Assembly (NCBI RefSeq): GCF_947495625.1
Contig: NZ_CANLZW010000013.1
Coordinates: 1 to 64,000 of the forward strand
Origin: an uncultured Cocleimonas sp.
Lineage (GTDB): Bacteria > Pseudomonadota > Gammaproteobacteria > Thiotrichales > Thiotrichaceae
Length of the DNA stretch: 64,000 nt
Direction: 5' to 3'
The notes under the pieces were generated by a model. The model searched no databases and had not been told where the DNA came from. It saw only the letters and a list, made by a program, of their open reading frames with translations. Of the stretch, positions 1 to 64,000 are shown in pieces; the first letter of the stretch is position 1; the number at the start of each line of letters is the position of its first letter. The translations under genes and the position numbers were made by a program.

Positions 1-1
1 A

Positions 2-106
2 GCCATCTGTGCTGTTATGCGTAAAATGCTGCTTGCTATGCATGGCATGTTGAAAGAGAACAAGCCTTTTGATGGTATACGGTTTTATGATTTAGTAGCA
101 TCGTGA
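2..106 (+). mobile_element. IS110-family transposase, C-terminal fragment (cut by window edge)
   Basis: An open frame runs in from the left edge and stops at TGA 104-106, giving 34 residues. The segment AVMRKMLLAMHGMLKENKPF resembles the conserved C-terminal end of IS110/IS1111-type transposases (A-x-x-RK-L-L followed by K-x-x-KPFD). Whether the rest of the gene is intact cannot be seen. No terminal inverted repeats were recognised downstream, which fits IS110 elements, as they often lack them. Confidence 0.6.
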
Positions 107-163
107 TCCATTAGTTTTTTCTATTCGAAATGGGATTATTTACTTGACGGTGAACAGAGTATC

Positions 164-210
164 TTTAAGGCACTTTTTTAATAAAAAGTGCCTTAAAGGT
201 GGGGGGTGTC
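164..210 (+). repeat. G6 element, copy 1, with perfect 15-bp hairpin
   Basis: Perfect arms TTTAAGGCACTTTTT (164-178) and AAAAAGTGCCTTAAA (183-197) enclose a 4-base loop and run into GGTGGGGGGTGTC (198-210). It lies between the transposase tail and the end of the metallohydrolase gene, both pointing into it, so the hairpin could also act as a bidirectional terminator. Confidence 0.75.
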
Positions 211-246
211 ATTTCTATTGAGTTAGGCTGTTCGTTTAGCGCAATA

Positions 247-1278
247 TCACTCTAGTTCTAATGATAAATAAACCTGAAATGCATTGCGTCGATTAGCGGC
301 TTCAAAAGCAGGTAATTTTGCGTACTTTGACCAATCTACTTCTTTGTAGGCTTCATCAAAATCAATCATCTCCTCCACGGCAATAGCCATTTTTTCACGC
401 ATATAGGCTAAATACTCTCGTGTTAATGTAATTGCTTTTTGCGGGTCTTTTGCCGCAGGGCCATGACCGGGAACCAATGCTGTTACCTGATTGGTTTCCA
501 GACTTTGCAAAGTCTCAAGCCAGTGTTTTGTATGGTTTCCTATAAAGGGCACTCGACCTTCAAACAGGATATCACCGGTAAAAAGCACCTTGTCGTTTTC
601 AACGAATAGGGTTAAATCAGCATCAGAGTGAGCTTTGCCAATGACATTGATGGTGAAATCAATATTGCCGACAGTAAACTTTTCCGTATCATCCAGAATC
701 GTATCGGGTTTGACGATGTAGGTGTTTTCATTCACCCAGGGGTCCAGTGAAAATTGTCTTTCTTCGAGTCGGCTACTGGCAACTTCTGAATCGATATATT
801 CATAAATACCATCTGGCGCAATAATTTCTGCGCCTTGTTCCTTGAATACCTGCAAGCCATAAATATGATCAGCGTGATAATGACTGACAACCACTTTAAC
901 GATAGGTTGATCCGTTATTTCACGTATTTTCTGCAGTAGCTTATTCGCTAAAGAAGGTGTTCCCAGCGCATCAAATAACACCACGCCAGCATCTGTGATT
1001 ACTACTCCAGCATTTGAGATAAAACCCGCATTATCCGTAGCGATACCTGCCTTGCCTTGGACGTAATAGCTGTGTTCGCCAACTTTAACTAGCTTCATAT
1101 CAACGTCAACATCTGCGTATTTAGACTTTACCGGAGTCGAAGTTTTATCAGAAGCTTCTGCCGCAATGGCATCACTTATAGGCATAAATTTGGTTTTACA
1201 ATAACTGCCAATGACCACGCTACTAATCACCATTGCGGCAAATAGGTAGAAAACTGAACGTGAGTTTTTTAATTTCAT
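247..1278 (-). CDS. MBL-fold metallo-hydrolase, membrane-anchored or exported
   Basis: A 343-residue metallo-beta-lactamase-fold hydrolase. An N-terminal hydrophobic segment (about residues 9-26) indicates export or anchoring. The zinc ligands are all visible: HYHADH at 133-138, His217 in AHSDAD, Asp236 in TGD and His272 in GHG. The substrate is not predictable from sequence; relatives include class B beta-lactamase-like and quinoprotein-associated hydrolases. It follows rsmG by 28 bp on the same strand, so it is probably the last gene of an mnmG-rsmG operon, a place where parA is common in gammaproteobacteria. A G6 repeat lies just beyond its stop codon. Confidence 0.85.
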   Translation of the reverse strand: MKLKNSRSVFYLFAAMVISSVVIGSYCKTKFMPISDAIAAEASDKTSTPVKSKYADVDVDMKLVKVGEHSYYVQGKAGIATDNAGFISNAGVVITDAGVVLFDALGTPSLANKLLQKIREITDQPIVKVVVSHYHADHIYGLQVFKEQGAEIIAPDGIYEYIDSEVASSRLEERQFSLDPWVNENTYIVKPDTILDDTEKFTVGNIDFTINVIGKAHSDADLTLFVENDKVLFTGDILFEGRVPFIGNHTKHWLETLQSLETNQVTALVPGHGPAAKDPQKAITLTREYLAYMREKMAIAVEEMIDFDEAYKEVDWSKYAKLPAFEAANRRNAFQVYLSLELE

Positions 1279-1306
1279 GTTTGGTCCTGTACTTAGTTTA
1301 AAGTTT

Positions 1307-1933
1307 TTACTTACTCATTGTAAATTCAAGTAAGTGACGCTCTCCATCAACAAAAGGAACGGTCATTGAATGTGATTGAGTCAATGTATATTGCTTAGGA
1401 ATATACTGTAATTCAGCTTCAGGATACTGTCCCTTCATGGCATATAAAATGCCATTTGCAGCAAGTGGTGCTGATGAGCCTTTAAGAAAGTCATACACAG
1501 AAGCAAATGCGCGACTAATAATCGCATCGTATTTGATATCAGAATCCCAGCTTTCTATGCGTGCTTGGGCAACCTTGGTATTTTTTAAACCCAACTCAAT
1601 AATCGCCTGTTGAATAAAACGGGTTTTTTTACCGTTTGTATCGACAGCCATAAACTCACGATCCGGCTGCATAATCGCCAATGGAATCGTAGGCAAACCC
1701 GCGCCACTGCCTACATCTAAACAGTTATCGCCTTTAATGAAATCAGCGACCACAAGGCTATCGAATATGTGTAAGGGAATCATATCCTCAACCTCACGAA
1801 CTGCTGTGAGGTTGTAGGTTTTATTCCAGCGATTAAGCATCTCAACGTATTGTTTAAGTTGCGATAATTGTGCTTCAGTAAGGTGGCAATCTAATTGTTT
1901 TAGACCTTGCTCCCAAAGTTGATCTTGCGACAC
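1307..1933 (-). CDS. rsmG: 16S rRNA (guanine(527)-N7)-methyltransferase RsmG
   Basis: RsmG (GidB) uses S-adenosylmethionine to methylate N7 of G527 in 16S rRNA; its loss gives low-level streptomycin resistance in other bacteria. The protein is 208 residues, the usual length. Family signatures are NKTYNLTA at 37-44 and the SAM-binding loop LDVGSGAGLP at 72-81. The gene starts 27 bp after the mnmG stop codon on the same strand, the classical mnmG-rsmG arrangement. This pair is normally close to the chromosomal origin in gammaproteobacteria. Confidence 0.97.
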   Translation of the reverse strand: MSQDQLWEQGLKQLDCHLTEAQLSQLKQYVEMLNRWNKTYNLTAVREVEDMIPLHIFDSLVVADFIKGDNCLDVGSGAGLPTIPLAIMQPDREFMAVDTNGKKTRFIQQAIIELGLKNTKVAQARIESWDSDIKYDAIISRAFASVYDFLKGSSAPLAANGILYAMKGQYPEAELQYIPKQYTLTQSHSMTVPFVDGERHLLEFTMSK

Positions 1934-1960
1934 GTATAAGGTTCTCTTTTATGAACTAGT

Positions 1961-3850
1961 CTAACTAGCTTTCTGATAACGGTGTTTCTTCAAATGCACC
2001 ATTAGAATAGAAATAGTCGCTGGTGTAATGCCAGGGATACGCGAAGCTTGTCCAATCGTCGTAGGCTTTTGATCTTGTAGCTTTTGTAATGCTTCATTAG
2101 AAAGGCCACCTTTGATCGTTGCGTAATCAAAATCATCCGGCAGAACTGTTTCTTCATGATTCTTTTGCTTATCAATTTCTAACTGTTGGCGATCGATATA
2201 ACCCGCGTATTTAAACTGTACTTCGACTTGCTCCGCAACTTTTGGGTCTTCAACCGCTGGACCAAATTTATCGATAGACATCAAATCAGCATAGCTAACG
2301 TTAGGTCTTCTCAATAATTCGTTTAAACGATATTCGCGACTTAAAGAGCCTTTGAAAATACGCTCATTCTGATCTGCGTTTACATCAGCAGGATGTAATA
2401 CGGTATCGCGTAAACGTTGCATTTCGAGTTCGACTTGCTCGCGTTTGATATTGAATGCGCGCCAGCGTTCTTCATCAACTAAGCCAATCTTGTAACCAAT
2501 TTCAGTTAAACGTAAATCTGCATTGTCTTCACGCAATAACAGACGATGCTCAGCACGGCTGGTGAACATACGGTAAGGCTCTTGCGTGCCGTGGGTGATT
2601 AAGTCATCAACCATTACACCGATATAAGCATCACTGCGTTTCGGGAACCATGAATCTTTACCCTGAACTTGAAGTGCTGCATTAGTCGCTGCAAGCAAAC
2701 CCTGAGCGCCAGCTTCTTCGTAACCGGTCGTGCCATTGATTTGACCAGCAAAAAACAGTCCATCAATAAATTTGGTTTCAAGCGTTGGTTTAAGATCGCG
2801 CGGATCAAAGAAATCATACTCGATCGCATAGCCAGGTCGGGTGATATGCGCGTTCTCAAAACCTTCGATAGAGCGAATAAATTCAAACTGCACATCAAAC
2901 GGCATACTGGTTGAAATACCGTTAGGGTAGATTTCGTAAGTATTTAAACCTTCAGGCTCGATGAATATCTGGTGACTGTCTTTATCTGCAAAGCGCACAA
3001 TCTTGTCTTCGATAGAAGGACAATAGCGTGGACCAACACCATCGATGACACCTGAATAAAGCGGCGAACGATCTAGGCTCGCACGAATAATGTCGTGGGT
3101 GCGCGAATTGGTGTATGTGATGTGACAAGAAATCTGCTCTGGGTGATCTTCCTTCTTTCCCATGTATGAAAACGTAGGAATAGGAGTATCGCCAGGCTGC
3201 TCTTGTAGTTTGCTGTAATCGATACTGCGCGAATCGATACGTGCAGGTGTTCCGGTTTTTAAACGGTCTACTCTAAACGGCATTTCGCGTAAACGATCAG
3301 CTAAAGCAATCGATGGTGGATCACCCATGCGCCCGCCGGAATGATTTTCCATACCGATGTGAATTTTACCGCCGAGGAAAGTTCCTACAGTAAGAACAAC
3401 GGCCTTGGCTTTGAATTTAAGACCCATTTCGGTACTCACACCAACCACTCGATCATTTTCAATAATTAAGTCGTCAACACCTTGCATAAAGATTTGAAGG
3501 TTTTCTTCGGCTTCGACCATTTCGCGAATTGCCGCTTTGTACAAAGAGCGATCAGCTTGTGCACGTGTTGCACGAACCGCTGGGCCTTTGCTCGCATTTA
3601 GCGTGCGAAACTGGATGCCGCCTTTATCAGCTGCATGAGCCATTGCACCACCCAGTGCATCGATTTCTTTTACGATATGGCCTTTGCCTATACCGCCGAT
3701 GGCAGGGTTACAACTCATCTGTCCAATGGTTTCAATATTATGGGTGAGTAATAATGTTTTCAGTCCCATGCGCGCAGGCGCAAGAGCAGCTTCAGTGCCG
3801 GCGTGACCGCCGCCGATGATAATGACATCGAAAGATTCTGTATAGAACAT
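1961..3850 (-). CDS. mnmG: tRNA uridine 5-carboxymethylaminomethyl modification enzyme MnmG
   Basis: MnmG (GidA) is an FAD protein that works with MnmE to make the 5-carboxymethylaminomethyl group on wobble uridine 34 of several tRNAs. At 629 residues it is full length. The FAD-binding GGGHAG motif is at residues 13-18 and the conserved CNPAIGG at 47-53. The C-terminal helical domain that contacts MnmE ends with the conserved SRIPGITPA segment. It is the first gene of a leftward operon with rsmG; mnmE is not in the window. Only 112 bp separate it from the divergent kinase-like gene, so its promoter lies there. Confidence 0.98.
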
Positions 3851-3962
3851 AGTAGGAGCAGATGTTAAAGTTAATTAGCAGGGCATTATATAGTAAACAC
3901 TCTTGTTTTGAAAAATACCTTATACTCTCTAATACCTAATCTAGCGCGATTTACGTAAATTC

Positions 3963-4871
3963 ATGAAGCAAAACCATAATAAGAAAATACCAGCAGCGCT
4001 GATTGAAACATTGCCAAACGGAATAGCGGCTGAAAATGCCGAATTTATTCCACAACGTTTTGCAGACAGTACCCATGATTTATGGCGTTTGAAATCTACA
4101 CAGGATAATTATTTTCTGAAAGTGTGCAGCAATACTGAATCGCCTTTCTGGCAGATTATGCAGCAGCTTTTTGGGGTTGATTTACGGGACGATATTGCAA
4201 GCTTCAACGCCTTATATGGGCATATTTCATCACTGACCTCATTAAAAATACCTGAACTGATTCAATCCCAAAGCAGCAGGCAACATGGGTCGTATATTTT
4301 AACGCCTGAAGTAGATGGTTCAGTCCCGGATAATTCAAAAATCAGCGTTGGAATAGTTGAGCAACTGGCTCAACATCTCGCCAATCTCCATCAAGATCGA
4401 CAGGATAATTGGGGGTTAATACATCAACCAATATACAAAAGTGGTCATTGGGTACTACGTTTGATTGATACTTTAGAAAAAAGTGCTCATAAGTGGGGGG
4501 GTGACAAAACAACAGACAATGCATATCTGAATGCTGCATTAGACGCGTGTAAGCAGTTAAATGTTAATGAATTTGTTCCTATGATGCCTGATTTGCGCTG
4601 GGATCAGTTTTTAATCACAAAGAACAATTCCGAATTGATACTGCTAGATCTAGACGCGTTTGTATTGGCTCCGCGAGAACTGGATTTTGTGTTGCTGGAG
4701 TATTTGCTAGATCAACAACAATTTGAGTGTTTTGTTGAAGTCTATTCCGAACATCACACTATTCCTGAGCTGAAATATGCGCGTCCTGTTTATCGTTTAT
4801 TGTTGTTTTATATGGAAGTGCTGGGCGAGCAGGATATTGATAAATGGATGAATGCAGCGCATCGCTTTTAA
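3963..4871 (+). CDS. Aminoglycoside phosphotransferase-fold (APH-like) protein, substrate unknown
   Basis: A 302-residue protein of the APH/choline-kinase fold. Visible are HLANLHQ (138-144), a catalytic-loop-like segment PDLRWDQFL (209-217) in place of the usual HGDLHxxN, and DLDAF (229-233) matching the metal-binding DFE-type motif. The altered catalytic loop lacks the standard His and Asn, so phosphotransfer activity is uncertain. It is divergent from mnmG. A G6 repeat lies in frame inside the gene and encodes residues SAHKWGGD (174-181). A second copy overlaps the stop codon, so the last bases of the gene come from a repeat. Confidence 0.7.
   Translation: MKQNHNKKIPAALIETLPNGIAAENAEFIPQRFADSTHDLWRLKSTQDNYFLKVCSNTESPFWQIMQQLFGVDLRDDIASFNALYGHISSLTSLKIPELIQSQSSRQHGSYILTPEVDGSVPDNSKISVGIVEQLAQHLANLHQDRQDNWGLIHQPIYKSGHWVLRLIDTLEKSAHKWGGDKTTDNAYLNAALDACKQLNVNEFVPMMPDLRWDQFLITKNNSELILLDLDAFVLAPRELDFVLLEYLLDQQQFECFVEVYSEHHTIPELKYARPVYRLLLFYMEVLGEQDIDKWMNAAHRF
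4477..4505 (+). repeat. G6 element, copy 2, in frame inside the APH-like gene
   Basis: AAAAAAGTGCTCATAAG followed by TGGGGGGGTGAC. It is nearly identical to the intergenic copy at 36306 and is read in frame as part of the APH-like protein (…KSAHKWGGD), the same K-W-G-G-D outcome as in the DUF3999 gene. Confidence 0.8.
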
Positions 4872-4900
4872 AAAAGTGGCTTAAAGTAGGGGGGTGACTT
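4870..4900 (+). repeat. G6 element, copy 3, overlapping the APH-like stop codon
   Basis: AAAAAAGTGGC followed by TTAAAGTAGGGGGGTGACTT. It begins within the TAA stop codon of the rightward kinase-like gene and lies between two convergent genes. Confidence 0.85.
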
Positions 4901-4923
4901 AACGGAGAGCCATAATAAATTGG

Positions 4924-5202
4924 CTATTTAGTCCCCCATATTTTCGCAACCGCACGGTCTGTGCCTAAAGTGCCTATCACTAAACACAGTAAACCACCCA
5001 AAAAGAATACTAAAAAAGGGATGATTGCACCCATTAATGAGCTAGCCAATCCGCCAGCAACCGTAACCAATGACAAGAGTATAAATAGACAACCCACTAC
5101 ATTTAATATAGTTCTATGGGATTTTTTGTAATTATAGGGGCCTTCTCCCGACTCAAATAATTTAAGAATAGGGGAAAGTAGTGTTCTAAACGATAATTTC
5201 AT
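4924..5202 (-). CDS. Small two-helix membrane protein, unknown function
   Basis: A 92-residue protein with a soluble N-terminal third containing SGEGPYNYKKSH and two hydrophobic segments (about 33-53 and 58-80) joined by a short Gly-rich turn, so probably an inner-membrane hairpin. I do not recognise a named family. Both neighbours are separated by short gaps, and a G6 repeat sits just past its stop. It is probably real, given its leading-strand orientation and coherent membrane profile, but no role can be assigned. Confidence 0.6.
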   Translation of the reverse strand: MKLSFRTLLSPILKLFESGEGPYNYKKSHRTILNVVGCLFILLSLVTVAGGLASSLMGAIIPFLVFFLGGLLCLVIGTLGTDRAVAKIWGTK

Positions 5203-5297
5203 AAATAGTTTCAGTGATGCAATTGTAAGCCGAATAATACCTAGCGACTTGCAATATTGCGAATGCTAACTGATCGTTTTTTCATGTTGATTCCCAC

Positions 5298-6437
5298 TTA
5301 TGATTCTGGTGTCAGTCTAAGCAAGCGCCCATTTCTTCCATCTTTCAGAACCCATATTGCGCCTTTAGGTCCTTGTTCAACTTCGCGAATGCGATTGTTC
5401 ATGTCGAAGCGTTCGACTTCCTGAGCTTGGTCTCCGTCTATTTTAATACGAAGCAACGATCTTGATCGTAGTCCACCAATAAATGCATTGCCCTGCCATT
5501 TAGGAAATACCGAACCGGAATATATGATCAGTCCAGAAGGCGCAATCGTGGGCACCCAGTAGGCTTCGGGCGCATTGAATTCTGGGCGCGTGTCATGATC
5601 AGGGATGGGAATACCGGAATAATTATCACCCCAGGAAACAATCGGCCAGCCATAATTATCGCCACGAGTCGTCAGGTTTAATTCATCTCCGTCTCTTGGA
5701 CCCATTTCGTGCGTCCAAAGTTTGCCCTGCTTATCGAAAGAGATACCCAACATGTTTCGATGTCCTAATGACCAGAAAGATTTTGCTAGCTCGCCCTTGT
5801 TTTGAAAGGGATTGTCATTTGGTACTGAGCCGTCATCGTTTAATCGAATAACTTTGCCTAAGTTTTGATTCCAGTCTTGTGCCGGTGTTTGTTTTTGTCG
5901 ATCACCCGAAGTGATGAATAGATATCCATCGGGGCTGAATGCCATTCGATGCGAATAATGACCACTGCCAGTAACTTTGGGTGTCTGTCGCCAAATAACT
6001 TCAAGGTTTTCCAGCTTAGGTTTGGCTGCAGGAAGCTGTAGCTTTGCTTTGGCAACAACAGCGCCTTTTTTCCCTGCTGAATCTTGCTCAGCATAGGATA
6101 AGTATACCCAATGGTTTTTCTGGTATTGAGGGTGAAGAATAATGTCACCCAAGCCACCTTGACCGCCATAAGCGACTTCGGGTAACCCTGCCACTTTAGT
6201 TTTAGAACCATTTTTGAGATTCACTAACAGTAACTTTCCTGCTTTTTCAGTGATCAATAGATTTTCATCTGATAGAAAAGTCATGGCCCAGGGTTGATTG
6301 AATTCACCAAAGCTCCCAGCTTCGAGGCTAGAACCTTTATCACTTTTGAAAATATCATCAACAGCGTTGGCGAAACTGCTCAATGAAAACAGAGCGAGTA
6401 ACAGCGTTAAATTAGTCAGTAAACGAGGTGGTTGCAT
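5298..6437 (-). CDS. PQQ-dependent aldose/sorbosone-type sugar dehydrogenase, periplasmic
   Basis: A 379-residue beta-propeller protein of the glucose/sorbosone dehydrogenase family (soluble aldose sugar dehydrogenase, YliI-like). It has a clear Sec signal peptide ending about residue 25 (FANA). Typical family segments are [33 protein letters not shown] and GDNYGWP, which supply PQQ and calcium ligands. It would oxidise free sugars in the periplasm and pass electrons to the quinone pool. It stands alone as a transcription unit. Upstream (6499-6515) is a small inverted repeat, AGACTTC-CAA-GAAGTCT, that could be an operator. Confidence 0.88.
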
Positions 6438-6612
6438 AATTCTCTCAAGGTTGAAATAGGTTTTTAAGTCCTGAAGACTTCATGTTCTCAGTAAAAATAG
6501 ACTTCCAAGAAGTCTGTCAGTTCACTTTGGAAATGTTTAAATGTTGTACATGGACAATCTGCTTTAGTGAAATTTAGGTCAGTGCGATACGCATAAGAAC
6601 GTTTTTATGGTT

Positions 6613-6954
6613 TTAAGAAAAGATCCCTAAACATGCCCAAAAGCTACATTCACTGCCAATACATAAGTAATGATCATTGTTTTTAGTACTTTTCTTTTTA
6701 TCTGTGCCCTCTGTATTTTCTGCTTCTTCTTTTTTCTTCTCGGTGGCTAAATGTAAATGCGCGTTTTTACATGCTTTAAACTGGGCAGAAATTTCAGGGA
6801 GTAAATTCCTTTGGGGTGAATTTTGAATGATGGAATACACTCTTCTGGAACAAGAACCATTCTGATGTAGTACACCGTAGGCACAACTGAAACGTTTATG
6901 AGGTGAAACATATCTTTGGTAGAACGTAATTAAGCTTAAGAAAATTCTTCTCAT
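6613..6954 (-). CDS. YidD-like membrane insertion efficiency factor, divergent
   Basis: A 113-residue protein. The first about 50 residues match YidD (the small protein linked to YidC-mediated insertion): an N-terminal hydrophobic helix, FYQRYVSPHKRFSCAYG (12-28) in place of the usual LYQRxISP…CRFxPTCS, then SCSRRVYSIIQ. The tail differs from canonical YidD: a charged, low-complexity Lys/Glu segment (about 72-92) and a Cys-containing end. It is not next to rnpA or yidC, so it may be a paralogue rather than the housekeeping copy. Confidence 0.65.
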   Translation of the reverse strand: MRRIFLSLITFYQRYVSPHKRFSCAYGVLHQNGSCSRRVYSIIQNSPQRNLLPEISAQFKACKNAHLHLATEKKKEEAENTEGTDKKKSTKNNDHYLCIGSECSFWACLGIFS

Positions 6955-7000
6955 GTTTGCAGTCCTCTCTTTTTATATTATTTCTCTTTATTTATTTCAC

Positions 7001-7813
7001 TTAATTATTGAATCCCGTGGGATTGTTTTTAATAAGCGCTTTTAGTTCTTTTAACTCATTCCTTATTAATTGAAGCTCATGCTTGGTTGAGTCGTCTGTG
7101 ATTTGTAGCTCACCAATAATATTTTCTTCTTCGGCTTCTTTCATTTCATTCATGGCATCTACGACGATGGCAATTATTAAATTCACGATAATAAATGTGG
7201 CCAGAAAGATAAAGGGCACAAAAAATACCCAGGCTAAAGGATAGGTTTCCATCACAGGGCGAACGATTCCCATCGACCAGGATTCGAGGGTCATGATCTG
7301 GAATAGGGTATAAAAGGATTCACCCAGTGTGCCGAACCACTGAGGAAATGTATCGCCAAAAAGCTGCGTTGACATAATCGCGAATATATAGAAAAACAGC
7401 GTTAGCAAGCCACCAATGGAGGCAATACCGGGAATCACAGTGACTAAAGCCGTGGTGATTTTTCGCATTTGTGGTACTACAGATACCAGACGCAATAGTC
7501 TTAATACTCTTAAAATTCTAAGAATTTCAAATCCGGCACTGGCAGGCACTAAGGAGATAGCAACGATGAAAAAGTCGAATAAGGACCATGCGTCTTTGAA
7601 AAATGCTGATCTGTGAATATAAATTCTCAGTGAAACTTCGATAGTGAAAATGCTGATGACAAAGATGTTAAACCATTTAAAAAAACTGCCGTAATTTGCA
7701 GCCATTTGCTTCGATGTTTCAAGCCCCATGGTTATACCATTAAGGATAATCAGGCTGATAATGAAGTTCTGAAAGGTGGAGCTTTCGATGAATTTTTTAA
7801 TAGAGTGATACAT
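7001..7813 (-). CDS. Bacterial voltage-gated sodium channel (NavBac/NaChBac type)
   Basis: A 270-residue single-domain six-helix channel subunit, expected to form homotetramers in the inner membrane. S4 carries arginines every third residue (Arg99, 102, 105, 108). The pore has the sodium-selectivity signature TLESWS at 175-180, as in NaChBac-type channels. S6 (about 193-221) is followed by an acidic neck and a C-terminal amphipathic coiled-coil (about 241-262), both typical of the family. Such channels are mostly known from marine and alkaliphilic bacteria, where they link sodium entry to pH homeostasis and motility. It is followed closely by the YidD-like gene. Confidence 0.93.
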
Positions 7814-7949
7814 GTCTGCAGCGAGCTAAATGTTTAGGTGGGATTGGAACCTTACAACCTTATGTCGCTATAAGGTTCCAGAATCTAAAAGTTTCGAGGG
7901 TGTGGTGTCTACTTAACTCAAAAGAGTATGACGAAACCGATTAGAAGAG

Positions 7950-8657
7950 TTACTTCTCTACGATTTCTGTAGCGAGAATTTCTTCAAAACCAAGCCCGGT
8001 AAGGCCATTAATGGTACGCCATAGGTAGTACAAAATCGCCATCATCATAATCATGGATGGGATCGCAATCATCGGGTAACTGTATAAAGTCAGTTGTCCG
8101 AGTTCTTCGTTAAAAGCGGTACTACCAGAAGGGCTGGTGACGATCCATTTAGCCAGAACGTAATTCATGATTGCAGAAAAGACAAACGTACCAGCAAACA
8201 GGTAATTAGCCTTCATCAAACGGTTTTCAAAGGCAGGTGTGCTGTTGCGTTCTTCGAGGTGTTGTTCGATTTTTTCCACATTCATTATTTTAGGATTGAA
8301 CAACAGCGTTTTCACTAATGGGTAGCGCGTAAAGGTCGACGCTAATACAGCTATACCAATCACACTGGGGACAGCCGCTTCTTTAATCGCGAGCCATTTG
8401 TTGTCTAATTCTAATAAACCAATGCCACCGGTAAGAAGCACGCTGATTAAACCGAGAAGAGCGATGAAGTTAAATTTTCTGTATTTTACTAATTCGAAAA
8501 TACCCCAGCCAAGTGGAAAGGCTAATGCAATGATGAGTGCGCCAGCTGCACCTAAATCGTTATCGCCACTGAATTTCATCAAAATTACAGAGGGTAAAAT
8601 GATACTAACTAATAGATCAATTAAGGGGCGAGGCTTATGCTCGGGGGTATTACTCAT
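7950..8657 (-). CDS. VC0807-family inner-membrane protein
   Basis: A 235-residue polytopic membrane protein with about six hydrophobic segments, resembling the uncharacterised VC0807 family found in Vibrio and other gammaproteobacteria. The N-terminal RPLIDLLVSIILPSVIL and a central charged loop, MNVEKIEQHLEER, are visible. The function is unknown. It is separated from the sodium channel by about 135 bp with no recognisable terminator, so cotranscription is possible. Confidence 0.7.
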   Translation of the reverse strand: MSNTPEHKPRPLIDLLVSIILPSVILMKFSGDNDLGAAGALIIALAFPLGWGIFELVKYRKFNFIALLGLISVLLTGGIGLLELDNKWLAIKEAAVPSVIGIAVLASTFTRYPLVKTLLFNPKIMNVEKIEQHLEERNSTPAFENRLMKANYLFAGTFVFSAIMNYVLAKWIVTSPSGSTAFNEELGQLTLYSYPMIAIPSMIMMMAILYYLWRTINGLTGLGFEEILATEIVEK

Positions 8658-8800
8658 AGTGGTTGCTTCAAATTAGATTGATTATTGGTTCTATTATATA
8701 AAAATAAGGAACTGGATTAATAGTACATCTATTTATTATGGGTATAAATACGGAAAATAACAGTGAGATTATTGATTTTCTAGCATTCAATGAATACTAG

Positions 8801-8881
8801 AAAAAGTGCCTAGCTCTGCATAAGTTCCTTAGGTCATTTTAAACAGCAAAATGAAAAGTCACTTAAAGTAGGGGGTGACCT
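8801..8881 (+). repeat. G6 element, copy 4, long form
   Basis: The reference long form: AAAAAGTGCCTAGCTCTGC at the left end, a hairpin TCATTTT (8834-8840) / AAAATGA (8848-8854), then a second stem GTCAC (8858-8862) / GTGAC (8875-8879) around TTAAAGTAGGGG. It lies just past the 3' end of the PnuT gene. Confidence 0.85.
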
Positions 8882-8904
8882 AAAGGTTGATCTAATGACT
8901 TGAA

Positions 8905-9543
8905 CTACATATAAGGATTTTCAGTGTTTGTTAAATCAGTTTCATCCAATGATTCTTTTAATGAATCACGCCATTCTTTATAGCCATAAACCGCCAGTAT
9001 CAGATAAACACCAAACATTATAATCGTGACGTAAAAGCCCGTTTGCCAATACAGATAAATAGCTGCGGCATCTATGATTATCCAGTACAGCCAATTTTCC
9101 AGAATTTTTTGTGCCATTAACCAGGTATTGATCACAGAAAATACCATCACGGCAGAATCTAAAAAGGGGAGTCGGGTTCCGCTACTGAGGTCGAGATAGT
9201 AACCAATGCCAATACTTAAGACGCTGGCGATGACAATATACGCGATATGTTTTTGCCAGCCCCATGTTTTAACTTTGAGAGTATCGTCATTATTACTATG
9301 CTTCGTCCACAGCATAAAGCCGTAGATAGCCATCGCCATATAATAGAAATTAAGGATAGCCTGCATGGGAAGTTGGCCTTCCCAAAATAGCACGGTATAA
9401 ATAAGTGTGCTGACAAATGCCGTTGGCCAGCACCAGATAGACTCTTTCGCTGCCAAGATCACATAGGCGATACCGAGAGTCGTGGCAAAAACTTCCCAGC
9501 CAGATAAGGCCAGGAAAGCTTCAACGATAGCATCTGTTGTCAT
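8905..9543 (-). CDS. pnuT: PnuC-family transporter, probable thiamine transporter PnuT
   Basis: A 212-residue inner-membrane protein with about seven hydrophobic helices and the PnuC-family WCWP motif (37-40) in ESIWCWPTAFVSTLIY. PnuC homologues carry vitamins by facilitated diffusion followed by phosphorylation. It is the third gene of an operon led by a TPP riboswitch, with a TonB receptor and a thiamine-binding-like protein, so thiamine (PnuT) is the likely substrate rather than nicotinamide riboside. The gap to the upstream gene is 27 bp. Substrate assignment is by context, not residues. Confidence 0.85.
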   Translation of the reverse strand: MTTDAIVEAFLALSGWEVFATTLGIAYVILAAKESIWCWPTAFVSTLIYTVLFWEGQLPMQAILNFYYMAMAIYGFMLWTKHSNNDDTLKVKTWGWQKHIAYIVIASVLSIGIGYYLDLSSGTRLPFLDSAVMVFSVINTWLMAQKILENWLYWIIIDAAAIYLYWQTGFYVTIIMFGVYLILAVYGYKEWRDSLKESLDETDLTNTENPYM

Positions 9544-9570
9544 AGCGATCTTCTTTTCAATGAAACGCTA

Positions 9571-9834
9571 TTACCAATCAACTTCTACATCCGCACGGTT
9601 AGTGCCAACAAACTTCATTACCATAGCCGAATGAGGCATCGCCGCAAAAACGTCTTTCATTTCTGCAGTAATCAATGCCATCACCGCGTCGTATTCGCCA
9701 TAAATCTGAGTGCTGAGTTGGTTCTTCTTTACAGTGATCTTCGGGTTTGATTCTAGACCTTTAATAAACGCCAGAATAGGCTCAACGTATTCTTCTTTAA
9801 GCGGGTAAAGGCTGATATCTACTGAAATTTCCAT
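9571..9834 (-). CDS. YkoF/MTH1187-type thiamine-binding small protein
   Basis: An 87-residue protein with the alternating beta-alpha-beta pattern of the MTH1187/YkoF thiamine-binding domain, beginning MEISVDISLYPLKEEYVEPI. YkoF binds thiamine or its pyrimidine moiety. Here a single domain would dimerise. It lies between the TonB receptor (35 bp upstream) and PnuT (27 bp downstream) in a TPP-riboswitch operon, which supports a thiamine or HMP role. There is no signal peptide, so it is cytoplasmic. Confidence 0.8.
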   Translation of the reverse strand: MEISVDISLYPLKEEYVEPILAFIKGLESNPKITVKKNQLSTQIYGEYDAVMALITAEMKDVFAAMPHSAMVMKFVGTNRADVEVDW

Positions 9835-9869
9835 AATCTATTCTCTTTAAATATGAGGTTAAATCTAGC

Positions 9870-12014
9870 TTAAAAGTCCAATGAAACGGTTAAGCCAACA
9901 GTGCGTGGCTCGCCTTTTTGGGTGTAAGTTTCAGTAATGTAACCATTGCCTGGATTGTTACCAAAGCTACCAAAACCTCTCACATCATAGTCTTTATCGG
10001 TTAGATTTCTACCCCATAAGGTTGCTGTCCAATCACCTTTTTTATAACTCAAGTTAGCGTTTATCAGGCTGTAAGCTTTTGCTCTGGCATTGTGACGATC
10101 AGAGAAGTAGAAGCCGTCTTTGCCTTCAAGTGTTACCCCGGCGGTTAATTTTGGTGTGATCGAGTATTCAGCACCCAGAGAGTATTGATAGTTAGGCGCG
10201 TGCGCCTGATCTCTTCCTGCCAAATCCAAACCATTGGCGGTACTTTGCGGGTCTGTGTATTCATCAAACTTGGCTTGTAACAGGCCTAGTGAGGTCTTTA
10301 AACGCCATTTGTCGTTCACTTTCCAGTCAAGTTCCGCTTCGATACCGTAGTTGCTGCCTTTTGCTGCATTACCGATATAGTCGGTAAAGTCGGTACTACC
10401 ATCTTCACGAAGTTCAACGATAGAGCTTCTTACCTGCTGGTCTTTACGCTTGGCATAGAAGGCAGTAATACGAGTGGTTAGCGCATCGTGTAAGTAAGAT
10501 GAGTTAACCCCGACTTCGAAATTCCACAGGTATTCTGTATCAAAATCGAGTAGGTTCTCAGGCAATGTGCCATCGGTATTTACGCCACCCGCTTTGTAAC
10601 CACGAGAGATACTGGTGCTGGCCAAATGGTTGTCGTTAAGTTCATATTCCAGACCGAGTTTACCGCCATGCAGTGTTTCATCGACATTGATTTTGTTGTC
10701 GTTAGAATCGGTGTAATCGGCTTTCCATTTTTCTACACGCAAACCAGTGATGAGCTTAAGTTTGTCGTTGATTTCAGTGTCTAATTGACCATAAAACGCG
10801 GTGTTTTCAGTGTCATACTGGCTTAGGAAGTCGCTTTCTAAATAGGTGTACTTGCGCGTTAGTCCTTCCTCTTTTTTGGCATGATATAAGCCCACAACCC
10901 AGTCCGTTTTATCATTGAATATTCGTCCATCTTCATTAGAAAGTAGGCGTCCTTCAAGGCTGGTATTTTTGCGGTTACGTAGGTATTCATCGAAAGAACT
11001 ATATGGATAAAGGTCTTCAGAGAATTGTCCAACATATCCCCAGTCTTCATCATAGCTGTAACCAAGATCTGAATCTGAGTAGCTTGCGCTGGCTTCAAGA
11101 GCCACTGAAGAATTGATATCCAGCAATGCTTTTAAAGAGATAGCATCCGTTTTTTGCGTGTCTTTGCCTGGCTCATCACTCAATGTGGTGCGGCTGTTAT
11201 CAAATGTGAATGCGTCATAGCCGTTATCGATATCAAGATGTAATACTTTTAGGTCGACGGTTAGGTCGTCATTTGCCAGCCATTTAAGGTGTCCGCGTCC
11301 GGTAAATTCATCACGGTCTGCTGTGTCATCACGATCGAGGAAATCATTTTCCATGAAGCCATCTGATTGGTTGGTATGCAGTGAGAAACGCCCCAGTAAT
11401 TTGTCTTTAATTAACGGACCACCAGCTGCTATACCTAGGCTTTGCTTACCGTAGTTGCCTAAGGTTGCTTCAATCTTTCCTGAGCGTTCGTTGGTAGGTT
11501 CGGTAGAGTGAATATTGATAATACCAGCCAATGCATTTGCGCCGTATTTAGTGCCTTGTGGGCCACGAATTACTTCTATCTGATCGACATCAAACAGCGT
11601 TGCAGAACCACCACTGCGGCTGAAGTCCATACCGTCTATATACAAACCCACAGAAGGGTTGATCGGAGAAATAAACTGGCTGCGTTCACCAATACCACGA
11701 ATCTGGAAATAACGAGATCGAGATGCGCCGCTTGCCATATTGACATTAGGTGCAGCATTCAAGGTGTCTTCAATATGCTGAGCGCCACGTTTCTTTATCT
11801 CTTCTTCAGTTACTACCGAAATACTCGCTGTGCTTTCTTCTAAAGTAGTAGGGCGGAAATCCGCTGTGACGGTCACTTCTTCGAGAACATCAGCGGCGTT
11901 TGCGCTAAAGCTTGTTAGCAATGGAGCAAGGACTAGAATTGATGCGGATACACTCGTTAATGCTAATGAAAAACGTGCGGGCAGTTTGGTTTGTGATGGC
12001 ACTTGAAATGGCAT
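9870..12014 (-). CDS. TonB-dependent outer-membrane receptor, probable thiamine/precursor uptake
   Basis: A 714-residue TonB-dependent receptor: signal peptide ending about residue 40 (SANA), a TonB-box-like EEVTVTAD just after it, a plug domain with RGAQHIEDTLNAAPNVN, IRGIGERSQF and EVIRGPQGTKYGANALAGII, then a 22-strand barrel ending in a C-terminal phenylalanine (TVSLDF). The TPP riboswitch in its leader and the two downstream thiamine genes indicate that it imports thiamine or a related compound. The start is supported by AGGAG shortly upstream of the ATG. Confidence 0.92.
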   Translation of the reverse strand: MPFQVPSQTKLPARFSLALTSVSASILVLAPLLTSFSANAADVLEEVTVTADFRPTTLEESTASISVVTEEEIKKRGAQHIEDTLNAAPNVNMASGASRSRYFQIRGIGERSQFISPINPSVGLYIDGMDFSRSGGSATLFDVDQIEVIRGPQGTKYGANALAGIINIHSTEPTNERSGKIEATLGNYGKQSLGIAAGGPLIKDKLLGRFSLHTNQSDGFMENDFLDRDDTADRDEFTGRGHLKWLANDDLTVDLKVLHLDIDNGYDAFTFDNSRTTLSDEPGKDTQKTDAISLKALLDINSSVALEASASYSDSDLGYSYDEDWGYVGQFSEDLYPYSSFDEYLRNRKNTSLEGRLLSNEDGRIFNDKTDWVVGLYHAKKEEGLTRKYTYLESDFLSQYDTENTAFYGQLDTEINDKLKLITGLRVEKWKADYTDSNDNKINVDETLHGGKLGLEYELNDNHLASTSISRGYKAGGVNTDGTLPENLLDFDTEYLWNFEVGVNSSYLHDALTTRITAFYAKRKDQQVRSSIVELREDGSTDFTDYIGNAAKGSNYGIEAELDWKVNDKWRLKTSLGLLQAKFDEYTDPQSTANGLDLAGRDQAHAPNYQYSLGAEYSITPKLTAGVTLEGKDGFYFSDRHNARAKAYSLINANLSYKKGDWTATLWGRNLTDKDYDVRGFGSFGNNPGNGYITETYTQKGEPRTVGLTVSLDF

Positions 12015-12102
12015 GCTGTACTCCTAAAAATAAAAATGGGATAGGAGACATGCTTGGTAGATTCATAGCTTTAAATGACAAAGCTAGATCGAGAAAGACA
12101 TT

Positions 12103-12219
12103 ACCTATCCCTACGCTGGTATTATCCAGATCAGGTTCTTAGGGTTTTCCTCACGGAATCTCAGGTTACGTTGAATTTATAAATCATATTAAAATAAATA
12201 CAACAACCACCCCCAGGCG
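12103..12219 (-). promoter_or_regulatory. TPP riboswitch (THI box) of the TonB receptor operon
   Basis: Read on the minus strand, the aptamer contains CCTGGGGGTG, CTGAGA (12159-12164), AACCTGATCTGGATAAT and ACCAGCGTAGGGAT, the conserved TPP-binding parts. P1 pairs CCT with AGG. The GGGATAGG at its 3' end is perfectly complementary to CCTATCCC further downstream in the leader, which is followed by a T-rich run. This suggests an alternative fold that links binding to expression. Confidence 0.93.
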
Positions 12220-12282
12220 ATGGCGGTTAGTATAGTAGACATTTATAGAAGTGCAAGATTTATGATGAAGGTGCTCATAAAA

Positions 12283-12310
12283 GACACCCCCCTACTTATA
12301 GGCACTTTTT
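12283..12310 (-). repeat. G6 element, copy 5, at the thiQ stop codon
   Basis: Minus-strand reading AAAAAGTGCCTATAAG followed by TAGGGGGGTGTC. It abuts and overlaps the thiQ stop codon and has the same orientation as the gene. Confidence 0.85.
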
Positions 12311-13059
12311 TATATAGAATTGTTAGATCTGGTATCACCAAGATATTGTTTAATCACATCGTCTGAGGAATCCTCCAGCACTTCCGCTGTATTCCCGATG
12401 CGATGTATTCTTCCTTGGTTAATAAAGGCCGTACGTTTTGAGGCACGAAAAGCATCTGAGGGTTGATGGCTTATAAGTAGTGCAACCATATTTTGTTCTG
12501 CAACCATGGTCTTTAATAGATCGATAATCTCATCTTTCATTGCTGGGCCGAGCGCAGCAAGGGGTTCGTCGAGCAGTAAAACGGTCTGTTTTCTAACGAG
12601 TGCTCTTGCTAGGGCTACACGTTGGCGCTGACCACCAGATAGTTCTTTCGGGCGACGTTTGTGTAGATCCGCTAAACCAACGCTTTCTAAGGCATGGTTA
12701 ATATGCTGTTTCTCATCTTGATTGAGCTTTAACGAGGGTTGAATACCAATAGCAACGTTAGTAAAAACATCGAGATGAGGGAAAAGGTTATTGTCTTGAA
12801 AAACAGTTGTGACTGGACGCTGATGGATTTTTAGCGCGGTGATATCTACATTATCAACAAGAATTTTTCCTGCATTTGGTGTGTTAAAACCCGCAATTAA
12901 ATTAAGTAGGGTCGTTTTGCCTGAACCGCTAGGTCCAATGATGCTTAATATTTCACCTGCTTGAACATCGAGATTGAATAACATCTCTGCTTTATCTGAG
13001 TCACTCGAACTACTTGAGTTATTTAAATAACTGAAACTAAGATTATCTACGGTTAGCAT
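12310..13059 (-). CDS. thiQ: Thiamine ABC transporter ATP-binding protein ThiQ
   Basis: The ATPase of the ThiBPQ importer for thiamine and thiamine phosphates. It has 249 residues with Walker A GPSGSGKT (42-49), signature LSGGQ (140-144), Walker B LLLDEP (161-166) and the H-loop His188. The D-loop, normally SALD, reads AALG with Gly171 in place of aspartate, an unusual change. A poly-serine loop (15-19) is inserted after the first strand. The ATG overlaps the thiP stop codon by one base (TAATG), so the two are translationally coupled. It is the last gene of the operon. Confidence 0.93.
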   Translation of the reverse strand: MLTVDNLSFSYLNNSSSSSDSDKAEMLFNLDVQAGEILSIIGPSGSGKTTLLNLIAGFNTPNAGKILVDNVDITALKIHQRPVTTVFQDNNLFPHLDVFTNVAIGIQPSLKLNQDEKQHINHALESVGLADLHKRRPKELSGGQRQRVALARALVRKQTVLLLDEPLAALGPAMKDEIIDLLKTMVAEQNMVALLISHQPSDAFRASKRTAFINQGRIHRIGNTAEVLEDSSDDVIKQYLGDTRSNNSI

Positions 13060-14636
13060 TACAAATCCCTCTGCGTTTTACCGCCAATAATTTTCTCTAA
13101 AAGCCAGAAAGTGATGAGACTAATCAGCAGCAAGAAAGCTGCAGTAACCGCTGCTTGTGGTATTTGGTAAGCACCTAAACGTTGGTAAAGTAATAACGGT
13201 AAAGTTGCTGTTTCCGGGCTGCCAAATAAAGCGATAATACCTAAATCCCCCATGGTGAAAACAGTCACAAGTGCTGCAGATAAGCCCAGCGGTTTTCTTA
13301 AAAGAGGAAAGTCTAGATGTTTGAAACGCTGCCAGCCTTTTAAATTCAGGCTGTCGCAAAGTCGTTGATATTTCATTGTGTTTTGTCTGATTTCTGGCCC
13401 TAGCGTGCGAATAATAAAGGGAATGCCGAGTAAGCCATTAATAAGAATGACGATCAAAATCGCCCAATCAAAGACGTTGATAAAGTCAGCCAGAAGAATA
13501 AAAAGCCCTGTGCCAATTACTAATGGTGGCACCACGAAAATAATAGATCCAGAAAGCAATAACCATTGTGAAAGGTTACTTTTGTTTTGGTAGCTTGCTC
13601 GAGCACTGGCATTTAATAAAAACCAGGAGAGTATCAGTGAAATAGTTGCTGCACTCAAACCAATTACTAAACTGAATGCAGTCGCCATCCACAGATTTCT
13701 TTCACTGAGTACGCTGATGATTGGGCCTCTTGCTGCATCGATAAAAATAGCGAGAAGAGGGGTGCTTACAAACAATATTGCGAATACGATAAACGTGATT
13801 TGTAGTATTTTATCTAACTTGCCAGTTTCGGATTGGTGCTTGGCATTTTTGATATTTAGGTCGGGTTCTACATCTGGTATTTTGTTGAAACGAGAAGCAA
13901 TTATAGCCACCAGTATAGATAATCCCAATTGTAGTAATGCTAAAACAACCGCCTGTGCAGGATCAAAATCAAATCGTAAAGACTGGTAAATGGCGACTTC
14001 TACGGTTGTGCTCTTAGGACCACCACCGAGGGTTAACACGACGGCAAAACTCGTCAGGCACAACATAAAAATCAAAAGTGCGACACTGGGTAAACTCTCG
14101 CGTAAGGCGGGCCATTCGATATGTTTCCATTGCTGAGTGCTGTTAAATTTTAACTGTGATGCAATGCGCCAATGTTGCTCGGGTATTTGATTCCAAACGG
14201 GTACGAATAAACGCACAGCGAGCGGTAAATTGAAAAATACATGAGCCAGCAAAATGCCAAAAAGCCCGTATAGGTTTGAGCCTATGGGTAACCAGCCAGA
14301 TTTACCGTAAACTGTAATGATACCTATGACGGCAACCACGGCTGGCACAATTAAAGGCAATCCAAATAAGCTAAGAAAGAAAGAGCGAAAGGGGAAGTTT
14401 GGATAACGTGCAAAAGCACGGGATACGATGATCGCCAAAGTGATGCTTAACAGTGTCGAGAGGAATGCTTGCCATAAGCTGAAAAATAAAACTCGGCGAA
14501 TATAGCTGCTGTTCCAAATCTCACTCAAGCTCGCTGTTTGCTCTCCTGAAAGTGTGCCGCTAGCCAAAAACAGACTAAATAAAGGCACCGTGATAAAAGC
14601 AATGACGAACAGCGCAACAAAGATTCCGGCTTTCAT
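13059..14636 (-). CDS. thiP: Thiamine ABC transporter permease ThiP
   Basis: A 525-residue inner-membrane permease with two fused transport domains, each of about six helices and each bearing a cytoplasmic EAA-type loop (WPALRESLP in the first half, FPLLRKPLG in the second). This duplicated arrangement and length are typical of ThiP. It lies 29 bp after thiB and overlaps thiQ by one base. The thiBPQ operon is headed by its own TPP riboswitch, which confirms the substrate. Confidence 0.93.
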   Translation of the reverse strand: MKAGIFVALFVIAFITVPLFSLFLASGTLSGEQTASLSEIWNSSYIRRVLFFSLWQAFLSTLLSITLAIIVSRAFARYPNFPFRSFFLSLFGLPLIVPAVVAVIGIITVYGKSGWLPIGSNLYGLFGILLAHVFFNLPLAVRLFVPVWNQIPEQHWRIASQLKFNSTQQWKHIEWPALRESLPSVALLIFMLCLTSFAVVLTLGGGPKSTTVEVAIYQSLRFDFDPAQAVVLALLQLGLSILVAIIASRFNKIPDVEPDLNIKNAKHQSETGKLDKILQITFIVFAILFVSTPLLAIFIDAARGPIISVLSERNLWMATAFSLVIGLSAATISLILSWFLLNASARASYQNKSNLSQWLLLSGSIIFVVPPLVIGTGLFILLADFINVFDWAILIVILINGLLGIPFIIRTLGPEIRQNTMKYQRLCDSLNLKGWQRFKHLDFPLLRKPLGLSAALVTVFTMGDLGIIALFGSPETATLPLLLYQRLGAYQIPQAAVTAAFLLLISLITFWLLEKIIGGKTQRDL

Positions 14637-14665
14637 GGTTTGTATTGATTATCTAACTGGATAAC

Positions 14666-15670
14666 TTACTGAGCTAAAGCATTCAACCATTCGCTTACCC
14701 ATGCTTTACGGTTTTTATTCACCTCATCGCTTGAGAAAATAAGGGCTGGTTCTGGATCAATCAGCGTATTAAATGCTTCTGGTAATTCAGATTTGGCCAG
14801 TGCAGCGGGATACATCCAGTTCGTTGTTGGAATGATTTTCTGGAATGTTTCGCCTTGAATAAAGCCCAGGAACTTCTTTGCCAGTTCCTTGTTTTTACTC
14901 GCAGCGATCATTCCTGCTACTTCAATTTGCTGATAATGACCTTCCGAAAATTTAGCGGCGGCAAAGTTGTTCTTTTCTTCAGCAATCATGTGATATGCAG
15001 GTGAGGTGGTGTAGCTTAAAACCAATGGTGCTTCGTCTTTTAAAAATAATCCGTATGCTTCGCTCCAGCCCTTGCTGACAGTCACAATACGCGGTGCTAG
15101 TTTTTCCCATGCTTCTTCGGCTTTATCGCCATAGACTTTTTTTACCCACAATAATAAGCCTAACCCTGGGGTGCTGGTTCTTGGGTCTTGAATCAAAATC
15201 TTCGGTGAGTCTGGGTTTTCAATCAGTGCTTTAAGACTGGTAGGTGGATTCTTTAACTTGTCTTTGTCATAAACAAAAGCAAAGTAGCCGAAGTCGTAAG
15301 GGATAAAATGTGAATTTGTCCATTTTTCAGGCAGTGTCGAATTTTCAAGCGCCATTTCGTGTGGAGCAAAGTATCCAGTTGCTTCTGCATTCGCCATTAA
15401 ATTGGTATCTAAACCCAAGACGATATCGGCTTTGGTATGCCTGCCTTCGAGCTTCAATCGGCTCAGTAGGGAAACACCGTCTTCTAATGCGACGTATTTT
15501 AATTCGCAGTCGCAAACCTCTTCAAAGGCGGTTTTAACTTTTGGTCCGGGCCCCCAATCACTGGTAAAAGAATCGTAGGTATAAACTATTAATGTGGGTT
15601 TTTCTGCAGATATTGCACTGCTTAATAAGGGGAACTGAAAGATAAAAATAAACAGGTAAAAAAAACGCAT
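14666..15670 (-). CDS. thiB: Thiamine ABC transporter substrate-binding protein ThiB
   Basis: A 334-residue periplasmic binding protein with a signal peptide ending about residue 22. The family start LIVYTYDSFTSDWGPGPKVK follows directly. Segments IPYDFGYFAFVYDK and DPRTSTPGLGLLLW are typical of ThiB, whose aromatic residues stack on thiamine, TMP or TPP. It is the first gene of thiBPQ, directly downstream of a TPP riboswitch, so it should be repressed when the coenzyme is plentiful. Confidence 0.95.
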   Translation of the reverse strand: MRFFYLFIFIFQFPLLSSAISAEKPTLIVYTYDSFTSDWGPGPKVKTAFEEVCDCELKYVALEDGVSLLSRLKLEGRHTKADIVLGLDTNLMANAEATGYFAPHEMALENSTLPEKWTNSHFIPYDFGYFAFVYDKDKLKNPPTSLKALIENPDSPKILIQDPRTSTPGLGLLLWVKKVYGDKAEEAWEKLAPRIVTVSKGWSEAYGLFLKDEAPLVLSYTTSPAYHMIAEEKNNFAAAKFSEGHYQQIEVAGMIAASKNKELAKKFLGFIQGETFQKIIPTTNWMYPAALAKSELPEAFNTLIDPEPALIFSSDEVNKNRKAWVSEWLNALAQ

Positions 15671-15727
15671 GATTAATCTCCAATAAAACGGAGAGATGCA
15701 GAAGTTTTAAACTGCGCTAACAGTTTT

Positions 15728-15844
15728 AACTCACATCCCTACGCCGGTACTAGCCGGTTCAGGTTCATCGGATCGGTCAGGAAAACTCCATATAACCTCT
15801 CAGCCAAACTATTGCTATTACAATAAAAGGCACTCCGTTGAGTT
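15728..15844 (-). promoter_or_regulatory. TPP riboswitch (THI box) of thiBPQ
   Basis: On the minus strand, P1 is closed by AACTCA / TGAGTT. The aptamer contains GGAGTGCC, GGCTGAGAGG, GATGAACCTGAACCGG and TACCGGCGTAGGGATG, all conserved in TPP riboswitches. The P3 arm is longer than in the first copy. It ends about 58 bp before the thiB start. Confidence 0.95.
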
Positions 15845-15902
15845 GCTGTAACTATATGTCTAAGTACTTGATGGAGCAAGTTATGCTTAAATCTAGCCCA
15901 CA

Positions 15903-15930
15903 AAAAAGCCTTCAATATTGAAGGCTTTTT
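15903..15930 (-). terminator. Rho-independent terminator after the thioredoxin-like gene
   Basis: A perfect palindrome of 28 bases, AAAAAGCCTTCAAT with its reverse complement. GC-containing stem and T-run on either strand make it functional in both directions; its clearest role is ending the leftward thioredoxin-like transcript before the thiBPQ leader. Confidence 0.85.
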
Positions 15931-15953
15931 AATTACAACTCAAAGGAGTTTCG

Positions 15954-16496
15954 TTATTTTGTTGTATCAACAACTTGAGCTGTTTCCTGTCCAGAATTCT
16001 GGGTAATAAACTTCTCTAAAGAAGAAATAGCAACTATACCTGGTTGGGCTGCTACTAGTTTTCCTTCTGGATCAAATAAGATAAAGGTTGGTGTACCTTG
16101 AAGTGATTCACCAATGCTTTGCTCCATCCAGATATTCATTTCTACGTAGTTAGTTACCAGATTGGTGAATTTCATGTCGTATTCTGCGATAAAATCTTCA
16201 GCGTCTTCAATGCCTCTTACGCCATCCAGAGTGACGCCTATGATACGTGCATTTTTAAGCTTTCCATCAAATTCAACCATTTCTGGCATATGACTACGAC
16301 ATGCAGAACAGGTTGATTCCCAAATCTCTAAGATCGTCCACTTATTTTTTCCAATGTGGTTGTTGATTGAATCTTGCTTACCATTCATATCGGTGAATGC
16401 AAATGCATTACTACCAATGATTAGTGCTCCCAACAGCACACTCTTTAATGCTGTCCCAAATATTTTATTTGCTAATGAAAGTCGTATCACAGACAA
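15954..16496 (-). CDS. TlpA/ResA-like thioredoxin-fold protein, exported
   Basis: A 180-residue thioredoxin-fold protein with an N-terminal signal or anchor (about 13-34). The redox motif is C-S-A-C (Cys63, Cys66) in WESTCSACRSHMPE, and the cis-proline region is LQGTPTFILFD. It is probably a periplasmic thiol-disulfide protein, reducing or oxidising substrates such as cytochrome maturation factors; the exact partner is unknown. It is a single gene with its own terminator, divergent from the HAD phosphatase gene. Confidence 0.85.
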   Translation of the reverse strand: MSVIRLSLANKIFGTALKSVLLGALIIGSNAFAFTDMNGKQDSINNHIGKNKWTILEIWESTCSACRSHMPEMVEFDGKLKNARIIGVTLDGVRGIEDAEDFIAEYDMKFTNLVTNYVEMNIWMEQSIGESLQGTPTFILFDPEGKLVAAQPGIVAISSLEKFITQNSGQETAQVVDTTK

Positions 16497-16574
16497 TTTC
16501 CTCGTTATATAAATATGTTAACAATACATATTCAATTTTAAAATAAACTTAATTAAAGATGATTCGTGAATTAG

Positions 16575-17249
16575 ATGGCTAAATTAGACAACAGTTCAAA
16601 AATATCCAGTGTGCTATTCGATTTAGATGGTACGCTATTGGATACCGCTCCAGACATGACAAATGCCCTAAACCTTCTTTTAGCAGAAGAGGATAAAGCA
16701 CCTCTAACTACTGCGTTTTGTAGAGATTTCGTATCGCATGGATCGGTTGCGATGGTCACTCTAGGTTTTGGAGAACAACAAAATCCAGATGAATTCGAAC
16801 GTCGTCGTCTCCGTTTCCTGCATTTATACGAGAGAAACCTGTGTTTGGATACAAAACTTTTCGAAGGTATGGATGAAGTGTTGCTTTTTCTGGAAGAAAA
16901 CTACATTCGGTGGGGCATTGTGACCAATAAACCGGCTTTTTTAACGAATCCCTTATTAGAACAGTTAAAACTATCGCAAAGAGCTTGTAGCATCATTTCA
17001 GGTGACTCGATTCCAGAAAGAAAACCTGATCCTGCGCCCCTTTATTTAGCTGCCAGTCAATGCGGGAGCCTAGCTACTGAATGTATCTATGTTGGTGATG
17101 CAGAGCGTGATATTGAAGCGGGCAATCGTGCAAATATGCAAACACTTATCGCTAGCTATGGTTATATTGATGACTCTCAAACCCCTGTTAATTGGGGGGC
17201 AAATGGCGTGATTGAGTATCCTGATGAAATTTTACCCTGGCTTAACTAA
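16575..17249 (+). CDS. HAD-superfamily phosphatase (Gph/MupP type)
   Basis: A 224-residue HAD subfamily IA hydrolase. Motif I is FDLDGTLLD with nucleophile Asp16 and general acid Asp18; motif II is VTNKP; motifs III/IV are KPDPAPL and YVGDAERDIEAGN. The length and motifs fit phosphoglycolate phosphatase or the closely related N-acetylmuramic acid 6-phosphate phosphatase MupP. Sequence alone does not separate these. The first methionine follows the divergent promoter region shared with the thioredoxin-like gene. Confidence 0.88.
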   Translation: MAKLDNSSKISSVLFDLDGTLLDTAPDMTNALNLLLAEEDKAPLTTAFCRDFVSHGSVAMVTLGFGEQQNPDEFERRRLRFLHLYERNLCLDTKLFEGMDEVLLFLEENYIRWGIVTNKPAFLTNPLLEQLKLSQRACSIISGDSIPERKPDPAPLYLAASQCGSLATECIYVGDAERDIEAGNRANMQTLIASYGYIDDSQTPVNWGANGVIEYPDEILPWLN

Positions 17250-17461
17250 TAAATTTTCTACGTTTACTTATATTTATTCAATTTGAGTGCGACTTTGATT
17301 TAAGCCTTTATTTTATTGAAAGTTAAGCATTAATTGTTTTTTTGTTTGACTGTAATTATGTGATTTCCCTAAAATAGTAATGACTAATATTTGAGCAAAT
17401 TGTCACAGCGTGTCATTATAGCCGTCAGTCAAATGCTTTGATCCCGGGGGAAGGGCAAACA

Positions 17462-18466
17462 ATGAATATTGGTAAAAGCAGTGCCAAGAGCACTTTAATT
17501 CAAGTTGTTGTTTTTTTAATCGCCTTTGCGTTATTAATTCTCTATAAAAAAGACACTATTGTAGGCATGTACGCGTCGGGCGAGATCAGTAAAACCGGCA
17601 TGATTATCAATGGCATTATTTTTGCCTTGTTTTTTGTTGGTATGCTAAGAATAGTTTTAGTACTTTTTCGCTATATCAATGAACAAAGAGTTCTTTTTCA
17701 ACTCACCGAATATTTAAAAGAAAATGCTCAAGATCCAACAGCAAGACTACAGCAAAATTCTTTGGCTGTTAGCCGTTATAAAGCAGTTCGCTGGTTAGCG
17801 AGGCAGGGTTCTCCAATCAATCAAGAAGCACTGGCATCGAGTTCTAATGCACATGAAAATTCCCGTTTAACCTTAATCCGCTTTGTCCACAGCACGTTAA
17901 TTCTTGCCGGTGTATTCGGTACTGTTGTTTCTTTATCGATGGCACTTATTGGTGCGGCAGGTTTACTTAATTCTCCTGAAGGTGTTAAGGAAATGGGCGC
18001 TATTATCAGCGGAATGTCATCAGCGCTTAGCTCTACCATTACAGCGATAGTGTGCTTCTTTGTGTTTGCTTATTTTTATCTTCGATTAAACGATGCGCGT
18101 ATTCAGCTGTTAACTCAGATTGAAGATATGACCAGTATGTATCTGATTCCAAGTGTTTCTCATACGGAAGAGGGCATGATTCACAAAGTTGCAGAATTAA
18201 CCAATGCGCTAAATCAAGCCGCAGAAAAATTGTTAATGGTCGAAGACAGATTTATTCTGGCAGGAGATCGTTTACAACAAGCGGTTAATGAATTACATGG
18301 ACAAGTAAAAAGCTCGAGTCTTGATGATATTAAAGATCTGATTCGAAAAGGTTTTCATTTGTCTGAGCCTGAATATGATTCTGAAAAGCTTACGGATCAA
18401 AATAAGCCTGCCATTGAGTTGGCACAAAAATCTGATAGTGATATTAAAGTCGCAGACCTTAAATAG
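17462..18466 (+). CDS. MotA/TolQ/ExbB-type proton-channel subunit
   Basis: A 334-residue membrane protein with four hydrophobic segments in the MotA/TolQ/ExbB arrangement: two near the N-terminus, then a cytoplasmic loop of about 90 residues, then a pair with small residues (LTLIRFVHSTLILAGVFGTV and SALSSTITAIVCFFVFAYFY). The C-terminal tail is cytoplasmic and contains a short coiled coil. An in-frame TTG lies 24 bp upstream, but ATG 17462 sits 6 bp after a GGGGGAAGGG ribosome site and is preferred. It is followed 10 bp later by its partner. This is probably a proton- or sodium-driven motor or transducer whose cargo is unknown. Confidence 0.75.
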   Translation: MNIGKSSAKSTLIQVVVFLIAFALLILYKKDTIVGMYASGEISKTGMIINGIIFALFFVGMLRIVLVLFRYINEQRVLFQLTEYLKENAQDPTARLQQNSLAVSRYKAVRWLARQGSPINQEALASSSNAHENSRLTLIRFVHSTLILAGVFGTVVSLSMALIGAAGLLNSPEGVKEMGAIISGMSSALSSTITAIVCFFVFAYFYLRLNDARIQLLTQIEDMTSMYLIPSVSHTEEGMIHKVAELTNALNQAAEKLLMVEDRFILAGDRLQQAVNELHGQVKSSSLDDIKDLIRKGFHLSEPEYDSEKLTDQNKPAIELAQKSDSDIKVADLK

Positions 18467-18476
18467 GGAGACTTAG

Positions 18477-20234
18477 ATGAACTACGGTTACCCAGGGTCG
18501 AATACCCATTTAGAAAATCATAATGTAAATGAAGAGAGTTTCTGGCCTTCATTTACCGATATTATGATGGTCATTGTGATGGTGTTTCTACTGGTCACAG
18601 TCGCCGTTATTCTCAATAACTGGACGCTAATTTCTGAATTAAAGACCAGTATTAATGCGCAACATATTGCATCGGATTTGGCTGAAAATCGCCAAGAAAA
18701 AAATCAGACACTTGCAGCAAGACTTTCTAATTTAGAAAAACAGTTGGTAACTCTAAACCAGAAATATGAAGTTGAAAAAGCCAGTCTTGCAGATACCAAA
18801 GAAAAGCTCAGTAGTACCACTCAGAATTTAACGGCTAAATCTACTTTACTCACCTCGATTGAGGAGCAGCTAAAATCACTAAATACTAAATACGAAACTG
18901 AAAAAGCTAATTTACTGAGTACTAATGAGAAGCTTACAGATACTGATAAGCGCTTGCTAAACACCAACCAACAACTATCCACTACGAAACAACAGTTAAG
19001 CGAGAAGACTGCTGAAATAACGGCTTTAAATGAAAAGCTTTCTGCATTAACCGCTAAAAATGAAGCGACTGTAAGTACACTGACTGACACACAAACTAAT
19101 CTAAAAAATACACAAACTTCTTTAAAAGAAGTACAAACAAAACTATTAACAAGTGAAAATGTTAACAAAGAAAATGAGTCGTTAATCGCAACGTTAAAGA
19201 CAGATTTAGATGGTGTAAAAAGTGAGAAACTTGCTCTTTCAAAAGATAATGCCAGTTTAAAAACTAACCTTGCTCAGAATGAAGTACTAATCCAAGAAAA
19301 TACTGCACAGATTCAAGAAAAAACTGCATCAATAACCGCTTTGAAAGCAGACTTATCTAATTCTAAACAAGAAAATCTAAAGCTTACTGAGGTCACTGCG
19401 ACTCAAAAAGAAAAAATCACTGTCGCTTTAAATCAAGAAAAAGTATTGAATGAAAAATTGCTTACAAGTGAAAAAGCGTTAAAAGTTTTAGAGCAGTCGA
19501 AACAATCGAACTTAGCTGAAATCAAGCAGCTTAAAGATTCAGCCTCTTCCAGCGTGGCAATGCTGCAATCCTTACAAAGTAATCGTAATAGTCTTGATGA
19601 TAAATATAATTCATTAGCCTCTAATCTGGAAAGTACCAATGAGGCTTTAGAGAAAGAACGAGCTACTTCTAAAAATCTACAGCAGCAATTAGTGGCTCTT
19701 CAAAATCGCCTTGAAAAAACACAAACAGATAAAGAAAAACAAGGAACAGTCGAGCAAACGCTAACACAGCAACTGGACGAGAAAGCGAAAGAATTAGCTA
19801 AACTAACAGCAAGCATCGAAGAATCACAAAAGCAGCTTAAAGTAAAAGAAGAGCAAATCGCTTCACTTAAACAAGATCAAGAAGCAGGGAACAGCCAACT
19901 AAGAAGCTTGCAGGGTGAGTACGATACTCTGGACAGTAAGTATCAGAAATTACTACGTCCAGCGCGTTCATCAAAAGGTAAATACATTGCCAGCGTTACT
20001 TATAAGAAGAGAGGCGGAAAAACGATTATTCGATTTAAATCCGATCCGAGTGGTAGTTATAAGACAGTATCTTCTAAAGAGTTAGCCAGCGGCTTAGAAG
20101 CATTAAAAAAGAAGCACAAAGAGAATCTTTACATCAAAGTTGTGATTCCTGAGAATAGTGGGTTGTCATACAACGAAGCCTGGAAGTTTACGAGTAACTT
20201 ACAGAGAAAATACGACTATTACTTCCAGAACTAA
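18477..20234 (+). CDS. MotB/ExbD-like protein with long periplasmic coiled coil
   Basis: A 585-residue protein. The N-terminus has SFWPSFTDIMMVIVMVFLL with Asp28 at the start of the single transmembrane helix, the place of the ion-carrying aspartate in MotB, ExbD and TolR. Residues of about 55-490 are an almost uninterrupted coiled coil with many repeats rich in Thr, Lys, Leu and Glu. The last about 80 residues form a small folded domain (YIASVTYKKRGGKTIIRFK … SGLSYNEAWKFTSNLQ) that looks ExbD-like rather than OmpA-like. GGAG precedes the ATG. Together with the upstream gene it forms a stator-like pair distinct from flagellar MotAB. Confidence 0.7.
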   Translation: MNYGYPGSNTHLENHNVNEESFWPSFTDIMMVIVMVFLLVTVAVILNNWTLISELKTSINAQHIASDLAENRQEKNQTLAARLSNLEKQLVTLNQKYEVEKASLADTKEKLSSTTQNLTAKSTLLTSIEEQLKSLNTKYETEKANLLSTNEKLTDTDKRLLNTNQQLSTTKQQLSEKTAEITALNEKLSALTAKNEATVSTLTDTQTNLKNTQTSLKEVQTKLLTSENVNKENESLIATLKTDLDGVKSEKLALSKDNASLKTNLAQNEVLIQENTAQIQEKTASITALKADLSNSKQENLKLTEVTATQKEKITVALNQEKVLNEKLLTSEKALKVLEQSKQSNLAEIKQLKDSASSSVAMLQSLQSNRNSLDDKYNSLASNLESTNEALEKERATSKNLQQQLVALQNRLEKTQTDKEKQGTVEQTLTQQLDEKAKELAKLTASIEESQKQLKVKEEQIASLKQDQEAGNSQLRSLQGEYDTLDSKYQKLLRPARSSKGKYIASVTYKKRGGKTIIRFKSDPSGSYKTVSSKELASGLEALKKKHKENLYIKVVIPENSGLSYNEAWKFTSNLQRKYDYYFQN

Positions 20235-20241
20235 CTAATCA

Positions 20242-20643
20242 TTATGTGTCTGACCAAACTGCGTATTCATTACCGTTTGGGTCAGTAAAGTGAAAACGTC
20301 TTCCGCCGGGAAAAGAGAAAATAGCTTCGGTAATCTCGCCATTTGAGGTTTCAATTTTTTGCTGAGTGCTTTCTAAATCATTGCTGAAAAACACTACTAA
20401 TGCACTTCCGTTTTTAGTTGATACGCTTAGATCAGATTTGTAAAACCCGCCATCAATTCCCGCGTTATGTATCGCCGTGTATTCCGGACCGAAATCCTCA
20501 AATGTCCAGGCAAATACTTGGCTGAAGAAAGCTTTGGCTTTTTCGATATCCTTGGCGGGTAATTCAATATAATTTATTTTTTCGTGATTGCTATCACTTC
20601 CATTTTTATTGTTAGTAATGTTATCAGGCATCTTGAATCTCAT
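20242..20643 (-). CDS. Glyoxalase/VOC-family protein
   Basis: A 133-residue vicinal-oxygen-chelate-fold protein with IEKAKAFFSQVFAWTFED and the C-terminal RFHFTDPNGNEYAVW typical of glyoxalase/bleomycin-resistance relatives. It is a single betaalphabetabetabeta pair set, so a homodimer is expected. The substrate is unknown. It ends only 7 bp from the end of the converging coiled-coil gene. Confidence 0.85.
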   Translation of the reverse strand: MRFKMPDNITNNKNGSDSNHEKINYIELPAKDIEKAKAFFSQVFAWTFEDFGPEYTAIHNAGIDGGFYKSDLSVSTKNGSALVVFFSNDLESTQQKIETSNGEITEAIFSFPGGRRFHFTDPNGNEYAVWSDT

Positions 20644-20712
20644 TGCTTAGAGGTTAATGACACTTATTAGTATAGACTTAATCAGTGCACCTAAATATCA
20701 CGAACAGAAAAA

Positions 20713-20740
20713 TACACCCCCCTACTTATAGCCTGTTTTT
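20713..20740 (-). repeat. G6 element, copy 6, after nitronate monooxygenase
   Basis: Minus-strand reading AAAAACAGGCTATAAG followed by TAGGGGGGTGTA. It overlaps the stop codon of the leftward gene and has the same orientation as that gene. Confidence 0.8.
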
Positions 20741-21785
20741 AAATTCCTCTAACGCCTAAAGCTAATTGCTTTGTCAATTCTGTGGCTGAGATTTCTTTAC
20801 ACCCGCTGGTATTTTGGCCGCTCCATAAGGGGGAAAAATCTGATGAGCCTTCAGCTTCTGCTTTGCTTCTCAAAGCTGAAATAGCTGTCAATGCTAATGG
20901 AAACTCTGGTGTTTGAGTGCTTATCGGTCCTAGTTCGGAAATTACCCGGTTAATTATTCCTCTAGCTGGTCTGCCAGAAAATACATTAGTGATAGCTGTT
21001 TGGTGTGCGGTATCACTTTTAAGAGCCGTTCGATATAGTGGAGTAACATTCGCTTCATTGCAAAGTAGATATGCCGTACCAATTTGGACCGCTGATGCAC
21101 CAAGTTCTAAAGCAGAGGCAACACCGTGTTCATCTGCAATGCCTCCAGCTGCTATCACGGGAACATTTACTCGTCTAACAATTTGAGGCAGCAATGCGAA
21201 TGTTCCCATTTGGGTGTTCAAATCTTTTGATAAGAACATACCTCTATGTCCTCCTGCTTCTAGCCCTTGAGCGATAATACCGTCCGCCCCATTGGCTTCT
21301 AACCATAATGCTTCTTCAATTGTCGTGGCAGAGCTAATGATTTTTGTGCCCCAACCATTTACTCGTTGTAAAAGATCTTTTGCAGGTAAGCCGAAATGGA
21401 AGCTAATTATCGTGGGTTTAAAGTCTTCCAGAATATCAGCTATATTGTGGCTAAATGGTTCGCGACTTGGGCCGTCTGGAATGTCATTAGGGTCAATGCC
21501 AAATTCATTAAAGAAGGGTTGAAGTGCTTTGCGCCAATTATTTTCGGCATCTATATTAGGTGTCGGTGGAGTGTGGCAGAAAAAGTTGATATTAATCGGA
21601 TTATTAGTTTGGGATTTAAGGATTTCTAATTCCTTCTTTAATGCTTCATGACTCAGCATTGCACAGGGAAGTGAGCCTAAAGCACCAGCGGCTGAGACAG
21701 CCAATGCGAGTGTACTATCTTGAACTCCTGCCATGGGTGCCTGGATGATAGGGTGTTCAACCTCTAAAAATTCGTGCTTATCCAT
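20739..21785 (-). CDS. Nitronate monooxygenase (2-nitropropane dioxygenase family)
   Basis: A 348-residue FMN-binding TIM-barrel protein. Family features are HPIIQAPMAGVQ near the N-terminus, IISFHFGLP, the glycine-rich QGLEAGGHRG and VIAAGGIADEHG with GASAVQIGTAYL, which bind the flavin phosphate. Such enzymes oxidise propionate 3-nitronate or other alkyl nitronates; some class members are enoyl reductases, so the exact substrate is open. It is transcribed leftward, away from the gene-free region on its right. Confidence 0.9.
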   Translation of the reverse strand: MDKHEFLEVEHPIIQAPMAGVQDSTLALAVSAAGALGSLPCAMLSHEALKKELEILKSQTNNPININFFCHTPPTPNIDAENNWRKALQPFFNEFGIDPNDIPDGPSREPFSHNIADILEDFKPTIISFHFGLPAKDLLQRVNGWGTKIISSATTIEEALWLEANGADGIIAQGLEAGGHRGMFLSKDLNTQMGTFALLPQIVRRVNVPVIAAGGIADEHGVASALELGASAVQIGTAYLLCNEANVTPLYRTALKSDTAHQTAITNVFSGRPARGIINRVISELGPISTQTPEFPLALTAISALRSKAEAEGSSDFSPLWSGQNTSGCKEISATELTKQLALGVRGI

Positions 21786-22199
21786 ATATGCTCCTTTTGT
21801 AATTTGCTTTAACCCAAATTATCTCAGTAAATGAAACGTTGATTACTTTCGTTAAGGAAAGCATAGATTGATTTGTGAACTTAAGGGCTGGAATTTTATT
21901 AATCCATTGTATGAAATACGCTAGTGGGCATCATAATTACTTTTAAAAAAGTGGATATTGCAGCATTACTTTCTGATTTTTTTGGGGGGAACTAGTTATG
22001 ACTTTTATTCGTAAAATAAATTGAAAAAATTATTGATATTCGCAGTTTTTTTTGGATTTTATTTTGTTAATTTTCCTTAATCTAAGCTTAACAATGACTT
22101 AGCGTTTTTTGAAAATATGAACATCGATTTCCGTTTTATGCACAATTTAAAAAGCAAGCATTAATTCGGTCATAAAAGTGTAACATTCACGCTTTTTCT

Positions 22200-22400
22200 A
22201 TTTTAATCTATTAATATGTATCTCTAAGATGTTGATATAATAGTAAAATAGTGATCTGGTTAAAAATTGATCAATTAGTAAGGGAACTAAATAGAGTAAG
22301 GCTTTTAGGATCAATTCATAGGGATATGCACAGAGTTATCCACAGGTTTTGTGGACAAGTTGATATAAAAAAATAGTCAAGTTTTTTAATCGAGGAAGTG
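22200..22400. other. Candidate chromosomal replication origin (oriC-like)
   Basis: A perfect DnaA box TTATCCACA (22336-22344) in the context ACAGAGTTATCCACAG, the same context as an E. coli oriC box. A TTGTCCACA box lies on the opposite strand (22350-22358) and a weaker ATATGCACA at 22324-22332. GATC sites lie at 22253, 22269 and 22309, with AT-rich tracts on both sides. Most genes to the left are leftward and most to the right rightward, as expected around an origin. dnaA is not nearby; mnmG-rsmG lie 18 kb away. Confidence 0.5.
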
Positions 22401-22486
22401 GGTTTTTATTTTTTAAATTTAATGAACCTTAGGGCTAATAAAAGGATAAATAAATTTACTTATTCATTCGTTTATTCATCCATTAG

Positions 22487-22517
22487 AAAAAGTGCCCGAA
22501 AGATGAGGGGGCAAAAC
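22487..22517 (+). repeat. G6 element, copy 7, degenerate
   Basis: AAAAAGTGCCCGAAAGATG followed by AGGGGGCAAAACGG. The left half is well kept; the right half has lost the GGTGAC end. It lies about 130 bp right of the DnaA-box cluster. Confidence 0.55.
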
Positions 22518-23143
22518 GGATACAAATCATTAAATTGTTCTTTGTAAAAAAATACGGTAAGGATAATCAATCCTTCAATGGTTCTAGTGTTGATTTGTCG
22601 AATGGCTTTTAATCCGAGAAGATTGAGAATTTTTGGGAGTATCGAGTAAAAGCTAAAGTGCTAATGGCATCGTTGGGGTGCTTTGTTCAAATCAGAAAAT
22701 ATACTGGAGAAATGAATGTTTTGTTCCTGTTATTGATAGCAGAACAAGACACTTTATTTAAAGAGACACATTATTCTGATTTGACTTCTAAATATTATTC
22801 TCATAATAAAGCTGAACTATCTAATTATACAAAATGTTCGATATTACTTTTTTATCATAAGCTTGTCTGAACTAATGAGAGGTAGTTTTAGGAGCTTTAG
22901 ATGAGATCGGGAGGCATGATTGAGATGCCTTTTAGGAGTTTTAGTAGTGATTTAGTTTTGATCTAAAATATTCAATAGGAAAAGTCCAAAAATAGAATGG
23001 AATTTAACTCTTTGAATAATAATAAGTTTTTTCTTAAAAAGAATAACAAAAATGATAGAAAAATAAAAATAAGGATTTAAAGTGAACCACCACAAAAATT
23101 AATTGTTTAAAGGCTATCTATAATTAAGTAAGTATTTAACAGC

Positions 23144-23785
23144 ATGAGTAAAAAACATTTAATTTTGTCTATAGTCCTTTTATCTTTCTTTGGTTGCAAC
23201 TCTAGTAGTGTTACAACTGAATCGAATAGCGTGACAACTGAAGAACAATTAGAAACTAGTTTCGTATCAACAAATGTATCTGCAGCAGAGAGTTCTTTGT
23301 CCGACTATGCGGAGTCTGAAGAAATAATAACTGAGCAACCAGATATTCAGCAATGTAACTTAACTTCTGAAATCAATGAAATTGCTATTAACACTATTAA
23401 TTTAATTAGGGCAGAAGGGCGAAACTGTGGTTCTACTTTCTATGAAGCTTCAGATCCAATTGTTTGGAGTAATTTATTATCAACGGCTGCTCAATCACAT
23501 TCTAATGATATGGCAGAGTTCGATTTCTTTAGTCACACAGGGTCAAATGGAAGTACATTAGGAGATCGTGTTAGTGATGCAGGATATGTATGGCAAGCTG
23601 TAGGGGAGAATATTTCTGCTGGTAGAAGTTCTTTGCAGGATACTATTAATGGATGGTTAGACAGTCCTGGACATTGCGCAAATATCATGAAATCTTCTTA
23701 TATGGAGATGGCTGTAGCTTGCACTGAGAGTACAACAGCTACATATGGCGTGTATTGGACCCAGGTTTTTGCTACACAGAGATAA
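23144..23785 (+). CDS. CAP-domain (SCP/PR-1-like) lipoprotein
   Basis: A 213-residue protein with a lipoprotein signal peptide (SFFGC, lipidated Cys18), a Ser/Thr/Glu-rich linker to about residue 75, then a CAP domain: NLIRAEGRNCG, AAQSHSNDMAEFDFFSHTG (active-site-like histidines), GYVWQAVGENISAG and GWLDSPGHCANIM. Cysteines in the domain may form a disulfide. Bacterial CAP proteins are secreted and of varied or unknown role. It is a single gene with no close ribosome site evident, at the right edge of the gene-free region, and noticeably AT-rich. Confidence 0.85.
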   Translation: MSKKHLILSIVLLSFFGCNSSSVTTESNSVTTEEQLETSFVSTNVSAAESSLSDYAESEEIITEQPDIQQCNLTSEINEIAINTINLIRAEGRNCGSTFYEASDPIVWSNLLSTAAQSHSNDMAEFDFFSHTGSNGSTLGDRVSDAGYVWQAVGENISAGRSSLQDTINGWLDSPGHCANIMKSSYMEMAVACTESTTATYGVYWTQVFATQR

Positions 23786-23825
23786 ACTTTAAATTAATTA
23801 AAAGCTAATTTATGATATGAGATAC

Positions 23826-24596
23826 CTATCTTAAAAAAAACACCGCAGACATAATCCAACCAATGGTAATAATAAAACCTCGCATAATATTCTGAGGGAT
23901 ACGATAGGCAAGTGCAGCACCCACATAACCACCAACAATAGCAGCTAACCCCATAATGACTAAAAATTTGTATTCAATAACGCCGCCAGAGGCATACACA
24001 AGGACAGCGATAGCGGTTAATAGCGCGGATACGTAATTCTTGATGCCATTCATGCCCAGAAGATTTGTTTGCCCTAAGAGCGCTAATGCAGCGAGCAAGA
24101 TTATGCCAAGCCCGCCATTAAAATAACCGCCATAAGCGCAAACGAAGAACATCACTAAAAAAGCAGTTACTTTGCTTTTGTTATGGTTAGTTTGTTTTGC
24201 TAGAGTGTCATTATCGGTTTCTTGTTTCTTTGGTAGTAAACGCGGCCCAATAATAAATAACAGCGTGGCAATAAGAATCAGCCAGGGTATTAAAGACGAA
24301 AATACCTGTTCGCTGGTAAACAATAAGATCGTGGCACCCAGAGAGCCACCGAGAATAGAAATGGTAGAAAGCGTTTTAAAGCTTAAGTTGGCAGGAAACT
24401 TAATATCTTTTCTAAAGCGCCATGCGCTAGCGATATAACCGGGAAGCAGAGCGGCAGTGCCTGTTGCATTAGCCATGACGGGTGGTACGCCTACAAATAT
24501 TAGGGCAGGCAGTGTAATGAAACTACCTCCACCTGCGACGGCATTTAACATTCCGCCGAGGAAACCTGCTGCGATAATTAAAATGTATTCTAACAA
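23826..24596 (-). CDS. TauE/SafE-family sulfite/organosulfonate exporter-like permease
   Basis: A 256-residue membrane protein with about eight hydrophobic helices and the family's N-terminal GFLGGMLNAVAGGGSFITLPAL pattern and internal ATGTAALLPGYIASAWRFRK. TauE/SafE proteins (formerly DUF81) export sulfite, sulfoacetate or related anions. No sulfur gene is adjacent, so the substrate is unknown. The gene begins 10 bp after the EamA-type transporter on the same strand, indicating an operon. Confidence 0.85.
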   Translation of the reverse strand: MLEYILIIAAGFLGGMLNAVAGGGSFITLPALIFVGVPPVMANATGTAALLPGYIASAWRFRKDIKFPANLSFKTLSTISILGGSLGATILLFTSEQVFSSLIPWLILIATLLFIIGPRLLPKKQETDNDTLAKQTNHNKSKVTAFLVMFFVCAYGGYFNGGLGIILLAALALLGQTNLLGMNGIKNYVSALLTAIAVLVYASGGVIEYKFLVIMGLAAIVGGYVGAALAYRIPQNIMRGFIITIGWIMSAVFFLR

Positions 24597-24606
24597 TTTA
24601 GATAAC

Positions 24607-25476
24607 TCACTTGTTTGTTTTGGCTTTTAAAGGCCTGCCCATCATAAGCGCAAAAACGACGAGGCCTCCTCCCACAAAGGTCAACCAACTTAACTGTTCA
24701 TCGAAGAAAAGCCAACCTTGTAAAACGGTAATGGGAGGTACTAAATAAAAATAACTCGCAACCTTGGTAGCTTCGCCATTCTGGATCATATACATCAAGA
24801 GTAAAACAGCGGCAAATGAAAGTACGATAACTAGCCATGCCAGTGTTGCGATAAAAGTCAGGTTCCACTCAACTTCTCCCGTTTCTATGGTGAAAGAGAG
24901 AATGAGATAGAGTATTAAGGAGGCGGCGTATTGATACATCGAACCTCTAATTAATCCTACATTTTGTGCATATTTTTTCTGTATTAAAGTACCGGCGCAG
25001 ATACTTATTAATGCCACAGTTAATAGGGCAATACCCTTTGCGCTGATGACACCCTCCCACTTTGAGGCACCATAGATAACGATAGCTACTCCGAGGAAGC
25101 CCAGGAATAAACTCAACCATTCGCGCTTGGTAATGATGGTGTGCAAAAAAATGCCGGAGAATATCGCAATAAGAATAGGGTTTAAACTAACGTATAAAGA
25201 GGTGAGTCCGGTTGGCATTCCTACAGAAATAGCGGCAAACACACCGCCAAGATAAAAGCCGTGAATCAGCAATCCAACAAGTCCTTGTATTGCAGCATCT
25301 TTGCCACTAATACCTGGACGTTTCATAATGAGAACCACAAGGAAAAATAGTGGAACCACAATAATCATACGCCACATCAACATGGTAAAGGGTTCTGCGT
25401 AAGGCAGGCCGAACTTTGCGCCGATAAAACCGGTGGACCAAAGCAGTACAAATATTATTGGGATGAAGCGAGTCAT
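24607..25476 (-). CDS. EamA/DMT-family transporter
   Basis: A 289-residue protein with ten predicted membrane helices forming two EamA repeats. MTRFIPIIFVLLWSTGFIGA opens the first repeat, and the second ends in LSWLTFVGGGLVVFALMMGR, both characteristic. Drug/metabolite transporters of this type export amino acids or metabolites; the substrate cannot be inferred. It is the promoter-proximal gene of a two-gene operon with the TauE-like permease. Confidence 0.87.
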   Translation of the reverse strand: MTRFIPIIFVLLWSTGFIGAKFGLPYAEPFTMLMWRMIIVVPLFFLVVLIMKRPGISGKDAAIQGLVGLLIHGFYLGGVFAAISVGMPTGLTSLYVSLNPILIAIFSGIFLHTIITKREWLSLFLGFLGVAIVIYGASKWEGVISAKGIALLTVALISICAGTLIQKKYAQNVGLIRGSMYQYAASLILYLILSFTIETGEVEWNLTFIATLAWLVIVLSFAAVLLLMYMIQNGEATKVASYFYLVPPITVLQGWLFFDEQLSWLTFVGGGLVVFALMMGRPLKAKTNK

Positions 25477-25574
25477 CGGAGGAGTATAGTCGTAAAGATT
25501 AAAAACAGAATAGACAGATTGTTTTTAAAATTTGAATACAGTGTATTTTCTTAGTGCTTATAGAAAGTGTGAGA

Positions 25575-26432
25575 CTAGTCGATTAGCTTCCACTCTTTTG
25601 TTTTATGATTATAAAAACCAGATTGCTCGTAGGCTTTTTCAATTAGACCTTCTTTGTTCATTAGTTTAATGCCCTTGTTTAAGGCCTTAAACAATGCTTC
25701 GCCGTTTCTTGATTTTTTAGAAATGATAAATACCCGTTTACCGGGAAGACTGGTTTTCACATTGGGGAGAGGCACCAATATTTCTCCAAATGCGATCAAA
25801 CTCATATCCTTGCTAGCCTGAAAAGGGGCTAGAACCATATCTGCATGTTTATTTTTCAGTTTATTTACCATAGCTTCCCAGGTATTCGAGAACATACAGT
25901 CAGCATTAAGATGTTCTAGTAATTGGTTGTCTTTTTTCCAGTGTCGATTGCAACTAAACTTATAGTTACTGATACCTTCTTTGTCTTTGATTTTAATCTG
26001 GCTAACACGGTCTGGCGTGGTATAAAAACCTGCATAAAATTTATGCTCAGGTATGACTGGCTCAGTAATATAAAACAGATCTTTATAGTTTTCATAATCT
26101 TCGATGTCATCTAGCCATACTGAGTTGGCAAATGCAGCAATTGTTCCGTGTTTTATTTCGAGGATGACTCGTGAATATGAAATATCTAAAGCTTCAATAT
26201 TTATGGTCTTGTCATACCCGCCTTTTTTAAGTGCTTGTTGCCAGATAATAGTTTCAACCACATCTCTGTTCGTATGTGAGCCAGAGTAGTCTGTAATGTT
26301 TAGCGCTGATCGCTTGTTTAGGAAATGGGTATAAGAATTGTAGACATCATTTGGAACAACCGCATAATCACCATAAGCAGCGCTTACAGAAAGTGTGAGC
26401 AGGAGTGAAATTAGAAAACCAGGTATGTTCAT
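25575..26432 (-). CDS. Periplasmic solute-binding-like protein (SBP family 3 type)
   Basis: A 285-residue protein with a Sec signal peptide (cleavage near residue 21, AAYG). It has the two-lobe pattern of extracellular solute-binding family 3: an N-terminal lobe to about 110, then MVNKLKNKHADMVLAPFQ and a C-terminal LFKALNKGIKLMNKEGLIEKAYE helix. No ABC permease or ATPase is adjacent, so it may be an orphan sensor-like binding protein, as is common in marine gammaproteobacteria. The ligand is unknown. Confidence 0.72.
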   Translation of the reverse strand: MNIPGFLISLLLTLSVSAAYGDYAVVPNDVYNSYTHFLNKRSALNITDYSGSHTNRDVVETIIWQQALKKGGYDKTINIEALDISYSRVILEIKHGTIAAFANSVWLDDIEDYENYKDLFYITEPVIPEHKFYAGFYTTPDRVSQIKIKDKEGISNYKFSCNRHWKKDNQLLEHLNADCMFSNTWEAMVNKLKNKHADMVLAPFQASKDMSLIAFGEILVPLPNVKTSLPGKRVFIISKKSRNGEALFKALNKGIKLMNKEGLIEKAYEQSGFYNHKTKEWKLID

Positions 26433-26536
26433 TTGTAATATATTTTGTAAGTTTACGCAGGTTTCCCTGCCTCAAAATTAATCAGAGTTAATAGGTTTAT
26501 ACCTAGTTGTGATGATAGCGTATAATTGCACACACT

Positions 26537-28789
26537 ATGGAAATTACAGCCCCTAAATTATTCTCGTACAGGAAGTTCTGGCCTCACAAGTTCGGAGCGG
26601 CCCCTGTATTGCCGATGTCACGTGATGAGATGGATGATCTCGGATGGGATTCCTGCGACATTATTATTGTTACAGGTGATGCTTATGTCGATCACCCTAG
26701 CTTTGGTATGGCTATTATCGGCCGATTGCTCGAATCTCAAGGCTTTCGTGTTGGGATAATTTCTCAACCAGATTGGCGTTCAGCTGATGATTTCTGCAAA
26801 TTAGGAAAGCCGAATCTTTTCTACGGTATTGCCGCAGGAAATATGGATTCGATGGTGAATCATTACACTGCGGATCGAAAGCCACGTTCTGATGATGCTT
26901 ATACTGCTGGCGCAAAAGCGGGTAAACGCCCAAATCGTGCAACCGTTGTTTATGCACAGCGTGCACGAGAAGCTTACAAAGGTGTGCCGGTAATTATTGG
27001 TGGTATCGAAGCGAGCTTACGTCGAATCGCACAGTACGATTACTGGACAGAAAAAGTAAGACGTTCAATCTTGCCAGATTCAAAAGCGGATATGTTGCTT
27101 TTCGGCAATGCGGAAAGAGCAATCGTTGAGGTCGCACATCGTTTAGCGGCAGGCGAAAAGATTGGTGAAATTACCGATATCCGTGGCACAGGTTTTATGC
27201 GTCAGGGAGTACCCGAAGGCTGGACGGTGATCGATTCTACAGACCTCGATGAAGTCGGTTCTATCGAACACCCTGATTCAAATCCATACGTTGATACGAC
27301 ACAAACAGCAGATTGCGATAAGAATAGCCAGCAAGCGATAGATGATGAAACAGAGGCCAAGCTGAATAGTGCGGCTGCTCAAGTGATTCATTTTCATGAG
27401 CGACCTAAAAAACTAGATCGAACTACTACCGTGATACGTTTACCGTCTCACAATCAAGTGGTAGATAGTAAAATATTATATGCGCATGCTTCTCGTGTAT
27501 TTCACTTGGAAACTAATCCGGGTAATGCGCGTTCATTAGTGCAAATGCATGGCAAGCGTGATGTCTGGTTAAATCCACCTCCACAGCCTTTGAGTGCTGA
27601 AGAATTCGACGGTTTGTTTGAATTTCCGTATACGCGTAGACCGCATCCGAGCTATGGGGATTTAAAAATTCCGGCTTACGATATGATTCGTTTTTCAGTG
27701 AATATCATGCGTGGCTGTTTTGGTGGTTGTACTTTCTGTTCAATTACAGAGCATGAAGGGCGTATTATCCAAAGTCGTTCGGAAGATTCGGTGATTAAGG
27801 AAATCGAAGCAATTCGAGATAACGTACCTGGATTTACGGGGAATATCTCCGACCTTGGTGGTCCAACTGCAAACATGTATCGACTTTCATGTAAGAGCAA
27901 CAAGATTGAAGAGTCTTGTCGCCGCTTATCTTGTGTTTACCCAGGAATTTGCGAAAACCTGAATACAGACCACAAGCCGCTGACAAAGTTATATCGTCGT
28001 GCGCGTAAAATTGAAGGTGTAAAACGTATCTTTATCGCGTCGGGTTTGCGTTATGATCTAGCTGTGACTGACCCGGAATACGTCAAAGAACTGGTTACTC
28101 ATCATGTAGGCGGACGTTTAAAGATAGCGCCAGAACATACTGAAAAAAGCACTCTTTCTAAAATGATGAAGCCAGGGATTGGTAGCTATTACAAATTTAA
28201 AGAGTTGTTTGAAAAGTATTCGAAAGAAGCGGGTAAAGAACAATACTTAATTCCATACTTTATCTCATCGCATCCCGGTACGACGGATGAAGATATGCTT
28301 AACCTAGCGCTATGGCTTAAAGAGAATAACTTCAAGCCTGATCAGGTGCAGGGCTTTATTCCTACGCCAATGGCACTTGCTTCGGCTATGTACCACAGTG
28401 AAATCAATCCATTGAAAAAAGTGGGTGAAGCTTCCGAGCATATTGATTCGGCACGCGATGCTAAATCACGTCGTTTGCACAAAGCATTTTTACGCTATCA
28501 TGATCCAGATAATTGGCAAATGATACGTGCAGCATTGAAACGTATGGGTCGTACTGAATTAATCGGAAATACCAAAGAACATCTGATTCCAGAATTTAAT
28601 GCCCGATTAGAAAAGCGTGGAAACCAAGCTAATAACGCCAATAAAAACAAAGGCAATGATTTTCATCATCGTATCAAAACAAAATCTAATGAGCAGAGTA
28701 AGGGTAAACCGCGAGCTAAAGCTAAAACAGGTTTTGCAAAGGCCAAGCCTGTTAAAAACGCTAGAAAAAAACGCAGTGTAAAACGTTGA
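26537..28789 (+). CDS. ygiQ: YgiQ-family radical SAM protein
   Basis: A 750-residue protein matching the conserved but uncharacterised YgiQ family. The radical-SAM iron-sulfur motif C-x3-C-x2-C is Cys394, Cys398, Cys401 within [19 protein letters not shown]. Other family landmarks are [19 protein letters not shown] near the N-terminus and [15 protein letters not shown] late in the barrel. The last about 60 residues are a basic Lys/Asn/Ala-rich tail, probably disordered. The biochemical reaction is not established for the family. It is divergent from the solute-binding protein. Confidence 0.95.
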
Positions 28790-28800
28790 TTCAATATCTC

Positions 28801-28952
28801 AAAAAAGCGCCTAGCTCTGCATAAGTTCCTTTAGTCATTTCTATCAGCAAAATGAGCCGAAGCGAAAGCGAGACAAAAGCATTGTTGTTTAATGCTTAAT
28901 CGCAGGGAAGGCGTAGTCGTATAAAAATCACTCTAAAGTAGGGGGGTGACTT
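28801..28952 (+). repeat. G6 element, copy 8, long form with 60-70 bp insertion
   Basis: The left part (28801-28855) repeats copy 4 closely: GCGCCTAGCTCTGCATAAG and hairpin TCATTT / AAATGA (28835-28840 / 28850-28855). About 65 unrelated bases follow, including AAGCATT / AATGCTT arms, then AAAAATCACTC and TAAAGTAGGGGGGTGACTT. It fills the gap between two convergent genes. Confidence 0.85.
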
Positions 28953-29831
28953 TTATTTTAATTCAGTCTGCGGTTGAGTTTGAGAATCTAACTGAGTTTG
29001 ACTCTGACTCTGTGACTGATGATCTTGTGACTGAGTCTGCATCTGTGATTGCATCTGAGACTGTAACTTTGCTTTAGACATAGTTACCGCTTGTCCATCA
29101 TCTGGAAAATCAGGCAACTCGGGAAGTTTTAAAAATGCCTCCAGTAACTTTTCAGCCCAGCTTGAGCTCAATAGTTGCAGATAAGGGTCAGTTGCCTCAA
29201 AAATTTTGTATTTACCCGGTTGCAAAGAGTTAATGTGATAGCTTTCAATTTCAATGGGTGGTCCAACTGTAGAGTTGCTTCGCATCGTTGAATCCATTGA
29301 TACCATAGCTGCACGTACGGCATCACGCTCAGAGGTTTTATCCGTGATGACTCTGTCTAATAACGGCTTACCGTATTTGATTTCACCTATTTGCAGAAAC
29401 GGTGTGGTTTCCGGGCAGGTAATATGATTACCTTGAGGGTAGATCATATAAATATTTGCAGGCTCTGAGCCAATCTGGCCACCAAGGATAAATGTTGACT
29501 CGGCATTGAATCCCGCTCTCATGCCCAGATTAGCATTTTTATTCTGCGCTTCTAGACTTATTCTGCCAATATAGTCAGCGGCTGAGGAGATATATTTAAA
29601 ATTTAGAAGGTTGTCTGCCGCAGACTCTTTCATATCTCGTTCAATCGTTTCAACCACAGCCTGAGTGGTTGCTAAATTTCCTGCACTAACGAGTATAAAT
29701 TGACGTTCACCCGGAACCCCCCATTTAAACATTTTGCTATAAGTGGAGACGTGATCAGGACCAGCGTTGGTTCTGGAGTCAGAAGCGAAAACCAAACGAT
29801 TGTTGGTTTTAATGGCAATACAATAAGTCAT
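28953..29831 (-). CDS. anbu: Anbu: proteasome-like N-terminal nucleophile protease
   Basis: A 292-residue bacterial proteasome homologue (Anbu, related to HslV and the 20S beta subunit). After loss of Met1, Thr2 would be the catalytic N-terminal nucleophile; Asp18 and Lys33 complete the active site (mature Thr1, Asp17, Lys32). The start MTYCIAIKTNNRLVFASDSR is typical. Anbu is known to assemble into open helical or lock-washer rings. It usually accompanies the ATP-grasp, alpha-E and transglutaminase genes, which here lie divergently across 405 bp. The C-terminal 38 residues are an unusual Gln/Ser/Thr-rich tail of SQ repeats. Confidence 0.93.
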   Translation of the reverse strand: MTYCIAIKTNNRLVFASDSRTNAGPDHVSTYSKMFKWGVPGERQFILVSAGNLATTQAVVETIERDMKESAADNLLNFKYISSAADYIGRISLEAQNKNANLGMRAGFNAESTFILGGQIGSEPANIYMIYPQGNHITCPETTPFLQIGEIKYGKPLLDRVITDKTSERDAVRAAMVSMDSTMRSNSTVGPPIEIESYHINSLQPGKYKIFEATDPYLQLLSSSWAEKLLEAFLKLPELPDFPDDGQAVTMSKAKLQSQMQSQMQTQSQDHQSQSQSQTQLDSQTQPQTELK

Positions 29832-30236
29832 ACTAAATGTGTTTTAACCTTGTTAGAACGAAAAATAATTTGAACGTTCAGAGAAATACTAGAATTGTTA
29901 TTCTTGGAATATGTGTAATTGTAGTGTCAAAAAAAGTTCAACGAATGAAATTACACGACCGCACAGTATACGCCTGTTACATAACTTTGACACTGCTATT
30001 TAGACTATTTCTTTTGATAAGTTCCTTTAATTAAACTCATGTTAAATTAAAATAAACTATGGCATATCTTTTGCACTATATATAAAGAAACAAGGTATAA
30101 CTATAAAAGTATAAATATATAAGAGGCTAATGAAAAACGCTTTGATTATTATCAATCTCAATCAGTCAAGAATAACTCTCTATTACTAACTACGTTAATA
30201 ATTAGAGCAATAATAAAATCAATTAAAAGGTATTTT
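29832..30236. other. Divergent promoter region between Anbu and the ATP-grasp operon
   Basis: 405 bp, very AT-rich. It must hold both promoters. The clearest structure is a 9-bp inverted repeat, AGTGTCAAA (29922-29930) and TTTGACACT (29986-29994), 55 bp apart, which could be paired half-sites for one regulator. AAAAGG lies about 7 bp before the ATG at 30237. No gene or RNA structure was recognised otherwise; a 65-codon frame at 29837 is not convincing. Confidence 0.45.
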
Positions 30237-31682
30237 ATGGAATGGAATGATTACAATTCCGGGGTGTTCTTTGATGAGGTCATGGAAACGAACTCTCAAC
30301 CCCGCGCTGTCGCAAAAGAACTGTATAAATATTTAAAATCTCTTGATAACAAAGAAGTGATGGCTCGAAAGCAAGCTTCAGAGCGTTGTATCAAGGAGAT
30401 GGGAGTATCTTTTACCATCTATTCAGAAGGGAGCAATATCGACCGGGATTGGCCATTTGATATTATCCCTAGGCCTATACCTGCATCCGAATGGCGTATG
30501 GTCGAGAAAGGATTGAAACAACGTATACAAGCACTCAATATGTTTATAAATGACGTTTACAATGACCAAAAAATACTAAAAGACAAATTAGTACCTAGGC
30601 ATCTTATTGAAGGTTCAACAAATTATCTTCCTGCATGCCAAGGAATAACGCCCCCTCATGGTGCATGGGCAAATATTTCAGGCACCGATTTGGTGCGTGA
30701 TGGTGGTGGTATCTTGAGAGTCCTTGAGGATAATCTACGTGTACCTTCAGGTGTTTCTTACATGATAGAAAACAGGGAAGTTACTAAGCGAATATTCCCC
30801 GAGGTTTTTGATACACAAAGTATATCTCCGATTTCTGATTATCCTATTCGATTGCATGAAATGCTGGCATCACTTTCACCGCGTGATAAAGATTGCCCAG
30901 TGATTGTGGTGTTGACCCCGGGTATATTTAATTCTGCCTATTATGAGCATTCATTTCTGGCTCAAGGAATGGGTGCAGAATTAGTTGAAGGTGCAGATTT
31001 GTTCGTTGATAAAGATGATTGCGTCTATATGCGTACGATCAACGGTCCTGAGCGTGTTGATGTTATTTATCGTCGAGTTGATGATGTGTTTATCGATCCT
31101 GAAGTATTTAATAAAGGTTCAATGCTGGGTGTGCCCGGAATTATGCGAGCCTGGAAAAAAGGCAATGTCGCTATAGCAAATGCACCCGGTAGTGGTGTTG
31201 CAGATGATAAAGCGGTTTACGCTTATGTTCCAAAAATGATTAAGTATTACCTCGATGAAGATGCCATTCTCCCTAATGTAGACACTTATCTCTGTTATGA
31301 AGAAGATGATTTTGCCTATGTACATGAACATCTGGATGAACTGGTCATTAAACCGGTTAATGAATCAGGTGGATATGGCATCCTCTTAGGCCCAAAAGCT
31401 TCTAAAGAAGAAGTTGAAGAATTCCGTGATCTTATTACTAAAAACCCTAGAAACTACGTGGCACAACCGATGTTAGATTTATCAACTGCACCTGTTATTA
31501 CCGATCAGGGCATTTCGCCGAGACATCTGGATTTACGTCCATTTGTATTACAAGGTGAAAATTGTTGGGTAACGAAAGGTGGTCTAACACGCGTTGCAAT
31601 GGTAGAGGGATCGCTTGTTGTGAATTCGTCACAAGGTGGTGGTAGTAAAGATACCTGGATTGTCGAACAGGAGGATGAATAA
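30237..31682 (+). CDS. Circularly permuted ATP-grasp protein (COG2308 type), predicted amide ligase
   Basis: A 481-residue protein of the circularly permuted ATP-grasp family 2. Visible are WRMVEKGLKQRIQALNMFIND, SYMIENREVTKRIFPE, the ATP-binding LVIKPVNESGGYGILLGP and metal-binding HLDLRPFVLQ, ending with AMVEGSLVVNSSQGGGSKDTWI. Comparative genomics has proposed that such enzymes join amino acids or peptides through ATP-activated carboxylates. It is the first gene of a three-gene operon; the next gene starts 2 bp after its stop codon. The product is not known experimentally. Confidence 0.92.
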   Translation: MEWNDYNSGVFFDEVMETNSQPRAVAKELYKYLKSLDNKEVMARKQASERCIKEMGVSFTIYSEGSNIDRDWPFDIIPRPIPASEWRMVEKGLKQRIQALNMFINDVYNDQKILKDKLVPRHLIEGSTNYLPACQGITPPHGAWANISGTDLVRDGGGILRVLEDNLRVPSGVSYMIENREVTKRIFPEVFDTQSISPISDYPIRLHEMLASLSPRDKDCPVIVVLTPGIFNSAYYEHSFLAQGMGAELVEGADLFVDKDDCVYMRTINGPERVDVIYRRVDDVFIDPEVFNKGSMLGVPGIMRAWKKGNVAIANAPGSGVADDKAVYAYVPKMIKYYLDEDAILPNVDTYLCYEEDDFAYVHEHLDELVIKPVNESGGYGILLGPKASKEEVEEFRDLITKNPRNYVAQPMLDLSTAPVITDQGISPRHLDLRPFVLQGENCWVTKGGLTRVAMVEGSLVVNSSQGGGSKDTWIVEQEDE

Positions 31683-31684
31683 AT

Positions 31685-32719
31685 ATGTTATCTAGAAGTG
31701 CAGAACGTGTTTACTGGTTAGGTCGTTATATCGAAAGAACGGAAGATACCGCAAGAATGCTCAAAGCTTTCTCGCAAGTAATGATGGATATTCCTAAAAC
31801 GCATAAACTCAGTTGGAATACCTTATTACAAATCCTTTCGGCGGAATATGAGTTCAATAAACTTTATGATGAAGCGACTGAAAAGAATGTGATTACATTT
31901 CTGTTGGCAGATGTCGAAAATCCCAATTCCATTCGTTCATCTATTAAGGCAGCGCGCGAGAATGCGCGAACATCCAAAGAAGCCATTCCAATATCTGCCT
32001 GGGAAATGCTTAATGATTTAAATCTGTTTGTTAAAGAATCAGCAAATGATTCAACGAATAGGAGGAATCGATATAAGTTTTTATCGGAAATCATTTCAAA
32101 ATGCTTACAATTCAATGGCATGATACAAAACTCTTTGAGTCGAAATCAGGCCTACGACTTTTTGCAGGTTGGAATTATGCTCGAACGAGCTGATATGACC
32201 TCTAGAATGTTGGATGTTGCTGCGGGTATTTTATTACGTCGCAATGCTTCAGAAGTCGGTACATTTGACATGCTGATCTGGCATGAAATCCTCAAAGCGC
32301 AAAATGGCATACAGATGTACCGCAGTCTGAATGGTCCCAAGATTGATCCAACAAAAGTACTTCACTTTCTCTTATGTAGAGATGATTTTCCGCGTTCAAT
32401 CAAGTTTTGTCTGACAGAAATTGAAGTATATGCCTCTCAATTACCAGACAATGATGAGGTTTTTGAAGGATGGGATTTACTGTTAGAACAGGTGAATAGT
32501 TTCGATGAAACAAAGGATGTCTCCCCAGAATTTTTGCATCGTTATTTCGACGATATTCAAAAAGGAATTATACAAATTCATAACGGGATATGTCATACAT
32601 GGTTCCCTAAAATAGCTGAAATAGTTATAGAACCAGAAGAAGAAAAAACAGATGAAGAGAATGATGGGTCGCCGATGCAAGTCGATGAAGATCTTTCTCA
32701 AAAACAAACACAAGCCTGA
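31685..32719 (+). CDS. Alpha-E domain protein (COG2307)
   Basis: A 344-residue all-helical protein beginning MLSRSAERVYWLGRYIERTE, the hallmark of the alpha-E family, with ISAWEMLNDLNLFV and MLERADMTSRMLDVAAGIL. Alpha-E proteins nearly always accompany the permuted ATP-grasp and are thought to be helper subunits or to bind its product. The acidic C-terminal tail (about 315-344) is likely disordered. It starts 2 bp after the ATP-grasp gene and ends 18 bp before the transglutaminase gene, so it lies in a tight operon. Confidence 0.9.
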   Translation: MLSRSAERVYWLGRYIERTEDTARMLKAFSQVMMDIPKTHKLSWNTLLQILSAEYEFNKLYDEATEKNVITFLLADVENPNSIRSSIKAARENARTSKEAIPISAWEMLNDLNLFVKESANDSTNRRNRYKFLSEIISKCLQFNGMIQNSLSRNQAYDFLQVGIMLERADMTSRMLDVAAGILLRRNASEVGTFDMLIWHEILKAQNGIQMYRSLNGPKIDPTKVLHFLLCRDDFPRSIKFCLTEIEVYASQLPDNDEVFEGWDLLLEQVNSFDETKDVSPEFLHRYFDDIQKGIIQIHNGICHTWFPKIAEIVIEPEEEKTDEENDGSPMQVDEDLSQKQTQA

Positions 32720-32737
32720 ATCAGGAAAATATAAAAT

Positions 32738-35700
32738 ATGACAATAGATGTAGCTTTAACCCATAAAACGTCGTACACGTATGATCGCGCGGTCAATCTT
32801 TCCCCGCATGTAATACGTTTAAGGCCAGCTCCACATTCACGTACCCCGATCAAATCTTATTCTTTGCGAATTGAGCCAGAAGATCATTATATCAACTGGA
32901 TGCAGGACCCTTTTGGAAATTATGAGGCGCGACTGGTTTTTCCCAATAAGACCACCAAGTTTTCTTTCGAAGTAGACTTGGTCGCGGAATTGACAGTCAT
33001 CAACCCATTCGACTTTTTTGTTGAAGAGTATGCTGAAAATTACCCCTTTGAATATAAGTCTGAATTAAAAAATGAGCTGTCACCCTATTTACAAGTTTCT
33101 CAAAATGGTGAAAAACTTAAAGAATGGCTGAAAGATGTAGATACATCAGAGGTACGCGTACAGGATTTCCTCGTACAGTTGAATCAGCGCTTAGAAAAAG
33201 AGATTGGCTATAACATACGCATGGAGCCAGGTGTTCAGACCTGCGAAGAAACGCTCGAAACAGCAACCGGTTCTTGTCGTGATAGTGCATGGTTACTCGT
33301 ACAAATTTTGCGCCACCTTGGACTAGCAAGCCGTTTTGTATCGGGTTACTTAGTACAATTAACCTCAGACGAGAAATCTTTAGATGGACCGTCAGGCCCA
33401 GAAGAAGACTTCACCGATTTGCATGCATGGTGTGAAGTATTTATCCCAGGTGCTGGCTGGATTGGTCTTGACCCAACATCAGGTTTATTCGCCAGTGAAG
33501 GCCACATTCCACTGGCATGTACTGCTGATCCTGGAAGTGCTGCACCGGTAACAGGTGGCATGGATGAATGTGAAGTTGTCGACTTTAATTTTAGTAATGT
33601 TGTAACACGTGTAAGAGAAGATCCACGAGTAACCAAGCCCTATACAGAAAAACAATGGCAAGCGATCAACGCTCTGGGTCAGAAGGTTGATGAAGTACTC
33701 ATCGCTGAAGATGTACGTCTTACCATGGGAGGAGAACCAACATTTGTTTCTATCGATGATATGGAAGCACCACAATGGAACACCGAAGCACTTGGAGAGC
33801 ATAAACGCATTCTGGCAGGTCAATTACTATTAAACCTCAAGGATCGTTTTTCTACAGGCAGTTTGCTACATTATGGTCAAGGTAAATGGTATCCAGGGGA
33901 AGAGATTCCACGCTGGGCGCTAGGTACTTACTGGCGTAATGATGGCAAGGCGATCTGGAAAAACCCTGATCTAATTGCCAAAGATTATGAGGATTACAAG
34001 CAGACGCCGGAAAATGCTAAAGAGTTTTCGCGAATTTTAACCAAACATCTCGGGCTGTCTGATAAATACATTATTCCGGCGTTTGAGGATCAATTATATT
34101 TCCTCTGGAAAGAGGGTACGATCCCGATAAATCTCGACTCACAAAAAGCGAGTTTGAAAGACTCCTTAGAACGTCAGGCAATTGCAAAAGTGCTGATGCA
34201 AGGTTTGGACAGTGAAGTGGGATATGTGCTTCCGATTAGCTGGGATTACAATGAACTTAAGTGGCACAGTGCACCTTGGCAGTTTAGAAATGATCGACTG
34301 CAATTAATACCGGGAGACTCACCCATGGGTCTTAGATTGCCGCTTGATTCATTACCATGGCAAGCCGAAGATGAACGCGAAATCCAGACAGATCGCGACA
34401 CTATGGAAGAGCTAGGCGAGCTAGATGATTATTATGGTGAAGTTGTCGATCGTTATGAAAATTCGGATGATGATGAAAATGAATCTAATAAAGGCATTCT
34501 TGAAAGCTACTTTGGCTGGTTGAAGCGTAAATCGAAAAAGAGACAGCAACCAACTGCCGACATGAAGCTGGAAAAAGACTCAGGTAAAGAAACCAGCAGT
34601 AAGAAAAAAGGTAAAAAAGAAAAGAAGAATACCGAAAAGTTTATTGTTGATGTTCCGCATACCGCGCTTTCTATCGAAGCAAGAGATGGCTATTTGCATG
34701 TGTTTATGCCGCCATTAAGTTACCTGGAACATTATCTCGAATTGATTAGTGCCATAGAGCTGACAGCGGAAAAGTTGAAAACACCGGTGCGTATTGAAGG
34801 CTACCCGCCACCACGTGATCATCGTGTTACTTCATTCCAGATTACGCCTGATCCGGGCGTTATCGAAGTTAATATACACCCATCGAACAACTGGGCAGAT
34901 CTGGTTAAACACACTGAAATTCTCTATGAAGAAGCGCGTATTTGTCGCTTGGGAACAGAGAAATTCATGCAGGATGGCAGACACACCGGAACCGGTGGTG
35001 GTAACCACGTAACACTGGGTGCTGCGCAACCTACGGATAGTCCGTTTTTAAGACGTCCTGAGTTATTGCAGAGTTTTGTCACTTATTGGCAGCATCATCC
35101 CGCTTTGTCTTACTTATTCTCGGGTTTATTTATTGGTCCGACAAGTCAGGCGCCGCGTGTCGATGAAGGTCGTGATGAAAAACTCTATGAGTTAGATATC
35201 GCATTCTCTCAAATGCCTAACGGTGAAACTGATCAGCCATGGTTAGTGGATCGTTTATTGCGTCATTTATTGACCGATATTACGGGTAATACGCATCGCT
35301 CAGAGTTTTGTATCGATAAGCTATTTTCACCAGATTCGGCGACAGGTCGTCAGGGTATTCTTGAGTTCCGTGGTTTTGAAATGCCACCACATCCTCATAT
35401 GAGTTTGATGCAAGCCTTGTTGATTAGAACGTTACTTGCGTGGTTCTGGAAGAATCCTTACAAGAAAACCTTAGTACGTTGGGGAACAGAGCTACATGAC
35501 CGCTTTATGCTTGGGCACTACGTTGCTGCAGACATGAAGGAAATTATCCGAGATCTTAATGATGCCGGTTATGAGTTTAAGTTTGAATGGCTTGCGCCAT
35601 TTATTGAATTTAGATTCCCTCGTTATGGAACCTTGCAGTTAGATGATAAGCAAGTCGTGTTACATGGAGCGATTGAGCCGTGGCATGTGTTGGGTGAAGA

Positions 35701-36232
35701 ATCCGGTAGTCAAGGAACAGCTCGTTATGTTGACTCTTCAGTAGAGCGTGTTCAAATAACCGTCAGTGGCTTTACCGACTCGCGATACATCATTGTATGT
35801 AATGGCCATCGTGTACCATTAAAAAGTACCGGCACTCATGGTGAAGCTGTCGCGGGCATACGCTATAGAGCCTGGAATCCACCATCGGCATTACATCCAA
35901 CGATTGGCATTCATGCGCCATTGGTTATCGATGTCGTGGACACCTGGAATGATCGCTCAATAGGTGGTTGTACTTACCATGTGGCACATCCTGGCGGATT
36001 AAACCCTGAGAACTCACCGATTAATGCGGTAGAAGCTGAATCACGTAGAGTCAGTCGTTTCTGGGACTTTGGTCATACACCTGCGAGCGCTCCGGTAGTT
36101 GCTCCACCATTACTGGGTGGTAAGCAGAGCTTTGTCACACATCAGAAGAGTAGTTCTGATTTCAGTGAGTTGTCTGAAGAAATGACAGCTGAATATCCGT
36201 ATACTTTAGATTTAAGATGCTATAAATCGTAG
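32738..36232 (+). CDS. Transglutaminase-like protease fused to DUF2126
   Basis: An 1164-residue fusion. Residues of about 1-290 are a bacterial transglutaminase-like domain: N-terminal YDRAVNLSPHVIRLRPAP, then the triad Cys180 (GSCRDS), His229 (LHAWCEV) and Asp245 (GLDPTSG). From about 310 on is the DUF2126 region, opening with VRLTMGGEPTFVSIDD and including GGGNHVTLGAAQPTDSP and FRGFEMPPHPHMSL. A basic, Lys-rich linker (about 600-635) divides it. In this system the thiol domain is predicted to cleave or transfer a peptide made by the ATP-grasp. Cytoplasmic, with no signal peptide. Confidence 0.93.
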   Translation: MTIDVALTHKTSYTYDRAVNLSPHVIRLRPAPHSRTPIKSYSLRIEPEDHYINWMQDPFGNYEARLVFPNKTTKFSFEVDLVAELTVINPFDFFVEEYAENYPFEYKSELKNELSPYLQVSQNGEKLKEWLKDVDTSEVRVQDFLVQLNQRLEKEIGYNIRMEPGVQTCEETLETATGSCRDSAWLLVQILRHLGLASRFVSGYLVQLTSDEKSLDGPSGPEEDFTDLHAWCEVFIPGAGWIGLDPTSGLFASEGHIPLACTADPGSAAPVTGGMDECEVVDFNFSNVVTRVREDPRVTKPYTEKQWQAINALGQKVDEVLIAEDVRLTMGGEPTFVSIDDMEAPQWNTEALGEHKRILAGQLLLNLKDRFSTGSLLHYGQGKWYPGEEIPRWALGTYWRNDGKAIWKNPDLIAKDYEDYKQTPENAKEFSRILTKHLGLSDKYIIPAFEDQLYFLWKEGTIPINLDSQKASLKDSLERQAIAKVLMQGLDSEVGYVLPISWDYNELKWHSAPWQFRNDRLQLIPGDSPMGLRLPLDSLPWQAEDEREIQTDRDTMEELGELDDYYGEVVDRYENSDDDENESNKGILESYFGWLKRKSKKRQQPTADMKLEKDSGKETSSKKKGKKEKKNTEKFIVDVPHTALSIEARDGYLHVFMPPLSYLEHYLELISAIELTAEKLKTPVRIEGYPPPRDHRVTSFQITPDPGVIEVNIHPSNNWADLVKHTEILYEEARICRLGTEKFMQDGRHTGTGGGNHVTLGAAQPTDSPFLRRPELLQSFVTYWQHHPALSYLFSGLFIGPTSQAPRVDEGRDEKLYELDIAFSQMPNGETDQPWLVDRLLRHLLTDITGNTHRSEFCIDKLFSPDSATGRQGILEFRGFEMPPHPHMSLMQALLIRTLLAWFWKNPYKKTLVRWGTELHDRFMLGHYVAADMKEIIRDLNDAGYEFKFEWLAPFIEFRFPRYGTLQLDDKQVVLHGAIEPWHVLGEESGSQGTARYVDSSVERVQITVSGFTDSRYIIVCNGHRVPLKSTGTHGEAVAGIRYRAWNPPSALHPTIGIHAPLVIDVVDTWNDRSIGGCTYHVAHPGGLNPENSPINAVEAESRRVSRFWDFGHTPASAPVVAPPLLGGKQSFVTHQKSSSDFSELSEEMTAEYPYTLDLRCYKS

Positions 36233-36250
36233 TGATTTTGTGATTACAGG

Positions 36251-36295
36251 ACTAAGCTTATAATGATTGATTGTTATAAGTTTAGTTCTTGTTTT
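36251..36295 (+). terminator. Terminator of the ATP-grasp operon
   Basis: Arms ACTAAGCTTATAA (36251-36263) and TTATAAGTTTAGT (36274-36286) pair over 13 bp with one G-U, followed by TCTTGTTTT. It lies 18 bp after the transglutaminase stop codon. The stem is AT-rich, so strength is uncertain. Confidence 0.6.
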
Positions 36296-36305
36296 CAAGT
36301 TATAT

Positions 36306-36335
36306 AAAAAAGTGCCCATAAGTAGGGGGGTGACT
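36306..36335 (+). repeat. G6 element, copy 9
   Basis: AAAAAAGTGCCCATAAG followed by TAGGGGGGTGACTT. It lies between the ends of two convergent genes, directly after the terminator. Confidence 0.85.
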
Positions 36336-36354
36336 TAGCAATTAAAACAATCAG

Positions 36355-36852
36355 CTATGTATTATCCACAATACATCCATTCTTAAGTTCGTCTTCATCA
36401 GGAATCTCAAATCGTGGTTCCATAAAATCAAACATCATCTCAGTGACTTCAAAAGCATACACGTCGGGGTCTTTCTCCGCGTTGCGTTTCTCCACACGTT
36501 TCCTCCGAATATCTGTCGGCGCATCTAAATAATGCACTTCGGCATCTATGCCTAACTTAGCTGCTCGTTGAGAAAACAAATTTCTTTGTGCCTTAGTGGT
36601 AAATCCTAGATCTAAAATAACATTTCCATCTATCGCCAGAATTTGCTCACTGACTTTCCATATTTGCTCGTAACAGCGGTTTACTCTTTCAATCATCCAG
36701 GAATAATCCAACTCTGTCATATCGTCTGCGAATAGCGTTTGCATCCATGGGTCTATGGAGAATCTGATAGCTTTAGCATCTTTAGCAAGTGCTACGGAAT
36801 AAGTGGTTTTACCAACGCCTGTAGGACCACAGACTAGAATTAATCGTGCCAT
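36355..36852 (-). CDS. P-loop kinase-like ATPase (zeta-toxin/Cpt-like fold), substrate unknown
   Basis: A 165-residue protein with Walker A GPTGVGKT (9-16), IRFSIDPWMQTLFADD after the first helix, and a lid-like region DIRRKRVEKRNAEKDPD. It belongs to the small P-loop kinase group that includes chloramphenicol phosphotransferase and zeta-toxin-like ATPases. No antitoxin-like partner is adjacent, so a toxin role is not supported. It is flanked on both sides by G6 repeats. Confidence 0.78.
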   Translation of the reverse strand: MARLILVCGPTGVGKTTYSVALAKDAKAIRFSIDPWMQTLFADDMTELDYSWMIERVNRCYEQIWKVSEQILAIDGNVILDLGFTTKAQRNLFSQRAAKLGIDAEVHYLDAPTDIRRKRVEKRNAEKDPDVYAFEVTEMMFDFMEPRFEIPDEDELKNGCIVDNT

Positions 36853-36909
36853 TTTTTCTCCCTGATCATGATCGATAGTTTGTTATAGCAGGATAGCGCT
36901 TCATCTACC

Positions 36910-36940
36910 AAAATAAGTGCTGAAAGTAGGGGGGTGGGTT
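36910..36940 (+). repeat. G6 element, copy 10
   Basis: AAAATAAGTGCTG followed by AAAGTAGGGGGGTGGGTT. Unlike most copies it lies in a divergent promoter region, about 60 bp upstream of the kinase-like gene. Further right, before the DUF2339 start, is a small hairpin ATAGTAT-TTTG-ATACTAT (37058-37075); nothing else was recognised in this gap. Confidence 0.8.
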
Positions 36941-37142
36941 GTGATTAGTTAAGCGTCACAACAGCTTAAGCCTGATACAATTCACCGCAGACAGTATCGC
37001 TAAATTTTCTGATTTGCAGATTTTTAGGAAATGGGATGTTCTGATGGAACTTAAGGGATAGTATTTTGATACTATTTCGGCATTGCTGTCTTGGGTTGAT
37101 TATAAAAAGTATTATACAAAAAAATACAAATGGGTAGTTTTC

Positions 37143-40100
37143 ATGAAGTTTCTTTTCGCTGGAATATTTCTGGTTGTTTCTGTGTTGTTATCTTTCTCAT
37201 TGGGAAGCAGAGAGTGGCAATTAGCATTTATTGGGCTTGCAACCATCGTCGGTTTTTTGCTGGGTCAGGTATTAGGCTTATCTAAGGAATTAGAGTCCTT
37301 GCGCGATGCGCTCGCTAAAGACTGGGAACAAAGACAGGCTGAGGCTCGAGCAAATCAAGCTGTAGCAAAGTTTTCCAATGCTAACAAATCGGAAGTGGAA
37401 GACGAACAAAGCATCAGTCAGCCATCTTCGCAGACTAATACATTTAGCGAAAGTGGTGATGATCAACAGCAAGAATATCTCGATACGATTTCGCAAGCAG
37501 CTAATAACGTTGCACCTGCTGATGAAGCAAACCTTGAAACAGGTCTTCATGCAAATACAATAAATCAACAAGCAGTTCCAGTGTCTATTGACCAGGTCGC
37601 TTCAACGCCTTACGTCCCTCCTGTTACAGAAGCGCCTGACGCTATTGAATCAACGAATACTTCGCGCGAAGACAATATTCTGGAAAAAGTCGGGGATAAA
37701 ATTAAAGAATACTTTATGGGTGGAAACCTATTCGTTCGCATTGGTATCATTATTCTATTCTTTGGTGTTTCCTTCCTACTCAAATACGTGTCTGATCGAG
37801 GCTTTTTCCCGATCGAATACCGTTTGATTGGCGTCGTCGTTGGGGCGATGTTCTTACTCGGTCTAGGGTGGCGATTACGTTACAAAAATGAAACCTACGC
37901 CTTATTGTTGCAAGGTGCAGGTATTGGTATCTTATATCTGGATATCTTCGCTGCCTTTAGTATGTTCAAGCTCATTGAGCCAACATTAGCCTTCGGCTTA
38001 TTGTTTGTCGTCAGCATGTTAAGTGCGGCATTAGCCGTATTGCAAGACTCAAAATCACTCGCTGTTTTGGGCTTTAGTGGTGGTTTTCTCGCCCCGGTTT
38101 TAGCCTCAAGCGGGTCAAATAATCATGTGTATTTATTCAGTTACTATGCTGTTCTCAATATCGCGATTGTGGCGATAGCGTGGTTTAAAGCATGGCGCCC
38201 ACTGAATCTATTAGGTTTCGCGTTCACCTTTATCATCGGCACCGTTTGGGGTGTATTGCGATATGACGATAGCAAGTTCGCAACCACCGAACCGTTCCTG
38301 ATTATTTTCTTCCTATTCTACGTATTAATTGCTGTTTTATTTGCATTACGTCAGCCACCAAAGCTACGTGGTTATGTTGATGGGACCTTATTATTCGGCG
38401 TGCCGCTAGCTGCATCAGCGCTTCAGTATTCTCTAGTTAAAGACTTTGAATACGGCGTGTCGATTTCATCATTTGCGATGGGTTTATTCTATATCGTACT
38501 TTCATGGTTTGTATGGAAGCGCAAAGGTGATGGCTTAAAACTGTTATCCGAAGCTTTCCTCGCATTAGGTGCGATCTTCGCTTCCATGGCGATTCCATTT
38601 GCTTTAGCTCCAACGCAAACAGCGGCAGCCTGGGCATTAGAAGGTGCTGGATTACTCTGGTTAGGTTCTCGCCAAGATCGTATTTCTGTAAGAGCTTTCG
38701 GTTTAATCTTACAGGTGGGTGCAGGTGCCATTTTCCTCGCTCGATTCAGCCATATCGCCGACTTAAAACCTTTTGTTAATGGTCACTTTATCAGCAGTAT
38801 GATGATGGCTGTTGCGGGCATAATTTCAGCCAGATTACTCTTTAAAGAATTCGAAGGTCGCAGAGTGTGGGAAAAAGGTATCAGCCCCTTCGCACTAGGC
38901 TGGGGTTTGATCTGGTTGTTCGGCGGCATTAGTTTCCAGCTCTTCACTTATTACGACCTGAAATGGATGGCGAGTAATTTACTCATTCTAAGCGCGATTG
39001 TGAGTATCGGTTTCACCCTTGCCGCGACTCGATTAAAACCAGAATGGAAACACGCCTGGTATGTAGCCAGTGGTTTATTTGTATTAGTGATACTGCTTGG
39101 GCTTTCTCAGGTCGGGGCAACCGGTTCTCAAAGCACTTACCATCCGTCACAATGGAATGGTTGGATAGCATGGCCGATTGTCTTTGCAGCATTCTATTTC
39201 CATTTATATCAGCTACAAAAGCACGCTGTGTTCCAGAAAATACAACCGATATTCCACAGTTTATTACTGATTCTACTGGTGACATTAATTACGCTTGAAG
39301 GCACATGGTGGTTGAATAAACACTTGTCCAGTTCTTCAGCCTGGTTGAATATCTGGTATGTGATACCAGCAACACTGGCGCTCTGGATGATTATCAAAGC
39401 AAAGTTTTGGCCATTCAGTACGCACCAACTCACTTATCGACAGCAGACTGGTTTTGCGTTCGCTGCCTATTTAGCGCTGTGGTCATTGATGGCACTGGTA
39501 TCGAAAGGGCAATCAGAACCATTGCCGTGGATTCCATTATTGAACCCTACGGATATCATGGTGGTGATCGTTTTCATCAGCTTGTTCAAATGGTGGCGTG
39601 CTAGTGGCATAGGGAACGTTGCCAGCGACATCGGTGACACTGCATCGATTGGCAATCACAATCCTGACAGAACGTTATTCAATCAGCGTGCGCTAATGAT
39701 TGGTTTTGCCTCATTAGTATTCTTATGGCTCAACTTCACTTTATTTAGAGTGGCACATCACTGGTTCGGCATTGCATACGATCCTGATGTCCTATTCTAT
39801 TCAAACTGGGTACAAACCGCTGTTTCTATTTTATGGGCTTTGTCGGGTGTCATACTCACCTTGTATTCAAGCAAAAAACAGATTCGCCCATTGTGGGTTG
39901 CAGGTGCGGTGATACTGGGACTGGTGGTATTGAAATTGTTTGTGATTGATCTGGCTGCATTAGGCAGCTTAGGTAGAGTAGTCTCATTCCTCGTAGTGGG
40001 TGTATTGCTAACCAGCATTGGCTATTTTGCGCCATTGCCCGATAAAAATGGAACTGGTAAGCAAGTACAAGAACTAAACGAAGACAGTGTCAGCGAAGAG

Positions 40101-40154
40101 AAAACTAGCGAAGAGAAAACCAGTGAAGAAAGTGCGATTGAGGATCAAAAATGA
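37143..40154 (+). CDS. DUF2339 polytopic membrane protein
   Basis: About 1003 residues from ATG 37143. An in-frame TTG start 60 bp upstream (37083) would add 20 basic residues, but the ATG directly precedes the first membrane helix (MKFLFAGIFLVVSVLL) and is preferred. After two N-terminal helices comes a low-complexity soluble region of about 120 residues, then 20 or more membrane helices, starting from EYFMGGNLFVRIGIIILFFG, the DUF2339 signature. The acidic tail has SEEKTSEEKTSEE repeats. The function is unknown. It overlaps the DUF3999 gene by 4 bp, and this pair is commonly conserved, so they probably act together. Confidence 0.88.
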   Translation: MKFLFAGIFLVVSVLLSFSLGSREWQLAFIGLATIVGFLLGQVLGLSKELESLRDALAKDWEQRQAEARANQAVAKFSNANKSEVEDEQSISQPSSQTNTFSESGDDQQQEYLDTISQAANNVAPADEANLETGLHANTINQQAVPVSIDQVASTPYVPPVTEAPDAIESTNTSREDNILEKVGDKIKEYFMGGNLFVRIGIIILFFGVSFLLKYVSDRGFFPIEYRLIGVVVGAMFLLGLGWRLRYKNETYALLLQGAGIGILYLDIFAAFSMFKLIEPTLAFGLLFVVSMLSAALAVLQDSKSLAVLGFSGGFLAPVLASSGSNNHVYLFSYYAVLNIAIVAIAWFKAWRPLNLLGFAFTFIIGTVWGVLRYDDSKFATTEPFLIIFFLFYVLIAVLFALRQPPKLRGYVDGTLLFGVPLAASALQYSLVKDFEYGVSISSFAMGLFYIVLSWFVWKRKGDGLKLLSEAFLALGAIFASMAIPFALAPTQTAAAWALEGAGLLWLGSRQDRISVRAFGLILQVGAGAIFLARFSHIADLKPFVNGHFISSMMMAVAGIISARLLFKEFEGRRVWEKGISPFALGWGLIWLFGGISFQLFTYYDLKWMASNLLILSAIVSIGFTLAATRLKPEWKHAWYVASGLFVLVILLGLSQVGATGSQSTYHPSQWNGWIAWPIVFAAFYFHLYQLQKHAVFQKIQPIFHSLLLILLVTLITLEGTWWLNKHLSSSSAWLNIWYVIPATLALWMIIKAKFWPFSTHQLTYRQQTGFAFAAYLALWSLMALVSKGQSEPLPWIPLLNPTDIMVVIVFISLFKWWRASGIGNVASDIGDTASIGNHNPDRTLFNQRALMIGFASLVFLWLNFTLFRVAHHWFGIAYDPDVLFYSNWVQTAVSILWALSGVILTLYSSKKQIRPLWVAGAVILGLVVLKLFVIDLAALGSLGRVVSFLVVGVLLTSIGYFAPLPDKNGTGKQVQELNEDSVSEEKTSEEKTSEESAIEDQK

Positions 40155-41566
40155 GGATGAAAGCAAAGCATCAATTACTTAAGGTATACGGAGTATGTGC
40201 AATAACGGCGGTACTGCATTTATCGCTAAACGCAGCGCCATTTACCCTCGAAGACTTTGCGCATTCGGCAGAATTAACCAATGCCACAACCTCATTAAGA
40301 GAGGTTGATTTACCGCTGATAGTCTATGAAAAAATGCAACGAAAAGATTATGGTGATATTCGTGTTTTCAGCGCAGATGGTCAACTGGTTCCCTATCAGC
40401 TGAGCCGGATTGAAAGGGTTAATTCGCAACAACAAAAGCCTTTGGTGTTTTATCCTTTTACCAAAGAGCAAGCGGCGGATACTGGCAATATAAAAGTAAT
40501 CATCGAGCAGAATAAAAACACCACTCAACAAAATGGACAACAGAGTATAAAAATCGCCCAAAAGTGGGGGGGTGACCCTGATAATCATCAGGACGATAAA
40601 GAATACCAGTACATTATAGAAAACCCTGAAAACAAGTCTGCAGCGCATAAATTGAATATGTGCGGGCTAAAACTCGATTGGGTACAAGAAAAGCCGAGCA
40701 TGGTGCTACCGCTAAAACTAGAGAGTAGTAATAACTTGCAGAACTGGTCGACCCTAAGCCGAAAGCAGACGGTATCTAAACTCAATTACGCAGGCTCTAA
40801 GCTGATACAGGACCAGATTGGCTTTTCCTGTACATCACAAAAATACCTGCGACTCACCTGGTTGAATCCAAATTCTCAAGCTCATATTCAAAAAATTGAA
40901 GGCATTTACAACAGCACTGGCAAGCAACAAGCCCAATGGAAAAGCCTTGGAAAACCACGTTATGACAAAGACGGAAATTGGCTTTTTGAAAGCGATGTAG
41001 TTGCTGCTATCACGCAAATGGAATTTGTCGCACCTCAAGACGGATTACTCTACAAGGGTAAATTGTATTCACGAAATCATGACAATGATGAGTGGCGATT
41101 TTCGCATAACATCAGCCAATATCGCTTAAATATTGGGGATACTCAATTACAAAGCAGTGCCTTTTCAATTAACCCTAATAAAAACCGTTACTGGAAGGTA
41201 ACACTAGATTCAGAAGGGCAGTTTACCGATGAACAACTCCCTGAAATCAAAGCGGCATGGTCACCAAGAAAACTGCTATTTTTAGCACAGGGAAAAGAGC
41301 CGTTTAAAATTGCCTTCAGTAATCCAAACATAAAACCCTCGCAGCAAAACGACCTGAATAACTTGATAACAACCATCCGGGATTCAGGCTCTATGGTGGA
41401 TAATGTCAAACTTGGCGAAATAGAAAACAGTGGAAAAGTCTTCTCTCCAGATACCAACTGGAAACTGATTATATTCTGGGTAATGCTAATTCTAGGAACA
41501 CTACTGATGGCTTATATGGCATTTAAATTGTATAGGCAGATGGGTGAAGAGAAGGAAGTGAAATAA
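40151..41566 (+). CDS. DUF3999-family periplasmic/membrane protein
   Basis: A 471-residue protein with an N-terminal signal peptide (about 1-29, ending NAAPF), a large predicted beta-rich periplasmic part including LPLIVYEKMQRKDYGDIRVF, and one C-terminal membrane helix (WKLIIFWVMLILGTLLMAYM). This matches DUF3999, the usual partner of DUF2339. Its ATG overlaps the upstream stop codon (ATGA), so it is translationally coupled. A G6 repeat is read in frame and encodes KIAQKWGGD. The function is unknown. Confidence 0.85.
   Translation: MRMKAKHQLLKVYGVCAITAVLHLSLNAAPFTLEDFAHSAELTNATTSLREVDLPLIVYEKMQRKDYGDIRVFSADGQLVPYQLSRIERVNSQQQKPLVFYPFTKEQAADTGNIKVIIEQNKNTTQQNGQQSIKIAQKWGGDPDNHQDDKEYQYIIENPENKSAAHKLNMCGLKLDWVQEKPSMVLPLKLESSNNLQNWSTLSRKQTVSKLNYAGSKLIQDQIGFSCTSQKYLRLTWLNPNSQAHIQKIEGIYNSTGKQQAQWKSLGKPRYDKDGNWLFESDVVAAITQMEFVAPQDGLLYKGKLYSRNHDNDEWRFSHNISQYRLNIGDTQLQSSAFSINPNKNRYWKVTLDSEGQFTDEQLPEIKAAWSPRKLLFLAQGKEPFKIAFSNPNIKPSQQNDLNNLITTIRDSGSMVDNVKLGEIENSGKVFSPDTNWKLIIFWVMLILGTLLMAYMAFKLYRQMGEEKEVK
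40549..40577 (+). repeat. G6 element, copy 11, in frame inside the DUF3999 gene
   Basis: AAAAATCGCCCAAAAG followed by TGGGGGGGTGACC. It is read in the sense frame as KIAQKWGGDP, giving the same KWGGD as the copy in the APH-like gene. Confidence 0.75.
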
Positions 41567-41569
41567 TGG

Positions 41570-41652
41570 AAAAATCCCTAGTTCTGCTAAATTCCATTTA
41601 CGTTTTTAAATCACAAAACCGTAATGTCATTCAAAGTAGGGGGAGGGCTTTT
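41570..41652 (+). repeat. G6 element, copy 12, diverged long form
   Basis: AAAAATCCCTAGTTCTGC matches the left end of the long form. The hairpin is TTACGTTTT / AAAACCGTAA, entirely different bases from copy 4 but still paired. It ends with CAAAGTAGGGGGAGGGCTTTT. It starts 4 bp after the DUF3999 stop codon. Confidence 0.7.
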
Positions 41653-42024
41653 CTTTTCTCTGCATATAAGGATAACCACGCACGAGTAATAGTGTTAATA
41701 GAATAGCAAAATATCCTGGTTACGCACCTAAATAGTGCTTTTTTATCATTATACGCACCAATATAATCGTACGAGAATGGTGGAATTATTATAAAAAATC
41801 AGCAACGATTTTTTGTTCTTATCAATTCTAATGATTTTTGAATCAAGAAAGTCATTCATACTAAAAGTTTCTAACTCCTTGTTAAAATTAGATATTTTAA
41901 ATTAATGATATTTGTTTAAGCTCTTTGTGTTTCTTGGATTTATTCAATTCCTAATTAATTGGTACATTAATTGCATTTGTATTCTTCGTAAGCACTCTTG
42001 ATGATTCAAGACAAACTACATTTA

Positions 42025-42136
42025 TCAAATAGAAAGCTAGGGTTCCGATTGTAAACACAATGTCTGGTCCAAGAGCTTTCGACCTTTGAGACCAAAGGTT
42101 ACACGGAGGGATAAAAGCCCGGGAGACTAGTTTGAC
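42025..42136 (+). promoter_or_regulatory. Guanidine-I (ykkC) riboswitch
   Basis: Contains all conserved ykkC-I blocks in order: CTAGGGTTCCG (42037-42047), TCTGGTCCAAGAG (42063-42075), ACACGGAGGGATAAAAGCCC (42101-42120) and GGGAGA (42121-42126). P1 can form between CAAATAG and CTAGTTTG. The following hairpin TTTGACA-TATT-TGTCAAA (42131-42148) shares bases with the 3' side of P1, so the two are mutually exclusive, suggesting how guanidine binding switches the leader. The gap from 41653 to here shows nothing else. Confidence 0.96.
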
Positions 42137-42190
42137 ATATTTGTCAAAAGTGTCCTTGCATCCATTTAACTAGGTCTTAGAGGTTTTACT

Positions 42191-43231
42191 ATGAAACGTT
42201 TCGCTCTTCTTATATTTCTAATTGCATTTTCTTCAGCGAGTTATGCTCGTGATTCTTATAAAGTAGCATGGTCAATCTATGTTGGCTGGATGCCTTGGGG
42301 CTATGCCAGTGAAAAAGAAATTGTGAAAAAATGGGGGGATAAATACGGTATTGATATAGAGGTCGTTCAAATTAACGACTACGTAGAATCAATTAATCAA
42401 TACACCGCTGGTTCTTTTGATGCGACTGCCATGACAAACATGGATGCATTAACTATTCCTGCTGCAGGTGGTGTTGATAGCACAGCTTTAATTATTGGAG
42501 ATTTCTCGAATGGTAATGATGGTGTCGTGCTAAAAGGCAAAAAGTCACTCGAAGAAATTAAAGGTGAAAGTGTTAACTTGGTTGAGCTAAGTGTTTCACA
42601 TTATCTGCTGGCACGAGGATTAGACTCTGTAGGTTTGAAAGAATCTGATATCAAAGTAGTAAATACTTCAGATGCAGATATGGTTGCAGTCTATGGAACC
42701 GATAGTGTGAAAGCAGTTTCTACCTGGAATCCATTGTTGAGTGAAATTGAAGCTATGCCAGATAGCACTAAAGTATTTGATTCTTCAAAAATCCCTGGTG
42801 AGATTATCGATTTATTAGTCGTAAATACCGAGACACTTAAGAAAAATCCTAATTTAGGTAAAGCACTGGTCGGTGCTTGGTATGAAATTATGGGTTTAAT
42901 GAGCGCTAAAGATAAATCTGGTGAAGAAGTACGTACTTGGTTGGGTAAAGCTTCTGGTACAGACTTAAAAGGTTACGAAGCACAACTAGCCAGTACTGAG
43001 ATGTTCTATAAGCCAGCTGATGCTATAAAATTTGCAAACAGTGAAGCTCTTTTGAGTACGATGAAGAAAGTTTCTGAATTTTCATTCACTCACGGTTTGT
43101 TAGGCGATGGAGCCCCCAATGCTGAATTCATCGGTATAGAAACTCCAAAAGGCACCTTTGGTGATAAAAGCAATGTGAAGCTTCGTTTTACATCTGAATA
43201 CATGCAAATGGCTGAAGACGCTAAACTTTAA
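42191..43231 (+). CDS. Guanidine-region ABC transporter substrate-binding protein
   Basis: A 346-residue periplasmic binding protein with signal peptide MKRFALLIFLIAFSSASYA. It opens with KVAWSIYVGWMPWGYASEK and has INQYTAGSFDATAMTNMDAL, matching the binding protein found next to urea/guanidine carboxylases (formerly called the urea-carboxylase-region transporter). It is the first gene after the guanidine-I riboswitch, with AGAGG about 8 bp before the ATG. Guanidinium is the likely ligand, by context. Confidence 0.92.
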   Translation: MKRFALLIFLIAFSSASYARDSYKVAWSIYVGWMPWGYASEKEIVKKWGDKYGIDIEVVQINDYVESINQYTAGSFDATAMTNMDALTIPAAGGVDSTALIIGDFSNGNDGVVLKGKKSLEEIKGESVNLVELSVSHYLLARGLDSVGLKESDIKVVNTSDADMVAVYGTDSVKAVSTWNPLLSEIEAMPDSTKVFDSSKIPGEIIDLLVVNTETLKKNPNLGKALVGAWYEIMGLMSAKDKSGEEVRTWLGKASGTDLKGYEAQLASTEMFYKPADAIKFANSEALLSTMKKVSEFSFTHGLLGDGAPNAEFIGIETPKGTFGDKSNVKLRFTSEYMQMAEDAKL

Positions 43232-43251
43232 GTCTTACTGGCTTATTCATA

Positions 43252-44076
43252 ATGAAAAAATTAATCAATTTCCAACCCCAGCCTTCTTGGAGGCTGTTGT
43301 TGGGATTGCTTCCTTTTGTTGTAGTGTTGATCATCTACTCAATTGGTTCAGATGCACGTTTGCTTGAGAACCCTAACGATAAACTACTACCAAGTTTTGA
43401 GCAGATGGGTAATGCGATTCAACGTATGGCATTCGAGCCTAGCAAGCGTAGTGGGGAATACCTTTTCTGGGTAGATACTACTAGCAGCCTTATAAGATTA
43501 TCTCTTGGTGTTTTTCTAGCGGCAATCTTAGGTTTAGTTATTGGAATTGTGATAGGTGCATTACCTGTTATGGGAGCTGGATTCTCGCCATTTCTGACCG
43601 TGATTTCCTTAGTTCCACCTTTAGCTTTGCTACCCATTCTTTTTATTGTATTTGGCCTAGGTGAATTATCCAAAGTTGTTTTAATCATGGTTGGTATTAC
43701 GCCTTTAATCGCTAGAGATATTCAGGGCTATGCACAAGAAATACCGCGAGAACAAATAATCAAAGCACAAACATTGGGCGGCAATACGATCCAGATTATT
43801 CTGAGAGTAATTCTGCCTCAGCTATTACCTAGGCTAATTTCCTCAGTAAGGTTAGCAATGGGTACAGCTTGGTTATTCTTAATTGCTGCTGAAGCAGTGG
43901 CTTCTACCGATGGTTTGGGCTATCGAATCTTTCTGGTTAGACGTTATTTGGCTATGGATGTTATTTTACCATATGTCGCTTGGATAACGCTTTTAGCTTT
44001 CTTATTCGATGTTGCTTTAGTTTGGTTAAGTCGAAAGATTTTCCCTTGGCATCATGAGGGAGGTGCATCATCTTAG
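43252..44076 (+). CDS. Guanidine-region ABC transporter permease
   Basis: A 274-residue membrane permease of the taurine/nitrate (SsuC/TauC-like) group, with about six helices and the EAA-type cytoplasmic loop around EQIIKAQTLGGNTIQIILRVILPQ, written here in part. It follows the binding protein by 20 bp. Its last codons overlap the start region of the ATPase gene, so the two are translationally coupled. Confidence 0.92.
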   Translation: MKKLINFQPQPSWRLLLGLLPFVVVLIIYSIGSDARLLENPNDKLLPSFEQMGNAIQRMAFEPSKRSGEYLFWVDTTSSLIRLSLGVFLAAILGLVIGIVIGALPVMGAGFSPFLTVISLVPPLALLPILFIVFGLGELSKVVLIMVGITPLIARDIQGYAQEIPREQIIKAQTLGGNTIQIILRVILPQLLPRLISSVRLAMGTAWLFLIAAEAVASTDGLGYRIFLVRRYLAMDVILPYVAWITLLAFLFDVALVWLSRKIFPWHHEGGASS

Positions 44077-44870
44077 AAGCTAAGAATTTATGGAAATCCT
44101 ATGGCGATAATGTTGTTCTAGAAAATCTTAATATTAAGGTAGAAGAGGGCGAATTTATAACATTAGTGGGAGCATCAGGTTGCGGTAAAAGTACTTTTCT
44201 TAATATGTTATTGGGCATTGAAGCGCCAACAAAAGGTAGCTTGTTACTTGATGGAAAGCCTGTGAAAAGTGAGCCTGATGAAGACAGAGGAATTGTATTT
44301 CAACATTATTCAGTCTTTCCTCACATGAATGTTCTAGAGAACATCGTCGCCGCTAAAGCTTTCAAATCTAAAGGCATAACGGGACGTTTGTTTGGTCATC
44401 AGCGTAAGTTGGCTGTAGAGCAGGCAAATGAGCTCATTGATAAAGTTGGCTTAACAGCATCGATCAATAAATACCCTCATGAATTATCTGGGGGAATGCG
44501 TCAAAGGTTAGCAATTGCGCAAGCACTTTTGGGACAGCCTCGCATACTTCTATTAGACGAGCCTTTTGGGGCGCTTGATCCTGGGATCCGTGCAGATATG
44601 CATCAACTTGTCTTGGATTTATGGAAAAGCTACAAGCTAACAGTATTCATGGTGACTCATGATATTAAAGAAGGGTTCTATTTAGGTACTCGGCTGTGGG
44701 TGTTCGATAAGACGAGGCATGATCCTCAGCACCCCCAAGCTTATGGTGCAAATATTACCTACGATTTGCCCGTGGGGAGCGTTGATAAATTAACCTATGA
44801 GCAAATCGATGATCAGATAAGACCGCATACAGTTGAGAACAAACACGCTAGTGCAAAAGAAACAAGGTAA
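44070..44870 (+). CDS. Guanidine-region ABC transporter ATP-binding protein (non-AUG start)
   Basis: The ATPase frame is open from just after TGA 44055-44057 and encodes the expected N-terminus, LEAKNLWKSYGDNVVLENL, before Walker A (GASGCGKS). No ATG, GTG or TTG occurs in that part; the first GTG (44166) would remove the first strands of the fold. GGGAGG (44058-44063) sits 6 bases before ATC 44070, which I take as the start, overlapping the permease stop by 7 bases. Also seen: LSGGMRQRLAIAQALL, Walker B LLLDEP with FGALDP, and the H-loop MVTHD. From ATC the protein has 266 residues, the family's usual length. Confidence 0.75.
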   Translation: MLEAKNLWKSYGDNVVLENLNIKVEEGEFITLVGASGCGKSTFLNMLLGIEAPTKGSLLLDGKPVKSEPDEDRGIVFQHYSVFPHMNVLENIVAAKAFKSKGITGRLFGHQRKLAVEQANELIDKVGLTASINKYPHELSGGMRQRLAIAQALLGQPRILLLDEPFGALDPGIRADMHQLVLDLWKSYKLTVFMVTHDIKEGFYLGTRLWVFDKTRHDPQHPQAYGANITYDLPVGSVDKLTYEQIDDQIRPHTVENKHASAKETR

Positions 44871-44876
44871 GAAATA

Positions 44877-45596
44877 ATGAAACAATATAAAACCCAAATC
44901 CCTGCTGGATCACATTGGTCTCTAAAAGTGAAACGTGGCACCACCATGAAACTCACTGATATTAAGGGTAATGCTAATGTTGGAATGCTTTTTTATAACC
45001 CTGAGAATTTATTGGAGCGCTATAACGCACCAGATACGCTGAAGTGCCAATACACATTTAAGCTTACAAAAGGTAACTGCCTTTACTCTGATATGGGTCG
45101 AATTTTCTGCTCTATTATTGATGACGGAATTGGTTGGCACGAAACAGTTTGCGGAAATTCAAATGCGGAAATGGTGTCCGAAAAATGGCAAAAGCGTGAT
45201 TATCAAAAAGACAAAAATGATTGGCATCAAAATGGTAATGACGCATTTTTGGTTGAGCTGGCAAAATTTGGTTTAAACCGGTCTGATATGTCTGCCAATG
45301 TTAATTGGTTCAGTAAAGTTGTGGCTAATGAAAAGGGGACTTTAGCCCTAGAGCCAAATAATAGTAAGCCTATGTCTTCTATTACGTTACGTTTTGAAAT
45401 GGATACTTTGGTGATGTTACACACTTGTCCTCATCCGCTTCTTGAGGCTGACTCATATCCAAATAATGAAATAGAGATTTCTTTAGGGATTGCTGATGCA
45501 GTTAAGGAAGATGATTATTGCCGTAATTTTCGACCAGAGAATCTAAGAGGTTTTGCTAATAATGAGCTGTATCACTTTGGTATGGGAGAAACATAG
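44877..45596 (+). CDS. DUF1989 protein, carboxyguanidine deiminase subunit (urea-carboxylase-associated)
   Basis: A 239-residue DUF1989 protein with YNPENLLERYNAPDTLKCQY, the zinc-binding-type segment HETVCGNSN and a C-terminal LHTCPHPLLEADSYPNNEI. Two paralogous DUF1989 proteins, once named urea-carboxylase-associated proteins 1 and 2, have been shown elsewhere to form carboxyguanidine deiminase (CgdAB), converting carboxyguanidine to allophanate. The length suggests this is the larger of the two. It starts 6 bp after the ATPase and is followed without gap by its paralogue. Confidence 0.9.
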   Translation: MKQYKTQIPAGSHWSLKVKRGTTMKLTDIKGNANVGMLFYNPENLLERYNAPDTLKCQYTFKLTKGNCLYSDMGRIFCSIIDDGIGWHETVCGNSNAEMVSEKWQKRDYQKDKNDWHQNGNDAFLVELAKFGLNRSDMSANVNWFSKVVANEKGTLALEPNNSKPMSSITLRFEMDTLVMLHTCPHPLLEADSYPNNEIEISLGIADAVKEDDYCRNFRPENLRGFANNELYHFGMGET

Positions 45597-46238
45597 ATGT
45601 TAACGATCAGTGAAAAAAATCCAGCTTCAGCAAAGCAAAGTACCATTGTAGGTGCTGGTGATTACTTTATACATTTGGTACACAAGGGTGAAACTCTTCG
45701 TATATTAGATCTGGAGGGGAATCAGGCAGCAGATACTCTGTTTTTTAATGCTAACGATTCTAGCGAACGTTACAGCGCAGTAGATACGATTAGAGAGCAA
45801 TCAAATCTTTATCTTACAACGGGTAGCCAGCTGCGTTCTAACGAAAACAATATAATGCTCGAAATTACTGCAGATACCTGTGGGCGTCACGATACCATCG
45901 GTGGGGCTTGTGCTAGTGAAAGTAATACCGTTCGCTATGATTTAGAAAAACGCTGCATGCATTCTTGTCGTGATAGTTGGATGCTTGCTATAGCAGAGCA
46001 CCCCGAGTTCGATATTAGTAAGCGCGATATCTCTCACAATATTAATTTTTTCATGAACGTCCCGGTAACTGAGTCCGGAGGTCTAAGTTTTGAGGATGGT
46101 ATTTCAGCTCCGGGTAAATATGTTGAAATGATAGCTAGAATGGATGTTGTGGTTTTGATATCCAATTGTCCTCAATTGAATAACCCATGTAATGGTTACA
46201 ATCCCACGCCTATAGAAATTCTGATTTGGGATAAATGA
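45597..46238 (+). CDS. DUF1989 protein, second carboxyguanidine deiminase subunit
   Basis: A 213-residue paralogue of the preceding protein, with [35 protein letters not shown] and the C-terminal [18 protein letters not shown] typical of the family. Histidine and cysteines in these motifs probably bind a metal. The ATG directly follows the TAG of the previous gene (TAGATG), consistent with a heteromeric complex made in equal amounts. After it the RNA contains the guanidine-II riboswitch. Confidence 0.9.
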
Positions 46239-46241
46239 TTA

Positions 46242-46291
46242 ACGACTTCAGTGGACGACCATTGTCGTAAAAGCCAACGGGACGACCCGTT
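46242..46291 (+). promoter_or_regulatory. Guanidine-II (mini-ykkC) riboswitch before the carboxylase gene
   Basis: Two adjacent hairpins with the same ACGA tetraloop: CAGTGG-ACGA-CCATTG (46249-46264, one G-U pair, extended by ACGA/TCGT) and AACGGG-ACGA-CCCGTT (46276-46291). Two stems with ACGR loops ending close to a ribosome-binding site define mini-ykkC. Here the second stem ends 12 bases before the carboxylase ATG, next to the likely ribosome site ACGGAAA. It is intra-operonic. Confidence 0.85.
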
Positions 46292-46303
46292 TACGGAAAT
46301 AAC

Positions 46304-49300
46304 ATGTTTAATAAAGTTCTGATAGCCAATAGAGGTGCTATTGCAACCCGTATCTTACGTACCTTGAAAAAACTTGAAGTGGAATCGGTAGTGGTTTATG
46401 CAGAGTGCGACAAGGATAGTTTACACGTGCGTAATGCAGATGAAGCATATTCATTAGGGGATGGCGGAGCTACTGATACTTATTTAAATAAACAGAAGCT
46501 CCTTGATATCGCAAAGAAGTCTGGTGCTGAAGCAATTCACCCGGGTTATGGTTTTTTAAGTGAGAATGCAGAGTTTGTAAGAGAATGTGAAAAGGCGGGT
46601 ATCAGTTTTATCGGCCCAACTACCGAACACATGATGGCATTTGGTCTAAAGCACAAAGCACGTGAATTGGCAGAAGCTTCATCCACACCATTATTAACCG
46701 GGTCTGGCTTGCTTTTTGATAAGCAGCAAGCTTCTGAGCACGCTAAAAATATTGGCTATCCTGTAATGCTTAAAAGTACAGCGGGTGGTGGTGGTATTGG
46801 TATGCAGCTGTGTCATGATGAAACTCAATTATTGGATGCATTTGACAGCGTTAAAAGACTTGGCAAAAATAATTTTTCAAATGATGGTGTTTTTCTTGAA
46901 AAGTTTATTCAGCGTGCACGACATATAGAAGTTCAGATGTTTGGTGATGGAAAAGGAACAGCTATTGCCATAGGTGAACGTGATTGCTCCGCGCAGCGCC
47001 GTAACCAAAAAGTGATTGAAGAATGTCCCGCACCGGGATTGACAGATCAGGTTCGTCAGCAACTTTATGATACTTCTGAAAGGTTATTAGCCAGCGTAAA
47101 CTATCGAAATGCTGGTACGGTTGAATACATTTTTGATGCGGATACTGATGCGTTTTATTTTCTTGAAGTGAATACCCGCCTACAAGTTGAGCATGGTGTA
47201 ACAGAAGAAGTGTATGGTATTGATTTGGTTGAATGGATGCTTAAACAAGCATTTTCAGATCATAATGATTCTGATCTTCAAAGCAGTAAAAGTGAAACCT
47301 CAACCATTGCGCTGAATCTTAAACAAATTAAAAGTACCATAAAAGCAAATGGTCATGCTATTCAGGCGCGTATCTATGCGGAAGACCCGTATCGAAATTT
47401 TCAGCCCAGTCCCGGTTTACTTAATGAAGTTTACTTCCCTCAAGATAAAGGCTTAAGAATTGATTATTGGGTAGAAAGTGGCACTCAAATTCCAACGTAT
47501 TTCGACCCTATGCTGGCGAAGTTAATTGTACATGCTGAAAGTCGGGAAAAAGCCCTGCAAAGTTTACAAAATCACCTGTCACAAACGCGATTATATGGAA
47601 CCCAGACAAACCTCGACTATCTGCATGCACTTAGTGGAGATTCGACTTTACATGAAGGTAAAGTAACGACGCGTTATTTAGATGAATTTGAGTATAACCC
47701 TCAACGTATTGATGTGTTAAGTGGTGGAACTCAAACGACCATCCAGGATTATCCTGCCAGAACGGGTTATTGGGATGTAGGCGTTCCGCCTTCTGGTCCG
47801 TTCGATAATTATTCATTTAGATTGGCGAATCGTTTACTTGAAAATTCAGCTGATAGTGCTGCTTTGGAAATCACACTGCAAGGCCCCAGTTTGGTGTTTA
47901 GCTATGCGACTCAAATTGTCTTAACAGGCGCTGTTATTGATGCCCAGTTAGACGATAAAAATATTCCCATGTATCAAGTCACTAATGTTAATGCAGGTCA
48001 GCAACTCAAACTTGGACAAATTAAAGATTGTGGTGCCAGGGCATATTTGGCAATACGTGGCGGAATACAGTGTCCTTCATATTTGGGCTCTAGAAGTACA
48101 TTTACCTTGGGCCAATTTGGTGGACATAACGGGCGTGCATTACAAGCAGGCGATGTGTTAAGCGTGTCTGATACGTTTGCAGAAGTGGTTCAAACGACTA
48201 AAGCAGAGTGCATTCAGTCATCATTTTGCAATGAATGGACCTTAAATGTAATTTACGGACCACATGGCGCGCCTGACTTTTTTACCGATGAAGATATAAC
48301 AACCTTTTTTGAAACCGACTGGGAGATTCACTATAACTCAAGCCGTACTGGCGTCAGACTAATTGGGCCAAAACCTACCTGGGCCAGAGCTGATGGTGGA
48401 GAGGCAGGCATGCATCCATCGAACATTCATGATAATGCTTATGCTTTTGGTGCCGTTGATTTTACAGGAGATATGCCGGTTATCTTGGGCCCGGATGGAC
48501 CTTCTTTGGGAGGTTTTGTTTGTCCTGCTACAGTGATCCACGCAGACTTATGGAAATTAGGACAATTACGCGCAGGTGATAAAGTCCGTTTTCGCAGTGT
48601 TACTTTAGAAAGCGCAGTTGAAGCTGAGAAGCAACAACAAAAAAGTATTGAATCTCTGAAATCTTTAGCAGATGGATGCGAGAGCGTAGAACCAGTAAAT
48701 GCCATCAAAGATAATTTATCCTCTGATAAATATGGTGATGAAGTTACTTATCGGTTGGCTGGTGATCATTTTTTATTGGTTGAATATGGAGAACAAGTTT
48801 TAGATATAAGACTACGTTTTCGTGTGCATGCATTAATGCAATGGTTACAAAAAAATCGACTCGTTGGTATGCAAGAATTGACTCCGGGTATTCGCTCATT
48901 GCAGTTACATTACGACAGTCAGGAATTAAGTGCTACCACACTTATAGAGCATCTAAAATCAGCTGAGGAAGAGCTATCAAAAACCCTGAATGAATTAACC
49001 GTCCCTTCCAGAATCGTTAATATTCCACTCTCTTGGGATGATGAAGCTTGTAAACTTGCTATTGATAGATACACGCAATCCGTTCGCAAAGATGCTCCTT
49101 GGTGTCCGAGCAATCTCGAATTCATCCGTCGTATTAATGGCTTGGCAAGCATTGAAGAAGTCAAAAAAATCGTCTTTTCCGCAAGCTATTTAGTGATGGG
49201 TTTGGGTGATGTTTATTTAGGAGCACCAGTAGCGACTCCGTTAGATCCACGCCATCGTTTAGTCACGACTAAATACAACCCAGCCAGAACCTGGACGGCA

Positions 49301-49963
49301 GAAAATTCGGTAGGAATCGGGGGTTCTTATATGTGTGTATATGGTATGGAAGGTCCAGGTGGCTATCAGTTTGTTGGCCGTACCTTGCAAATGTGGAATC
49401 GTTATAAAGAAACACAGGAATTCTCTAAGCCTTGGTTGCTTCGTTTCTTTGATCAAATTCGTTTTTATGAAGTTAGTAGTGATGAGCTCAAAGACATTCG
49501 TAAGAATTTTCCGCAAGGTCGTTATCCCTTGAAAATTGAAAAAAGTGAATTCTCATTAGCTGAATACAGTGATTTTTTAGTTGAAGAAGCCGAGACTATT
49601 AATCGTTTTACTCATACTCGTGAAGCAGCTTTTGAAAAAGAACTAGCGCTATGGCATAGCAGCGGTCAGTTTAATTTTGAAAGTGTTCAGAATAAAAATT
49701 CAAATGATGAAACTAATCAAATCGATTGGCCTGCCTCAAGCACAGTTGTTGAAAGTCAGGTAATGGCAAGTGTCTGGAAGCTTTTAGTAAAAGCTGGGGA
49801 TAACGTCGTTGAAGGAGATACATTAATGATTTTGGAATCGATGAAAATGGAAATTAATATACAAGCACCTGCTTCAGGCAAGGTAAGTCATGTGTTAACT
49901 CAGGCAGGTGAAGAAGTAAAAGCAGGACAGACCTTAGTTGTATTGGAGGAAAATGATGTCTAA
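46304..49963 (+). CDS. Biotin-dependent guanidine/urea carboxylase
   Basis: A 1219-residue enzyme. Domains in order: biotin carboxylase (about 1-455; IANRGAIATRILRTLKK, GYGFLSENAEF, ERDCSAQRRNQKVIEE), a KipA-like part of the carboxyltransferase (about 475-790; GTQTTIQDYPARTGYW), a KipI-like part (about 820-1050), and a C-terminal biotinyl domain with ESMKM, biotin on Lys1181. The family was called urea carboxylase; members in guanidine-riboswitch operons with two DUF1989 proteins carboxylate guanidine. It is placed behind its own guanidine-II switch and overlaps atzF by 8 bp. Confidence 0.94.
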   Translation: MFNKVLIANRGAIATRILRTLKKLEVESVVVYAECDKDSLHVRNADEAYSLGDGGATDTYLNKQKLLDIAKKSGAEAIHPGYGFLSENAEFVRECEKAGISFIGPTTEHMMAFGLKHKARELAEASSTPLLTGSGLLFDKQQASEHAKNIGYPVMLKSTAGGGGIGMQLCHDETQLLDAFDSVKRLGKNNFSNDGVFLEKFIQRARHIEVQMFGDGKGTAIAIGERDCSAQRRNQKVIEECPAPGLTDQVRQQLYDTSERLLASVNYRNAGTVEYIFDADTDAFYFLEVNTRLQVEHGVTEEVYGIDLVEWMLKQAFSDHNDSDLQSSKSETSTIALNLKQIKSTIKANGHAIQARIYAEDPYRNFQPSPGLLNEVYFPQDKGLRIDYWVESGTQIPTYFDPMLAKLIVHAESREKALQSLQNHLSQTRLYGTQTNLDYLHALSGDSTLHEGKVTTRYLDEFEYNPQRIDVLSGGTQTTIQDYPARTGYWDVGVPPSGPFDNYSFRLANRLLENSADSAALEITLQGPSLVFSYATQIVLTGAVIDAQLDDKNIPMYQVTNVNAGQQLKLGQIKDCGARAYLAIRGGIQCPSYLGSRSTFTLGQFGGHNGRALQAGDVLSVSDTFAEVVQTTKAECIQSSFCNEWTLNVIYGPHGAPDFFTDEDITTFFETDWEIHYNSSRTGVRLIGPKPTWARADGGEAGMHPSNIHDNAYAFGAVDFTGDMPVILGPDGPSLGGFVCPATVIHADLWKLGQLRAGDKVRFRSVTLESAVEAEKQQQKSIESLKSLADGCESVEPVNAIKDNLSSDKYGDEVTYRLAGDHFLLVEYGEQVLDIRLRFRVHALMQWLQKNRLVGMQELTPGIRSLQLHYDSQELSATTLIEHLKSAEEELSKTLNELTVPSRIVNIPLSWDDEACKLAIDRYTQSVRKDAPWCPSNLEFIRRINGLASIEEVKKIVFSASYLVMGLGDVYLGAPVATPLDPRHRLVTTKYNPARTWTAENSVGIGGSYMCVYGMEGPGGYQFVGRTLQMWNRYKETQEFSKPWLLRFFDQIRFYEVSSDELKDIRKNFPQGRYPLKIEKSEFSLAEYSDFLVEEAETINRFTHTREAAFEKELALWHSSGQFNFESVQNKNSNDETNQIDWPASSTVVESQVMASVWKLLVKAGDNVVEGDTLMILESMKMEINIQAPASGKVSHVLTQAGEEVKAGQTLVVLEENDV

Positions 49964-51803
49964 TTCTATATCCGAAGTAGTAACATTAAATCTAACCGTA
50001 TCAGCATTACATAAAGCTTATGCTGATGGCGTATTAACACCAGCAGATGTTATTGATAATATTTTAAAAAATAGCCTAGCGTTTGCTGAAAAAAATATAT
50101 GGATTTATCAATTAAACGAAGCTGAGTTATCTCCTTATGTGCTTGCTTTGGCTGAAAAAAATCCTGAAACTCATGCCTTGTGGGGTATTCCGTTTGCGAT
50201 TAAAGACAATATTGACCTTGCAGGAATTCCAACCACGGCTGCCTGTCCTGAATTTACTTATACGCCCGAAAAATCGGCCACGGTGGTACAGCAGTTAATA
50301 GATGCTGGGGCTATCCCGATTGGCAAAACGAACCTCGATCAATTTGCAACTGGCCTGAATGGAACGCGTTCACCCTATGGCGCATGTCGAAATGCATTTG
50401 ACTCAGATTATATTAGTGGCGGTTCTAGCGCAGGTTCAGCTGTCGCAGTGTCCCTAGGCTTAGCTAGCTTTAGTCTGGGTACAGATACCGCGGGTTCGGG
50501 TCGAGTCCCTGCATGTTTTAATAATCTCATAGGTTTGAAACCTAGCCGAGGTTTGCTTTCAAATACAGGAGTAGTACGCGCCTGTCGCAGCCTTGATTGT
50601 ATTAGTATTTTTAGCTTAAATACCGATGATGCTAATAGTGTGCTTGCAATTGCAGAAGGACATGATGAGAGTGATGAGTTTAGCCGTGTAAATCCATACA
50701 AAAACCAAAAACGTCATTATGGTTCATTAAATGGTGTTGAGAAAAAACCATTAATAGTAGGGATACTGCCGCAAGAGCAACTAGAGTTTTTTGGTGATGA
50801 AGCTTATACACTCGCTTATGCGGAATCGATTAAAAAACTTTCTGAACTTGATATTGAATTTTTAGAAATTGATTATGCTCCTTTCCTTACAGCTGCAAAA
50901 CTATTGTATGAAGGTCCATGGGTGAGTGAACGTTATTTAGGCGCCATGCCCCTGGTAAAAGAAAACCCTGAGGCTATGCTCGATGTGATTCGAGAAATTA
51001 TCGAACCCGCCGGTGATTTATTAGCCATTGATGCATTTGCCGCAAAATACAAATTAGCGGCATTAAAAAAACAATGTTTGATGGAGATGAAAAAAGTTGA
51101 CTGCCTGTTAACACCAACTACTAGTAAGCATTTTAAAATTGAAGAAATGCAACAAAACCCAATAGTAGCAAACAGCCAGTTAGGTCAATATACTAACTTT
51201 GTTAATCTGCTAGATATGAGCGCAATCGCAGTCCCTACAGGCTTTACCGCTAAAAATTTACCTTTTGGTATTACTTTAATTGGGGATCATTTTGAAGATA
51301 GAAAACTGTTAAGTATTGCAAATATGTTACAGCAATCACTACAGCTACCCTTAGGCGCAACTTCAGTTGAACTAGAAGCGTCAGAGTTTAATCAAGCAGC
51401 GAGTATCAGTGATAATATAGAAGTGGTTGTCTGTGGCGCACATTTAGAAGGTTTGCCCTTGAATTGGCAATTGACTGAAAGGGGTGGAACATTACTCGAG
51501 AAAACGACAACTTCTGATGGATATCGGTTATACGCATTGGCGGGTGGCCCACCGTTTCGGCCAGCATTGGTATTTGATGAAGCCAGTAAAAAAGGTGCTT
51601 GTATAGAAGTTGAAATTTGGTCATTACCTGCAACTGAGTTTGGTTCTTTTGTTGCTGGTATTCCTGCACCACTGGGAATCGGTAAAGTGACTGTGAAAGA
51701 CGGTCGCACCTTGTGTAGTTTCATTTGCGAATCACACGGTGTATTAGATGCGACTGAAATCACTCAATTCAGGGGATGGCGAAATTATTTAACGAAGAAC
51801 TAA
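49956..51803 (+). CDS. atzF: Allophanate hydrolase AtzF
   Basis: About 615 residues. The N-terminal two thirds is an amidase-signature domain with the Ser-cisSer-Lys triad at Lys83 (AIKDNIDLAGIPTT), Ser158 (GGSSAGS) and Ser181 (DTAGSGR). The C-terminal domain (about 455-612) is the allophanate-hydrolase C-terminal lobe, starting VVVCGAHLEGLPLNWQL. It splits allophanate into two ammonia and two carbon dioxide, finishing guanidine degradation. ATG 49956 is preferred to 49953 for its spacing from GGAGG (49945-49949). It is the last gene of the operon. Confidence 0.95.
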   Translation: MSNSISEVVTLNLTVSALHKAYADGVLTPADVIDNILKNSLAFAEKNIWIYQLNEAELSPYVLALAEKNPETHALWGIPFAIKDNIDLAGIPTTAACPEFTYTPEKSATVVQQLIDAGAIPIGKTNLDQFATGLNGTRSPYGACRNAFDSDYISGGSSAGSAVAVSLGLASFSLGTDTAGSGRVPACFNNLIGLKPSRGLLSNTGVVRACRSLDCISIFSLNTDDANSVLAIAEGHDESDEFSRVNPYKNQKRHYGSLNGVEKKPLIVGILPQEQLEFFGDEAYTLAYAESIKKLSELDIEFLEIDYAPFLTAAKLLYEGPWVSERYLGAMPLVKENPEAMLDVIREIIEPAGDLLAIDAFAAKYKLAALKKQCLMEMKKVDCLLTPTTSKHFKIEEMQQNPIVANSQLGQYTNFVNLLDMSAIAVPTGFTAKNLPFGITLIGDHFEDRKLLSIANMLQQSLQLPLGATSVELEASEFNQAASISDNIEVVVCGAHLEGLPLNWQLTERGGTLLEKTTTSDGYRLYALAGGPPFRPALVFDEASKKGACIEVEIWSLPATEFGSFVAGIPAPLGIGKVTVKDGRTLCSFICESHGVLDATEITQFRGWRNYLTKN

Positions 51804-51864
51804 ATCAAAACAACTAGGTTGAAGTACAAGGATTTACTTCATAAATAAGGAATGGTGGTAAAAC

Positions 51865-52734
51865 TTAATGTTGATTCTTCAAAGAGACCCATGAATGAGC
51901 GACTAATGTAAGAATTATGATAACACCTCCAATAATAGTTAAGCTGCTTGGTTTCTCACTTATAAACAGCCATCCAAGGTAGGTTCCTAAAACTGTTTCC
52001 AAAGGCATTATAAGACTCACTTCTGGCGCAGGCATATAGCGCGGTCCTAATGTAATTAAGGCGAAAGCGGTACTGGAGATGGCTCCTCCCAGTATGAGAA
52101 AAGGTACTACTTCGGGTAATAATTTGAAAGTGCCACCGGTACTTAAAATTGCTGGAATAGAAACTAAAGCGATAAGTATCCCACTGAGTGCCATAGCAGG
52201 AACCATATTTACTTCTTTATGACGACGTGTAAATGTAAAGCTAATTGCTATGAAGATTGCTGAACCGAAAGCGCTTAAATCCCCTAAAATACCGCCCGTT
52301 TCTAAGCTGTCAGACATAATAAGGAAAATGGACGCAAATATTATTAACATTGCCACCCATGTTATGGTTTTAATCTTTTCACCAAGAAACATCCAGGTAA
52401 AAAGCGCTGCAAACATAGGCGAGGTGGCAATAATTACCAAGGTATTAGCAATACTGGTATTTTGGATAGCTGTAGTGAAACATAAATTACTACAGCCAAA
52501 AAACAAACCGATCATGAGGCCAGGTTTGCCGATTTTAATAAACTGTTGTATGGTTTTTTCTCGATAAGTTAATAACATTATCAAAGTGATACCAATAGCA
52601 AAGGCTGTTCCACGCCATATCATTACAGTCCATGTGTCCGCATTTAATAGCCGGATTATGAGCGCATCAGGACTTAAAATAATCACCCCGAGTGTGGTAA
52701 TTAGAATGCCTTTTAGGTGATCAGAAATGTGCAA
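51865..52734 (-). CDS. EamA/DMT-family transporter
   Basis: A 289-residue membrane protein with ten helices in two EamA repeats; MIWRGTAFAIGITLIMLL and CFTTAIQNTSIANTLVIIA in the first, and PAPEVSLIMPLETVLGTYLGW in the second, are typical. It converges on the guanidine operon and is separately transcribed, so a guanidine link is not implied. Unrelated in close sequence to the EamA protein at 24.6 kb. The substrate is unknown. Confidence 0.87.
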   Translation of the reverse strand: MHISDHLKGILITTLGVIILSPDALIIRLLNADTWTVMIWRGTAFAIGITLIMLLTYREKTIQQFIKIGKPGLMIGLFFGCSNLCFTTAIQNTSIANTLVIIATSPMFAALFTWMFLGEKIKTITWVAMLIIFASIFLIMSDSLETGGILGDLSAFGSAIFIAISFTFTRRHKEVNMVPAMALSGILIALVSIPAILSTGGTFKLLPEVVPFLILGGAISSTAFALITLGPRYMPAPEVSLIMPLETVLGTYLGWLFISEKPSSLTIIGGVIIILTLVAHSWVSLKNQH

Positions 52735-53029
52735 GGTAGCGGTCTGCTTAAATTAGAAAGTAGTTGTATTTTGTATCAGCGTGGGATTGTCACCTATCTA
52801 ATTCTAAAGCACAAAGTCTTATTAGTTATCTTGAAATCTTTATCAAAGTCACAATGATGTATACGAACACGTTAATAAAACGAATCTATCAAATATCCTT
52901 CAAAACTACCTAGATATGTCAATTTAGCACTACATTCATCCCTGATTGTATATTGTGAAAAATATCATCCTAGATAGATTATCTACGTGTTCTAAAAAAT
53001 AGTGAAAATTAAGTAAACGTATTTTTAGT

Positions 53030-54124
53030 ATGCTCTATCGCAAAGAAATAGATGGTCTTCGTGCACTCGCAGTCATCCCAGTCATATTATTCCATGCCGG
53101 CTTTGAATTTTTTGGCGGAGGCTTTGTGGGTGTTGATATTTTCTTTGTCATTAGTGGTTACCTGATCACTAGCATTATCTTGGCGGAATTAGATAACGGC
53201 ACTTTTACCATTGCTAATTTCTACGAACGCCGAATTCGCCGAATTTTTCCTGCATTATTCTTTGTCATAATTGCAATAATTCCTTTTGCTTATTATTGGT
53301 TACTACCAGCAGAATTAACCTCTTTTGGAAAAAGTATTGCTTCTGTATCTATTTTCGCTTCTAACTTCTTCTTTTGGCAAGAAAGTGACTACTTCGCCTC
53401 AGATTCTGAGTATCTTCCCTTGTTACATACATGGAGTTTGGCGGTTGAGGAGCAATATTATCTATTCTTTCCTATTATCATGATTCTGCTTTGGAGGTTT
53501 GGAAAAAACATACTCCTGACGACCTTAATTGTACTTGCGATCTTAAGTATCGCACTCAGTGAATGGGCCTGGCGTTACTCGCCAGATTTTAACTTTTACA
53601 TGCTTCCAACACGTATGTGGGAATTACTAGCGGGTGCATTCACGGCATTCTATTTAATTAACCGGGCACCAACAGGTAATCAAATTGGTGCAATACTTGG
53701 CCTACTTGCAATATTCTTTTCTCTAATATTTTATGACTCTGGCATACCTATCCCAAGCCTATATGGCTTATTGCCGATACTGGGAACTGTATTCATTATA
53801 CTGTTTGCAACAGAGCAAACACTGGTGGGTAAACTGCTTTCACAAAAGCTTGTTGTGGTTATCGGATTAATCTCTTACAGCGCCTACTTATGGCATGTCC
53901 CCATTTTTGCCTTTGCTCGTATAGCGAGCCTGGAAGAACCGGGTCCATGGGTTCTCGGTACATTAGGTATTGTAGCTTTATTGTTGGCGTGGATCAGTTG
54001 GCGTTTTGTAGAGAAACCTTTCAGAAACAAGAAACTTTTTACTCAGAAACAAGTCTTGATAACAGGTATGTTATTCAGTATTTTATTTATTTTAGTAGGT
54101 GCACAGATAGCGGGGGGACTTTAA
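53030..54124 (+). CDS. Acyltransferase-3 family membrane acyltransferase (OafA-like), no SGNH domain
   Basis: A 364-residue protein with ten or eleven membrane helices, starting MLYRKEIDGLRALAVIPVIL. The catalytic pattern Arg-x10-His is Arg11…His22 in the first helix, and FFVISGYLITSIIL and SLAVEEQYYLFFP are further signatures. Such enzymes acetylate O-antigen or other envelope sugars. OafA-like relatives usually continue into a periplasmic SGNH domain; here the protein stops after the last helix and that domain is in the next gene, 1 bp after the stop codon. Confidence 0.9.
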   Translation: MLYRKEIDGLRALAVIPVILFHAGFEFFGGGFVGVDIFFVISGYLITSIILAELDNGTFTIANFYERRIRRIFPALFFVIIAIIPFAYYWLLPAELTSFGKSIASVSIFASNFFFWQESDYFASDSEYLPLLHTWSLAVEEQYYLFFPIIMILLWRFGKNILLTTLIVLAILSIALSEWAWRYSPDFNFYMLPTRMWELLAGAFTAFYLINRAPTGNQIGAILGLLAIFFSLIFYDSGIPIPSLYGLLPILGTVFIILFATEQTLVGKLLSQKLVVVIGLISYSAYLWHVPIFAFARIASLEEPGPWVLGTLGIVALLLAWISWRFVEKPFRNKKLFTQKQVLITGMLFSILFILVGAQIAGGL

Positions 54125-54125
54125 A

Positions 54126-54932
54126 TTGTTAAACATAAAATTAAACATGAAAGCAGCGTTATTACTCACGTTACTGTTGTCACTGGCTGTCCCGGTTCAG
54201 GCAGGCAATGGGCTTATAAAATATGCCGATGTCAAAGAATCAGGCAAATATGTTCGCAAGCATTTTGTTGAAAGACTCAATAAACCTTTTGATGAAACTA
54301 GCAGTAAGAAAAAAGCGATTCTAATCGGTGATAGCCATGCTCAAGATTTTTTAAATATGGTGATAGAGGCAAACCGTCTGGATAACTTCCAGATTAGTAC
54401 TGTGCATATCATCACACAATGCCAGCCTTACCTCGGCGATGAACTTAATCAATTTATTAAAACCAAAGACCGCGCCAATTGTGAAAAGGGTTTTAGTATC
54501 GCCAAAAGCATAGACCGGATCAAACAGGCAGATCTGGTGATACTCGCGGCAAACTGGAAAGAATGGTCAATAAAGCAATTACCAACTACCATTAAAAATC
54601 TCGCACTGAGTGACCAGCAACATTTATTAATCGTGGGTAGAAAAAATCTAGGTAAAGTGAATATTCGTCATTTCTTGCGGATGTCGGAAGAAGAGCGTAT
54701 TGCACACAGGAATAAAGTGGATAAAAAGCAGGTCAGCTTCAATCAGCTCATGCAAGAAACGCTAAAGGAGAGAAAATGGATTGATGTGCACAGTGACGTT
54801 TGTGGAAGCTCCTCAGCCCAGGATTGCCCCGTATTCACCCCCTCAGGTGAGCTCATCAGTTTTGATGGTGGTCATTTAACCCCGGCGGGTGCGAAATTTT
54901 ATGGTCAAAAATTGCAAATTCCTTCGTTATAA
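54126..54932 (+). CDS. Exported SGNH-hydrolase-like protein, partner of the acyltransferase
   Basis: A 268-residue (from TTG 54126) or 261-residue (from ATG 54147) protein with its own signal peptide ending VPVQA. It has the SGNH block I segment IGDSHAQD, LVILAANWKEW, and a C-terminal FDGGHLTPAGA supplying the Asp-x-x-His. This is the domain normally fused to the C-terminus of OafA/OatA-type acyltransferases and thought to hand the acyl group to the periplasmic sugar. It lies directly behind the membrane acyltransferase, so the two probably act as a split version. Confidence 0.85.
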   Translation: MLNIKLNMKAALLLTLLLSLAVPVQAGNGLIKYADVKESGKYVRKHFVERLNKPFDETSSKKKAILIGDSHAQDFLNMVIEANRLDNFQISTVHIITQCQPYLGDELNQFIKTKDRANCEKGFSIAKSIDRIKQADLVILAANWKEWSIKQLPTTIKNLALSDQQHLLIVGRKNLGKVNIRHFLRMSEEERIAHRNKVDKKQVSFNQLMQETLKERKWIDVHSDVCGSSSAQDCPVFTPSGELISFDGGHLTPAGAKFYGQKLQIPSL

Positions 54933-55001
54933 TAGCCACTGAAAAAGAAGTAGTACTAACGACCATAGAATAGTAAAACAATGGATTTGCAGTGGTAGAC
55001 T

Positions 55002-56399
55002 CTAAGACTTCATAAATCCTAAGTTTTTCTGACTAAAATTAGCCAGATTTGGCAACATCGCTTGTTGTTCTGCGGCTGATACGCCCATCCAGTCAGCGAG
55101 TGTTGCCCCATATTGTGCGACCGAAGTTGTCGGGATAATGCGTCCTGCAAAATTCTCATCATCGCCAGCATCATCAGGATTATTCTGTGAGGCAAAACTG
55201 GGGAATGCACCATAAATCTGACCACCCTTAACTTTGTTGCCCAAAACCAGCGAATGCCCACCCCAACCGTGGTCAGTTCCGTCACCATTGGTGGTGAGTG
55301 TTCGACCAAAATCAGAAGCCGTAAATGTGGTTACACTGTCTGCTTTACCCATGTCATCAATGGCTGTTTGAAAGCTGGTCAGTGCTGCATTTAACTCTGT
55401 CATTAGTGGAATCATTCTGACGTTTTGATTGCTGTGTGTATCCCAGCCACCGAGCCCAACAAAAAATACCTGTTTACCCATATTTAACTGTTCGCGGGCT
55501 GAAATCATGCGAGCCACTAAATGCAGCTGTCGTTGTAAATCTCCTGCGGGTGAAAAGCTGCTCACGGGGTGATCATTAATCGCTTCGGATAAACTATTCG
55601 CCGTGTCATTTGCGCGTGTAATGGCGTGCGCAAGCTGCTGTTTAAAAGGCGCTGCCTGATCAGCTTTACTGGCTGCTATCAAAGCTTCCAATGTTGCCTG
55701 GGTGCTACTCGATGCGTTGTAACCGACCATGCGTTGGATGTTTGCATTAGCATTTAGTTGAACGTAATTCTGTTGTAAATTATTTAGCCACGAGTTCGAG
55801 CCATTGATTGAAATGGACGTTGCCACATTAGATGTAGCGTTACAGTTCGCAATTCGTTCTGCAATCGAACCACCCCAGCCGAAGGCATCCGCTAAATTAC
55901 CACTGCCTGTTTGCCAGAGCTTTTGTTGTGCATCGTGGGCAAACAAACTTTGGGGCAGGGTGGTAGACGCATTGAAATCGGCTTTTGTTGTGGGCTGTAT
56001 TAAATTGCCTACATTACTGACAACAGCAAGTCGGTCATTTTCATAAAGATCGTGTAACCCTGACAGTCTGCTATTAAAGCCAAACTCACCCTGTGTCGCA
56101 TCGGTGCTGGCTAACAAGTCAGATTTATTAACCGCCATCGCACCGCGAGTTGCTGCGTATTGATCGTAAGCTGAATCAGTTGGCACCACAAAATTAAAAC
56201 TATCTGCACCACCTAATAAAAACACACAAACCAGAGATTGTGGCAGATCGCAATCAGCTGCAGCCACCGATGAGGTTAAACCCGTTCCTAAAAAAGTGCC
56301 TGAAAGTAGGGGGGTGTACTTCAAACTACCCGTGGTTAATGCCGAAGCACCAGCGCGTTTAAGGAATGATCGTCTTGAAATGTTATTACTGTTTTTCAT
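55002..56399 (-). CDS. DUF1501 Tat-exported protein
   Basis: A 465-residue protein with a twin-arginine signal (SRRSFLKRAG, 8-17) and DUF1501 segments LVCVFLLGGADSFNFVVP, GLGGWDTHSNQN and DHGWGGHSLVLG. DUF1501 proteins resemble alkaline-phosphatase-fold hydrolases and nearly always pair with DUF1800, as here (12 bp downstream of it). The function is unknown. The region between the RR motif and the signal-peptide end (KYTPLLSGTFLG, 27-38) is encoded by an antisense-read G6 repeat. Confidence 0.9.
   Translation of the reverse strand: MKNSNNISRRSFLKRAGASALTTGSLKYTPLLSGTFLGTGLTSSVAAADCDLPQSLVCVFLLGGADSFNFVVPTDSAYDQYAATRGAMAVNKSDLLASTDATQGEFGFNSRLSGLHDLYENDRLAVVSNVGNLIQPTTKADFNASTTLPQSLFAHDAQQKLWQTGSGNLADAFGWGGSIAERIANCNATSNVATSISINGSNSWLNNLQQNYVQLNANANIQRMVGYNASSSTQATLEALIAASKADQAAPFKQQLAHAITRANDTANSLSEAINDHPVSSFSPAGDLQRQLHLVARMISAREQLNMGKQVFFVGLGGWDTHSNQNVRMIPLMTELNAALTSFQTAIDDMGKADSVTTFTASDFGRTLTTNGDGTDHGWGGHSLVLGNKVKGGQIYGAFPSFASQNNPDDAGDDENFAGRIIPTTSVAQYGATLADWMGVSAAEQQAMLPNLANFSQKNLGFMKS
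56290..56321 (+). repeat. G6 element, copy 13, antisense inside the DUF1501 signal peptide
   Basis: AAAAAAGTGCCTG followed by AAAGTAGGGGGGTGTACTT. The gene runs on the other strand, so the repeat is translated in reverse complement as KYTPLLSGTFLG, which forms part of the Tat signal peptide. Confidence 0.85.
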
Positions 56400-56410
56400 A
56401 TCTATTCCCC

Positions 56411-58243
56411 TTATCCCTGAACCTGAAAGCCAGCCGATGCAACAATCAGGAAGATTGCCTCTTGCGCGCGTTCACTGCTGTCTGAAATCGTAGCAAGATG
56501 GTTGGTAATGATGGATTTCTGGCTTACGCCTAAGCTACCAGAAAGTAGTAACTTATTCAGATACTCAACCAGTGCATCAACATCTGGTGCGAGTTGTACC
56601 GCTTTATCAATATTGATACGGGTTGCCGCATCCCATCCGCCAGTATCCTGACTGTTGAAGGTATAGATTTGCTGGTGAAACGCGTTATGCATGGAAGCCA
56701 CATTCGCCTCAGTCATAATCTGCATTTCAGGTGCATACAAACTGGAATCGCTGGCTAAAAGATTATCTGGCAAGAAGAAATTAAACACAGAAGGTGATTT
56801 AAGCACCGCCTGACCAAAGACCTCTTCCAGACGGTCACTTGATTTGGCGTATAAACGATAGGTGTTGTTCGTTGCGCCAGAACCCGGTTGCGCATCGAAG
56901 GCTCGCCATAGTTGGGCCAACTGCATTAATGGTTCTTTCACTTTGCCAAAATCAGGGTTGACCGATTTACCGTTAACGGCTTCCTGATCTAATAAAATAG
57001 CTTTAACTACTGCACCAAGATCACCTTTTTCACCTTGTCCATTATCGTTGAAAACGGCAGCAACGCGCTCTACATAATTAGGACTAGGGTTGCTGGTGGT
57101 GAAACGCTGGATCAGTAGCTTACTAAAAAACGGCGCGACATTCGGGTGGCTCGCAATGTTATCTAATGCCGCTTGCATATCATCTTCAGCAGGCGTTGAT
57201 GAGCTTGCGCTACTCATTAATTGCGCATCATTCAGAAGTATCTTGGTGGTTGTATCGTGATAAGAATCAGCCACCGGTGTATTGTAATCCGCCACCATTG
57301 CCAAGCGTTTATCGTAAGGCGTAAGGTCGTTTGAAACCCATGTGCCGGATGAATCAACAAAGTTCCAGCCAGTAAATACCTTGGCAAAATCTTCTACGGT
57401 ATTCTGGCTGTAAGTAGGAATTGGATTCGCTAAAGGTAAAGCTTCACCGCGATCATTTAATTCATACAATCCTACCGAAAATAACTGTAACACTTCACGT
57501 GCATAGTTTTCATCAGGGCGTATTTGCAAAGCAGGATTGGCTTTTTGATTGCGCACCATGCTGAGGTAAATGCCCATCGTAGGGTGTAACGTGACCTTTT
57601 CTAAAAGCTCTCGGTAATTACCAAAGGCATTTTCAGCCAGCATATCGTAATAATGGCTGACACCGTATTGCGCATTACCCAAGGCATAATCAAGATCAGA
57701 AATAACAAAAATCTCACTCAAGGCAAATGCCATGCGTTGCCTGAGCTGATCATCACCCTCTATCGCATTCTTCCACCAGTTATCATGACGCGTAGAACGC
57801 AGGCTTCCATTTGAGTTTTCTTCAACATACGGAAGCGTGCGCGACATAGGTAAGGCAATTTGCTGATCAATCCAGGCTTCCAGATTGTTTTGTGAAACGA
57901 GGCTATCAATAGCGGCTTCCGAAGGACCAAAAGTCGCTTGAGTCAAAAACTTGGCTGCTTTTTCAGCAGTGACAGTAATTGCTGAAGCGGAATAATCAGG
58001 ATCATCGTTTGTATTCGTCGTGTCTGTGGGATCAGACGAATCGGTATTATCGGTATTATCGGTATTATCCGTATTTTCTGTTGAGTCAGTCGAATCTGAA
58101 TTTGTCGAATCACTTGGCGTATTAATTTCGGTTGTATCTGTGGGATCTGGCGGATTAGCACTTCCACTATCATTAACGGAGCTACCTCCACCGCCGCAAG
58201 CTGTCATTAAAGAGCTTACAAATAACAGCAGTAAAAATCGCAT
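56411..58243 (-). CDS. DUF1800 lipoprotein
   Basis: A 610-residue protein with a lipoprotein signal (SSLMTAC, lipidated Cys16). A low-complexity linker (about 30-85) of Thr/Asp/Asn/Ser repeats such as ENTDNTDNTDNTD follows. The DUF1800 domain starts near AAKFLTQATFGPSEAAID, with LRQRMAFALSEIFVISD and REVLQLFSVGLYEL. DUF1800 and DUF1501 genes are a conserved pair of unknown function, probably in the cell envelope. The first gene of this leftward operon; the start is at the divergent region with the VIT-VWA gene. Confidence 0.9.
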   Translation of the reverse strand: MRFLLLLFVSSLMTACGGGGSSVNDSGSANPPDPTDTTEINTPSDSTNSDSTDSTENTDNTDNTDNTDSSDPTDTTNTNDDPDYSASAITVTAEKAAKFLTQATFGPSEAAIDSLVSQNNLEAWIDQQIALPMSRTLPYVEENSNGSLRSTRHDNWWKNAIEGDDQLRQRMAFALSEIFVISDLDYALGNAQYGVSHYYDMLAENAFGNYRELLEKVTLHPTMGIYLSMVRNQKANPALQIRPDENYAREVLQLFSVGLYELNDRGEALPLANPIPTYSQNTVEDFAKVFTGWNFVDSSGTWVSNDLTPYDKRLAMVADYNTPVADSYHDTTTKILLNDAQLMSSASSSTPAEDDMQAALDNIASHPNVAPFFSKLLIQRFTTSNPSPNYVERVAAVFNDNGQGEKGDLGAVVKAILLDQEAVNGKSVNPDFGKVKEPLMQLAQLWRAFDAQPGSGATNNTYRLYAKSSDRLEEVFGQAVLKSPSVFNFFLPDNLLASDSSLYAPEMQIMTEANVASMHNAFHQQIYTFNSQDTGGWDAATRINIDKAVQLAPDVDALVEYLNKLLLSGSLGVSQKSIITNHLATISDSSERAQEAIFLIVASAGFQVQG

Positions 58244-58368
58244 AAATAGACCTTATTTTTCTTGGTAGATTATTTATCGACATACTAACTGAAATTAAGT
58301 TCTTATAAACTTTATTGGTACACCAGATAGTTAACGATCGCTAACAACGATGGCTAACGATGATTAAT

Positions 58369-58456
58369 AAAAAAAGTGGTCTCGCAAAGCATAAGTTCTT
58401 TTAGTCATTTCAAACGACGAAATGAAAAATCACTTAAAAGGTGGGGGGTGACTTTT
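58369..58456 (+). repeat. G6 element, copy 14, long form
   Basis: AAAAAAAGTGGTCTCGC, GCATAAGTTCTTTTAG, hairpin TCATTTC (58405-58411) / GAAATGA (58419-58425), then AAATCACTTAAAAGG and TGGGGGGTGACTTTTC. Compared with copy 4 a T-A pair is replaced by C-G. It lies in the 364-bp divergent gap 58244-58607, which otherwise shows only the expected promoters. Confidence 0.85.
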
Positions 58457-58607
58457 CATCTATTAAAGTATTAATAAATAATACTCAAAGTCTGAATAAA
58501 ACCAACTATTCTCATTAAAGTTGTTAAAAACGCTCTCTCCGTTAATCTCCTGCACATCGCAAGCATTTACACAGCGGCGATCTACTTTGACTTTCAGGAG
58601 AAATAAA

Positions 58608-60851
58608 ATGAAAGCGTTTATAAAAAACTTATTTACAAATACAGCTAATAAAATAGCTAAACCCTTAGCGGGATTAGTGATGGCTGCAATCGTGCTACTC
58701 GGCGCAACCACATCCGTTATGGCGGCAGGTTTAATGACACCTGTCGATTCCAGCAAACCCGCATTATCGATCAAATCGCATCACGTGAATGTCACGATAG
58801 AAGATGGCTACGCGGTTACCGAGGTTGATCAAACCTTTAGCAATCCACATCAACAGGATCTGGAAGCTACTTATAGTTTCCCCGTCCCTGAAAAAGGAGT
58901 GGTATCAGAATTCACCATCTGGATTGACGGCAAGCCAGTGATTGGTGAAGTGTTGGAAAAACAAAAAGCCCAACAGCTTTATGAAGAAGAAAAAGCCGCA
59001 GGTCGCGATGCAGGTTTAACCGCCAAGGTTAAGCATTACCGCTTTGAGGTAAAAGTAAGTCCAGTGCGTGCGCAACAGGATGCACGAATTCGTTTGGTGT
59101 ATATGCAGGCCGCTGATATTGATAACAGCATGGGCCGTTATGTGTATCCGCTAGAAGAGGGCGAGACTGACGATCAAGCCAATGCGTTTTGGTCTTATGA
59201 CCCAGTGGTTAAAGAAGATTTTTCATTCAATGTGAATTTACGTTCTGGCTACCCAGTGAATGGCGTGCGTTTACCACAGCATGCGCAAGCGGTCGTGACA
59301 CAATCTAATCCCCAAGAATGGTCAGTTAGCTTAGGTAGTAACAACACTGTAGATACATTAAAACAGACACACGTTGAAGAAGTGGCTACGCCTACCCAGG
59401 AATCAACAGGCACATTAGCTGAAGATCTCATCAAGGCAATAAAGAATAAGCCAATCAGCAACAATGAAATCGCCGCGCTAGAAAGTGGTGAAACGACTTC
59501 AGCAAATAATCCAACAAGCACAGCTGCCGCGACACTTGATAAAGACATCGTTATGTACTGGCGTTTAGCACCGAACCTACCGGGTTCGATTGATCTGGTC
59601 ACACATCGTGAACAAGGTGCAAAGCGCGGTACATTTATGATGACACTGACACCAGGTGATGACCTTGCGAAAATCGAAGAAGGTCGTGACTGGGCATTTG
59701 TACTCGATATGTCAGGCTCAATGAGTGGCAAATACCAAACCATGGTCGATGGTGTGCAGCGTGCAATCGGTGGTTTAAACGCACAAGATCGTTTTCAGAT
59801 CATCCTGTTTGATAATGCGGTCGAAGACTTAACGCAATCAACATGGATAAACGCAACGCCAGAAAACGTGATTCATTGGAGCAACGCACTCGCCGCAACA
59901 GGCCCGCGTGGTGGCACCAATATTTATGCAGGTTTAAGTAAAGCACTGAACAATCTCGATGCTGATCGCACCGGTGCAATCGTACTGGTAACCGATGGTG
60001 AAGCAAATGTCGGCGTTACCGAAAAGAAGGAATTCCTCAAGCTAATGGCAGGTCACGATGTACGTTTATTTACCGCAGTCATGGGTAACGGTGCGAATCG
60101 TCCACTACTAAACGCAATGACAGAAGTCTCAAACGGCTTCGCTGTAAGCGTATCGAATAGCGATGATATCTCAGGTAAGATCAGAGAGTTCACCAGCAAA
60201 GTAACGCATCAGGCAATGCACGATGTTGAGTTAGACATTAGTGGAATCAAAACAGCCGACATGACTCCTGAGAAAATCACCAGTCTATACCGAGGTCAAC
60301 AGTTAGTCGTATTCGGTCACTACTGGGGTTCTGGCGATGCAAATGTCGAGCTAAAAGCCAAAGTATCCGGTGAAAATAAATCGTACAAAACACGATTCGC
60401 TTTCCCAGAAAACGAAACCAGCAATCCAGAGATCGAACGTCTTTGGGCCTACGCCAAAATCCAGGGCCTAAAGAAGCAGATCGATTACCTGGGATCAGAT
60501 GCAGACTTCAAAAGCGCTGTGATTGATATCGCAGTTGAAAACAGTTTAGTCACCGATTACACCTCAATGATTGTAATGCGTGACGAGCAATTCGAAGCAC
60601 ACGGCATCGAACGTAAAAACAAAGCACGTGTAGCAAAAGAGCAGAAAGCGAAAACACAACGCGCACAAGCGCCAGTGCAATCGCGTCGAGCAGATACTTC
60701 GCAGCCAGCGTTTACATCAAATCGTTCATCTCATGGTGGCGGTGGAGGAGGAGCTTTTAATCCATTGATGTTATTGCCGTTTGTAGTATTTGCGGTTTAT
60801 AGAAGGAAGAAAGGAGGTTTTATTGAAGAGAATAAACGAGTAAAAAACTAA
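58608..60851 (+). CDS. VIT and von Willebrand factor A domain protein with GlyGly-CTERM-like tail
   Basis: About 747 residues from ATG 58608, chosen because CAGGAG lies 7 bp upstream; an earlier in-frame ATG (58521) lacks a ribosome site. It has an exported N-terminus ending near TSVMAA, a VIT domain (about 40-170; VDQTFSNPHQQDLEATYSFP) and a VWA domain with a MIDAS DMSGSMSG. It resembles the marine proteobacterial sortase-target family, but lacks LPxTG. Instead the end reads HGGGGGGAFNPLMLLPF, helix, YRRKK, as in GlyGly-CTERM (rhombosortase) proteins, though 14 further residues follow. Confidence 0.87.
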   Translation: MKAFIKNLFTNTANKIAKPLAGLVMAAIVLLGATTSVMAAGLMTPVDSSKPALSIKSHHVNVTIEDGYAVTEVDQTFSNPHQQDLEATYSFPVPEKGVVSEFTIWIDGKPVIGEVLEKQKAQQLYEEEKAAGRDAGLTAKVKHYRFEVKVSPVRAQQDARIRLVYMQAADIDNSMGRYVYPLEEGETDDQANAFWSYDPVVKEDFSFNVNLRSGYPVNGVRLPQHAQAVVTQSNPQEWSVSLGSNNTVDTLKQTHVEEVATPTQESTGTLAEDLIKAIKNKPISNNEIAALESGETTSANNPTSTAAATLDKDIVMYWRLAPNLPGSIDLVTHREQGAKRGTFMMTLTPGDDLAKIEEGRDWAFVLDMSGSMSGKYQTMVDGVQRAIGGLNAQDRFQIILFDNAVEDLTQSTWINATPENVIHWSNALAATGPRGGTNIYAGLSKALNNLDADRTGAIVLVTDGEANVGVTEKKEFLKLMAGHDVRLFTAVMGNGANRPLLNAMTEVSNGFAVSVSNSDDISGKIREFTSKVTHQAMHDVELDISGIKTADMTPEKITSLYRGQQLVVFGHYWGSGDANVELKAKVSGENKSYKTRFAFPENETSNPEIERLWAYAKIQGLKKQIDYLGSDADFKSAVIDIAVENSLVTDYTSMIVMRDEQFEAHGIERKNKARVAKEQKAKTQRAQAPVQSRRADTSQPAFTSNRSSHGGGGGGAFNPLMLLPFVVFAVYRRKKGGFIEENKRVKN

Positions 60852-60866
60852 ATCTTTAAAGAGGTG

Positions 60867-60894
60867 AAAATGCAGACTTTGGTCTGCATTTTTT
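60867..60894 (+). terminator. Rho-independent terminator of the VIT-VWA gene
   Basis: Arms AAAATGCAGAC (60867-60877) and GTCTGCATTTT (60882-60892) with a TTTG loop, followed by more T. It lies 15 bp after the stop codon. Confidence 0.88.
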
Positions 60895-61070
60895 GTGGAT
60901 GTCTTTTAATTTTTTAAACTAATGTAGAATTAAGCTATGCTCACTGCGTCTATCGAGAGATTTTTGCCATTTTTATTACAAGAATGTGTATCAACAACAT
61001 TTAACACACCCCAAATTTTTCCTTCAGATATATCTGGTTATTCATCCATATAACAGTGTTGGAGAGCACT

Positions 61071-61205
61071 ATGAAGCGTGAAAAGGGAGCTACAAATTGG
61101 GGAAACAATCATTTTAGCCTCATAAATCTAACGAGTTCGTTTAAGCAGTCGTTACATTTATTGTGTTTTCTAATAATACCTTTCATATCAAATCTTTATA
61201 GATAA
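61071..61205 (+). CDS. Possible 44-residue small protein
   Basis: An ATG preceded by TTGGAG at good spacing opens a 44-codon frame (start MKREKGATNWGNNHFSLINL) with a hydrophobic segment LLCFLIIPFISNLY near the end. There is no homologue I recognise. It lies in the 418-bp gap between the VIT-VWA terminator and the IPTL-CTERM gene. Support is only the ribosome site and the single membrane-like helix, so it may be spurious. Confidence 0.25.
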   Translation: MKREKGATNWGNNHFSLINLTSSFKQSLHLLCFLIIPFISNLYR

Positions 61206-61269
61206 TTACGATTTTATGTTTCGCTTTCTGTCAAAATCTATGCACAACCATTAAAAGGAATTTACTATT

Positions 61270-62460
61270 ATGAAATCGCTACATGTTGAAGTTCACCCCG
61301 ATAAAACGATCAGCAATAAAAAGCTAGGCAATGTTAAAAACGGCTTTGGTTTTTTAGGATTTAGCACAAGGCTTCTGCTGAGTAATGAAGAATTAACCAC
61401 CACGGTTCATCCTTCTACGGAAAGCGTGTCACGTCGAGATAGCAAAGTTGCCGGGCTTTCTGAGCATGATTCGAGTAAGAAATACATTGGGCAGTATCTG
61501 AGAAGATGGTTGGGTTTGGGTATTATTGTCTGTTTGGCAGGTCTCTCATCAACTACTTACGCCGCTCAGACTTGCTTTGTTAACACTGGTGCTATAGAAA
61601 ACTGGACTGTCCCCCCGGGTGTGAACACGATTACTGCAGAAGCATATGGTGCTCAAGGAGGTAACAGTACTTGGGGCTTACTACGAAATGGTGGCCTGGG
61701 TGCCTATGTAGTGGGGGATATTTCAGTTACTCCAGGTACAGACTTGAAAATACTAGTCGGTGGTCAGGGGGAAAGTCTTGCTGTAGGAGGTGGTGGTGGT
61801 GGAAGTTTTATTTCTACCAGTGGTGATAGCCCTCTTATAGTTGCAGGTGGCGGCGGCGGTGCTTCATCGGATCAAGATGGTGTCGGCGGCGTTATAACAG
61901 AAGCTGGCACAGCTGACAGTTTAGGCATCATACCCGGTGGAACTTCAGGTAATGGTGCTAATGTTTGTGGTACAGGTGAGAACAATGGTGGTGGTGGTGG
62001 TGGTTTTAACACTAATGGTACTAACGCAACCAATGGAATAACAAATGGTGGTTTCGGCGGAATAGCCTTTATAAATGGAGGAACAATTGTATTAGGTGGA
62101 CGTTTGGATAATGCCTGTGTTGCAGACCCTGCAGGTGGTTTCGGTGGAGGGGGTAGTGCGACATGTAATACCGTTGGTGGAGGTGGTGGTGGGGGATATT
62201 CTGGTGGTGCTGGTGGATCTCACTTACTTAATTGTGGCGCAGCCTCTCGTGCTGGTGGTGGTGGTGGTGGGTCGTTCAATATTGGCACCAATCAGACAAA
62301 TACCCCAGCAATAAATACTGGTGACGGAAGTATTTGCTTGACATACTTCGAGTCTGTTTCGTCAGCTTCTATCCCTACACTTTCCTTCTGGGGCTTGTTT
62401 TTACTTACTGGACTACTCGGATTTGTTGGTTTGAGACGACAGCGAAATAAGAATAATTAG
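61270..62460 (+). CDS. Glycine-rich IPTL-CTERM surface protein with reverse-transcriptase-like N-terminus
   Basis: A 396-residue frame with three parts. Residues 1 to about 80 resemble the end of a group II-type reverse transcriptase: HPDKT (9-13), GFGFLGF (25-31) and SSKKYIGQYLRRWLGLG (68-84). Residues of about 82-99 (GIIVCLAGLSSTTYAA) are a normal signal peptide. The rest is a glycine-rich secreted domain beginning VPPGVNTITAEAYGAQGG with many G runs, and the C-terminus IPTLSFWGLFLLTGLLGFVG then RRQR is an IPTL-CTERM sorting signal. Translation may start upstream (AAAGGAA before ATG 61270) or at a non-ATG codon near the signal peptide. Confidence 0.75.
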   Translation: MKSLHVEVHPDKTISNKKLGNVKNGFGFLGFSTRLLLSNEELTTTVHPSTESVSRRDSKVAGLSEHDSSKKYIGQYLRRWLGLGIIVCLAGLSSTTYAAQTCFVNTGAIENWTVPPGVNTITAEAYGAQGGNSTWGLLRNGGLGAYVVGDISVTPGTDLKILVGGQGESLAVGGGGGGSFISTSGDSPLIVAGGGGGASSDQDGVGGVITEAGTADSLGIIPGGTSGNGANVCGTGENNGGGGGGFNTNGTNATNGITNGGFGGIAFINGGTIVLGGRLDNACVADPAGGFGGGGSATCNTVGGGGGGGYSGGAGGSHLLNCGAASRAGGGGGGSFNIGTNQTNTPAINTGDGSICLTYFESVSSASIPTLSFWGLFLLTGLLGFVGLRRQRNKNN

Positions 62461-62543
62461 GACATCCAACTTTTAGTCCGTAAAAACAAACCATTTATCC
62501 CGCATAATATTGGATACTCATATTTTTCTACCTGAGAGATCAA

Positions 62544-62600
62544 TGCTCATTTTTGCCTAACCAAAAATGAGCAAAAACCCTCCAAAAGTGGGGGGGTGAC
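62544..62600 (+). repeat. G6 element, copy 15, diverged, with 12-bp hairpin
   Basis: Arms TGCTCATTTTTG (62544-62555) and CAAAAATGAGCA (62562-62573) around CCTAAC, then CCCTCCAAAAG and TGGGGGGGTGACTCAG. It occupies the gap after the IPTL-CTERM gene, and base composition changes immediately to its right. Confidence 0.75.
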
Positions 62601-62672
62601 TCAGTAAGTAATATTGAGGTATTCCCCTGTTTCAACCAGCACTGTGCCATGCTTACGCATTGCCCTGCGTAC

Positions 62673-62700
62673 CCTTCCGGCTTTTGGTAAGCCTGGAAGG
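62673..62700. other. Hairpin in the phaC upstream region
   Basis: Arms CCTTCCGGCTT (62673-62683) and AAGCC-T-GGAAGG (62689-62700) pair over 11 bp with one bulged T. It sits in the 62601-62810 leader of the PHA synthase gene and could be an attenuator or a remnant terminator. No T-run follows directly. Confidence 0.4.
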
Positions 62701-62810
62701 GCAACTTTTGTTCCCTTTCACGACTGTGATAATTATCTGCTATATTATATTGTACATCTGGCGCAGGTACTGGCCGGTCGGCTCTTTCATACAAAAATTG
62801 AGATCAGCGC

Positions 62811-64000
62811 ATGGACAATAACAACCTTGACAAAGTAACCCAGAATTTTCTGACTGCCATGACCACAGAAACCCAAAAATTAATGGAGATGTTCGGTGGC
62901 AAGGTCAGCTCCGGTGACGATGACTGGGGTAAACTCAACGAGACCTGGGCCCAGATGTTTAAACTCCCGCAGACCCCAGATGAAGTGATGAAGACCATCA
63001 GCGACTACCAGAAAAACCAGTTAGAATTCTGGTCGGGATTAATGGGTATTTCCACTGAGGAAGACACCAAGCCCGCCCGAGGAGACCGCCGTTTTCAATC
63101 CGAGGAGTGGAGTAAAAATCCAGTTTTCAACTACATCAAAGAGTCCTATTTGATGACCTCGCAGATGATTCAGAAAACCGCCCAGAACGCCAATCTGGAT
63201 CCGCAGAAGCAGAAGAAGCTGGAGTTTTACACCCAGCAGTACATTGATGCCCTTTCCCCCAGTAACTTCTTCGCCACTAACCCAGAAGCAATCCAGAATG
63301 CTATCGACACCAAGGGTCAGAGCCTGATGGACGGGATGCAGAACCTAAAGAAAGATATGGATAAGGGCCGCATCAGCATGACCGATGAAACGGCTTTCAC
63401 TCTCGGCGAAAACATAGCCACCACCGAAGGCTCTGTGATCTTCCAGAACGAACTGATGCAATTGATCCAGTACAGCCCGGCTACGGACACCGTCGCCGAA
63501 CGGCCGATACTGATTATTCCGCCGTGCATCAACAAGTTTTATATTCTCGATCTGCAGCCCCATAACTCCTTCGTCAAATACGCCGTCGACCAGGGTAACA
63601 CGGTATTCCTGATATCCTGGGTTAACGCCACCCCAGAGCAGCGCCACCTGTCCTGGGATAACTACGTGGAAAGCGGTGTATTGAAGGCCCTGGAAGTTGT
63701 CAAAGCGGTTAGCAGCAGCAAGCGCGTCAACTGCGTGTCCTGGTGCGTGGGCGGCACCATCACCGCTAGTGCCTTGGCAGTTTTGGCCGCGCGCAAAGAC
63801 AATACAGTCAGCTCCGCTACTTTTCTTACTACGCTCACTGACTTTGAAGATCCTGGCGAAATTGAGGTATTCCTGGACGACCCGGATACAGTCCTGGGTG
63901 ACGTCGAGGCCGCCGGCGTACTGGACGGTAAAAACCTCGCCACTGTCTTCAACATGCTGCGCTCCAATGACCTGATCTGGTCTAATGTGGTCAATAGCTA
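62811..64000 (+). CDS. phaC: Poly(3-hydroxyalkanoate) synthase PhaC, 5' part (cut by window edge)
   Basis: The first 396 residues of a class I-like PHA synthase, which polymerises hydroxyacyl-CoA into storage polyester granules. The N-terminal domain has DALSPSNFFATNPEAI and LIQYSPAT; the alpha/beta-hydrolase core has ILIIPPCINKFYILDL and VFLISWVNA. The catalytic cysteine is Cys312, but the lipase-like box reads S-W-C-V-G-G instead of the usual G-x-C-x-G-G: the first glycine is serine. No other PHA gene is visible. Codon use and GC content are clearly higher than in the rest of the window. Confidence 0.93.
   Translation, partial: MDNNNLDKVTQNFLTAMTTETQKLMEMFGGKVSSGDDDWGKLNETWAQMFKLPQTPDEVMKTISDYQKNQLEFWSGLMGISTEEDTKPARGDRRFQSEEWSKNPVFNYIKESYLMTSQMIQKTAQNANLDPQKQKKLEFYTQQYIDALSPSNFFATNPEAIQNAIDTKGQSLMDGMQNLKKDMDKGRISMTDETAFTLGENIATTEGSVIFQNELMQLIQYSPATDTVAERPILIIPPCINKFYILDLQPHNSFVKYAVDQGNTVFLISWVNATPEQRHLSWDNYVESGVLKALEVVKAVSSSKRVNCVSWCVGGTITASALAVLAARKDNTVSSATFLTTLTDFEDPGEIEVFLDDPDTVLGDVEAAGVLDGKNLATVFNMLRSNDLIWSNVVNS

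Follow-up and report, generated by a model that had tools for sequence, protein, structure and literature searches.

A widespread, unnamed family of stator-like gene pairs whose inner subunit carries a heptad-registered coiled coil of variable length

Bacteria use ion-driven 5:2 motors to swim, glide, secrete and take up nutrients, to maintain the outer membrane and to defend themselves against phages. According to a survey published in 2025, the non-flagellar relatives of these motors vary greatly in structure, and for most of them no function is known (PMC12505986); characterised members that combine an Asp/Thr pore with the fold of the A-type outer subunit are all treated as motors (PMC9389320, PMC12505986), and further envelope systems built on such motors remain to be found (PMC12204202, PMC12505986). 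In Zorya, the long tail sits on the outer subunit ZorA and lies in the cytoplasm, and the system needs both this tail and the binding of the cell wall by ZorB (PMC11890865). In GldL-GldM, the motor of gliding and type IX secretion, it is the inner subunit GldM that carries an 18 nm periplasmic shaft (PMC9389320), and the TPH-vWA motor partners represent a newly noticed type of inner subunit with a vWA end domain (PMC12204202). Here we analyse a stator-like gene pair with a long coiled coil on its inner subunit, of which we found no description in the open-licence literature.

The pair lies on the forward strand of the window, by which we mean the whole 64,000-nucleotide stretch of DNA from an uncultured Cocleimonas sp. 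that was analysed. Subunit A, an outer subunit of the MotA/ExbB/TolQ/ZorA type with 334 aa, four predicted membrane helices and a helical cytoplasmic tail, is encoded at 17462..18466 (+), and subunit B, a MotB/ZorB-type inner subunit of 585 aa with a long coiled coil and a C-terminal domain, follows after a gap of 10 bp at 18477..20234 (+), exactly where the first-pass annotation had placed the pair. The ATG at 17462 is also the start used by most homologues of A, and the same frame can be opened by a TTG at 17438. In most homologues the A and B genes nearly touch or overlap by 4 bases, and the A protein of the window is 94% identical to that of Cocleimonas flava DSM 24830. Promoter and terminator scans gave results at chance level.

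Judged by its predicted fold and its sequence motifs, A belongs to the MotA/TolQ/ExbB superfamily of 5:2 motor outer subunits. The window protein just passes the Pfam model PF01618 (MotA_ExbB; 23.3 bits against a cut-off of 22.9), which is matched by 45 of 51 A homologues at E <= 0.01. When an AlphaFold2 monomer model built from these 51 homologues (pLDDT 81.7) was searched against the PDB with Foldseek, chains of ExbB, TolQ, PomA and MotA came out on top; ZorA ranked 50th, and GldL did not appear in the list of 50 matches. Probabilities were near 1.0 and E-values modest (best 1.6e-3, none below 1e-3). A PDB sequence search with A yielded unrelated low-score matches only. Together with the four predicted helices, the PF01618 and fold matches bear out the earlier description of A as a four-helix MotA/ExbB-like subunit.

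Two threonines of A are invariant in 51/51 homologues and pore-facing by position: Thr154, in the motif GVFGTV (17921..17923, +), and Thr192 (18035..18037, +). From its place in the motif, Thr154 is probably the equivalent of the Thr/Ser ring of ExbB and ZorA. Gly150, Gly153, Arg105 and Glu74 are likewise invariant across the 51 sequences. A also has a short cytoplasmic tail of about 60 residues with heptad periodicity (mean power 8.9 at 3.5), which ends in an invariant GF; in the window the tip reads GFHL (residues 297-300; 18350..18361, +) and in the family GFRL, with G297 and F298 in 51/51 homologues, R or H at 299 and L in 49/51.

B has a single transmembrane helix (WPSFTDIMMVIVMVFLLVTVAVILNN; 18543..18620, +), recognised from the sequence and from an alignment of 23 homologues, and within it lies the putative ion-binding aspartate, Asp28 (GAT, 18558..18560, +). 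Conservation of this residue had been set beforehand as a refuting test, and we counted it in a search that did not require the aspartate, to avoid circularity, leaving out one fragment and two loci that lacked a B match. Asp28 was found in all 92 homologues with a readable motif (88 recognised automatically, plus 4 with WPT/WPG variants). In the membrane, the conserved aspartate of B would face the conserved threonine of A.

Between the membrane helix and the C-terminal domain, B carries 440 residues of coiled coil (residues 49-488; 18621..19940, +), identified by its 3.5-residue periodicity, its lack of proline, its constant heptad phase and the family-wide quantisation of its length; the first estimate, about 430 residues, was close. 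In the window coil the strongest hydrophobic periodicity is at exactly 3.50 residues, and its power of 44.5 lies far above the maximum of 9.7 reached in 500 shuffles. The phase keeps within 93 to 134 degrees over the full length, with a weak signal around coil residues 224-300, so that the coil has no net stutter. There is no proline in it, nor in any of the 18,347 coil residues of 87 distinct B proteins. Matches of B to SMC, Rad50, JetC and crescentin were set aside as reflecting coiled-coil composition, not homology.

Taken between two fixed motifs, the coils of these 87 proteins range from 146 to 545 residues, and 64 of the lengths equal 6 modulo 7, 18 equal 3 modulo 7 and 5 fall elsewhere. 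When each of the 35 distinct lengths is counted once, the remainders modulo 7 are not uniformly distributed (p = 1.4e-10), and p is at least 0.38 for all other moduli from 3 to 13. Because related proteins are not independent, we drew 34 non-overlapping, phylogenetically independent length contrasts on a tree built from the conserved ends of B: 20 are whole heptads, 13 equal 3 or 4 modulo 7 and one is neither, which gives p = 2.3e-9 for whole heptads and p = 1.4e-11 for 0, 3 and 4 modulo 7 together, a pooling that was chosen post hoc and on which the whole-heptad result does not depend. Steps of 3 or 4 modulo 7 are heptad-compatible, as from a stutter or a hendecad. The closest pair, the window protein and that of C. 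flava, differs by a single heptad (440 and 433 residues). Three B proteins of a single sampled genus, at loci L108, L105 and L107, are 315, 617 and 701 aa long, a more than two-fold difference in total length. The continuity and heptad register of the coil are under selection, and its length drifts. Tandem DNA repeats were considered as a source of the coil and rejected, the coil gene holding two short weak arrays only.

At 0.1485 nm per residue, a straight coil would measure about 65 nm in the window protein and 81 nm in the longest, over a family range of 22 to 81 nm, and short coils of 150-188 residues (22-28 nm) are common, occurring in 33 of 51 homologues. The great length noted on first reading thus describes the window's own coil of 440 residues and not a family hallmark. 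The proposed span across the periplasm holds in a similarly partial way: since 33 of the 51 coils come to about the depth of an ordinary periplasm, a cross-periplasm shaft suits the common form, but a straight coil of 65 nm exceeds an ordinary periplasm and B lengths vary more than two-fold within one genus, which makes a rod reaching the outer membrane unlikely for the long forms. A long coil would have to tilt, fold or lie flat, unless the periplasm is wide. That the pair exerts force on the outer membrane or cell wall, as was suggested for it, is possible.

The C-terminal domain of B (residues 489-585, about 97 residues; 19941..20231, +), delimited by a 51-sequence alignment and an AlphaFold2 monomer, is family-specific and, the membrane helix apart, better conserved than any other part of B; the coil is not conserved. 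In the 51-sequence alignment it bears the motifs YxKLxRPxRS and SGLSYNEAWxFT...YDYY. AlphaFold2 predicts the order strand-strand-(strand)-helix-strand-helix, bb(b)aba, with pLDDT 91, an order that resembles ExbD minus its last strand. The ExbD/TolR domain PF02472 was matched by 3 of 51 family members (best 0.0096), and a TolR/ExbD HMM scored 8.2 bits against the end domains, with decoys at 5.3 bits (E about 0.045, not significant). Neither Pfam, nor a PDB sequence search, nor profile comparison gave a significant ExbD/TolR match, and none stood among the 50 best structures listed; an OmpA match was likewise absent from Pfam, the PDB sequence search and the 50 best structures listed. The PDB sequence search with this domain returned unrelated low-score matches only, and the fold matches to ribosomal uS11, integrases and pantothenate kinase were discarded as weak (E >= 0.088, TM < 0.4). 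The label 'ExbD-like' given to this domain by the first-pass annotation is therefore a fair guess that is not established by any significant sequence, profile or fold match.

To place the family, we compared A with its relatives by phylogeny and by profile. In an IQ-TREE analysis the A subunits form a group of their own (97/97 support; 98% of bootstrap trees), separate from TolQ/ExbB, MotA and ZorA, of which ZorA is the nearest, with mixed support (96/78) and long branches. Profile comparison of A gave 90% with ZorA and 69% with TolQ/ExbB, and the N-terminal 75 residues of B matched the ZorB profile with 88% probability (hhalign). Comparison of A with the MotA profile gave 0.2%, which we do not take as evidence because the MotA set contained mis-started frames and TolQ itself matched MotA poorly (10%). 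The A protein of the window has no PADLOC or NCBIfam ZorA match, 20 of 51 A homologues show weak matches to ZorA models (best 1.5e-6), and B matches the ZorB3 model weakly (4.4e-5). B also matches the PRK09039-type models NF006542/NF006543 at 2.5e-5 over residues 19-162, with 23.5 bits against a cut-off of 388. Apart from the superfamily model PF01618, the pair matches no model of a named family above its cut-off.

Each described system shares some features with the pair and lacks others. Zorya is the closest by profile and, weakly, by tree, and has the motor aspartate on its B-type subunit and a helical tail on its A-type subunit; unlike Zorya, the pair has an A tail of about 60 residues, where that of ZorA has hundreds, has no OmpA/Pal-like end domain and no ZorC/D/E genes, and is vertically kept in single copy. 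Its long coil is on B, whereas the long tail of Zorya is cytoplasmic and belongs to ZorA, a contrast that had been drawn correctly beforehand. A coil-bearing ZorB-like protein seen at locus L213 is one precedent for an extended periplasmic part on an inner subunit, and GldM and the PRK09039-type coil proteins are others. Zorya membership was rejected on three grounds: family models below cut-off, no effector genes among the annotated neighbours and an end domain that is not OmpA-like. With TolQ-TolR and ExbB-ExbD the pair shares the predicted A fold, the GxFGTV/Thr pore motifs and a small strand-helix end domain on B, but it differs from them in its separate clade, the coil of 146-545 residues that separates its end domain from the membrane, its lack of a TolA or TonB neighbour and an end-domain homology that is undetectable. 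MotA-MotB and PomA-PomB resemble it in the A fold, the four predicted membrane helices and the aspartate on B; unlike MotAB, the pair lacks an OmpA-like wall-binding domain, and the MotA_N model (PF20560) was not found in the window's own genome. Membership in Tol/Exb/Mot was rejected by the tree, the neighbours and the absence of any match over cut-off, which leaves the pair outside these named families, as had been supposed. A match to one of them was the other refuting test set beforehand, and the initial view withstood both.

Three further comparisons concern B. PRK09039-type peptidoglycan-binding proteins resemble it in having a single membrane helix followed by a coil, and they end in an OmpA-like domain. 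From its description, GldLM resembles the pair in carrying a long periplasmic shaft on the inner subunit, but the GldM shaft is made of globular domains and not of a coiled coil. The TPH-vWA partners likewise join a motor aspartate to an unusual periplasmic part, in their case with no coil reported.

The superfamily match, the invariant Asp28 and the separate clade support the initial view of an uncharacterised, stator-like pair of the 5:2-motor type; the family is widespread, vertically kept and unnamed. Among 369 genomes sampled from the class, the A profile was found in 56 and the end-domain profile in 55, matches being either very strong or absent; A and B occur in the same 55 genomes, and the sole extra is a partial A match in one genome (G366, 3.6e-12). 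In the window's family the pair is present in 31 of 36 genomes, its own included (30 of the 35 others), and phylum-wide it also occurs in two families of another class. Apart from pieces at contig breaks it is single-copy in each genome. It was not found in 72,556 plasmid and 50,697 phage records. An origin from mobile elements or a defence island was rejected, given the absence of plasmid and phage matches and the single copy across the window's family. The usual model species lack the pair, which is probably why it has been overlooked.

A and B are adjacent at 52 of 53 loci, and the 53rd (L115) also has B. Across these loci no third gene is family-wide, and the other common genes have housekeeping roles and are lineage-specific. 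A gph-like HAD phosphatase (Pfam HAD_2) lies upstream of A in the window (16575..17249, +) and at 9 of the 53 loci, all within the window's own family; it is a lineage-level neighbour, not a family-wide partner. A thioredoxin-like protein, MinCDE and RmuC occur as neighbours only inside that family, and MlaC-like genes (4/53 loci) and his genes (5/53) also recur. Zorya effector genes (ZorC/D, ZorE, ZorF/G) were not found among the annotated neighbours of the 53 loci, and no gene for a TolA- or TonB-type transducer is kept beside the pair at these loci. The window's own genome already holds TolQRA and three ExbBD pairs, and its true tolQRA and exbBD-tonB loci carry transducer genes.

The reading we favour, at a rough probability of 0.55, is that A and B form an ion-driven 5:2 inner-membrane motor in which the coil of B is a register-locked periplasmic shaft, or a tether, to an envelope partner. 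A pentamer of A would surround a dimer of B in the inner membrane, Asp28 of B and the invariant threonines of A would form the ion path, and ion flow would turn the two subunits relative to each other. From the membrane, the two B chains would extend into the periplasm as a single, uninterrupted parallel coiled coil, and the end domain would hold on to a partner in the envelope, peptidoglycan or a component associated with the outer membrane. The coil would bear torsion as a shaft or serve as a tether, with selection on continuity and register and drift in length. By homology with known motors, we infer the 5:2 stoichiometry, the rotation and the periplasmic location of the coil; the distal partner and the output side of the motor are guesses. 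This reading is supported by the A fold, the invariant Asp28, Thr154 and Thr192, the co-occurrence of A and B, the heptad quantisation, the proline-free coil and the conserved end domain, and the lack of a family-wide neighbour gene at 53 loci counts against it. A narrower version, in which a torsionally rigid, register-locked drive shaft of 22 to 81 nm delivers torque to the family-specific end domain and its envelope partner, and the pair is a new rotary motor family, is possible, with the odds somewhat against it. The strict register favours a load-bearing rod, but the freedom of length (22 to 81 nm) argues against a shaft of fixed depth, as does the poor fit of a straight 65 nm rod standing upright in a normal periplasm.

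The freedom of length speaks slightly for an anchoring role of the coil, and suits an adjustable anchor line better than a shaft of fixed reach. In a Zorya-like anchored motor, B would be fixed to the wall through its coil and end domain, the ring of A with its GFRL tail would act, by turning or shifting, on a cytoplasmic partner, and the coil would be an anchor line only. The heptad-patterned A tail with its invariant GF shows the conservation expected of a binding site, and ZorA and ZorB, the closest relatives by profile and tree, need both tail and wall binding (PMC11890865). This arrangement is the chief rival, which we nonetheless consider rather unlikely, given that no conserved cytoplasmic partner gene lies near the 53 loci, that the end domain is not OmpA/Pal-like and that the A tail of about 60 residues is far shorter than ZorA's. 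A diverged Zorya-type anti-phage system could account for the weak ZorA (20/51, best 1.5e-6) and ZorB3 (4.4e-5) matches and the weak sister position (96/78), but it is quite improbable for a pair that has no effector gene among its annotated neighbours at 53 loci, lacks the long ZorA tail and the OmpA-like end domain of ZorB, and occurs once in nearly all genomes of the family and in none of the 72,556 plasmids and 50,697 phages. We give similarly little credence to an ordinary TolQR/ExbBD paralogue with an overgrown linker that works with TolA- or TonB-like transducers. The GxFGTV motif, the predicted ExbB/TolQ-like fold of A, the predicted element order, like that of ExbD without its last strand, and the faint HMM signal (8.2 against 5.3 bits) would fit such a paralogue, but that signal is not significant (E about 0.045), the tree sets the pair apart from TolQ/ExbB (97/97), the genome is already supplied with TolQRA and three ExbBD pairs, and no tolA or tonB is adjacent. 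Slighter still is the chance that the pair is a gated ion channel or sensor whose coil passes envelope strain to open the pore: a signal-passing rod would also be expected to conserve its register, and the pair is self-contained, but nothing in it is specific to gating, and characterised proteins of this fold with an Asp/Thr pore all count as motors (PMC9389320, PMC12505986).

Under the favoured motor reading, the family offers a natural experiment, a single motor fitted with shafts of about 22 to 81 nm, whose changes in length nearly always respect the heptad pattern, and this series makes the question of whether a rigid axle transmits torque directly testable. A separate observation, which ignores kinship and uses a model, MotA_N, that misses some flagellar stators, is only a lead: of the 369 genomes, 75 carry a strong MotA_N match and 56 carry the pair, and the two sets overlap in one genome, against an expectation of 11 (Fisher p = 2e-5).

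Pair A-B consists of the MotA/ExbB-type protein A and the MotB-type protein B with its long coiled coil. In the Thiothrix-like relatives (loci L040-L043 and L046), the pair has minCDE, genes for a thioredoxin-like protein and a HAD phosphatase, and rmuC on its upstream side, the whole forming a stable block at the genes for cell-division placement. In four other loci (L081, L083, L092 and L094), the gene directly upstream of A belongs to the MlaC family (PF05494), with the L092 gene matching this family at 3.2e-32; this neighbour is a possible hint that the pair plays a role in outer-membrane lipid upkeep. Across 369 sampled genomes of the class, strong MotA_N flagellar stators and pair A-B were found together in 1 genome versus 11 expected, an expectation that ignores kinship, and carriers of the pair almost never have strong MotA_N stators.

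Beside pair A-B, the Cocleimonas genome (G000) carries a second uncharacterised stator-like set (G000:C1:8907-9125; genes at 1108-2906 of locus L005). Its MotA/ExbB-type member has 215 aa; the middle protein, of 219 aa, carries a PFID membrane motif and gave no match in a Pfam search, and the third is a membrane protein of 163 aa. A third such set, on the minus strand (G000:C3:157892-158173; genes at 1-2241 of locus L006), comprises a 341-aa MotA/ExbB-type protein followed by proteins of 204 and 174 aa, neither of which had a match in a Pfam search. This set adjoins a gene for an ankyrin-repeat protein, and matches of comparable size and score are present in most of the other genomes sampled from the genus.

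A 347-aa ZorB-like protein (L213:539-1582, minus strand), in which a coiled stretch of ~90 residues precedes an OmpA-like domain, is a further motor inner subunit bearing a periplasmic coil. Long simple repeats form spacers within two TonB-like proteins of the Cocleimonas genome (L003:1-1058 and L004:28-1053); one of the two has (EP)n, the other VVEPVVEP. Within the window itself (9870-15670, minus strand), an outer-membrane receptor-like gene, judged by eye, adjoins genes for an ABC importer consisting of an ATPase, a 525-aa double permease and a binding protein; by the same visual assessment, these genes look like a thiamine-type uptake operon.
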